From a virus, in the IMG/VR virus record IMGVR_UViG_3300012207_000010, positions 1 to 27,850 of that record: a stretch of DNA of 27,850 bases. One strand, written 5' to 3'. The notes below the pieces were generated by a model. It saw only the letters and a list, made by a program, of their open reading frames with translations, made no database searches and was not told the origin of the DNA. The translations under genes were made by a program, and so were the position numbers. Below, in pieces: positions 1-27,850 of this stretch; within the stretch, counting starts at the first letter, position 1; each line of letters opens with the position of its first letter.

Positions 1-48
1 CGCAAGGCGGAGCTGCGGGACTCGGACCTGTCCCCGGTCCGTCTGTGA
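1..48 (+). CDS. 3' end of an upstream gene (partial)
   Basis: An open frame enters from the left edge and stops at TGA 46-48. Only 15 residues are visible, ending LSPVRL, too few to identify the product. The 52 bases before the next start carry a GGAGG Shine-Dalgarno at 89-93 and nothing else obvious. The frame is supported only by its direction and GC-rich codon use. Confidence 0.45.
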   Translation, partial: RKAELRDSDLSPVRL

Positions 49-100
49 TCCGCCCCCGCAGGGTCAACCCGTTCCTTCCCGTCTCCCCGGAGGACTCCCC

Positions 101-637
101 GTGAAGATCAGTATCCGTAAAACCGCTAAGATCAGTATTGCGGCAGTCGCATCTGTAGGAGTTTTCATCTGGGTGGTGGCTTCCCTCCTAGGATTCCTGT
201 CCCCCCAGGGCGGTCCACGCATCGTCCAGGACCCCCGAGTAGGCCTCACCCCTCCCGCTCAGGCGGTGTCCCTCACCCGTATCTCTACGTGGGGGGATGA
301 GGGAGGGAACGACCTGACCCAGTCCCTCACCAAGGATTTCTCGTCCATCGCTGCCGCTACCGGTGCCAGTGACACCCACGCCCTGTCAGCCGCTTGCGGC
401 TTGCTGGACGACGATGTCTCCCGCGCTCAGAATTACCCTGCGATCCCTGACGCAGACGCTCAGTCGCACTGGTCGTCTGCTCTGGCACATGACCACATGG
501 CCGCTGTCCACTGCACGGCGGGGGTGGCCACCTCGGACCCGTCAGCTATGGCCGACGCCGCTATCGAGATGGACGCGGCCACCGTGCAGTTCCGTGACGT
601 AACCGACCGCTTTAACCAGATCGAAGCGGGTTCCTGA
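101..637 (+). CDS. Membrane-anchored hypothetical protein (178 aa)
   Basis: Unrecognised protein. The start is GTG 101, eight bases after a GGAGG Shine-Dalgarno. Residues 1-9 are basic (MKISIRKTA), followed by a hydrophobic stretch to about residue 31 (ISIAAVASVGVFIWVVASLL), which looks like a signal anchor or uncleaved signal peptide. The remainder is polar, rich in Asp, Ala and Ser, and would lie outside the membrane. It has two cysteines (in SAACGLL and VHCTAG) that could pair. I infer an exported or membrane-tethered protein. Roles such as superinfection exclusion are possible, but the sequence does not show one. It is followed by hairpins and a promoter-like site, so it probably ends a transcription unit. 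Confidence 0.7.
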   Translation: MKISIRKTAKISIAAVASVGVFIWVVASLLGFLSPQGGPRIVQDPRVGLTPPAQAVSLTRISTWGDEGGNDLTQSLTKDFSSIAAATGASDTHALSAACGLLDDDVSRAQNYPAIPDADAQSHWSSALAHDHMAAVHCTAGVATSDPSAMADAAIEMDAATVQFRDVTDRFNQIEAGS

Positions 638-644
638 GAGGAGC

Positions 645-664
645 GGTGTCTGTACCCAGACACC
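645..664 (+). terminator. Short perfect hairpin after the membrane-protein gene
   Basis: GGTGTCTG at 645-652 pairs with CAGACACC at 657-664 around a 4-base loop (TACC), 8 bp with no mismatch. It lies 8 bases after the stop codon. There is no T-run, so it is a weak terminator candidate. It also overlaps the -35 region of the promoter-like site at 668-676. Confidence 0.4.
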
Positions 665-667
665 CTG

Positions 668-676
668 TGCTAGAGT
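668..676 (+). promoter_or_regulatory. Extended -10 promoter candidate for the antirepressor gene
   Basis: TGC followed by TAGAGT reads as an extended -10 element (TGn plus hexamer). TAGAGT is also the -10 hexamer of the two consensus promoters at 3253-3281 and 3606-3634. No good -35 is visible 17 bases upstream (GTCTGT). The predicted start near 683 would place the 686-712 hairpin at the 5' end of the antirepressor mRNA. Confidence 0.4.
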
Positions 677-685
677 CAATGCAAG

Positions 686-712
686 GAGCCCCCGGTATAG
701 GGCCGGGGGCTC
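686..712 (+). terminator. Strong GC hairpin between membrane-protein and antirepressor genes
   Basis: GAGCCCCCGG at 686-695 pairs perfectly with CCGGGGGCTC at 703-712 around a 7-base loop. No T-run follows, as is usual for actinobacterial terminators. It could be a terminator for upstream transcription or a 5' stability or attenuator structure of the antirepressor transcript. The sequence alone does not decide. Confidence 0.5.
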
Positions 713-737
713 GTGTACTGCATAAGGTGGGTTCAGT

Positions 738-1424
738 ATGTCAGAGATGACTCTATTCATCTACCAGGGCAGGGACCTCCGTACTGTCATGATCGAAGGG
801 GAACCCTGGGTAGTGGCGGCCGACGCGTGCGCGATGCTGGGGATCGGGAACAGCCGACAGGCCGTGACCAGGCTCGATTCGGAGGATGTCAGTAGTACTG
901 ACATCATCGACTCAATGGGACGTAGGCAGAAGGTCAACATCGTCAATGAGTCCGGTCTGTACGCTCTGATGTTCGCGAGCCGGACGCAGGAAGCCAAGGA
1001 CGTAAAGCGGTGGGTGACCTCCGAAGTCCTCCCGTCCATCCGACGGACCGGGCAGTACGGCGGGAAGGTGTACCGGCACCCTGAAGAGATGATGATCGAA
1101 CAGGCTCAGAACATGTTGGCCACTCGCCTGGAAACTGAGCGTCTCGCCAGGGAGCAGACGGCACTGTCCATCCGTCAGGCAGTGTCCGAAGCGAAGATTG
1201 CCGGGCTGGAAGGGTCGTATGACTGTTTCTCTGCTCTGGCCTACGCCAGGCTGAACGGACTGTCCACCGACGCGACTTACCTGTCCAGGGTGGGTAAGAA
1301 GGCCTCTTCACTGTGTGCTCATCAGGGCGTCGTCCCAGGTTCACGTCAGGACGCGCGGTACGGGAAGGTGGGTACCTACCCAGTGTCCATCCTGTCTCAG
1401 GCGTTCCAGGAAGTCCCCCGGTAG
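738..1424 (+). CDS. Bro-N domain phage antirepressor
   Basis: Bro-N family protein of 228 aa. Residues 1-105 match the Bro-N pattern: LRTVMIEGEPWVVAADACAM, then IVNESGLYALMFASR, then the hallmark VKRWVTSEVLPSIRRTGQY. The C-terminal part (about 145-228, including LSRVGKKASSLC and YGKVGTYPVSILSQAF) resembles the DNA-binding C-terminal halves of other phage antirepressors. In characterised temperate phages such proteins inactivate a repressor or bind DNA. Start ATG 738 has AAGGTGG at 724-730. It is preceded by an extended -10 candidate and followed by a terminator, so it is probably transcribed alone. No repressor or integrase lies in the window, so whether it acts in a lysogeny switch is unknown. 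Confidence 0.85.
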   Translation: MSEMTLFIYQGRDLRTVMIEGEPWVVAADACAMLGIGNSRQAVTRLDSEDVSSTDIIDSMGRRQKVNIVNESGLYALMFASRTQEAKDVKRWVTSEVLPSIRRTGQYGGKVYRHPEEMMIEQAQNMLATRLETERLAREQTALSIRQAVSEAKIAGLEGSYDCFSALAYARLNGLSTDATYLSRVGKKASSLCAHQGVVPGSRQDARYGKVGTYPVSILSQAFQEVPR

Positions 1425-1436
1425 AAAACGAAGGAA

Positions 1437-1462
1437 CGGCCGGGTGCTCAGACACCCGGCCG
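1437..1462 (+). terminator. Rho-independent-type hairpin after the antirepressor
   Basis: CGGCCGGGTG at 1437-1446 pairs perfectly with CACCCGGCCG at 1453-1462 around a 6-base loop, 10 bp of mostly GC. It begins 12 bases after the antirepressor stop. There is no U-tract. It probably separates the antirepressor from the polymerase gene. Confidence 0.6.
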
Positions 1463-1517
1463 CTCATCCTGCCCGTTCCCTGTACGACCCGAATCCTCCA
1501 AGGAACCAAGCGACATC

Positions 1518-3242
1518 ATGACACGTGAACCCCTGGAAATCATCTTTGACCTAGAAGGCGCTTCAGCTGACCTGCTGTACAAGGGCGGCCACGAGGGCCC
1601 GTTCGTCCGCCTTGCCGGTACGTCCAGCGCTCCCGGTACCGCCCTGGTCTCCTCCCGCCCCGGTTCGAAGCGGGAGCAGGTGGAGTCGCTCCACCGGGCG
1701 GACGTGAAGGTCGGGCACAACGTCCTGGCCTTCGACATCCCAGCTCTTGCCCGGCATGAGGGTGGCGACTACGCGAAGCTGTCCGCCGGAGCTGTGGACA
1801 CGCTGGTCCTGGCCCGTCTGGCGGACCCTCCGGGGGCCCGTGGGCAGAAGCCCTGGTCCCAGCCCGGTTACTACTCCCTGGACGCGGTAGCGGCCCGTTT
1901 GGGCATTCCCGGCAAGACTGACGACATCCGGGCCCTGGCCGACAGGCACGGCGGTTTCGACCGGATTCCCGTGGACGACCCCGATTACCGCGACTACCTG
2001 CGGGGTGACCTAGCCGCTTCCCGCGCCGTTTACGAGGCGCTGAAACCCGCTCTCACCCCGTACGCGCGGCGTGAGATGAAAGTCGTCTCCCTTCAGAACC
2101 GGATGACCTTCAACGGGTGGCGCATAGACACCCCCCTCCTGTCCGAGCGGGTGGCGCAGGAGGATGAGAGCAGACGTGCCGCGCTTGAGTCCCTGCACGG
2201 TACCCACGGCCTTCCCCGGACCGGTGGCAAGTCCCCGTTGGCTTCCAGCGCGGGCAAGGAATGGTTCGCCGCTCTGATGGACCGTAGCGGCCTTGAACCG
2301 GTGCTCACGGCCAAGGGTGCGGTCTCGGTGTCCGGGGACGCCCTGAAGGCTCTCAGTGCCCGTCCTGGGGTACCTGAGTCCACTCTCGCCGTTCTCTCCC
2401 TCATGCAGGAGGTGGCGGGACTGACTGCCAAGTATCAGGAGATCAGTAACCACCTGATCGGAGACCGTGTGCACGGCGGGGTAGGGGCCGACCAGGCTTC
2501 CGGCCGCTGGGCCATGACCCGTCCCTCCCTCACCAATATCGGCAAGCGGGGCGCCAAAAAGGTGGCGCAGCGGGCGGTGTTCCTTCCCGAACCGGGGCAC
2601 GTCCAGATCACCTTCGACCTCGACCAGGTCGATATGCGCGCCATCGCTGCGCTGTCCCAGGATCGTGCGTATATGGAGCTGTTCGCTCCCGGCCGCGACG
2701 CGCACAGTGAGATCGCTGAGCTGGTGTTCGGCCGGAGTGATGGGGAGTGGCGCGACAAGTCCAAGCGGTGCGGCCACGGGTGGAACTACGGCATGAGCGT
2801 GAACGGTCTCATCCGGTCCGGTGTCGATCCGCAGGTGGCGCAGACCTTCGATCAGCAGATGACGAACCGGTTCCCGGTGCTGTGTTCATGGCGGGAGCAG
2901 ATCCGGGCCATCGGTGGATCGGGGGCGTTGCTGGACAACGGTTTCGGCCGGATGATGCGCTGCGACCCGGTCCGCTCCCACACTCAGGCGCCCGCCCTCA
3001 TGGGGCAGGGGGGTGCGCGGGACCTGATGTGTGAGGCGCTGCTCCGCCTGGATCCGCAGGTTCATCCCATGCTGCGGGCTGTCGTTCACGACGAAGTGGT
3101 CCTGTCCGTACCGTCGGAGCGCCTGGAAGAGGTGCGGGACCACGTGCTGTCCGCGATGGCATTCGAGTGGCGCGGGGTGCCTATCACTGCGGGTGCGAGC
3201 AAGGCCGGGAGCAACTGGGCCGACTGCTACCGCAAGAGCTAG
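1518..3242 (+). CDS. polA: DNA polymerase, family A, with 3'-5' exonuclease motifs
   Basis: Template-directed replicative polymerase of 574 aa. The exonuclease domain keeps its metal ligands: D11-L-E13 (ExoI), H67-N68...D73 (ExoII), Y160xxxD164 (ExoIII). Polymerase motif A is D367-LDQV-D372-MR (usually DYSQIELR), motif B is R412...K416...Y424-G, and motif C is V-H524-D525-E526. It lacks an N-terminal 5' nuclease domain and is phage-sized. Two active-site departures are visible. The motif A glutamate (E. coli E710) is Asp372. The O-helix aromatic that governs dideoxynucleotide discrimination (F762 in E. coli, Y526 in T7) aligns with His420 in the string KRCGHGWNYG. Start ATG 1518 has AAGGAA about 12 bases upstream. 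The TAG stop abuts the first 68-bp promoter repeat. Confidence 0.95.
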   Translation: MTREPLEIIFDLEGASADLLYKGGHEGPFVRLAGTSSAPGTALVSSRPGSKREQVESLHRADVKVGHNVLAFDIPALARHEGGDYAKLSAGAVDTLVLARLADPPGARGQKPWSQPGYYSLDAVAARLGIPGKTDDIRALADRHGGFDRIPVDDPDYRDYLRGDLAASRAVYEALKPALTPYARREMKVVSLQNRMTFNGWRIDTPLLSERVAQEDESRRAALESLHGTHGLPRTGGKSPLASSAGKEWFAALMDRSGLEPVLTAKGAVSVSGDALKALSARPGVPESTLAVLSLMQEVAGLTAKYQEISNHLIGDRVHGGVGADQASGRWAMTRPSLTNIGKRGAKKVAQRAVFLPEPGHVQITFDLDQVDMRAIAALSQDRAYMELFAPGRDAHSEIAELVFGRSDGEWRDKSKRCGHGWNYGMSVNGLIRSGVDPQVAQTFDQQMTNRFPVLCSWREQIRAIGGSGALLDNGFGRMMRCDPVRSHTQAPALMGQGGARDLMCEALLRLDPQVHPMLRAVVHDEVVLSVPSERLEEVRDHVLSAMAFEWRGVPITAGASKAGSNWADCYRKS

Positions 3243-3309
3243 TAGACAGGGGTTGACACACCTAGCCATGGGGCGTAGAGTTTCACTCATCAGGACAGAG
3301 AAACGGAAA
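3242..3309 (+). repeat. 68-bp promoter repeat, copy 1
   Basis: A 68-bp block that recurs at 3595-3662 with two mismatches by eye (G/A in CATGGGG versus CATGAGG, and A/G in CAGAGAA versus CAGGGAA). It contains a full consensus promoter and about 28 bases of transcribed leader. It starts on the last base of the polymerase stop codon and ends just before the Shine-Dalgarno of the next gene. Confidence 0.9.
3253..3281 (+). promoter_or_regulatory. Sigma-70-type promoter, copy 1
   Basis: TTGACA at 3253-3258, a 17-base spacer, and TAGAGT at 3276-3281. The -35 and spacing are at consensus for a vegetative (HrdB-type) sigma factor. Predicted start near 3288, about 37 bases before GTG 3325. Confidence 0.8.
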
Positions 3310-3324
3310 GCTAAGGAGACAGCC

Positions 3325-3609
3325 GTGGGGGAGTCAGTCGCTAGCGGTTACTGGAAGAGAATCGCTCCCGGGCACTACTCCCGGATCGGAAGCGATGGGA
3401 CCACCGAGCTTGCGACCATCGTTCGGGACGTAATCGAGGTCTCGGGTACATCGCGTTGCCGAGAGTGCTGGTCAGCTTTCATCTATCCGAGAGGTCAAAA
3501 AAGGTGGGCCGAGAAGCGAACGCCCTACGCGACCCTAAAGGAAGCCAAGTACTGGGCGGAGGTTGCCTACCACCAACTATCCTCGGAAATAAGGGTAGAC
3601 AGGGGTTGA
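3325..3609 (+). CDS. Small hypothetical protein downstream of promoter repeat 1 (94 aa)
   Basis: Unrecognised basic protein. Start GTG 3325 follows AAGGAG (3313-3318) with a 6-base spacer; the frame is open further upstream, but only into a shadow of the polymerase gene. The N-terminus reads ESVASGYWKRIAPGHYSRI. The middle has a C-R-E-C pair followed by WSAFIYPRGQKRWAEKR, and the end is helical (LKEAKYWAEVAYHQLSSEI). Its TGA stop lies inside the -35 TTGACA of the second promoter repeat, so repeat and gene end share sequence. Having its own strong promoter suggests early expression. No function can be assigned. Confidence 0.7.
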   Translation: MGESVASGYWKRIAPGHYSRIGSDGTTELATIVRDVIEVSGTSRCRECWSAFIYPRGQKRWAEKRTPYATLKEAKYWAEVAYHQLSSEIRVDRG

Positions 3610-3662
3610 CACACCTAGCCATGAGGCGTAGAGTTTCACTCATCAGGACAGGGAAACGGAAA
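3595..3662 (+). repeat. 68-bp promoter repeat, copy 2
   Basis: Second copy of the block at 3242-3309. Its left end supplies the last codons and the stop of the 94-aa gene, because TTGACA contains the TGA at 3607-3609. Its right end runs up to the AAGGAG of the next gene. Confidence 0.9.
3606..3634 (+). promoter_or_regulatory. Sigma-70-type promoter, copy 2
   Basis: TTGACA at 3606-3611, a 17-base spacer, and TAGAGT at 3629-3634, the same geometry as copy 1. Predicted start near 3641, about 37 bases before ATG 3678. Confidence 0.8.
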
Positions 3663-3677
3663 ACGAAGGAGATCATC

Positions 3678-4109
3678 ATGACGAAGGCAGCGGCACTCCA
3701 AGGGTACAAGGTCCGCGAGGGTGACTTCCGGTGTGACGACTGCATGGACACCTGCAACTACCTCCGCCCCGGCAACGAGGGTGACGCCGCTGAGAACTGC
3801 ACTTACTGCCACCAGCCGGTCTGGGTTCCCGCAGCGACTGTAGCGCCCGCAGCGGAGACCGTAGAGGATGTCTCGACCCTGGAAGGTATCGAGATCCCCT
3901 CGACCGCCACGGTCACCCGGTCCATCAAGGGCCCGGCCCGGGGTCACAAGACAGACGCCGAGGGATTCCGGGGATGGATCGCCCGGGCCGAGAGCCACGA
4001 ATACGACCTCGAATACCGCGTGGTCAGCAAGGGCGGAAAGGTCGTCCGTATCGGATCGAAGATCCAGGGCGCGGACACCTACACCACCTGGTACGGGATC
4101 CAGTCCTGA
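3678..4109 (+). CDS. Zinc-ribbon-like hypothetical protein (143 aa)
   Basis: Start ATG 3678 follows AAGGAG (3666-3671) with a 6-base spacer; upstream in-frame starts are ignored because they precede the promoter. The N-terminal 40 residues have paired cysteines, FRCDDCMDTCNYLRP then NCTYCHQPVW, which look like a small zinc ribbon. A low-complexity Ala/Val/Thr/Glu linker follows. The C-terminal part (about 85-143: GHKTDAEGFRGWIARAESHEYDLEYRVV split by Gly-Lys turns, ending TYTTWYGIQS) looks like a small folded domain. It is expressed from promoter repeat 2 and ends at a terminator, giving a single-gene unit. Function unknown; nucleic-acid binding is a guess from the zinc ribbon. Confidence 0.75.
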   Translation: MTKAAALQGYKVREGDFRCDDCMDTCNYLRPGNEGDAAENCTYCHQPVWVPAATVAPAAETVEDVSTLEGIEIPSTATVTRSIKGPARGHKTDAEGFRGWIARAESHEYDLEYRVVSKGGKVVRIGSKIQGADTYTTWYGIQS

Positions 4110-4119
4110 CAACGCAAGA

Positions 4120-4149
4120 GGGGCCCCCGCAACCGAATGCAGGGGCCCC
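4120..4149 (+). terminator. GC-rich hairpin terminator
   Basis: GGGGCCCC at 4120-4127 pairs with GGGGCCCC at 4142-4149, and the stem extends inward by GC pairs past one mismatch. It lies 10 bases after the stop of the zinc-ribbon gene. No T-run. Confidence 0.6.
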
Positions 4150-4173
4150 GACCAACCGAGAGGCAGGCTCGAT

Positions 4174-4725
4174 ATGGCAACTTCACAATACAGGCAAGGG
4201 GTCTCGTTTGAGAACCGGACCCGTGAGCGATTCGAGGAGGCGGGGTACTACGTAGTCCGGTCCGCCGGATCGCGGGGTGTGGCCGACCTGGTGGCATTCG
4301 ACCTCACGGCCGACCGGGTGTACAGCGATCCGCCCCCACTGATGATCCAGTGCAAGCGCGGTAAGGGCGGTCTGGGAGTGGAAGCGTGGAACCATTTCTA
4401 TACCATCGCGGACGCTGCCGGGTGCGTCCCCATCGTGGCCCAGAAAGTGGACGGACGCTCGCTGGAAGCGGACCTCTGGCGGATCACCGGTACCCGTACC
4501 CCCCGCAGCAGTACCAAGTCCTGGGACCCGTGGCCTATCCGGATCCTTCCCGAAGCGGCCCCCGAGGTGTCCTTACCGGTGTACGCGGAGGAAGAGCCCG
4601 TGAAGCTTCCGGTTCTGCATCTTCTGCATGACTTGCCGTCGTCTCTGTGCAAGTGCGGCCACTTGCTCGACGACCACAGTTCCCCCTGTATCCGTTGCAC
4701 CTGCGGCACGTTCCGGGAGTGGTGA
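4174..4725 (+). CDS. Hjc-like Holliday junction resolvase with C-terminal Cys motif
   Basis: Likely PD-(D/E)xK-type endonuclease of 183 aa. Residues 10-60 carry the resolvase pattern: VSFENRTRERFEEAGYYVVR, SAGSRGVADLVAF, then MIQCKRGKGG. These give the Glu, the Asp in ADLVA, and a Q-x-K in place of the usual E-x-K. The family cleaves branched recombination intermediates; in phages it debranches replicated DNA before packaging. After a proline-rich linker, the last 30 residues hold CKCGH...CIRCTC, probably zinc binding and not part of the minimal Hjc fold. Start ATG 4174 follows GAGAGG. It begins a run of five closely spaced genes up to 5522. A VRR-NUC or RecB-like nuclease of other function is the alternative. 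Confidence 0.75.
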   Translation: MATSQYRQGVSFENRTRERFEEAGYYVVRSAGSRGVADLVAFDLTADRVYSDPPPLMIQCKRGKGGLGVEAWNHFYTIADAAGCVPIVAQKVDGRSLEADLWRITGTRTPRSSTKSWDPWPIRILPEAAPEVSLPVYAEEEPVKLPVLHLLHDLPSSLCKCGHLLDDHSSPCIRCTCGTFREW

Positions 4726-4727
4726 AA

Positions 4728-4913
4728 ATGATGACTGCGGATATCAGCCCCGAGGTGAGGGCGCTGCTCGCGGAGATCGTGGCGGAGAACAGGAAGCACA
4801 CCCAGGAGGGTTACGAGCGGGTCTGCCGCGCCTACGGCTCCTCCTATGCCAACGGATGGAAGTCGGGCCGGGAGCGACTGGCCGACATGATCGAAGAGGA
4901 AGTACAGGGATGA
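4728..4913 (+). CDS. Small hypothetical protein (61 aa), member of a local paralogous set
   Basis: Start ATG 4728 has GGGAG at 4715-4719 with an 8-base spacer. It begins 2 bases after the resolvase stop and overlaps the next gene at ATGA 4910-4913. The protein is acidic and helical (SPEVRALLAEIVAENRKHTQEGYERV). It ends in SYANGWKSGRERLADMIEEE, which resembles the end of the 71-aa protein at 5307 (HYLDGWTEAADMIDPKG). Function unknown. The tight coupling suggests co-translation. Confidence 0.65.
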   Translation: MMTADISPEVRALLAEIVAENRKHTQEGYERVCRAYGSSYANGWKSGRERLADMIEEEVQG

Positions 4914-5101
4914 CCCGGAACTACGCACTCATGCACGCCAATGGAATGAAGCTCTCGGAACTCATGCGGATTCACGCGCATGACCTGGCGGAGGAGATCC
5001 GCTCCCGCGCCATCACTGAATTCGATTCGGTGGACGCTTACAACCAGTGGATCGGCCAGCGGGAGTCGGCCAACCTGATTGACCCGGAGGTGCGGAAGTG
5101 A
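4910..5101 (+). CDS. Small hypothetical protein (63 aa)
   Basis: ATG 4910 overlaps the previous stop (ATGA), the usual sign of translational coupling. The sequence is mostly helical (MKLSELMRIHAHDLAEEIRSR) and ends YNQWIGQRESANLIDPEV. That end is similar in layout to the two neighbouring small proteins: an aromatic/Gly-Trp segment, then an Ala-containing helix, then an I-D/E-P/E end. Function unknown. Confidence 0.65.
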   Translation: MTRNYALMHANGMKLSELMRIHAHDLAEEIRSRAITEFDSVDAYNQWIGQRESANLIDPEVRK

Positions 5102-5307
5102 GTGCCAGGGAGGGTCGGGTGGATCTTTGGAGCCACAAGAGTTCCCGTACATTGGCGGAGAGGGTCGTCAGTCTGGAAGATCAGTCGGCCCATGACTCCG
5201 AACTGATCGCGGAACTGAGAGCGGAGATCTCCCTACTCCGCTTATCGGAGACCGACCCCGGTCCCCGGGTGAGGTTCGCGGACTACGGGTATCCGGAGGA
5301 CGTGTGA
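5098..5307 (+). CDS. Small coiled-coil-like hypothetical protein (69 aa)
   Basis: GTG 5098 overlaps the previous stop (GTGA) and has GGAGGTG at 5086-5092. The middle, LAERVVSLEDQSAHDSELIAELRAEISLLRL split by polar residues, has heptad-like hydrophobic spacing and probably forms a short coiled coil. It contains a TTA leucine codon at 5242-5244. That codon is rare in Streptomyces and is read there by the bldA tRNA, so translation could be growth-phase sensitive in such a host. It starts MSAR, as does the next gene. Function unknown. Confidence 0.65.
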   Translation: MSAREGRVDLWSHKSSRTLAERVVSLEDQSAHDSELIAELRAEISLLRLSETDPGPRVRFADYGYPEDV

Positions 5308-5522
5308 TGAGCGCAAGAGATGAACTGCTCGCAGGAGCACTGTCCCAGTTCAGGTCCCGCGAGGGTATCGAGAACCTGATTGACGCCTACGCGCACGAGC
5401 TCGCCGAGAGTCTCCGGGGCACCTATCCCCCGGTGAGGCTGGAAGAGCAGTGGAGTCCGGTAGCCCATTACCTGGATGGGTGGACCGAAGCGGCAGACAT
5501 GATCGATCCGAAGGGATGGTAG
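5307..5522 (+). CDS. Small hypothetical protein (71 aa), paralogue-like of the 61-aa protein
   Basis: ATG 5307 overlaps the previous stop (TGATG) and lies 7 bases after GGAGG (5295-5299). GTG 5304 is possible but sits too close to the Shine-Dalgarno. The start MSARDE mirrors MSAREG of the preceding gene. Layout: helix (MSARDELLAGALSQF), LIDAYAHELAESLRG, then HYLDGWTEAADMIDPKGW, which matches the C-terminal layout of the products at 4728 and 4910. It is followed by a terminator and closes the small-gene run. Confidence 0.65.
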   Translation: MSARDELLAGALSQFRSREGIENLIDAYAHELAESLRGTYPPVRLEEQWSPVAHYLDGWTEAADMIDPKGW

Positions 5523-5533
5523 ATCCTCCCCTG

Positions 5534-5560
5534 GCCCCGTTGCGCTAGTCGCAGCGGGGC
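5534..5560 (+). terminator. Terminator hairpin before the packaging genes
   Basis: GCCCCGTTGCG at 5534-5544 pairs with CGCAGCGGGGC at 5550-5560 (11 bp, one G-U pair) around a 5-base loop. It lies 11 bases after the stop of the last small gene and separates the replication module from the terminase genes. Confidence 0.6.
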
Positions 5561-5572
5561 ACCTGCATGCCG

Positions 5573-5578
5573 TAGACT
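5573..5578 (+). promoter_or_regulatory. Possible -10 element ahead of the small terminase gene
   Basis: TAGACT matches the hexamer seen at 13780-13785 and lies just past the terminator, with a predicted start near 5585. The -35 position falls within the terminator stem and shows no TTG, so the call is weak and based mainly on position. Confidence 0.3.
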
Positions 5579-5618
5579 CGGATTAAGCAGGGTCGGTATG
5601 AGGGTAGGGGGTAGCTTA

Positions 5619-6170
5619 ATGGTACTGCTCAGGGGCTTGAACGATCAGGTAAATGAGCCTGATCCACCCGCAGACGAGCCCGTAGAAGAGATCAGGGAAC
5701 CTGGTAAAGATCTTCTCAATGTTCCACTTAAGGCCGTTGACAAGAAGTCGTCAGGCCGTATCCCCCCGTGGCGACGACTCCCTCTCATGCGTGAACTGGC
5801 TGATCCGCAGCGGACCCAAGCGGCTATGGCAGTGGAGTACGGGGTGACGGGCGCGGCTATCACGCTGTTCAAACAGCGCTACGCCCACGAAATCGCTCAG
5901 ATCCGGGCCGACTATGACAACAAGTTCGCCGGGCTCTGGGTCGCGGACAAGCTGAACCGGATCGCCACGTATGAGGCGGACATCGAAGCTATCGAGGCCA
6001 AGTCCCAAAAGGACGGATCCACGATGGCAGACGCGGACATGCTCCGGGTCAAGGGGTCGTTTCTCAAGGCTGTTGCGGAGGAGCTCGGTCAGCTTCCCGG
6101 TCGCGTGAACGTCGCCGTCGTCCCCGTTGAGCACATCATCGTTGGGGTGAATCCGGAGGACCTGACGTGA
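5619..6170 (+). CDS. terS: Small terminase subunit (TerS-like)
   Basis: DNA-recognition subunit of the packaging motor, inferred from position directly before TerL and from a helix-turn-helix. About 183 aa. The N-terminus is an acidic, proline-rich tail. The next region, RTQAAMAVEYGVTGAAITLF then KQRY, reads as an HTH, followed by a long helical segment (about 95-150) suitable for oligomerisation. I chose ATG 5619 because GGGGGT at 5607-5612 gives a 6-base spacer. The alternative start, ATG 5598, would add MRVGGSL with a rare TTA codon just before the second Met. The end overlaps the next gene (GTGA). The fold is typical of TerS, but the family is too divergent for certainty by eye. Confidence 0.7.
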   Translation: MVLLRGLNDQVNEPDPPADEPVEEIREPGKDLLNVPLKAVDKKSSGRIPPWRRLPLMRELADPQRTQAAMAVEYGVTGAAITLFKQRYAHEIAQIRADYDNKFAGLWVADKLNRIATYEADIEAIEAKSQKDGSTMADADMLRVKGSFLKAVAEELGQLPGRVNVAVVPVEHIIVGVNPEDLT

Positions 6171-6295
6171 GCGCCGGAATGACGGATGCCGAATTCGTTA
6201 AGGAGATCATCGAAGCTGAGTCGGAGTACGACAGTGACTTTCTGGCCTGGAAGGTAACAGAGATAGTTGACGCTTACCTTAAGGACAGGACGTGA
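6167..6295 (+). CDS. 42-aa hypothetical protein between terS and the endonuclease
   Basis: GTG 6167 overlaps the terS stop (GTGA). It encodes a short acidic helical peptide (TDAEFVKEIIEAESEYDSDF, then LAWKVTEIVDAYLKDRT). Its stop TGA 6293-6295 lies inside the first copy of the 11-bp direct repeat flanking the endonuclease gene. In the inferred ancestral arrangement this stop would overlap the terL start as GTGA. Function unknown; too short for domain recognition. Confidence 0.6.
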   Translation: MSAGMTDAEFVKEIIEAESEYDSDFLAWKVTEIVDAYLKDRT

Positions 6296-6303
6296 GCGTC
6301 GGA
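6293..6303 (+). repeat. 11-bp direct repeat, left copy, flanking the endonuclease gene
   Basis: TGAGCGTCGGA, identical to 6980-6990, 687 bases apart. The right copy encodes the first codons of TerL. Joining the two copies recreates GTG AGC GTC GGA GAG GTG, a coupled terL start. This looks like an insertion footprint. Confidence 0.75.
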
Positions 6304-6328
6304 CACGTTTGTGTTTTTACGGTATAGT
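6300..6328 (+). promoter_or_regulatory. Promoter for the endonuclease gene, predicted leaderless
   Basis: TATAGT at 6323-6328 with CGGACA 17 bases upstream at 6300-6305. Seven bases past the hexamer is 6335, the A of the ATG, so the mRNA would start on the start codon. No Shine-Dalgarno is present ahead of that ATG. Confidence 0.55.
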
Positions 6329-6334
6329 GGACAC

Positions 6335-6982
6335 ATGAAAGAAACTTGCCGTGGCCCAGAGTGCGTCAGCCCAATCGGGTACCCGAAGTCAGGACTGTGC
6401 CGAACCCACTACCAGCAGATGTGGAAGGGGAGGGAGCTAACCCCGAAACAGGCATGGAAATGGGAAGGCGCTCTGTGCGAGTTCGGTGGGTGCCAGGGAC
6501 TTGTCCGGGCGAAGGGGCTATGCGGGGGTCATTACCAGCAACGGCGCAGGGACCAGGAATTGACGTCGCTCCGGGAGACTAAACGAACGGACATCCGCGA
6601 TGAATCTGGGCGTAAGCGTTGCAGCAAGTGCAGGGAGTGGCTACCTGAGTCGGAGTTCTACCCCCTGCGGAGTCAGGCGACCCGCGATGGTTTGAGTACC
6701 AATTGCAACTTGTGTGATCTCCTATGCAAGTATCAGATCACCGCTAACGAGTACCGCGAGATTCTTCGGTCTCAGGGCGGGGGGTGCGCTATCTGCCACC
6801 GAGTCACAGAAGTTGTATGCGTGGATCATGACCACTCTTGCTGCCCAGAGCGCAAGCGGTCGTGCGGTAAGTGCGTCCGGGGGTTGCTGTGTCCGGACTG
6901 CAATGGAGCCCTAGGGCTAATGGCGGATGACCCGCAGCGTCTAAGGAACGCTGCGGACTACTTGGAGGGGGTGAGTTCATGA
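6335..6982 (+). CDS. Endonuclease VII-type HNH endonuclease (free-standing)
   Basis: T4 endonuclease VII / HNH family, 215 aa from ATG 6335. The N-terminus has two zinc-finger-like repeats: CRGPECVSP...GLCRTHYQQ, then CEFGGCQG...GLCGGHYQQRR. A CSKC...CNLC pair follows. The catalytic region is QGGGCAICHR, D164-H-D-H167 (VCVDHDH), then CVRGLLCPDCNGALG and a helical DDPQRLRNAADYL end. Such genes act as junction resolvases, or as homing endonucleases that invade intergenic sites. GTG 6311 is in frame but has no Shine-Dalgarno, while ATG 6335 fits a leaderless transcript. The TGA stop overlaps the terL ATG. Its position between terS and terL, with 11-bp repeats at both ends, marks it as an insertion. 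Confidence 0.85.
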   Translation: MKETCRGPECVSPIGYPKSGLCRTHYQQMWKGRELTPKQAWKWEGALCEFGGCQGLVRAKGLCGGHYQQRRRDQELTSLRETKRTDIRDESGRKRCSKCREWLPESEFYPLRSQATRDGLSTNCNLCDLLCKYQITANEYREILRSQGGGCAICHRVTEVVCVDHDHSCCPERKRSCGKCVRGLLCPDCNGALGLMADDPQRLRNAADYLEGVSS

Positions 6983-7083
6983 GCGTCGGAGAGGTGGCCC
7001 GGCATATCTACGCCCCATTGGGAACGGCTACCGAACTGTTTCGCTACCGGGGGCCGGAGATTCTTCTTTCCGGCCCCGCTTGA
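6979..7083 (+). CDS. terL: Large terminase, N-terminal segment (34 codons, then UGA)
   Basis: ATG 6979 overlaps the endonuclease stop (ATGA). The frame reads MSVGEVARHIYAPLGTATEL, FRYRGPEILLSGPA, then stops at TGA 7081-7083. This is the normal start of a phage terminase: an adenine-binding-type segment, then ILLSGPA, the first half of the Walker A motif GPAGTGKS. The second half (GTGKSRACLEK) continues 7 bases later in another frame. The break may be a mutation, an assembly error or a recoding site (see 7078-7090). The upstream frame cannot be a separate gene in any ordinary sense, because its last residues are half of a P-loop. Confidence 0.75.
   Translation: MSVGEVARHIYAPLGTATELFRYRGPEILLSGPA
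6980..6990 (+). repeat. 11-bp direct repeat, right copy
   Basis: TGAGCGTCGGA, identical to 6293-6303. It overlaps the endonuclease stop codon and codons 1-4 of terL. Confidence 0.75.
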
Positions 7084-7090
7084 GGCTGGC
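7078..7090 (+). other. Interruption of the Walker A codons: GCT, UGA, G, GCT, GGC
   Basis: Codon GCT (7078-7080) is followed by in-frame UGA (7081-7083), one G, then a second GCT (7085-7087) and GGC (7088-7090) in the frame of the main terminase ORF. Skipping from the first GCT to the second removes 7 bases and yields GPA-GTGKS exactly. A simple +1 shift at the stop would give GPAEAGTGKS, which puts Ala in place of the first P-loop Gly. Matched take-off and landing codons around a stop are the pattern of ribosomal bypassing. A 7-bp insertion mutation or sequencing error fits equally well. Confidence 0.6.
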
Positions 7091-8314
7091 ACCGGGAAGT
7101 CCAGGGCTTGCCTTGAGAAGATGCACGCTCTGATGATGGCCAATCCGATGGCTCGTGGCGTGATGCTGCGGAAGACTGCGGTATCCCTCACGTCCACAGC
7201 TCTCGTGACGTTCAAAGAGCATGTGGCCAAGGAAGCCATCGATTCCGGTGAGGTTTCATGGTTCGGCGGTTCCCCCCAGGACTCCCCCGGATACATCTAT
7301 TCCAACGGCAGCAAACTAGCCGTCGGGGGAATGGACAAGGCCACCCGGATCATGTCGTCGGAGTACGACTGCGCCTACGTGCAGGAAGCCACAGAGCTTA
7401 CCGAGGAAGACTGGGAGGCAATCACCTCCCGACTCCGGAACGGCCGGATCTCCTTTCAGCAGATCATGGCCGACTGCAACCCTGACGTTCCACACCACTG
7501 GCTGAAACTCCGGGCCGACCGGGGTCGCCTGAACATGCTGAACTCTCAGCACACCGACAACCCGCGCCTGTACCAGGGCGGTGAGCTGACCGAGTACGGC
7601 GCAGCGTATATGGAGAAGCTGGACGCTCTGACAGGCGTCCGCAAGCTGCGTCTCAGGGGCGGTATCTGGGCCGCTGCCGAGGGACTCGTGTATGACGAGT
7701 TCGATCCGGCGGTGAACCTGCACAAGCGGATCGGTGAGCCTCCCCAGACATGGCGCCGGTTCTGGTCCATAGACTTCGGGTATACCAACCCGTTCGTGTG
7801 GCAGGCATGGGCCATCGACCCCGACGACCGGATGTACCTTTATAAGGAGATCTACCAGACCCGGACCCTGGTGGAGGACCATGCCAAGGCGATCTTGGCA
7901 TCCTTCGGTGGGAGGCAGCGGGAGAGCGCTCCCGAAGCCATCATCTGCGACCACGATGCGGAGGGTCGCGCCACCCTTGAGCGCTACTTGGGGCGCAGCA
8001 CGGTGGCCGCTAAGAAAGACGTGTCGGTGGGTATCCAGGCCGTACAGACCCGTATGAGGGTGCGCGGCGACGGCCGTCCGGGGCTGTACATCTGCCGCGA
8101 TGCGCTGCAGAAGCGGGACGAGTCCCTGGCTGACTCCCGGCGTCCGATGTCCACTCAGGATGAGATCGTGGGGTACGTGTGGGACCGGACCGGGAACCAT
8201 GCTCCCAAGGAAGTCCCTGTAAAGGACAATGACCACGGTATGGACGCGATGCGGTATGCCGTTGCTCACGTAGACTTGGGCCGACGACCCCAGTACCGGT
8301 CGTTCCGATACTAG
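7088..8314 (+). CDS. terL: Large terminase, main segment (ATPase remainder and nuclease)
   Basis: Motor and nuclease of DNA packaging; 408 residues here, 442 when joined to the N-terminal segment, normal for TerL. It begins with GTGKSRACLEK (rest of Walker A), then LRKTAVSLTSTALVTF. Walker B is DCAYVQEATEL (about 7367-7399) and the coupling motif is MADCNPD. The RNase H-like nuclease keeps its acidic residues: SIDFGYTNPF, IICDHDAEGRATLERYLG and DNDHGMDAMRYAV. The first ATG in this frame (7121) has no suitable Shine-Dalgarno, and a protein started there would lack the P-loop, so re-initiation would give a non-packaging product. The rest of the frame is intact, which argues against long-standing decay. 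Confidence 0.92.
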   Translation, partial: GTGKSRACLEKMHALMMANPMARGVMLRKTAVSLTSTALVTFKEHVAKEAIDSGEVSWFGGSPQDSPGYIYSNGSKLAVGGMDKATRIMSSEYDCAYVQEATELTEEDWEAITSRLRNGRISFQQIMADCNPDVPHHWLKLRADRGRLNMLNSQHTDNPRLYQGGELTEYGAAYMEKLDALTGVRKLRLRGGIWAAAEGLVYDEFDPAVNLHKRIGEPPQTWRRFWSIDFGYTNPFVWQAWAIDPDDRMYLYKEIYQTRTLVEDHAKAILASFGGRQRESAPEAIICDHDAEGRATLERYLGRSTVAAKKDVSVGIQAVQTRMRVRGDGRPGLYICRDALQKRDESLADSRRPMSTQDEIVGYVWDRTGNHAPKEVPVKDNDHGMDAMRYAVAHVDLGRRPQYRSFRY

Positions 8315-8327
8315 GGGGACCAGGGCA

Positions 8328-8480
8328 ATGGGTTCGGGGGACAGTCCGGTTCCGTGCGCGTCGTGCGGCGGGACAGGCGGACACATGGAAGAAACCACGG
8401 AAGAGATCAACGGCGTGGTGGTCTACCGTAAGACCTGGTACACGTGCCAGACGTGCGGAGGATGCGGGTATTCTGTATGA
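8328..8480 (+). CDS. 50-aa CxxC protein
   Basis: ATG 8328 follows AGGGGGA (8313-8319) with an 8-base spacer. The peptide has two knuckles, CASCGGTGGH near residue 10 and CQTCGGCG near residue 41, similar to the CxxCxGxG repeats of DnaJ-type zinc fingers. Between them is EETTEEINGVVVYRKTWYT. I infer a single zinc-binding hairpin. It lies just downstream of terL and before the head promoter. Function unknown. Confidence 0.65.
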   Translation: MGSGDSPVPCASCGGTGGHMEETTEEINGVVVYRKTWYTCQTCGGCGYSV

Positions 8481-8486
8481 CCCGTG

Positions 8487-8516
8487 TTGGACAGATACCC
8501 TACAAAACGTCATAAT
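8487..8516 (+). promoter_or_regulatory. Promoter ahead of the head operon
   Basis: TTGGAC at 8487-8492, an 18-base spacer, and CATAAT at 8511-8516. The predicted start near 8523 falls at the beginning of the AAAGGCGG Shine-Dalgarno, so the leader is about 14 bases. It would drive the membrane protein, portal, protease and capsid genes. Confidence 0.55.
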
Positions 8517-8520
8517 GACG
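8508..8520 (+). promoter_or_regulatory. Perfect palindrome over the -10 (operator candidate)
   Basis: CGTCAT-A-ATGACG: two perfect 6-bp arms around one central base, covering the whole -10 hexamer. Its size and position suit a homodimeric regulator that would block transcription. No second copy was noticed in the window. Confidence 0.45.
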
Positions 8521-8536
8521 GGAAAGGCGGTGGCCC

Positions 8537-8806
8537 ATGGCATTCACACTCAATAGCGCGGGCCCCCGGGCTACCGCCCTCACATCTTCGGTTGTGTCCT
8601 ACGTAAGCCGTATCCTCATGACTGCTCTGAAGATCACGGTTGCTCCGCACACGGCCTCACTGGCCAAGCTCCGTGCGATCCCGCTCACCCTGGCCGGTGT
8701 GTTCTGCGTTGACTTTGCAGGATTCCACCTTGCCCACGGGTGGGGATGGCTGATCACCGGGGTAAGCCTGATCGCCCTTGAGCACATCATTTCGGACCCG
8801 GCGTGA
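8537..8806 (+). CDS. Small two-helix membrane protein
   Basis: An 89-aa protein with start ATG 8537 and AAAGGCGG 6 bases upstream. The N-terminal half is amphipathic (YVSRILMTALKITVAPH). The C-terminal half has two hydrophobic stretches, IPLTLAGVFCVDFAGFHLA and WGWLITGVSLIALEHII, separated by a short HGWG turn, so both ends probably face the same side. It ends GTGA-overlapped with the portal gene, a strong sign of co-expression with the head genes. A holin-like role is possible on topology, but its place among head genes is unusual for one. Function is not assigned. Confidence 0.7.
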   Translation: MAFTLNSAGPRATALTSSVVSYVSRILMTALKITVAPHTASLAKLRAIPLTLAGVFCVDFAGFHLAHGWGWLITGVSLIALEHIISDPA

Positions 8807-11010
8807 AGTCGGCCATCCGCATGTTCCGTAACGCCACCAGCGGTAAGCCGCCGGTGGACATCGGGAGCAGCGCGTCGCGTACCCATGGGCTGAGCTACAG
8901 TCTCGGCGCGGGTAAGCAGGATCGCGAGACGTTCATGCGGCAGTACGCCATGTCCGGAACGCTCTACGGCATCGTGAGCCTGTTGGCCGAGTCCACTGCT
9001 ACGCCCAAGTGGCACCTGTACAAGAACCCTCCTGCGGACGGCAGGCGCCGTTACGCCACCGGTGACACGGGCAGTGACCAGCGGGTGGAGGTCGTTCAGC
9101 ACGCGGCTATCCAGTTGGTCAACAACCCCAACCCGTTCCACTCCCGATTCGAGTTTTTCGAGGGGGCGCAGCAGCATGAGGAGCTGACCGGGGAGACGTT
9201 CTGGGTTCTGGACACAGAGATGGGTTTCCCCACGTCTATGTGGTATGTCCGGCCCGACCGGATGGAACCCGTTCCGGACCCCAATGACTACCTGGTCGGA
9301 TGGATCTACACCGGCCCGACCGGCGAGCAGGTCCCTCTCAAGCGCTCCGAGGTGATCCTTGAGAAGCGGCCCGACCCTATGGACCCTTACCGGGGTGCGG
9401 GTCCGGTTCAGTCGATCATGCCGAACATTCAGCAGCAGCGCTACGCCACCGAGTACCAGCGGAATCTTTTCCTGAACGGGGCCGACCCGGGTGGCGTCAT
9501 CACTGTTCCGAACCGGCTGAATGACCGCGAGTTCGACGAGCTGATTGAACGGTGGCGCGAGTCGCACCGGGGCGTAGCGCGGGCCGGGCACATCGGTGTG
9601 CTAGAGGACGGCATGAACTGGATGCCCTCTCCCACCACCAATAAGGACATGGAATACGGGAACCTGCGCCTTGCCAACCGCGATGAACTCCGGGAGGCGT
9701 GGCGGATTCACAAGGCCATGATGGGTTCCTCGGACGACGTGAACCGGGCCAACGCCCAGACCGCGCAGGAAGTTTTCGTCGCCTGGCAGGTGCTGCCCAG
9801 ACTGAACCGCCGTCGCGACACCTTCAACTCCAAGCTGCTCCCCCTGTTCAAGGCTTCCGGCGTCGGTGTCGAGTTCGACTACGACGACCCGTCACCGGTC
9901 AACGCTGAGACTGCTGCTACTGAGCTTCTTCAGAAGTCGCAGGCAGCGGTTGCCCTGGTGGGTGCGGGATTCGACCCGGCGGACGTGTTGGAGGTTGTCG
10001 GTCTCCCGGATATGGACATGGGTGAGGTGGCCGCTGCCGCTGCTCCCGAGTCTCCGGCCCTCCCACCGGCCGTTCCCGCTACTCCGGTGGACAACCGGGA
10101 GTCTGTGACCATCAGCAACGCCATGCGCTGGGAAGCGGTCGCGCACGAGGATGACCACACCTGCGACGCGTGCTCGGCCAACGACGGGAAGCTGTACCGG
10201 AACCGGGAGGCCGCTTACGCGGACTATCCGGAGGGGAGCAGCTATGTCAACTGCATCGGGGCGCAGTTCGGCAATTCCTGCCGCTGCACTGTCCGCAAGC
10301 GAAGGATGGGTGCTACGGCGGAATCGGCCCCGGTCAGCGCTAAGCATGATCCGGCGGGCAAGGTGTATGAGGAGTCCGCTAAGAACTTCCCTGCGTCGGC
10401 CATCGCTTGGATGCACCGTGCGTCCTGGAAGGGGCCGATCGAGGTTCCCACCAGCCATATCAACTTCGAACCGGGGGAGATGAGCCACTCTCCCGATGAC
10501 GAGAAGCTGGTGAAGGGCTTCTCTCAGAAGCTGGACGATGGGGAGAAGCTGGACCCGGTTGTCCTGGTGGCCACGCCCAAGGGGACTCAGCTGCAAATGG
10601 TTGACGGCCACCACCGTTACCTCGCGGCGGTCCGGGCAGGTGTTCCCGTCCGGGCGTACATAGCCACGGTGGATTCTGAGCATGGTCCGTGGGAGACTAT
10701 GCACGACACGGAGTACCCCGAGGTCCCTAAGAACTCCCTCCGGAATGCGCCTAAACTGTCCAAGGCAAGCGTGAACTACAGGGAAGCGGAAGCACCGGGA
10801 AGGAACTGCGGTACGTGCAACATGTTCCGCGCTCCGAGCGGCTGCACCCTGGTCAAGGGAAAGATATCCCGGGGCGACGTGTGCGACGACTGGGTACCCA
10901 AGCGGGACGCTCCGGACGCTGCTCCCGGTAACTCCAAGGCTATGTCGGATCTGCTCAAACGGGTACTCAGTGACGGGTATCTGCCAATCGAAACGGGGGG
11001 CCGCACGTGA
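8803..11010 (+). CDS. Portal protein fused to MuF-like, ParB-like and Cys-rich domains
   Basis: A 735-aa protein from GTG 8803, coupled to the preceding stop. Residues 1-410 are an HK97/SPP1-type portal, the dodecameric ring through which DNA enters: DRETFMRQYAMSGTLYGIVS, then VNNPNPFHSRFEFFEG, IMPNIQQQRYATEYQRNLF, and the helical SSDDVNRANAQTAQEVF. An Ala/Pro linker (about 405-428) leads to a MuF C-terminal-like domain (about 435-500: HEDDHTCDACSANDGKLY ... NSCRCTVRKRR). Next is a ParB/Srx-like domain (about 565-645: LDPVVLVATPKG, VDGHHRYLAAVRAGVPV). A Cys cluster (about 665-695: NCGTCNMF, GCTLVKG, DVCDDWVPK) follows, possibly binding metal or Fe-S. Most siphovirus portals are 400-500 aa. 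The added domains may enter the capsid or act on DNA, which is inference. Confidence 0.88.
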   Translation: MKSAIRMFRNATSGKPPVDIGSSASRTHGLSYSLGAGKQDRETFMRQYAMSGTLYGIVSLLAESTATPKWHLYKNPPADGRRRYATGDTGSDQRVEVVQHAAIQLVNNPNPFHSRFEFFEGAQQHEELTGETFWVLDTEMGFPTSMWYVRPDRMEPVPDPNDYLVGWIYTGPTGEQVPLKRSEVILEKRPDPMDPYRGAGPVQSIMPNIQQQRYATEYQRNLFLNGADPGGVITVPNRLNDREFDELIERWRESHRGVARAGHIGVLEDGMNWMPSPTTNKDMEYGNLRLANRDELREAWRIHKAMMGSSDDVNRANAQTAQEVFVAWQVLPRLNRRRDTFNSKLLPLFKASGVGVEFDYDDPSPVNAETAATELLQKSQAAVALVGAGFDPADVLEVVGLPDMDMGEVAAAAAPESPALPPAVPATPVDNRESVTISNAMRWEAVAHEDDHTCDACSANDGKLYRNREAAYADYPEGSSYVNCIGAQFGNSCRCTVRKRRMGATAESAPVSAKHDPAGKVYEESAKNFPASAIAWMHRASWKGPIEVPTSHINFEPGEMSHSPDDEKLVKGFSQKLDDGEKLDPVVLVATPKGTQLQMVDGHHRYLAAVRAGVPVRAYIATVDSEHGPWETMHDTEYPEVPKNSLRNAPKLSKASVNYREAEAPGRNCGTCNMFRAPSGCTLVKGKISRGDVCDDWVPKRDAPDAAPGNSKAMSDLLKRVLSDGYLPIETGGRT

Positions 11011-11078
11011 CACGCGATGTGGCCTACCTAATGTCCCGCAGAAACGTACTGTTGGAGGTGAACCATGCGCGGAGCTAG
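11007..11078 (+). CDS. Possible 23-codon linker peptide between portal and protease genes
   Basis: GTG 11007 overlaps the portal stop (GTGA). The frame runs to TAG 11076-11078, just past the protease ATG at 11065, and reads VTRDVAYLMSRRNVLLEVNH then ARS. It spans the whole intergenic gap and could carry ribosomes to the protease start (translational coupling). It may also be chance, as there is no homology to support it. Confidence 0.25.
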   Translation: MTRDVAYLMSRRNVLLEVNHARS

Positions 11079-12303
11079 GCCTATGAGGTCTACGCGGCGG
11101 TTGCAGAACCTCCACGGGACGCCTGCGATGTGGTGGAAGATCGAAAACCGCAAGGCTGACAACGCCCCGTCCCTCGTGAGCATTTACGATGAAATCGGGT
11201 TGTTCGGGGTATCGGCCGGAGAGTTCCTGGCGGAGCTTGCGGGAGTAGACGGAGATCTTGACGTTCACGTCAACTCTCCGGGTGGCGACGTGTTCGACGC
11301 GATCGCCATTTATAATTCTCTCAAGGCGCGGCGCGGAACGGTGGCCATCACCATTGACGGTCTGGCCGCTTCCGCTGCGTCGTTCATCGCTCAGGCCGCT
11401 TCCCCAGGGATGCTGGAAATGGCTCCTTTCTCTACCATGATGATCCATGACGGTTTCGCGGCCGGTATCGGGAACGCTGCCGACATGCGGGATCTCGCGG
11501 AGCAGCTCGACGCGGCTTCCGACAACATCGCGGCCATCTATGCGGAGCGCACTGGTAAGTCTGCGGACTACTGGCGTGCGAAGATGAAGGCAACCACGTG
11601 GTACAAGGATGCCGAGGCAGTGGAGGACGGCTTGGCTGACCGGGTGCGCGGACAGGAGAACCCGAAGAATTCTTGGGACCTGTCGGTGTTCAACGAGGGT
11701 GACAAGCAACTCGGCGACGGGTGGGTCATGGGTGCGGACGGGAAGCCCCGTTTCGACCCGGATGGTGATGGGGACGACGACTCCACTCCCGAAGGTGACA
11801 CCGACCATGACTACTTCGATGCGGACGGGAAACAGATCAAGGAGATCCCGCCGTGTCCCCCCATGGACGGCAAGAAGTCGGCCAAGGCCGCTAAGAAGGC
11901 CGCTAAGCAGACTGCCAAGGATGACACGCGGCTGAGCAACGACTCGGTGGACACTTCCCCCTGGGATGCCTCCAAGGCGTGGCATGGTGGCACTACGGCG
12001 TCCGACCCGGCGGCTTTCTACCGTGGCATCGCGGCTGGTGAAAAGAACTCCGGTGACCCGGACACGCAAGCGCACTGGGCTCTTCCGTACCGGTACACCC
12101 CCGACTCTCCGCCCAATGCGGCCGGAGTGAGGAACGCGCTCGCGCGCCTTTCTCAGACCCAGGACCTCAAGAATGCTGACGCTGCAAAGTCTAAGCTTGA
12201 GGGACTCATGAAGAAGATCTCTCCGGACTACTCTCCGGGGGATTCGATCGATTCCGCGCTTTTGGCGATCGCCTTGCGTGGCGCCTTGAAGGGAGGCAAC
12301 TAA
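11065..12303 (+). CDS. ClpP-like head maturation protease with scaffold-like C-terminal extension
   Basis: Capsid maturation protease of the ClpP/crotonase fold, 412 aa. The N-terminal part (about 18-200) has the family pattern: VHVNSPGGDVFDAIAIYNSL, nucleophile Ser103 in GLAASAAS, His128 in MMIHDG, a candidate Asp153, and AERTGKSADYW. The rest is an extension. About 230-262 is an Asp-rich segment (DPDGDGDDDS, DTDHDYFDADGK) resembling calcium-binding loops. A Lys/Ala helix follows (about 270-290). A final domain reads WDASKAWHGG, ALPYRYTPDSPPNAAGV, RNALARLSQTQDLKN. No separate scaffolding gene is visible between this gene and the capsid gene, so the extension may scaffold assembly. GGAGGTG (11054-11060) precedes ATG 11065. 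The stop overlaps the capsid ATG (TAATG). Confidence 0.88.
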   Translation: MRGARPMRSTRRLQNLHGTPAMWWKIENRKADNAPSLVSIYDEIGLFGVSAGEFLAELAGVDGDLDVHVNSPGGDVFDAIAIYNSLKARRGTVAITIDGLAASAASFIAQAASPGMLEMAPFSTMMIHDGFAAGIGNAADMRDLAEQLDAASDNIAAIYAERTGKSADYWRAKMKATTWYKDAEAVEDGLADRVRGQENPKNSWDLSVFNEGDKQLGDGWVMGADGKPRFDPDGDGDDDSTPEGDTDHDYFDADGKQIKEIPPCPPMDGKKSAKAAKKAAKQTAKDDTRLSNDSVDTSPWDASKAWHGGTTASDPAAFYRGIAAGEKNSGDPDTQAHWALPYRYTPDSPPNAAGVRNALARLSQTQDLKNADAAKSKLEGLMKKISPDYSPGDSIDSALLAIALRGALKGGN

Positions 12304-13736
12304 TGGCCAAGATGAACATTCCCGAGAGCCCCGATGGTCTGCTAGACGTTCTGGGAAACCACTCGAAGTTGAAGGAGTACTTCTCGGCGTCCGCAGTGGC
12401 CGACGGAACCACCAAGCGGTTCCTCGACAGTTACGCCGGTCAGTACGTCAAGAACAACCCTGACACCGTCACGGACATGCGTGACCAGGTCCAGTCGGTC
12501 CTGTTCGACATGGTCCGCTCGGGTGGCGACAAGGACGGCAGTGCCAACGGCAAGCTCGGTGGCAAGCTGTCCGCCACGCTCGACGCTGCGGACAGTACGG
12601 CCGTCAGCCAGGGCCGTGGCACGGTGTACAACAAGACTGCCATGGGTGCCCAGATGGAGCGCTCGCTCCCCAAGGATGAGCGGCTCAACAGCATCGGTGA
12701 GTACTGCAAGGCGATCTTCGAGCTCCGCGCCCCCAGCACCAAGCCGGGTCGGCAGCAGCTCGTGGACAAGCTGTCGCGCATTCAGGAGTTCCAGAACTCG
12801 TTCGGTTCCGAGGAGCCAGGTGCGGGTGGCTTCCTGGTCCCTGAGATCATGCGGTCCGAGCTCCTGCAGCTCGCGCTTGAAGACTCGATCGTGCGCAGCA
12901 AGGCTACGGTCATCCCCATGAGCACGCTCCGCGTGCCGATCCCTACTGTGGACGACACTAGTCACGTATCGTCCCTGTTCGGTGGAGTCCAGTTCTACTG
13001 GACCGAGGAAGCGGCGTCGCTCACCGAGTCCACTGCCACCTTCGGCCGTGTGGTTCTGGACGCTAAGAAGCTCACCGGATTCTTCAAGGTTCCGGCGGAA
13101 CTGCTCGACGACGCTCCGGCGTTCTCCGGATGGTTCGATGCGCGGGTTCCCAAGGGTCTGGCATGGTTCGAGGATGTCTCGTTCATGACCGGTACCGGTG
13201 TGGGTGAGCCTGAAGGCTTCATTAACTCCGAGGCGTCCGTTCAGGTTGCCAAGGAAGCGGGACAGACCACCAAGACCCTGGTCTGGGAGAACATCGTCAA
13301 CATGTACTCCCGGATGCTCCCCACCTCGCTCAAGAACGCGTGCTGGATTGCTTCCATCGACACCTTCCCGCAGCTCGCCACCATGGCGCTGTCGGTCGGT
13401 ACCGGTGGCGGTCCGGTCTGGATCGGTGGTTGGAGCCAGAACGGTTCCGAAATGCCGCCCATGACCATCCTTGGTCGTCCGGTGATCTTCACTGAGAAGA
13501 CTCCGGCCCTGGGTGCGACCGGTGACCTGAACTTCGTCGATCTCTCGTACTACCTGATCGGTGACCGTCAGCAAGTCCGCGTTGACTCTTCGGAACATTT
13601 CTTGTTCCAAAACAACCAAGTTGCGTACAGGATCATCGAGAGGGTCGATGGCCGCCCGTGGCTCCAGTCGCCCCTTACTCCGCATAACGGCAGCTCAAAC
13701 ACGCTATCGCCTTTCGTTCAGGTCGCGGCCCGCTGA
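12303..13736 (+). CDS. Major capsid protein, HK97-type
   Basis: Shell protein, 477 aa, start ATG 12303 with GGGAGG at 12291-12296. Residues 1-170 are charged and helical, the layout of an N-terminal delta (scaffold) domain that the neighbouring protease would remove. The HK97 fold begins near GAGGFLVPEIMRSELLQLA (about 172), followed by VPIPTVDD, WTEEAASLTESTATFG and KLTGFFKVPAELLDDA. The signature continues with FMTGTGVGEPEGFIN, WIASIDTFPQLATM, MPPMTILGRPVIFTEKTP and YLIGDRQQVRV, ending GRPWLQSPLTPHNG. Codon use is heavily GC3-biased, as expected of a highly expressed gene. It is followed by an inserted endonuclease gene, not by the connector genes. Confidence 0.95.
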   Translation: MAKMNIPESPDGLLDVLGNHSKLKEYFSASAVADGTTKRFLDSYAGQYVKNNPDTVTDMRDQVQSVLFDMVRSGGDKDGSANGKLGGKLSATLDAADSTAVSQGRGTVYNKTAMGAQMERSLPKDERLNSIGEYCKAIFELRAPSTKPGRQQLVDKLSRIQEFQNSFGSEEPGAGGFLVPEIMRSELLQLALEDSIVRSKATVIPMSTLRVPIPTVDDTSHVSSLFGGVQFYWTEEAASLTESTATFGRVVLDAKKLTGFFKVPAELLDDAPAFSGWFDARVPKGLAWFEDVSFMTGTGVGEPEGFINSEASVQVAKEAGQTTKTLVWENIVNMYSRMLPTSLKNACWIASIDTFPQLATMALSVGTGGGPVWIGGWSQNGSEMPPMTILGRPVIFTEKTPALGATGDLNFVDLSYYLIGDRQQVRVDSSEHFLFQNNQVAYRIIERVDGRPWLQSPLTPHNGSSNTLSPFVQVAAR

Positions 13737-13756
13737 TCTTGGTGGACTCGACTACT

Positions 13757-13785
13757 TTGTTCTAGAAGACATCGTCTGATAGACT
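13757..13785 (+). promoter_or_regulatory. Promoter for the second endonuclease gene, predicted leaderless
   Basis: TTGTTC at 13757-13762, a 17-base spacer, then TAGACT at 13780-13785 preceded by TGA (extended -10). Seven bases past the hexamer is 13792, the A of the ATG. Overlapping 4-base blocks AGAC, GTCT, AGAC at 13767-13784 form two inverted repeats across the -10, a possible regulator site. Confidence 0.55.
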
Positions 13786-13791
13786 CAAGGT

Positions 13792-14343
13792 ATGAGAGGC
13801 AGCAGCAAGTGCGAACCGGGTTGCCAGTGCGGACGACACACACGCTCTGGCAACCGGGTCCCGCGAGCATCACAGGAAACGGTCGTTGATTGGAACGACC
13901 CCGAAGCGCGCAGGGCGTACAACCGCGAGAAAGCTCGTGAGGCGTACGCAGCGGACCCGGAAAAATTCAAAGCCGCGTCTAGAAAGCATCACGCTAAGAA
14001 GAGGGCGGAAGACCCCGATTACTGGCGACAGTACAAAAGGAGTATTTCCAGTGATCTAAAGTACGCTCACGGGATCACTTGGGATCAACTCCGGGGGATC
14101 ATCCTTTCCCAGGGCGGTAACTGCTACCTGTGTGAAGAGCCTCTAGATCCGGAAGCTCCGAGGGGAGTGCACGTGGACCACGACCACGAGTGCTGTCAAG
14201 GTTCGCGTTCCTGCGGAAAGTGCATCCGTGGGGCCGCTTGCCACTACTGCAACGCGGGTATCGGTCACTTTCGGGACAATCCGGATCGTATGGAACGCGC
14301 GGCCCGGAACCTCCGGGCCGCAAACGCCCGCCTACGCGGGTAG
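13792..14343 (+). CDS. Second endonuclease VII-type HNH endonuclease
   Basis: A 183-aa protein. The N-terminus has a metal-binding-like knuckle, CEPGCQCGRHTRSGN. A long basic helical linker follows (about 33-85, with EARRAYNREKAREAY and KAASRKHHAKK). The endonuclease VII core runs from YAHGITWDQLRGIILSQGG through CYLCEE, D129-H-D-H132 (HVDHDHECC), CIRGAACHYCNAGIGHF and DNPDRMERAARNL. The core is related to that of the first endonuclease, but the N-terminal modules differ, so this is not a recent duplication. ATG 13792 lies at the predicted transcription start, and AAGG 1 base upstream is too close to serve as a Shine-Dalgarno. Its position right after the capsid gene is a typical homing-type insertion site. 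Confidence 0.85.
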   Translation: MRGSSKCEPGCQCGRHTRSGNRVPRASQETVVDWNDPEARRAYNREKAREAYAADPEKFKAASRKHHAKKRAEDPDYWRQYKRSISSDLKYAHGITWDQLRGIILSQGGNCYLCEEPLDPEAPRGVHVDHDHECCQGSRSCGKCIRGAACHYCNAGIGHFRDNPDRMERAARNLRAANARLRG

Positions 14344-14361
14344 GCTGTAACCTGTAAGTCC

Positions 14362-14428
14362 GCTGCGCTGCTCATGGGAGCAGCACTGAAATCCCCCCAG
14401 TGCCACCGGTTCGATTCCGGGCGCAGCA
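14362..14428 (+). tRNA. tRNA-like cloverleaf, possibly a degenerate tRNA-Gly(CCC)
   Basis: Four nested helices fit a small cloverleaf. Acceptor: GCTGCGC 14362-14368 with GCGCAGC 14421-14427. D arm: TGCTC 14369-14373 with GAGCA 14378-14382, 4-base loop. Anticodon arm: GCACTG 14383-14388 with CAGTGC 14398-14403, 9-base loop AAATCCCCC. T arm: CCGG 14406-14409 with CCGG 14417-14420, around the canonical loop TTCGATT, with A14428 as discriminator. It departs from a normal tRNA in the tiny D loop, 2-base variable region, 4-bp T stem, expanded anticodon loop and absence of an encoded CCA. If T14392 is U33, the anticodon would read CCC. It is a remnant or an unusual tRNA-like RNA; function as a tRNA is doubtful. 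Confidence 0.45.
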
Positions 14429-14540
14429 CGAAAGAACCCGAGTAGGCATCCGGCAACAAACCCCCGGGTGCCGAGTAGGCAAGTAGGGCACTGGCACCCC
14501 CTACCCGAGACTAGCGCCGTACAAGTAGGAGGTACCTGTC
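14429..14540 (+). other. Intergenic stretch with small repeats and a hairpin
   Basis: No gene is visible. It holds two copies of CGAGTAGGCA (14439-14448 and 14472-14481). GGGTGCC at 14466-14472 can pair with GGCACCC at 14493-14499. An alternative stem is GTAGGG 14483-14488 with CCCTAC 14499-14504. The two stems exclude each other. A terminator or leader structure for the next gene is possible. It ends with the GGAGG Shine-Dalgarno at 14528-14532. Confidence 0.35.
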
Positions 14541-14990
14541 ATGGCAGGTATGGAAGGTCTCGGACGCACGCACAACGTGATCAGTGTTGCGTCCGGTAAG
14601 CCGTTCAGTATGGAGCAGTGCTCCGCCGTTTCCCTGGTGGTGACTTCCACCGGTGCTTCTAGCATCGCGGTTGTTGCTTCCAAGACTGCGGGAGGCGCCA
14701 CTACCGCGTTCACCCTGGCCAACGGTTTCGGTCAGACTCCGCGTTGGTACCTGTCCACTGCAACCGACGGAAGCACCGGTTGGACCAAGCAACCGTCCGT
14801 CTGGACGACCAACTCCCTGGCGTTGGCTGGCACCACGGGTCAAATGTCCGTCGTTGACATTTTCACTTCTCAGATTGCGGACACGTTCAAGTATCTGACC
14901 GTGACTGTGACCAACGGGTCCCTGGTCGTCATCGCCCATGACCTGGTCGTTCAGCGTACCCCGGGCAACCTCGTTGCTCTGGGGGTGTGA
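14541..14990 (+). CDS. Beta-rich virion-type protein, possible head decoration (149 aa)
   Basis: ATG 14541 with GGAGG (14528-14532), 8-base spacer. The sequence is rich in Thr, Ser, Val and Gly with alternating hydrophobic residues (VSLVVTSTGASSIAVVAS, YLTVTVTNGSLVVIAHDLVV), as in beta-sandwich capsid decoration proteins or short fibres. It lies downstream of the capsid gene and is followed 3 bases later by another protein of the same style. No family is recognised; the role rests on composition and position. Confidence 0.6.
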   Translation: MAGMEGLGRTHNVISVASGKPFSMEQCSAVSLVVTSTGASSIAVVASKTAGGATTAFTLANGFGQTPRWYLSTATDGSTGWTKQPSVWTTNSLALAGTTGQMSVVDIFTSQIADTFKYLTVTVTNGSLVVIAHDLVVQRTPGNLVALGV

Positions 14991-14993
14991 GCC

Positions 14994-15473
14994 GTGGCCG
15001 ATTTCATTAAGGGCCAGCAAGTCCGCACTCTGGTCGCGGGAAATCAGGTCGTTACGGCGGCTTTGACTCCCCCGAACTCCGGGTCTTCTAGCACCCTGTT
15101 CACGGTTACCGGTGGCTCGGTGATCGTAACCTCCCTTTTCGGCAGGGTGACTACCGTTCTTTCCGGTACTACCGGTTCGGTGTCGTTGGGCATCACGCCC
15201 ACGGTGGGAACTCTCAACGCTTCGGGCATCGCCACCACCTCCGTTATCGGGGGTAAGGAAGTCGGTACGCTGCTCGCTCCTTTCCAGGGAGCAGCGGGGG
15301 TACCCGGTGCAATGGTCGTGGGTTCCAACGCGGGAACCGCAGTATGGGATACCTCGGACTTCGTAGTGGACTCCGGGGTCATCACGTGGTCCACTACTGT
15401 CGCCACCATGACCGGTGCCGTTCAGTGGTTCATCACGTATGTTCCGCTGGACACCGGCGCGTCGGTCTCCTGA
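14994..15473 (+). CDS. Beta-rich virion-type protein, possible head decoration (159 aa)
   Basis: GTG 14994 with GGGGGTG (14981-14987), directly after the preceding gene. The start MADFIKGQQVRTLVAGNQVV leads into long Thr/Ser/Gly/Val stretches (FTVTGGSVIVTSLFGRVTTV, GSVSLGITPTVGTL), then DFVVDSGVITWSTTVATM and AVQWFITYVPLD. This is consistent with a beta-structured virion protein. It may form or decorate the shell together with the 14541 product. The gene ends at a strong intrinsic terminator. Confidence 0.6.
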   Translation: MADFIKGQQVRTLVAGNQVVTAALTPPNSGSSSTLFTVTGGSVIVTSLFGRVTTVLSGTTGSVSLGITPTVGTLNASGIATTSVIGGKEVGTLLAPFQGAAGVPGAMVVGSNAGTAVWDTSDFVVDSGVITWSTTVATMTGAVQWFITYVPLDTGASVS

Positions 15474-15486
15474 TCGGAATCACATC

Positions 15487-15519
15487 AGGGCCGGTATCCT
15501 TCGGGGTACCGGCCCTTTT
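15487..15519 (+). terminator. Strong intrinsic terminator with UUCG loop and U-tract
   Basis: A 13-bp stem, 15487-15499 with 15504-15516 (one G-U pair), is capped by TTCG and runs into TTTT (15516-15519). It is the clearest intrinsic terminator in the window, 13 bases after the stop of the 14994 gene. It would end transcripts from the capsid region. Confidence 0.9.
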
Positions 15520-15535
15520 CGGAAAGGATCAAAGA

Positions 15536-15817
15536 ATGCCCAAGGCCACCAGCGGAGGATCTACCAACGCGTGGGAGGAAGCCGTCCGGGAAACCGTCGG
15601 TTTCGTCCAGAGCATCATCCATCCGCACGGCACCGAAGCTGCTCCCGAGACTGCTCCCGAGACTGCTCCCGAAGCTGCTCCCGAAGCTGCTCCCGAAGCT
15701 GCTCCCGAGACTGCTCCCGAGACTGCTCCCGAGACTGCTCCCGAAGCTGCTCCCGAAGCTGCTCCCGAAGCGTTCATGGGTGACAAGTTCGCGCAGGGTG
15801 AAACCAAGGAGGCGTGA
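15536..15817 (+). CDS. Repeat protein with E(A/T)AP tetrapeptides (93 aa)
   Basis: ATG 15536 with GGAAAGG at 15521-15527; the frame is open upstream only as a shadow through the terminator. A short head (MPKATSGGSTNAWEEAVRE, TVGFVQSIIHPHGT) is followed by eleven tandem EAAP or ETAP units, then EAFMGDKFAQGETKEA. The repeats would form an extended, acidic Pro/Ala rod or spacer. Copy number probably varies between relatives. The stop overlaps the next ATG (TGATG). Function unknown; a flexible linker or surface appendage peptide is plausible. Confidence 0.7.
   Translation: MPKATSGGSTNAWEEAVRETVGFVQSIIHPHGTEAAPETAPETAPEAAPEAAPEAAPETAPETAPETAPEAAPEAAPEAFMGDKFAQGETKEA
15635..15766 (+). repeat. 12-bp tandem repeat, 11 copies
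   Basis: Units GAAGCTGCTCCC and GAGACTGCTCCC alternate in the order A,T,T,A,A,A,T,T,T,A,A (second residue Ala or Thr). The runs suggest growth by block duplication of several units. The opposite strand also stays open through it because the unit length is a multiple of three. Confidence 0.95.
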
Positions 15818-16038
15818 TGGCTGACGGCGGAGGGGTGACCGGGTGGGACCTCTACTCCACCCTGGCACTACAGGCTTCGTACATCGACTATTACGCCACT
15901 CAGCCCCCGTTGGCCTGTCCCAACGACGGAGAGCCTCTCCGGTTGGGTCCGCCCAATCAGCCTGGCGCCTGGTACTGCCCTTACGACGGGTGGAAGTACC
16001 CGAACGACTGGGACCCGGCGACTCACTCGGGTATGTAG
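15817..16038 (+). CDS. Small CPxD/CPYD zinc-ribbon-like phage protein (73 aa)
   Basis: ATG 15817 overlaps the previous stop and has AAGGAGG at 15806-15812; GTG 15814 is too close. The sequence GWDLYSTLALQASYIDYYA, PLACPNDGEPL, WYCPYDGWKYPNDWDP holds two C-P-x-D knuckles, probably a metal site. I believe similar small proteins occur near the head genes of many actinophages, but that is memory, not a search. It precedes two beta-rich genes. Function unknown. Confidence 0.7.
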   Translation: MADGGGVTGWDLYSTLALQASYIDYYATQPPLACPNDGEPLRLGPPNQPGAWYCPYDGWKYPNDWDPATHSGM

Positions 16039-16056
16039 CACAGAGAGGAACGGAGA

Positions 16057-16338
16057 ATGACAGTTACCCAGGCCACAACCGCCGTAACGGCAAGCGTGGC
16101 CTCCTCCGCGACCAACGTCACGTTGTTCGCAGCGTCCAGCAACGACCGGATGCGCACGATCTTCAATGAGAGTACGGCTGTCCTGTTCATCAAGTTCGGG
16201 ACCACGGCCTCTTCTACCGACTACACGGTCCAGCTTGCCGCAAGCTCGTTTTTCGAGTTCCCGACCCCGATGTACTCGGGCCGGGTTGACGGTATCTGGG
16301 CATCCGCGAACGGTAATGCTCGCCTGACAAGCTGGTAG
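16057..16338 (+). CDS. Small beta-rich virion-type protein (93 aa)
   Basis: ATG 16057 follows GAGAGGAA and CGGAGA. It opens with Thr/Ala/Ser-rich sequence (VTQATTAVTASVASSATNVT), then FAASSNDRMRTIFNES, LFIKFGTTASSTDYTVQLAA and FFEFPTPMYSGRVDGIWAS. This pattern is typical of small beta-barrel virion proteins. It sits 4 bases before the next, repeat-containing gene and is probably co-translated with it. No specific family is assigned. Confidence 0.6.
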   Translation: MTVTQATTAVTASVASSATNVTLFAASSNDRMRTIFNESTAVLFIKFGTTASSTDYTVQLAASSFFEFPTPMYSGRVDGIWASANGNARLTSW

Positions 16339-16342
16339 AGCC

Positions 16343-17131
16343 ATGCCACTGTATGTCGCAATGGTGGCCCCGCCAATCGCGGTCACCGGAACGGTAACCA
16401 GTACCCCGAGCGGGACTCAGAACGTGGCGGTCACCTCGCCCGTCACGTTCCCCGTGAGCGGTACCGTAACGACCACGCCCAGTGGCACTCAGACAGTGGC
16501 AGGAACTGTCACCACCAGCCCTAGCGGCACGCAGAACGTGGCGGTCACCTCTCCCGCCACGTTCCCCGTGTCAGGGACCGTCACCACCACTCCCAGCGGC
16601 ACGCAGACTGTAACCGGTTCTGTGGTCGCTCTGCCTGCCATACCGGCGGGCAGCAACTTCTACATCACAGCGCTGGCGGACATTCCAGGGGTGGTGGCAG
16701 CGAACAACTTCCTTTCCATCTTCAACCCCCTGGGCAGCGGGAAGACAATCACTATGTACGCCCTGTCCATCGTTCCCTGGGCGACTGCTGCAACGTCCAT
16801 CACAGTTTCGATGAACATCTTCCGGATCTCCGCTGCCAGCGCAGGATCCCTGGTCGCTGCTGCCAACATCGGGAAGTTCACCTCATCCTCTCCCAATGCG
16901 ATTGCGGAGGTGCGGTCAACCAACCCGACAGTCACCACCACGGGGCTGACCCTGGGCGGTGTACCCCCGGCGGATACCTCTTCCGGGTCGGGTGCGAGTC
17001 CCACCGGGTCGGGGGCCGCTCCTAGCGCGGCTTCGTTCATGCTCCTGCCTGGTGAGGGCCTGGTCATGAAAACGGCTTCCGGGAGCGTTGCTCAGCTCTG
17101 GAACTTCGACATGATCTGGGCTGAAGCGTAG
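16343..17131 (+). CDS. Repeat-bearing beta protein, possible head fibre or decoration (262 aa)
   Basis: ATG 16343 lies 4 bases after the previous stop, with only a weak Shine-Dalgarno. Residues 12-92 are repeats built from SGTVTTTPSGTQ-type strands. One 38-residue unit (NVAVTSP.TFPVSGTVTTTP) appears twice with near-identical DNA, 114 bases apart. The C-terminal domain (about 95-262: FYITALADIPGVVAANNFL, SIFNPLGSGKTITMYALSI, FMLLPGEGLVMKT, QLWNFDMIWAE) resembles a beta-sandwich head. A shaft-plus-head layout suggests a fibre or decoration protein on the capsid. A Thr/Ser/Gly linker is present near 205-228. Confidence 0.6.
   Translation: MPLYVAMVAPPIAVTGTVTSTPSGTQNVAVTSPVTFPVSGTVTTTPSGTQTVAGTVTTSPSGTQNVAVTSPATFPVSGTVTTTPSGTQTVTGSVVALPAIPAGSNFYITALADIPGVVAANNFLSIFNPLGSGKTITMYALSIVPWATAATSITVSMNIFRISAASAGSLVAAANIGKFTSSSPNAIAEVRSTNPTVTTTGLTLGGVPPADTSSGSGASPTGSGAAPSAASFMLLPGEGLVMKTASGSVAQLWNFDMIWAEA
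16385..16620 (+). repeat. Internal coding repeats (114-bp period)
   Basis: The block beginning AACGTGGCGGTCACCTC at 16421 recurs at 16535 with few substitutions. Shorter GTNACC..CCCAGCGGCAC units recur throughout. In protein terms these are 38-residue shaft repeats. Confidence 0.75.
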
Positions 17132-17242
17132 TCGAGTAGCCCGCAGCTAGGCTGAGCGGCTATCATCAGAGAAACAACTGCATCTATCCCTGTCCGGGGG
17201 CGTGTCCCCTAGACCAGTAAGCAAGGTAACGGTAGGGGACTC
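17132..17242 (+). other. Intergenic gap before the connector genes
   Basis: 111 bases without a gene. Only weak hairpins are seen (for example GGGG..CCCC near 17198-17211), with no convincing terminator or promoter. A GGTAGGGG Shine-Dalgarno lies at 17231-17238. The gap separates the accessory block from the connector module. Confidence 0.3.
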
Positions 17243-18313
17243 GTGACCATTACAACTCCCTGCTATTGCAGCCGGGAAGACCTTAAGTCTGCTCTGGATA
17301 TTAAGCAGACCGCCCGCAACGACGTGCAGATCGACCGTGCCATAGAGGCAGCGTCGCGCGCCATTGACGGGGTAATGAAGCGAGTCTTCTACCCTACCAA
17401 CGCAACTCTTTCGTGGGACTGGCCGAACTTCCAGTACGCCTACCCGTGGCGCATATGGTTCGATCAGTCGGACATCGCTGATGTCACCGTGAACGTTCCG
17501 GTCGTCACCAGCGGTGGCCATGTCATCAGTAATGCGAACATCTTCTGGGGCCACCCCCAGTACTCCCCTCCGTTCACTTACATGGAACTCAACCGGTCTA
17601 CCAGCGAGAGTTTCGGCCGGGGGAACACTCCGCAGCGTGATGTGTCCATCACGGCTACCTACGGTTTCAACATCGACACCGCTCCCGGCGGAGCGCTCGC
17701 GGCAGCGGTGACCACCGCTGCCGGTACTTCCCTCACCGTTACGGACGGTTCTGTCGTCGGGGTCGGGAACAGTATCAAGGTGGACTCTGAGCGGATGATC
17801 GTAACGGGCCGGGCCAACGTGACCACGGGACAGACTCAGCAGGGGACCGGGGTCGGAACCGTGAGCGTAGGGGACAACCTGCTCACCGTTACGGACGGCA
17901 CCAAGTTCTTTGTGAACGAGGTGATCACCCTGGATTCCGAGCGGATGTTCATCCTAGATGTGACCGGGAACAACCTCACGGTGAAGCGGGCGTGGGACGG
18001 TACGGTTCTAGCGGCCCATACGGGTGCCGCAGTGTTCGCCAGTCGCCTACTCACGGTCCTGCGGGGGGCCCAGGGTACTCCGGCCGCTACCCACCTGATT
18101 TCGGCCCCTGTGAGCGTCCACACGCCCCCTTCCCTCATCCGCCAGTTGGCCATTGGGGAAGCTTCCGTAGAACTCACGTTGGAACAGGGCGCTTACGCCA
18201 CTTCCCTGGGCAGCGGACCGAGCAAGGAAACCGGTATCGGCAGCGGTCTGGGAGCACTCCGGGAGCAGACCGTCACCCTCTACGGCCGCAAGGCACGACG
18301 GAGGACTGTCTGA
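17243..18313 (+). CDS. Head-tail adaptor with duplicated beta insert
   Basis: A 356-aa protein from GTG 17243. The N-terminus (CYCSREDLKSALDIK, DVQIDRAIEAASRAIDGVMK, RVFYP) matches the helical adaptor layout of HK97 gp6 / SPP1 gp15-type proteins, which bind below the portal. Most such adaptors are 100-180 aa; here the middle holds a tandem pair of similar segments. The first, near 162, is SLTVTDGSVVGVGNSIKVD-SERM; the second, near 212, is LLTVTDGTKFFVNEVITLD-SERM. After AHTGAAVFASRLLTVLRGAQGT the chain ends in a helical segment (LIRQLAIGEASVELTLEQG). The stop overlaps the next ATG (TGATG). The adaptor role is inferred from position and N-terminal pattern. Confidence 0.7.
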   Translation: MTITTPCYCSREDLKSALDIKQTARNDVQIDRAIEAASRAIDGVMKRVFYPTNATLSWDWPNFQYAYPWRIWFDQSDIADVTVNVPVVTSGGHVISNANIFWGHPQYSPPFTYMELNRSTSESFGRGNTPQRDVSITATYGFNIDTAPGGALAAAVTTAAGTSLTVTDGSVVGVGNSIKVDSERMIVTGRANVTTGQTQQGTGVGTVSVGDNLLTVTDGTKFFVNEVITLDSERMFILDVTGNNLTVKRAWDGTVLAAHTGAAVFASRLLTVLRGAQGTPAATHLISAPVSVHTPPSLIRQLAIGEASVELTLEQGAYATSLGSGPSKETGIGSGLGALREQTVTLYGRKARRRTV

Positions 18314-18693
18314 TGCCGACTGAAATCAAGTTGGTAGGGCCCCTGTTCGATGGCCGGGCCAGCGCTGCCGTCAAGGCTTTCGACACTGAACTCCGCCACG
18401 AGGTAGCGGCGGAGGGCAAGCGGATGGTCTTGGACACGCTGCACGTGGTCCTACAGCACCCGACCGGATATTACGAGTCCCAGGTGCAGACCCAGGTACG
18501 CTCCGCCCTGGTGGACGTTGTGACAGACGGGGGAGTCATTTACGGTCCGTGGCTAGAAGGGACCAGCGCACGTAACCAGACCACCCGATTCAAGGGCTAC
18601 GCCACTTTCCGGAAGGTTACGGACCGCCTTAACGCGCGGGTCCTCCCGATCGCTCACAAGCTTCTCGGGGTCTATCTGGAAAGGATGAACTGA
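18313..18693 (+). CDS. Head-tail connector / neck protein (HK97 gp10-like)
   Basis: ATG 18313 (126 aa) overlaps the adaptor stop (TGATG); GGAGG lies at 18299-18303. The pattern is that of HK97 gp10/minor-capsid connectors: an N-terminal helix (FDGRASAAVKAFDTELRHEV, AAEGKRMVLDTLHVVL), then YYESQVQTQVRSALVDVVTDG, VIYGPWLEGTSARNQTTRFKG, YATFRKVTDRL. These proteins close the neck and bind the tail terminator. The stop overlaps the next gene, so adaptor, neck and terminator are translated in series. Confidence 0.75.
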   Translation: MPTEIKLVGPLFDGRASAAVKAFDTELRHEVAAEGKRMVLDTLHVVLQHPTGYYESQVQTQVRSALVDVVTDGGVIYGPWLEGTSARNQTTRFKGYATFRKVTDRLNARVLPIAHKLLGVYLERMN

Positions 18694-19151
18694 TGGCGCT
18701 TGACGTGTCGGGTATCTCCGATCAGGTGGTGTCACATGCTTCCGCCACCGGACTGTTCGAGACTGTCAACGGTCACGAACCCAAGAACGCCCCCGGGAAC
18801 GGGCTCTCGGCTGCAGTGTGGTTGCAGTCGGTCGAGCCGTTCCCGGGCGGCAGCGGTCTGCAAGCTGTGACGATTGTCCTCACGTACACCATTCGTATCT
18901 ACCTGAACTTTCAGTCCCAGCCTTACGACTCGATTGACCCTGCGCTCCTGCAAGCGGCAGACGCGCTGTTCTCCGCCTACGCGGGAGACTTCACGCTGGG
19001 AGGCAAGGTCCGTGATGTGGACCTGTTCGGAGAGTCGGGGTCGAAGCTCAAGGGCGAGGCGGGGTACCTGGATCAGGACGGAAAGAAGTACCGGGCGTTC
19101 GTAATCAACCTCCCCCTGGTGATCAACGACGTGTGGGCGGAGGTTCCGTGA
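18693..19151 (+). CDS. Tail terminator protein
   Basis: A 152-aa protein from ATG 18693 (TGATG overlap). The alpha/beta pattern is typical of tail terminators: N-terminal helix, AAVWLQSVEPFPGGSGLQAV, TIVLTYTIRIYLNF, DPALLQAADALFSAYAGDF, KVRDVDLFGESGSKLKGEAG, YLDQDGKKYRAFVINLPLVI. These form the ring that caps the tail tube where it meets the head. Position between neck and major tail protein supports the call. The end overlaps a small membrane-protein gene (GTGA). Confidence 0.75.
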   Translation: MALDVSGISDQVVSHASATGLFETVNGHEPKNAPGNGLSAAVWLQSVEPFPGGSGLQAVTIVLTYTIRIYLNFQSQPYDSIDPALLQAADALFSAYAGDFTLGGKVRDVDLFGESGSKLKGEAGYLDQDGKKYRAFVINLPLVINDVWAEVP

Positions 19152-19393
19152 GCATCGTTGGACACTTTCTAGGGTTGGACAGTGCTTCCGGTCCCTGGTA
19201 TCTGTGGTGGTCCGGTTTCGCGGGGGACATCACGCTCATCCTTGGTGGACTCGCCCTGTTGCGTAAGCACAACTGTCACGTGAAGCGCTGCCACCGGCTG
19301 GCTCGTTTCCCGGTATCCGGCAGCGAGTTCTTTGTCTGTTCCAGGCACCATCCGACCGGCGCACCTAGCGCTTCAGACATCCGAGAGGGGTGA
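19148..19393 (+). CDS. Small membrane protein with WYLWWSG and HNCH...CH motifs
   Basis: 81 aa from GTG 19148, overlapping the previous stop. The N-terminal half has PWYLWWSGFAGDITLILGGLA split by one Asp, a single membrane-spanning candidate. The C-terminal half has RKHNCHVKRCHRLARFPVSG, then FFVCSRHHP, with Cys and His spaced as in a metal site. I recall proteins of this layout between tail genes in many actinophages, without a known function. It ends GTGA-overlapped with the major tail protein gene. Confidence 0.7.
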   Translation: MSIVGHFLGLDSASGPWYLWWSGFAGDITLILGGLALLRKHNCHVKRCHRLARFPVSGSEFFVCSRHHPTGAPSASDIREG

Positions 19394-20145
19394 GTCTCAT
19401 TTCCAGGCAAACTGGGTTGGGCGATAATTTCTATATCAGTGGTTTCGACCTTTCCGGGGACGTGAACGCTCTGGGTTCCGTATCCGGGCAGGTGGCCACC
19501 CTAGACGTAACCGCGATCAACAAGTTCGCGCATGAGCGTCTCGGCGGTCTGCGCGATGGGAGCATGGATTTTACGACCGTATTCGACAACGCTGCGGGGG
19601 CTGAGCACCCGGTGCTCTCCGCCCTCCCCCGGACTGACGTGATTGCGAGTTACTTCATCACCCCCAACCTCGGGGGAGCAGCTGCATCGATCAACGCTAA
19701 GCAGATAGACTACGCCCCGACCCGGGCCACCGACGGCATGCTGACGAGCGCCATCAGTGTTCAGGCGAACTCCTTCGGGTTGGAGTGGGGACAGCAGCTC
19801 ACCTCCGGTATCCGCACCGATACGGTTGCTACCAACGGTTCCTCCGTCAACAACGTGTCACCGTCGTCGTTCGGGTTCCAGGCCTACCTGCACGTGTTCT
19901 CTTTCACGGGAACTGACGCGACTGTCAAGATCCAGGACAGTGCGGATAACAGCACCTTCGCTGACCTTGCAGGAGGTGCGTTCGCTCAGGTGACCTCCGG
20001 AACCCCACAGGCGCAGCGGATCGCGGTGGGCGGTACCGCCACGGTTCGCCAGTTCCTCCGCGTGGCCACGGTGACTACGGGCGGATTCACTTCTCTGGCG
20101 TTCGCCGTTTCCTTCACGCGCAACCTCACTGCGGTGAGCTTCTGA
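19390..20145 (+). CDS. Major tail protein (tail tube)
   Basis: A 251-aa protein from GTG 19390. It reads GDNFYISGFDLSGDVNALGS, then LDVTAINKFAHERLGGLRDG, MDFTTVFDNAAGAEHPVLSALPR and QIDYAPTRATDGMLTSAISV, the usual actinophage tail-tube layout. The C-terminal part (about 155-251: FGFQAYLHVFSFTGTDATVK, IQDSADNSTFADLAGG, FLRVATVTTGGFTSL) looks like an added beta-sandwich domain, such as those exposed on tube surfaces. A shorter paralogue without this domain is at 20586. The stop overlaps the next ATG. Confidence 0.85.
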   Translation: MSLISRQTGLGDNFYISGFDLSGDVNALGSVSGQVATLDVTAINKFAHERLGGLRDGSMDFTTVFDNAAGAEHPVLSALPRTDVIASYFITPNLGGAAASINAKQIDYAPTRATDGMLTSAISVQANSFGLEWGQQLTSGIRTDTVATNGSSVNNVSPSSFGFQAYLHVFSFTGTDATVKIQDSADNSTFADLAGGAFAQVTSGTPQAQRIAVGGTATVRQFLRVATVTTGGFTSLAFAVSFTRNLTAVSF

Positions 20146-20582
20146 TGAGTCAGCAACCGTTCCGCATCGAACCGCTCATGCCGGTAGAGAAGTACGTCAC
20201 GTACAGCATTGCGGCTTCCAGGGACACTTCGGTTGTCGCAGCGTGCAAGGACGTCGGATGCCAGGCATGGGCTCATGGGTGGGAGACCTCCGTGGACGAG
20301 TCATCGGAACTGGGCCGCACTCAGGCCGCGTACATCCGCACACGTTCCGGCCGGACCTTCACGGAGCGGCGTACGGGGGAGGGACTTACTGTCTTCCGTT
20401 TCGAGTCGTTTCAACGGTGCTTCGCGGAGCACCGGACCCGGCCGGACATCCTCGCCCGTAGGCACGGCGACTGGCGCGGTAACCCTTCCGGTGGCATCCG
20501 CCACCACACGCGGGCTGTTGACTGGATCGAAGACTTCCGGACCAACCAGGCCGTAATCGACCGAGAGATAGAGAAAGGCTAG
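20145..20582 (+). CDS. Conserved-type actinophage protein between two tail-tube genes (145 aa)
   Basis: ATG 20145 overlaps the major tail stop (TGATG). The protein has CKDVGCQAWAHGW, TSVDESSELGRTQAAYIRTR, SGRTFTERRTGEGLTVFRF, QRCFAEHRTRPDILARRHGD, WRGNPSGGIRHH and VDWIEDFRTNQ. The Cys/His content (CxxxxC and QxCFxxH) suggests a small folded, perhaps metal-bound, domain. I recognise the pattern as common in Streptomyces and related phages but know of no function. Being coupled to the tail-tube gene suggests a role in tail assembly, which is inference. Confidence 0.7.
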   Translation: MSQQPFRIEPLMPVEKYVTYSIAASRDTSVVAACKDVGCQAWAHGWETSVDESSELGRTQAAYIRTRSGRTFTERRTGEGLTVFRFESFQRCFAEHRTRPDILARRHGDWRGNPSGGIRHHTRAVDWIEDFRTNQAVIDREIEKG

Positions 20583-20585
20583 GAC

Positions 20586-21002
20586 ATGTCCAAGACAACC
20601 GGATTGGGTGCGGCCGTAACGGTTGACGACTCCACTCCGACTCCCAGGGTCATCAGCAACGACATCACCAACTTCCAGTTCTCCACTCCGTATGCCGTTC
20701 AGGACATCACCGGTGTGGACAAGTTCGCTCACGAGCGCCTGCTGCTCCTGATCGATTACAGCGTGACGCTCAACGGTGTCTTCAACTCGTCTACGGCCAA
20801 CCAGAGCCATGACGTTTTCAAGACCATTCCGAGCACCCGCGTAAACCGGAACGTGAAGATTCAGCCCATCGCGGGCTCGACCCCGTTCCTGTCCTGTTCC
20901 ACCCTGCTTACCGACTATGCTTTGACCCGGACCAACACGGGTGAGCTCACGTGGTCCGTTCCTGGCGTTTTGGCCGACGGCACGACGCCCGTGTGGAGCT
21001 AG
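20586..21002 (+). CDS. Second tail-tube-like protein (138 aa)
   Basis: ATG 20586 with AAAGG about 8 bases upstream. It is a paralogue of the N-terminal domain of the major tail protein. DITGVDKFAHERLLLLIDYS matches DVTAINKFAHERLGGLRDGS. VFNSSTANQSHDVFKTIPS matches VFDNAAGAEHPVLSALPR. LTDYALTRTNTGELTWSV matches QIDYAPTRATDGMLTSAI. It lacks the C-terminal beta domain. It may be a minor tube protein, a tube-end component or the actual tube subunit, with the longer copy as an ornamented variant. Confidence 0.75.
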   Translation: MSKTTGLGAAVTVDDSTPTPRVISNDITNFQFSTPYAVQDITGVDKFAHERLLLLIDYSVTLNGVFNSSTANQSHDVFKTIPSTRVNRNVKIQPIAGSTPFLSCSTLLTDYALTRTNTGELTWSVPGVLADGTTPVWS

Positions 21003-21036
21003 ATCATCTTCACCCTAAACCGAGAGGCAGACTGAG

Positions 21037-21435
21037 ATGGGATTCACACCCCCGCGTAAGCAGTACCGATTGAAGTTCCAGGACTCCGACTTGGAGGGCC
21101 TGGAAGTCCTCATGAATTCCGCGTCGTTGGGAGACATCATGGCTCTGCAGACGACGGACACTGGGGACACTACCCCCGAGAACCTGGAAAAGCTTCTTTC
21201 CATCCTGGAAAGGGCGATGGTTTCCTGGAATGTGGAGATCGATGGGGAGCCTGTCCCTGCCACGCTCGCGGGATTCGAGAAGATGGACATTTCGTTCGTC
21301 ATGGCCATCATCTCCTCTTGGACAGAGGCTATCTCTGGAGTGGCGCCCCCTTTGCCCGGAAGCTCTCCCTCTGGCGAGACGTACCAGGAGGTGTCGCTCC
21401 CGATGGAACCGTTGTCTCCGAACCAAGGGAGCTAG
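21037..21435 (+). CDS. Tail assembly chaperone, short form (gpG-like)
   Basis: 132 aa from ATG 21037 with GAGAGG upstream. Helical protein (SASLGDIMALQTTD, ENLEKLLSILERAMVSWNVE, KMDISFVMAIISSWTEAISG) in the invariant position just before the tape measure gene. gpG-type chaperones coat the tape measure during tail assembly. After the slippery site the zero frame continues as a low-complexity Pro/Ser tail (PPLPGSSPSGETYQEVSLP) to TAG 21433-21435. Confidence 0.85.
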   Translation: MGFTPPRKQYRLKFQDSDLEGLEVLMNSASLGDIMALQTTDTGDTTPENLEKLLSILERAMVSWNVEIDGEPVPATLAGFEKMDISFVMAIISSWTEAISGVAPPLPGSSPSGETYQEVSLPMEPLSPNQGS

Positions 21436-21569
21436 GCTACGCGAACTTCATCCTGGGAACGTTGGAGAGGTTCGGGGGGTACACCCTTAAGACGCTGTTG
21501 GAAGAGGACGCGGAACTTCTGCAACTGCTGAACATCGAAGCTATGGGACGGCCGGACGAAGGAGGGTAG
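21037..21569 (+). CDS. Tail assembly chaperone, frameshifted long form (gpGT-like, 177 aa)
   Basis: Programmed -1 frameshifting at 21348-21354 would join residues 1-106 of the short form to 71 residues of the overlapping frame. The added part reads ARKLSLWRDVPGGVAPDG, then LGYANFILGTLERFGGYTLK and TLLEEDAELLQLLNIEAM, ending at TAG 21567-21569. The downstream frame has no good start of its own and finishes 4 bases before the tape measure GTG. This is the lambda G/GT arrangement, where the T domain contacts tail-tube protein. Confidence 0.85.
21348..21354 (+). other. -1 ribosomal slippery heptamer
   Basis: CCCTTTG read as C CCT TTG in the zero frame: both P- and A-site codons can re-pair after a one-base slip (to CCC and TTT). 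This is the X-XXY-YYZ pattern with X=C, Y=T, Z=G, placed where the two chaperone frames overlap. Confidence 0.85.
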
Positions 21570-21573
21570 GACT

Positions 21574-23580
21574 GTGGCGAACGTAGTGGAAATCCTTATC
21601 ACTGGGAGGAACACTGCCGGACCGGCAATGAAGTCTGCGGAAGCGGACTCCCAGGGTCTCGGCGGTACGATGAAAGCTCTCGGCAAGGTGTCCGCCGCTG
21701 CCCTGGTGGGCATGGGCATTGAGTCAGTCAAAATGGCCACTGCCTTCCAGTCGTCCACTGTCCGGTTGGCTACGTCTGCGGGTGAGCAGGTAAAGAACCT
21801 TGGGATGATCCGTAAAGGACTACTCGACATGGCTGGCCAGGTCGGGGTATCCGCTACCGACCTGTCCAAGTCTCTCTACTTCATTGAAGCGGCCGGATTC
21901 CATGCGGCGGACGGCCTGACTGTTCTCAAGGCCGCTGCCCAGGGTGCGGCAGCGGAGGGCGCCAATACCACCACGGTGGGCAAGGCCTTGACCGATGTCC
22001 TGGTGGACTATCACCTTAAGGCTTCTGACGCGGCTAACGTCACGTCCCAGTTGATAACCGCCGTAGCGCACGGCAAGACCAACTTGCAGGAGTTCTCCGG
22101 TTCGTTCGCCAGCATCATTCCTGCCGCGTCCGCTGCCGGTATCAGTTTCCAGGATGTCTCCGCCGCACTGTCGGAGATGACTAACCACGGATTCACCGCT
22201 CAGCGTGCCTCCCAGAACCTCTCTCAGGCGCTCCGCTCCCTGCTCAATCCCACGAAGAGCCAACAAAAGGCGTTCGCTGAATTCGGTGTGTCCACCGGGG
22301 AGCTCCGTGGGAAGCTGCAAGGTCCCAACGGCCTTACGGACGCTATGCAGTACCTCTCGGAAGCCGCGTCCAAGGGTGGCAAGGAAGGCACTCCCCAGTT
22401 CGCTGCCGCTCTCAAGCTGCTCATGGGTACCGCTGCCGGGGCGAACGCTGCTCTGGCCACCACGGGCCAGAACTTCAAATCTACGTCCACTACGATCCGG
22501 GCGGTCGGGGGAGCTACAGCCGACGCGAGCGGGAAGGTGCAGGGTTTCGCGGAGGTTCAGAAGACCTTGGGCCAACAGGTGAAACAGCTGAGCGCGGGAT
22601 TCGGTGCGCTGCTCATCGCTCTGGGACAGAAGCTTATCCCCATCCTGACCACCGTGGTTACACTCATAAACAAACACCAGACCGCGTTCCTCATTCTGGC
22701 GGGAACGGTGACCACCCTGGTGACAGGGATCATACTGTACTCAGCTTCGGTCAAGACTGCTGCCATGGTGACCGGCATATGGAACGGTGTGCAGGCGATT
22801 CTCAACGCAGAACTGGACGCTAACCCGATAGGGATCATCATCCTAGCCATTGCGGCCCTGGTCATCGGACTTGTCGAGGCGTACAAGCACAGCAAGACGT
22901 TCCGGGATATCCTTCACGCCATCGGGACCGTAGCGGCCAACGCCTTCAAACAGCTCATGCACTGGGCCGAGGTGGCGTTCGGATGGATTCGGGACCATTG
23001 GCGGTTGTTGCTGGGAATCCTCACCGGACCTATCGGAATCGCGGTGTACGAGATAGCTCACCACTGGCATTCCATCATGTCGGGTGCGCAGTCTGCGGTC
23101 CGGTGGATCGAATCGGTGTGGCGGACCCTTTCCAGCGCACTTGCCAGTCCGTTCGTCAGCGCCTACAACACGATCCGGGGCATCCTGAACTCAATCTTCG
23201 GGGCGGTGTCCAGTACCATCGGGACTGTCTCCTCCATGCTGAGTTCGGTCAGCGGAGCGGCTTCCAGCATCGGTCACGCTCTCGGGTTCGCGCACGGCGG
23301 AACGATCGGGGCCGCTGCCACCGGAGGGACCCGGAGCGGCACCACCCTGGTGGGAGAACACGGACCGGAGCTGGTACACCTTCCCGCCGGGTCGCACGTG
23401 TTCAGCAACCCTGACACCCGCGCCATGATGGCGGGCGGTGGCGGAGGTGGCGGGGGCGGAACCATCACTTTGGAACTGCACTCCGGCGGTTCCCAGTTGG
23501 ATAACGTCCTACTGGAAGTTCTGCGGAAGTCCATCCGCGTGCGCGGAGGAAACGTACAGACAGTCCTAGGGAGGACGTGA
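21574..23580 (+). CDS. Tape measure protein
   Basis: 668 aa from GTG 21574, with AAGGAGGG at 21559-21566. It sets tail length; at about 0.15 nm per residue this predicts a tail near 100 nm. The N-terminal third is helical, with the phage-tail TMP layout (ESVKMATAFQSSTVRLATSA, GVSATDLSKSLYFIEAAGFH, IPAASAAGISFQDVSAALSE). Hydrophobic stretches lie near 369-392 (AFLILAGTVTTLVTGIILYS), 418-436 (GIIILAIAALVIGLVEAY) and 478-495. The C-terminus has the usual AHGGTIGAAATGGTRSGTTL, VGEHGPELVHLPAGSHVF, a run of nine glycines and a final beta segment. No peptidase motif was seen. Confidence 0.93.
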   Translation: MANVVEILITGRNTAGPAMKSAEADSQGLGGTMKALGKVSAAALVGMGIESVKMATAFQSSTVRLATSAGEQVKNLGMIRKGLLDMAGQVGVSATDLSKSLYFIEAAGFHAADGLTVLKAAAQGAAAEGANTTTVGKALTDVLVDYHLKASDAANVTSQLITAVAHGKTNLQEFSGSFASIIPAASAAGISFQDVSAALSEMTNHGFTAQRASQNLSQALRSLLNPTKSQQKAFAEFGVSTGELRGKLQGPNGLTDAMQYLSEAASKGGKEGTPQFAAALKLLMGTAAGANAALATTGQNFKSTSTTIRAVGGATADASGKVQGFAEVQKTLGQQVKQLSAGFGALLIALGQKLIPILTTVVTLINKHQTAFLILAGTVTTLVTGIILYSASVKTAAMVTGIWNGVQAILNAELDANPIGIIILAIAALVIGLVEAYKHSKTFRDILHAIGTVAANAFKQLMHWAEVAFGWIRDHWRLLLGILTGPIGIAVYEIAHHWHSIMSGAQSAVRWIESVWRTLSSALASPFVSAYNTIRGILNSIFGAVSSTIGTVSSMLSSVSGAASSIGHALGFAHGGTIGAAATGGTRSGTTLVGEHGPELVHLPAGSHVFSNPDTRAMMAGGGGGGGGGTITLELHSGGSQLDNVLLEVLRKSIRVRGGNVQTVLGRT

Positions 23581-23586
23581 TCTAAG

Positions 23587-24102
23587 ATGCACCGCTATAA
23601 GATCTACAACGCACCGATGCAGACCACGGCAGCGATTGCCAAGGTCACTACGGGCGTTACGACCAAGACTATGCTTCAGCTCTCTCCCCCGTCGTCGCGT
23701 CAGCTGAAGATTGTCTCCTGGGGATTCAGTTTGGACGCTGCGCCCGCCACCACCGGTACCGGTATGGTCGAGCTGCTCCAGACCGACGTTGCGGCGAGCG
23801 TTACAGCCCACGTGGCGTCCGGAGTCCAGCCGCTCACCCCCGGACTCCCCCCGTCCCTGCTCACCCTGGGAGCTAGCAACACAGGCTTTTCCGCTTCGGT
23901 GGAAGGTGCCACTACGGCCACCCGTACATTCGACGCGGTTCAGATCCCCGGACTGTCCAACGGTGGCGCGGGCATTGAGCCGTACGTGTACCAGTTCATG
24001 CCGGAGGAGTGGTCCTACGTCTCGGCGGGAACGTTCCTGCGTGTCCGGGCCACGTTCAGCGCGGCGGTCAACATGATCACGTGGATCGTTTGGGACGAAT
24101 AA
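23587..24102 (+). CDS. Beta-rich virion protein after the tape measure (171 aa)
   Basis: ATG 23587 follows AGGGAGG (23568-23574) at a long 12-base spacing. It reads MHRYKIYNAPMQTTAAIAKV, then QLKIVSWGFSLDAAPATTGT, MVELLQTDVAASVTAHVASG, AGIEPYVYQFMPEEWSYVSA and FLRVRATFSAAVNMITWIVW. This beta-sandwich pattern is shared in style with the C-terminal domain of the 16343 product. Position suggests a tail-tip or virion surface protein, although relatives elsewhere may decorate heads. No enzymatic motif is seen. Confidence 0.6.
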   Translation: MHRYKIYNAPMQTTAAIAKVTTGVTTKTMLQLSPPSSRQLKIVSWGFSLDAAPATTGTGMVELLQTDVAASVTAHVASGVQPLTPGLPPSLLTLGASNTGFSASVEGATTATRTFDAVQIPGLSNGGAGIEPYVYQFMPEEWSYVSAGTFLRVRATFSAAVNMITWIVWDE

Positions 24103-24105
24103 GAA

Positions 24106-26370
24106 ATGGCCAACCAAGCGGTACGGACAGGGTACGCGCGACAGTTCCCGTCCGGAATGCCGTCATCGGGACCTACGAGCCAGACCGGTACTACCAACGG
24201 TCAGCCTGTACAGGTAGAAATCCTCGTTGACGGCACGTTTATGGACATCACATCGCTGGTTTACTCCCGGTCGCCCGTATCCATCACGTACGGGCAGACC
24301 GATGAATCCTCGGTGGCCAATACGGGTTCCTGCACGTTCCTGATCAATAACCGCGACGGCCGGTTCAGCCCACGAAACCCGCTCTCCCCCCTGTTCGGGA
24401 AGATTGGACGGAACACTCAGTGCAGGGTGTCTGTTCCGGACGGCTTCACACAGAATGTACGGTTCTGGGGTGAGATCACCACGTGGCCCCAGAACTGGGA
24501 TACGACCGGACTGGACGTATGGGTCGAGGTTCAGGCTTCCGGCATCCTCCGCAGACTCAGCCAAGCCGCTGTGGCGCTCCGCTCCACCCTGTATCAGGGC
24601 CTCACCAGCGCGACCCTCCTGTCCGTCAACCCTCCGGTCTCGTACTGGCCGTGTGAGGACTCCGCCGGAGCAACCCAGATAGCGTCCGGCAACGGCGGAC
24701 GCGCCATGCAGATCACAGGGTCCCCTACCCTGGCCGATTACTCAGGTCTCGCCTCTTCCTCCCCGCTCCCGACAATGGGCAACGGGTCGTTCAGCGGTTC
24801 CGTTCCGGTGTACTCCCACACCGGCAGCACCCAGATCAGGTTCGCCCTGTTCATCCCCTCCACCGGTACGCCTGCCAACGACTCGCACGTCATGCACGTC
24901 TACCTGAACGGCACGATCAAACGGGTGGAACTGCACTTCCTCACCGTGTCGGGTGGAGCTTTCTCCCTACAGGCTTACGACGCTTCGGATACCAAGGTAG
25001 GTGACTCGGGCGGTCTGGCGTTCGGAACTACCGGGAACGTCCAGTATTTCGACCTGGAACTCATCGAGACCGGCGGAAACGTCAACTTCTCGATGTTCAC
25101 CTACATCCCCAACGCCCCGACGGGCACCCTTTTCTTCAACGCTCTACTGTCCACCGGCCAGACCACGGGCAACGTGACCCGTATCGTAATGGCTCCCAAC
25201 GGGGACCAGAACGGCATAGCTGTAGGACACATCACGTTGCAGCGTCTGCTTAGCAGTCCGTTTGACGAGCTCAATCAGATCAACGCTTTCACGGGGGAGA
25301 AAGCGGGTAACCGCGCGGTCCGCCTGTTGCAGGATTCCGGGGTGAACGTGGGTATCGTCGGCACCCCGTCCGACTCGGTACCGATGGGCCCGGAACTTCC
25401 CGGGAACGTCACAGACCTCATTGCGGATGCCATCCTGGCCGACGACGGAAGCCTGTACGAGCGCTGGACAGCGTTCGGTCTCGGGGTCCGGATGCGTACC
25501 GGTATGTACAACGTTCCGGTTCAGGCGACCCTCGACTACGCGGCCGGGAACCTCTCGGCAATCCCCATCCCGCTGGACGATGACCGGTTCACCAAGAATG
25601 ACATTACGGTGACCCGGGTCAACGGTTCCTACTCCCGCTCCACCCTGACTTCAGGCGCCCTGTCCATCAATCCGCCCCCGCTCGGCGTGGGCCCGTACAG
25701 CGATTCCCTGACGCTCAATATCCAGAGTGATACCACGCTGGACGACCAGGCAGGGTGGAGACTCCACCGGGGAACGGTGGACCTCCCCCGGTTCCCCTCC
25801 GTTACGGTGGACCTGGCACACCCGTCGTTCAGCCCCGTTACAGCCCCCGGACTGCGCAGCAGTGTCGTCAACCTCCGCCCCGGGGAACGCCTGAACATCG
25901 TCAATCCGCCTATCTGGGTGAGTCCGGATACCCTTGACCTGTTGGTGGTGGGCGGGTCGGAGACGATTGACCAGTTCCAACATATCCTGACGTTTACCTG
26001 CACTCCGTACGCGCCGTTCGTGGTGGCTCTCGCAGACGACGACACGGCGGTGAACGGGGTATTCGCCCGGGCGGACACCGACGGCAGTACCCTGGCTTCG
26101 GACCTGACCCCGACGGGAACGTCTTTCTTCGTCACCACCACCGATCCCAACACGCCTCCCTGGGAAGTCGGTCTGTCCGGGGTCCCCATCATCGGACAGG
26201 TACCGTTCGATATCATGGTCGGGGGAGAGCGGATAACTGTGCGGTTCGATCCCAGTTCAGGGAATCCGCAGCAGTTCGTTGCGGTCGTCCGACACGTCAA
26301 CGGTATCGTCAAGGCACACCGGGCCGGAGAAGACGTCCGGTTGGCCGTCCCCTCCATCGTCGCGCTGTAA
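24106..26370 (+). CDS. Minor tail protein with LamG-like insert
   Basis: A 754-aa tail-tip protein. The N-terminal part (about 30-165: VQVEILVDGTFMDITSLVYS, SITYGQTDESSVANTGSCTF, LINNRDGRFSPRNPLSPLFG, RNTQCRVSV) is the pattern of actinophage minor tail proteins related to distal tail/baseplate components. Around 173-375 lies a laminin-G/concanavalin-like domain opening SVNPPVSYWPCEDSAGA and including FALFIPSTG, VMHVYLNGTIKRVELHF and QYFDLELIETGG. Such domains usually bind glycans. The C-terminal half resumes the tail fold (PFDELNQINAFTGEKAGNRA, ETIDQFQHILTFTC, then a beta domain near 650-754). It probably forms part of the host-contact tip. Confidence 0.78.
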   Translation: MANQAVRTGYARQFPSGMPSSGPTSQTGTTNGQPVQVEILVDGTFMDITSLVYSRSPVSITYGQTDESSVANTGSCTFLINNRDGRFSPRNPLSPLFGKIGRNTQCRVSVPDGFTQNVRFWGEITTWPQNWDTTGLDVWVEVQASGILRRLSQAAVALRSTLYQGLTSATLLSVNPPVSYWPCEDSAGATQIASGNGGRAMQITGSPTLADYSGLASSSPLPTMGNGSFSGSVPVYSHTGSTQIRFALFIPSTGTPANDSHVMHVYLNGTIKRVELHFLTVSGGAFSLQAYDASDTKVGDSGGLAFGTTGNVQYFDLELIETGGNVNFSMFTYIPNAPTGTLFFNALLSTGQTTGNVTRIVMAPNGDQNGIAVGHITLQRLLSSPFDELNQINAFTGEKAGNRAVRLLQDSGVNVGIVGTPSDSVPMGPELPGNVTDLIADAILADDGSLYERWTAFGLGVRMRTGMYNVPVQATLDYAAGNLSAIPIPLDDDRFTKNDITVTRVNGSYSRSTLTSGALSINPPPLGVGPYSDSLTLNIQSDTTLDDQAGWRLHRGTVDLPRFPSVTVDLAHPSFSPVTAPGLRSSVVNLRPGERLNIVNPPIWVSPDTLDLLVVGGSETIDQFQHILTFTCTPYAPFVVALADDDTAVNGVFARADTDGSTLASDLTPTGTSFFVTTTDPNTPPWEVGLSGVPIIGQVPFDIMVGGERITVRFDPSSGNPQQFVAVVRHVNGIVKAHRAGEDVRLAVPSIVAL

Positions 26371-26381
26371 GGAGTAGCAAG

Positions 26382-26894
26382 GTGTCAGGATCTCAGTTCC
26401 CCACGTGGAATGCGGGTCAGCGGATCACAGCTGGAATCCTGCAGACCATGACTCCGATAGTCGCTTTCAAGACTGCGGCAACTTCCCGTGCGAGCACTAC
26501 AATCATGACCACCGACCCCGATCTGTTCATAGACCTGACGGTTAACGGGACGTACCTGCTAGAGGGTTTCATTAACTACACCGGCGGAACTCTAGGCGCT
26601 AGCGACCTGAAACTGGCGGTCAACTACACCGGAACCCAGACGAACGGAGTATGGGGCGGACAGGGAATCACCACGGCCAGCATTACCGCCTTGCAGAGTA
26701 TGTCTACTGTTATTGGGCCTACAGGGGTTGCTTGGGGTACCAACGCCGGGGTGTTCCAAGATTTGACCCTGAACGGATTCTTTCAGACCACCACATCAGG
26801 TGAACTGCAAGTCCAATGGGCCCAGAACACTTCTAACGGCACTTCCACAAACCTCCGGGCCGGATGCTGGATCAAACTAACTCAGGTTGCCTAA
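26382..26894 (+). CDS. Minor tail / short fibre-type protein (170 aa)
   Basis: GTG 26382 with AAGGAG at 26369-26374. It begins SQFPTWNAGQRITAGILQTM, a start common in actinophage tail-tip genes. A beta-rich domain follows: DPDLFIDLTVNGTYLLEGFI, NYTGGTLGASDLKLAVNYTG, GVFQDLTLNGFFQTTTSGEL, QVQWAQNTSNGTST, GCWIKLTQVA. It resembles a C1q/TNF-like or fibre-head beta-sandwich. It is the last gene before the tail-end terminator and probably sits at the tail tip. Confidence 0.65.
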   Translation: MSGSQFPTWNAGQRITAGILQTMTPIVAFKTAATSRASTTIMTTDPDLFIDLTVNGTYLLEGFINYTGGTLGASDLKLAVNYTGTQTNGVWGGQGITTASITALQSMSTVIGPTGVAWGTNAGVFQDLTLNGFFQTTTSGELQVQWAQNTSNGTSTNLRAGCWIKLTQVA

Positions 26895-26912
26895 CCGCTC
26901 TCCGCACCCGCA

Positions 26913-26948
26913 CAAGCGCCTGGTCCGACTCACTGGACCGGGCGCTTG
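26913..26948 (+). terminator. Long hairpin terminator closing the tail module
   Basis: A 14-bp stem, 26913-26926 with 26935-26948, with one G-U pair and an 8-base loop, 19 bases after the last tail stop. No T-run follows. Confidence 0.75.
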
Positions 26949-27069
26949 CGTACTTACGGTACTCATCTCCGACCGAAACGTACTCAGTTCGTATGGATAA
27001 GGTAGACACGGAGCGTTAGTATGGTGTACCGGACCCAAAACCTTCACCGGACCAACCTAGGCAGGAAAC
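26949..27069 (+). other. Leader region of the endolysin gene
   Basis: 121 bases without a gene. It includes paired CGGTACTCA and CGTACTCAG segments (26957-26965 and 26979-26987). Two possible -10 hexamers are TAGACA at 27003-27008 and TAGTAT at 27017-27022, neither with a convincing -35. ACCGGACC recurs at 27028-27035 and 27047-27054. A new promoter for lysis genes is expected here because a terminator precedes it, but I cannot fix its position. Confidence 0.35.
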
Positions 27070-27850
27070 ATGACCACCACCACCGAAGGCGTTGACTACG
27101 CCTGGAAGCACCCTGGGGGATCTGCTCTCCGGTCGCAAGGCAAGGCGTTCGCCTGCCGCTATCTCAGCCCCGACGTGAGCAAGAATCTCAGCCGCTCCGA
27201 AGCTGACGACCTGTCGGCCAACGGGATCTGGTCGGTGGTCGTGTGGGAGTCCACTGCAAGCCGCGCCGGGCAGGGACTCGCGGCCGGTGTCTCCGACGCC
27301 CGCGCAGCGGTTCTGCAAGCGAAGGCAGCGGGCATGCCGGACACCCGGCCCATCTATTTCGCGGTCGATTACGACGCTCCGCCGACCGCTGTGGCCGCTT
27401 ACTTCCAGGGTGTGGCCTCTGTCCTCACCCCGGCGCGTACGGGTGTCTACGGTGGCTTCAGGGTCGTTAAGGCCATGCTCGACAACGGTTCCGCCCGGTG
27501 GGGATGGCAGACTGTCGCGTGGTCCGGTGGCCAGTGGGATTCCCGCGCTGTCATCCAGCAACCCGGGACCACCCTCACGATCAACGGTGTGTCGTGCGAT
27601 ATCGACACCGCCCACACCCCCGACTACGGGCAGTGGATGCCCGGGAAGACCCCTAACCCACAGGAGGCAGATATGGCTATTTCCCCGGCGGACGCCCAGG
27701 AGATCGCTCAGGCGGTCATGACGTACCAGATTGACAACCCGCGTATGGAAGGGACCCAGTACACCGATATCAAGTCGGTTCTCTGGTGGACCGGTGCGGA
27801 CGCTCACGCTGCCGCTACCACCATCGCGGCTCAGGCGGCGACGATCCAGA
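27070..27850 (+). CDS. Endolysin with DUF1906 glycoside-hydrolase-like domain (partial, runs off window)
   Basis: ATG 27070 with GCAGGAA upstream; the frame is open for 260 codons to the window end. Residues 5-195 match the DUF1906 (Rv2525c-like) layout, a TIM-barrel related to GH25 hydrolases: GVDYAWKHPGGSALRSQGK, FACRYLSPDVSKNLSRSEAD, IWSVVVWESTASRAGQGL, DTRPIYFAVDYDAPPTAV, GVYGGFRVVKAM, WGWQTVAWSGGQWDSRA and VSCDIDTAHTPDYGQW. The acidic residues in FAVDYD and CDID are candidate catalytic or substrate-binding sites. In actinophages this domain is found in lysins that would cut peptidoglycan. After a linker (MPGKTPNPQEA), residues 202 onward are helical and may be a wall-binding or oligomerising part. 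An internal start site sits at that junction. Confidence 0.85.
   Translation, partial: MTTTTEGVDYAWKHPGGSALRSQGKAFACRYLSPDVSKNLSRSEADDLSANGIWSVVVWESTASRAGQGLAAGVSDARAAVLQAKAAGMPDTRPIYFAVDYDAPPTAVAAYFQGVASVLTPARTGVYGGFRVVKAMLDNGSARWGWQTVAWSGGQWDSRAVIQQPGTTLTINGVSCDIDTAHTPDYGQWMPGKTPNPQEADMAISPADAQEIAQAVMTYQIDNPRMEGTQYTDIKSVLWWTGADAHAAATTIAAQAATIQ
27662..27675 (+). promoter_or_regulatory. Internal Shine-Dalgarno and in-frame ATG within the endolysin gene
   Basis: AGGAGG at 27662-27667, 5 bases before ATG 27673-27675, which is codon 202 in the endolysin frame and lies exactly at the end of the interdomain linker. It is a stronger Shine-Dalgarno than the one serving the gene's own start. A separate C-terminal polypeptide could be made. 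Confidence 0.5.

Follow-up and report, generated by a model that had tools for sequence, protein, structure and literature searches.

A putative short translational bypass in the Walker A codons of a phage large terminase gene and similar inserts in a second terminase family

A terL gene broken inside its Walker A codons

How is a large terminase subunit (TerL) made from a gene whose reading frame ends inside its Walker A motif? This question is raised by IMGVR_UViG_3300012207_000010, a linear IMG/VR virus record of 27,850 bp, which was analysed over its whole length and is referred to here as the window. Its genes include those for capsid, portal, family A DNA polymerase and TerL, and it probably belongs to a virus of soil bacteria, with actinobacterial hosts. 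Elsewhere in the window, the tape measure gene is preceded at 21037-21569 by two ORFs that overlap (21037-21435 and 21318-21569) and resemble a frameshifted tail assembly chaperone pair, and a repetitive ORF at 15520-15820 contains abundant (E)APETAPEAAPE repeats.

The 5′ ORF of terL is located at 6979-7080 on the plus strand, as are all terL features described below. It has 34 codons in frame 0 from the ATG at 6979 and ends in ...EILLSGPA, and its amino acids are kept with the relatives L004, L002 and L003 in frame 0 only. The last codon, GCT (Ala; 7078-7080), is the putative take-off codon and is the same in L004. It is followed by TGAGGCT (7081-7087), a 7-nt insert relative to 74 uninterrupted relatives, whose version in L004 is TGAAGCA. 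The insert is made up of a putative 4-nt coding gap, TGAG (7081-7084), beginning with the stop codon TGA (7081-7083), and a putative landing codon for Ala, GCT (7085-7087; GCA in L004). The 3′ ORF (7088-8314) continues in the +1 frame from GTGKS to the stop at 8312-8314, and matches PF04466 (Terminase_3) and phrog_2 (terminase large subunit). At the junction, frame 0 reads TCC GGC CCC GCT TGA, and the +1 frame reads GAG (7082), GCT (7085-7087), GGC ACC GGG AAG TCC. A GCT-to-GCT hop gives LLSGPAGTGKS, and a +1 slip on GCT gives LLSGPAEAGTGKS. The initial annotation had described a terL frame broken in Walker A by GCT and TGA with resumption in the +1 frame, a hop that restores GPAGTGKS, and an otherwise intact gene. 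The break and the restored motif are exact in the window sequence, and the +1 frame is open to 8314. The GCT codons described as matched are the same on both sides of the stop in the window, but L004 would land on GCA, so "matched" is to be read as synonymous.

We consider a programmed short-distance translational bypass, or stop-hop, the probable explanation for the window terL. Ribosomes would read frame 0 to the Ala codon GCT and then face UGA in the A site. The peptidyl-tRNA-Ala would let go of GCT, pass over four nucleotides and re-pair with a second Ala codon, which is GCU in the window and GCA in L004; translation would pick up in the +1 frame after landing. The predicted TerL keeps its P-loop unchanged as GPAGTGKS, and its junction tryptic peptide would be GPEILLSGPAGTGK. 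The locus has two disjoint ORFs that make up one protein by homology and are both under selection. The landing codon matches the take-off codon (GCT/GCT in the window, synonymous GCT/GCA in L004), and a slow A-site codon, TGA in both phages, follows the take-off. We infer the hop itself, its efficiency, a role for the 5′ hairpin described below and any regulatory or immunity benefit.

A second phage with the insert, and its uninterrupted relatives

L004 is IMGVR_UViG_3300012351_000018, a contig of 37.6 kb whose TerL is 78% identical to that of the window over the 3′ ORF. Its P-loop reads GGC CCC GCT TGA A GCA GGT ACG GGC AAG, with the insert in the same place as in the window. The two inserts have diverged at two of seven positions (TGAGGCT and TGAAGCA). 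Among the first 13 codons after the stop, the amino acid is kept in 12 and nine codons are silently changed. The dN/dS of terL downstream of the insert was 0.137 at a dS of 1.2, and over the 27 codons upstream frame 0 is conserved and the +1 frame is not. The codon conservation and dN/dS indicate that both halves of terL are translated and selected, and with them the P-loop, which lies after the stop and before the following ATG. Judged by these codon changes, terL is under purifying selection on either side of the insert. In a comparison of nucleotide conservation 5′ of the stop, the window and L004 agreed at 35/39 positions, which was not significant, as 28/395 gene windows match equally.

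The P-loop is uninterrupted and of one fixed length in 74 other contigs of the window TerL family (71 contigs and L036, L039 and L051), and the terL genes of Dagobah, P1312 and Mischief19 are uninterrupted. The initial annotation had set uninterrupted relatives, together with a non-viable phage, against a bypass. Such relatives exist, but L004 is interrupted in the same way, and given the selection on terL, non-viability of the window phage is not indicated. In the TerL tree, L004 was placed outside the group of the window, L002 and L003, and a sister relationship of the window and L004 was rejected (p 0.018). The insert may therefore have been lost in L002 and L003, moved between phages, or arisen twice. 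The presence of the Ala version in only two phages, which are not sisters, counts against a hop, as does the wobble-base difference in the L004 landing codon.

When 2.9 million viral contigs were scanned with a degenerate pattern, L004 was the only match in a P-loop context; the scans exclude the window's own record and near-identical records. Other viral patterns yielded only chance or ordinary in-frame matches when further interrupted GxAGTGK-type P-loops were sought. Bacterial and archaeal genomes (84,980 scanned) gave 14 pattern matches, which were random and were discarded.

An 11-bp RNA hairpin of uncertain relevance is predicted at 7050-7077 (+), ending just before the take-off codon. 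Its z score was -2.7 in the window, -2.5 in L004, -3.6 in the uninterrupted L002 and -0.2 in L003, and the fold 3′ of the window insert was ordinary. Forward sliding of the ribosome in T4 gene 60 is promoted by structures that fold behind it (PMC11194080), and by analogy a similar role is possible for the window hairpin. As the driver of the hop it is not favoured, since its presence in uninterrupted L002 makes it unspecific to interrupted genes and such hairpins are not the rule in the phrog_9 cases described below. No tRNA genes, and hence no phage-encoded special tRNA, were found in the window or in the contigs of L002-L004.

An HNH endonuclease VII-type gene (6311-6982, +) overlaps the start of terL. 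The initial annotation had pointed to a link with mobile endonucleases as in T4 gene 60. This link is not supported, as insert-bearing L004 has no HNH counterpart upstream of terL and insert-free L107 has one. An HNH-linked mobile cassette as in T4 was thus rejected, the HNH gene and the insert not being linked. A second endonuclease VII-type HNH gene lies after the capsid gene of the window (13792-14343), with 53-64% identity to the L003 and L004 contigs.

Recurring inserts in phrog_9 terminases

Together with isolates, pattern scans of viral contigs gave 44 non-redundant TerLs of phrog_9, a family with the motif KGWGKD that is unrelated to the phrog_2 TerL of the window, that carry inserts after the Walker A Gly codon; interrupted members are L129, L131, L134, L137, L139-L182 and L216-L218. 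The inserts are 4-13 nt long, with lengths modulo 3 of 1, 2 and 0 in 19, 14 and 11 cases. Landing is on GGN, synonymous with the take-off Gly codon, in 42/44. The first codon of the insert is TTA in 19, TGA in nine, TAG in seven, TAA in three, AGA in two and others in four, so that a stop or TTA opens 38/44 inserts. No sense codons are rarer in phrog_9 genes than TTA and AGA. The last scan, which placed no condition on the insert end, gave 28 TerL matches with 18 distinct inserts. A GGN end was present in 25/28 (chance about 2e-13 on the 18 distinct inserts) and a TTA, TGA or TAG start also in 25/28 (chance about 6e-16 on the same 18); the absence of a GGN end from the other three counts against a hop.

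Close phrog_9 relatives differ in insert length (TTACGGC, TTACCGGC and TTACCCCGGT), with purifying selection across frames. These differing lengths and frames exclude frame-specific shifting as an explanation and fit GGN-to-GGN hopping. The inserts with lengths divisible by three, taken alone, could also reflect stop readthrough. Exceptions were seen in L216, L217, L218, L142 and L157: TTATCGAAGAC and TAGCTGAGC lack a GGN end, GATTTTTTGGC has a run of six T, and AGGC would leave a 1-nt gap. Errors are one possible cause in L157 (insert AGGC) and L142 (six T, with a very long branch).

Four plaque-forming isolates, the Streptomyces phages phiHau3, GreenWeasel, BroPlease and Triumph, have a terL insert. 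Genes with such inserts get split by annotation, into two or three annotated genes in GreenWeasel (L081), BroPlease (L082) and Triumph (L220). The Walker A codons of phiHau3 carry a 10-nt insert and read AAG GGT TGG GGC TTACTCC GGT AAG GAC; the uninterrupted terL of Yosif reads AAG GGC TGG GGC AAG GAC. Most of the isolate matches listed for the phrog_9 TerL have spans equal to an uninterrupted gene, and all eight examined by sequence were uninterrupted. A second insert is found about 315 nt past the Lys codon of Walker A and just before Walker B, at a site occupied by a single Ser codon in uninterrupted relatives. It reads TCT TTAACGG TCC in phiHau3 (L066) and GreenWeasel (L081), TCT TTAGCGG TCC in L162 and L181, and TCT TTAG TCC in L175. 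The Walker B insert follows the Walker A design, set between Ser codons.

The 4-nt gap of the window, GCT TGAG GCT, resembles GGT TGAA GGA in L150 and GGT TGAA GGC in L176, and the window insert is of the phrog_9 design with Ala codons. Since flanking codons that are synonymous without being identical, as in GGT to GGA, occur often with phrog_9 inserts, GCT to GCA in L004 is no obstacle. The phrog_9 set probably outweighs the window case in importance. Gap length, A-site codon and codon pair vary naturally within it, and because it includes plaque-forming Streptomyces phages, the minimal needs for a ribosome hop are directly testable. The programmed short bypass that the initial annotation had offered as one of two readings was strengthened by the same insert in L004, by the exact restoration of the P-loop and by the matched-codon inserts of many lengths in phrog_9 TerLs, and it stands as probable.

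Alternative readings and comparison with known systems

A programmed +1 frameshift, either at GCU-UGA or at the preceding CCC-GCU, is an unlikely explanation, although it survives best among the alternatives. It would add two residues to the P-loop (GPAEAGTGKS or GPLEAGTGKS), with a junction tryptic peptide GPEILLSGPAEAGTGK that is heavier by 200.08 Da than that of the hop. The frame fits in both the window and L004, the +1 codons GAG/GAA and GCT/GCA differ silently only, UGA stands in the A site as in prfB, and A-E-A-G-T-G-K-S still matches the loose pattern [AG]x4GK[ST]. However, none of the 74 relatives has a P-loop insertion, and re-pairing from GCU to CUU is impossible at the first base. 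The site also lacks a Shine-Dalgarno sequence 3 nt upstream and has UGAG or UGAA instead of UGAC, and the analogous phrog_9 inserts, which fall in all three frames, are unreadable by +1 slipping. From the phrog_9 analogy and the P-loop argument, we clearly favour a hop over a +1 shift.

We give very little weight to separate initiation or reinitiation, by which the 3′ ORF would be translated alone or TerL would consist of two pieces. Stop-start coupling is common in phages, and L004 has an upstream ATG in the +1 frame. In the window, however, the first ATG, GTG or TTG of this frame after the TGA at 6980 is the ATG at 7121. As this codon lies past the P-loop, independent initiation of the 3′ ORF would leave the P-loop out. 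The +1 frame is not conserved upstream of the insert, and the P-loop codons between the stop and that ATG are under selection. An in-frame mRNA produced by excising the insert from RNA or DNA, or by slippage of RNA polymerase, seems hardly probable. It would also account for variable lengths with an unaltered product, but we know of no bacterial system that takes out inserts of 4-13 nt, the CCCC run at the site is short for slippage, and the stop or rare codon right after take-off would be left unexplained. A dead or misassembled terL, the other reading in the initial annotation (a 7-bp insertion in a defective phage or assembly), would suit a gene disrupted by 7 nt in two metagenome contigs, but it is contradicted by the diverged insert in the independent contig L004, by the purifying selection and by the similar inserts in plaque-forming isolates, and is most improbable.

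Taking the hop as the preferred reading, we think it rather likely that short bypass elements repeatedly entered the ATPase-motif codons of actinobacterial phages in two or more TerL families, and that a stop or the rarest codon in the A site with a synonymous codon within about ten nucleotides nearly suffices. The window would add a second TerL family to the bypass candidates, with UGA and Ala codons. A guard against homing nucleases has been proposed for the T4 gene 60 insert (PMC5009743). As the motif codons are among the most conserved terL DNA, the inserts might shield these sites from homing nucleases, or might act as a brake on TerL translation.

The only published terL bypass candidate found is in Streptomyces phage phiHau3, named with prophage StrepC.1 in a review (PMC5009743, its reference 161); this unproven case has been attributed to UUA biology. 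No earlier report of a wider interrupted-TerL set appeared in the literature searched, which covered few subscription journals. As in phiHau3, the window insert lies in Walker A codons with synonymous flanks and a slow codon after take-off, and the motif is restored. phiHau3 differs in family and sequence (phrog_9, KGWGKD, Gly, UUA and a 10-nt insert, against phrog_2, GPAGTGKS, Ala, UGA and 7 nt in the window) and in its second insert near Walker B. Both terL genes are, from their sequences, candidates for bypassing.

Like prfB, the window site has UGA in the A site and would resume in the +1 frame, but it lacks +1 re-pairing, an adjacent Shine-Dalgarno sequence and a C after UGA, and related inserts occur in all frames. 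In Magnusiomyces capitatus mitochondria, many short inserts are skipped and the codons are only partly matched in several cases (PMC5009743). The terminase inserts are likewise short and not always flanked by identical codons, but those of M. capitatus involve mitochondrial ribosomes and many genes, compared with phage terL in probable actinobacterial hosts here. In the literature examined, T4 gene 60 and yeast mitochondria are the only well-established cases of natural bypassing. The T4 gap is about 50 nt, compared with 4 nt in the window, and its gap stem-loop, KKYK-like nascent peptide (the window leader has 34 residues) and Shine-Dalgarno sequence before landing are absent from the window; their absence counts against a hop. 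T4 gene 60 is linked to a homing endonuclease gene, unlike the window insert and its neighbouring HNH gene, and a hairpin placed like its 5′ stem-loop is predicted not only in the window and L004 but also for the uninterrupted gene of L002. If the terminase inserts are indeed bypassed, natural bypassing would be far commoner and simpler than T4 gene 60 suggests.
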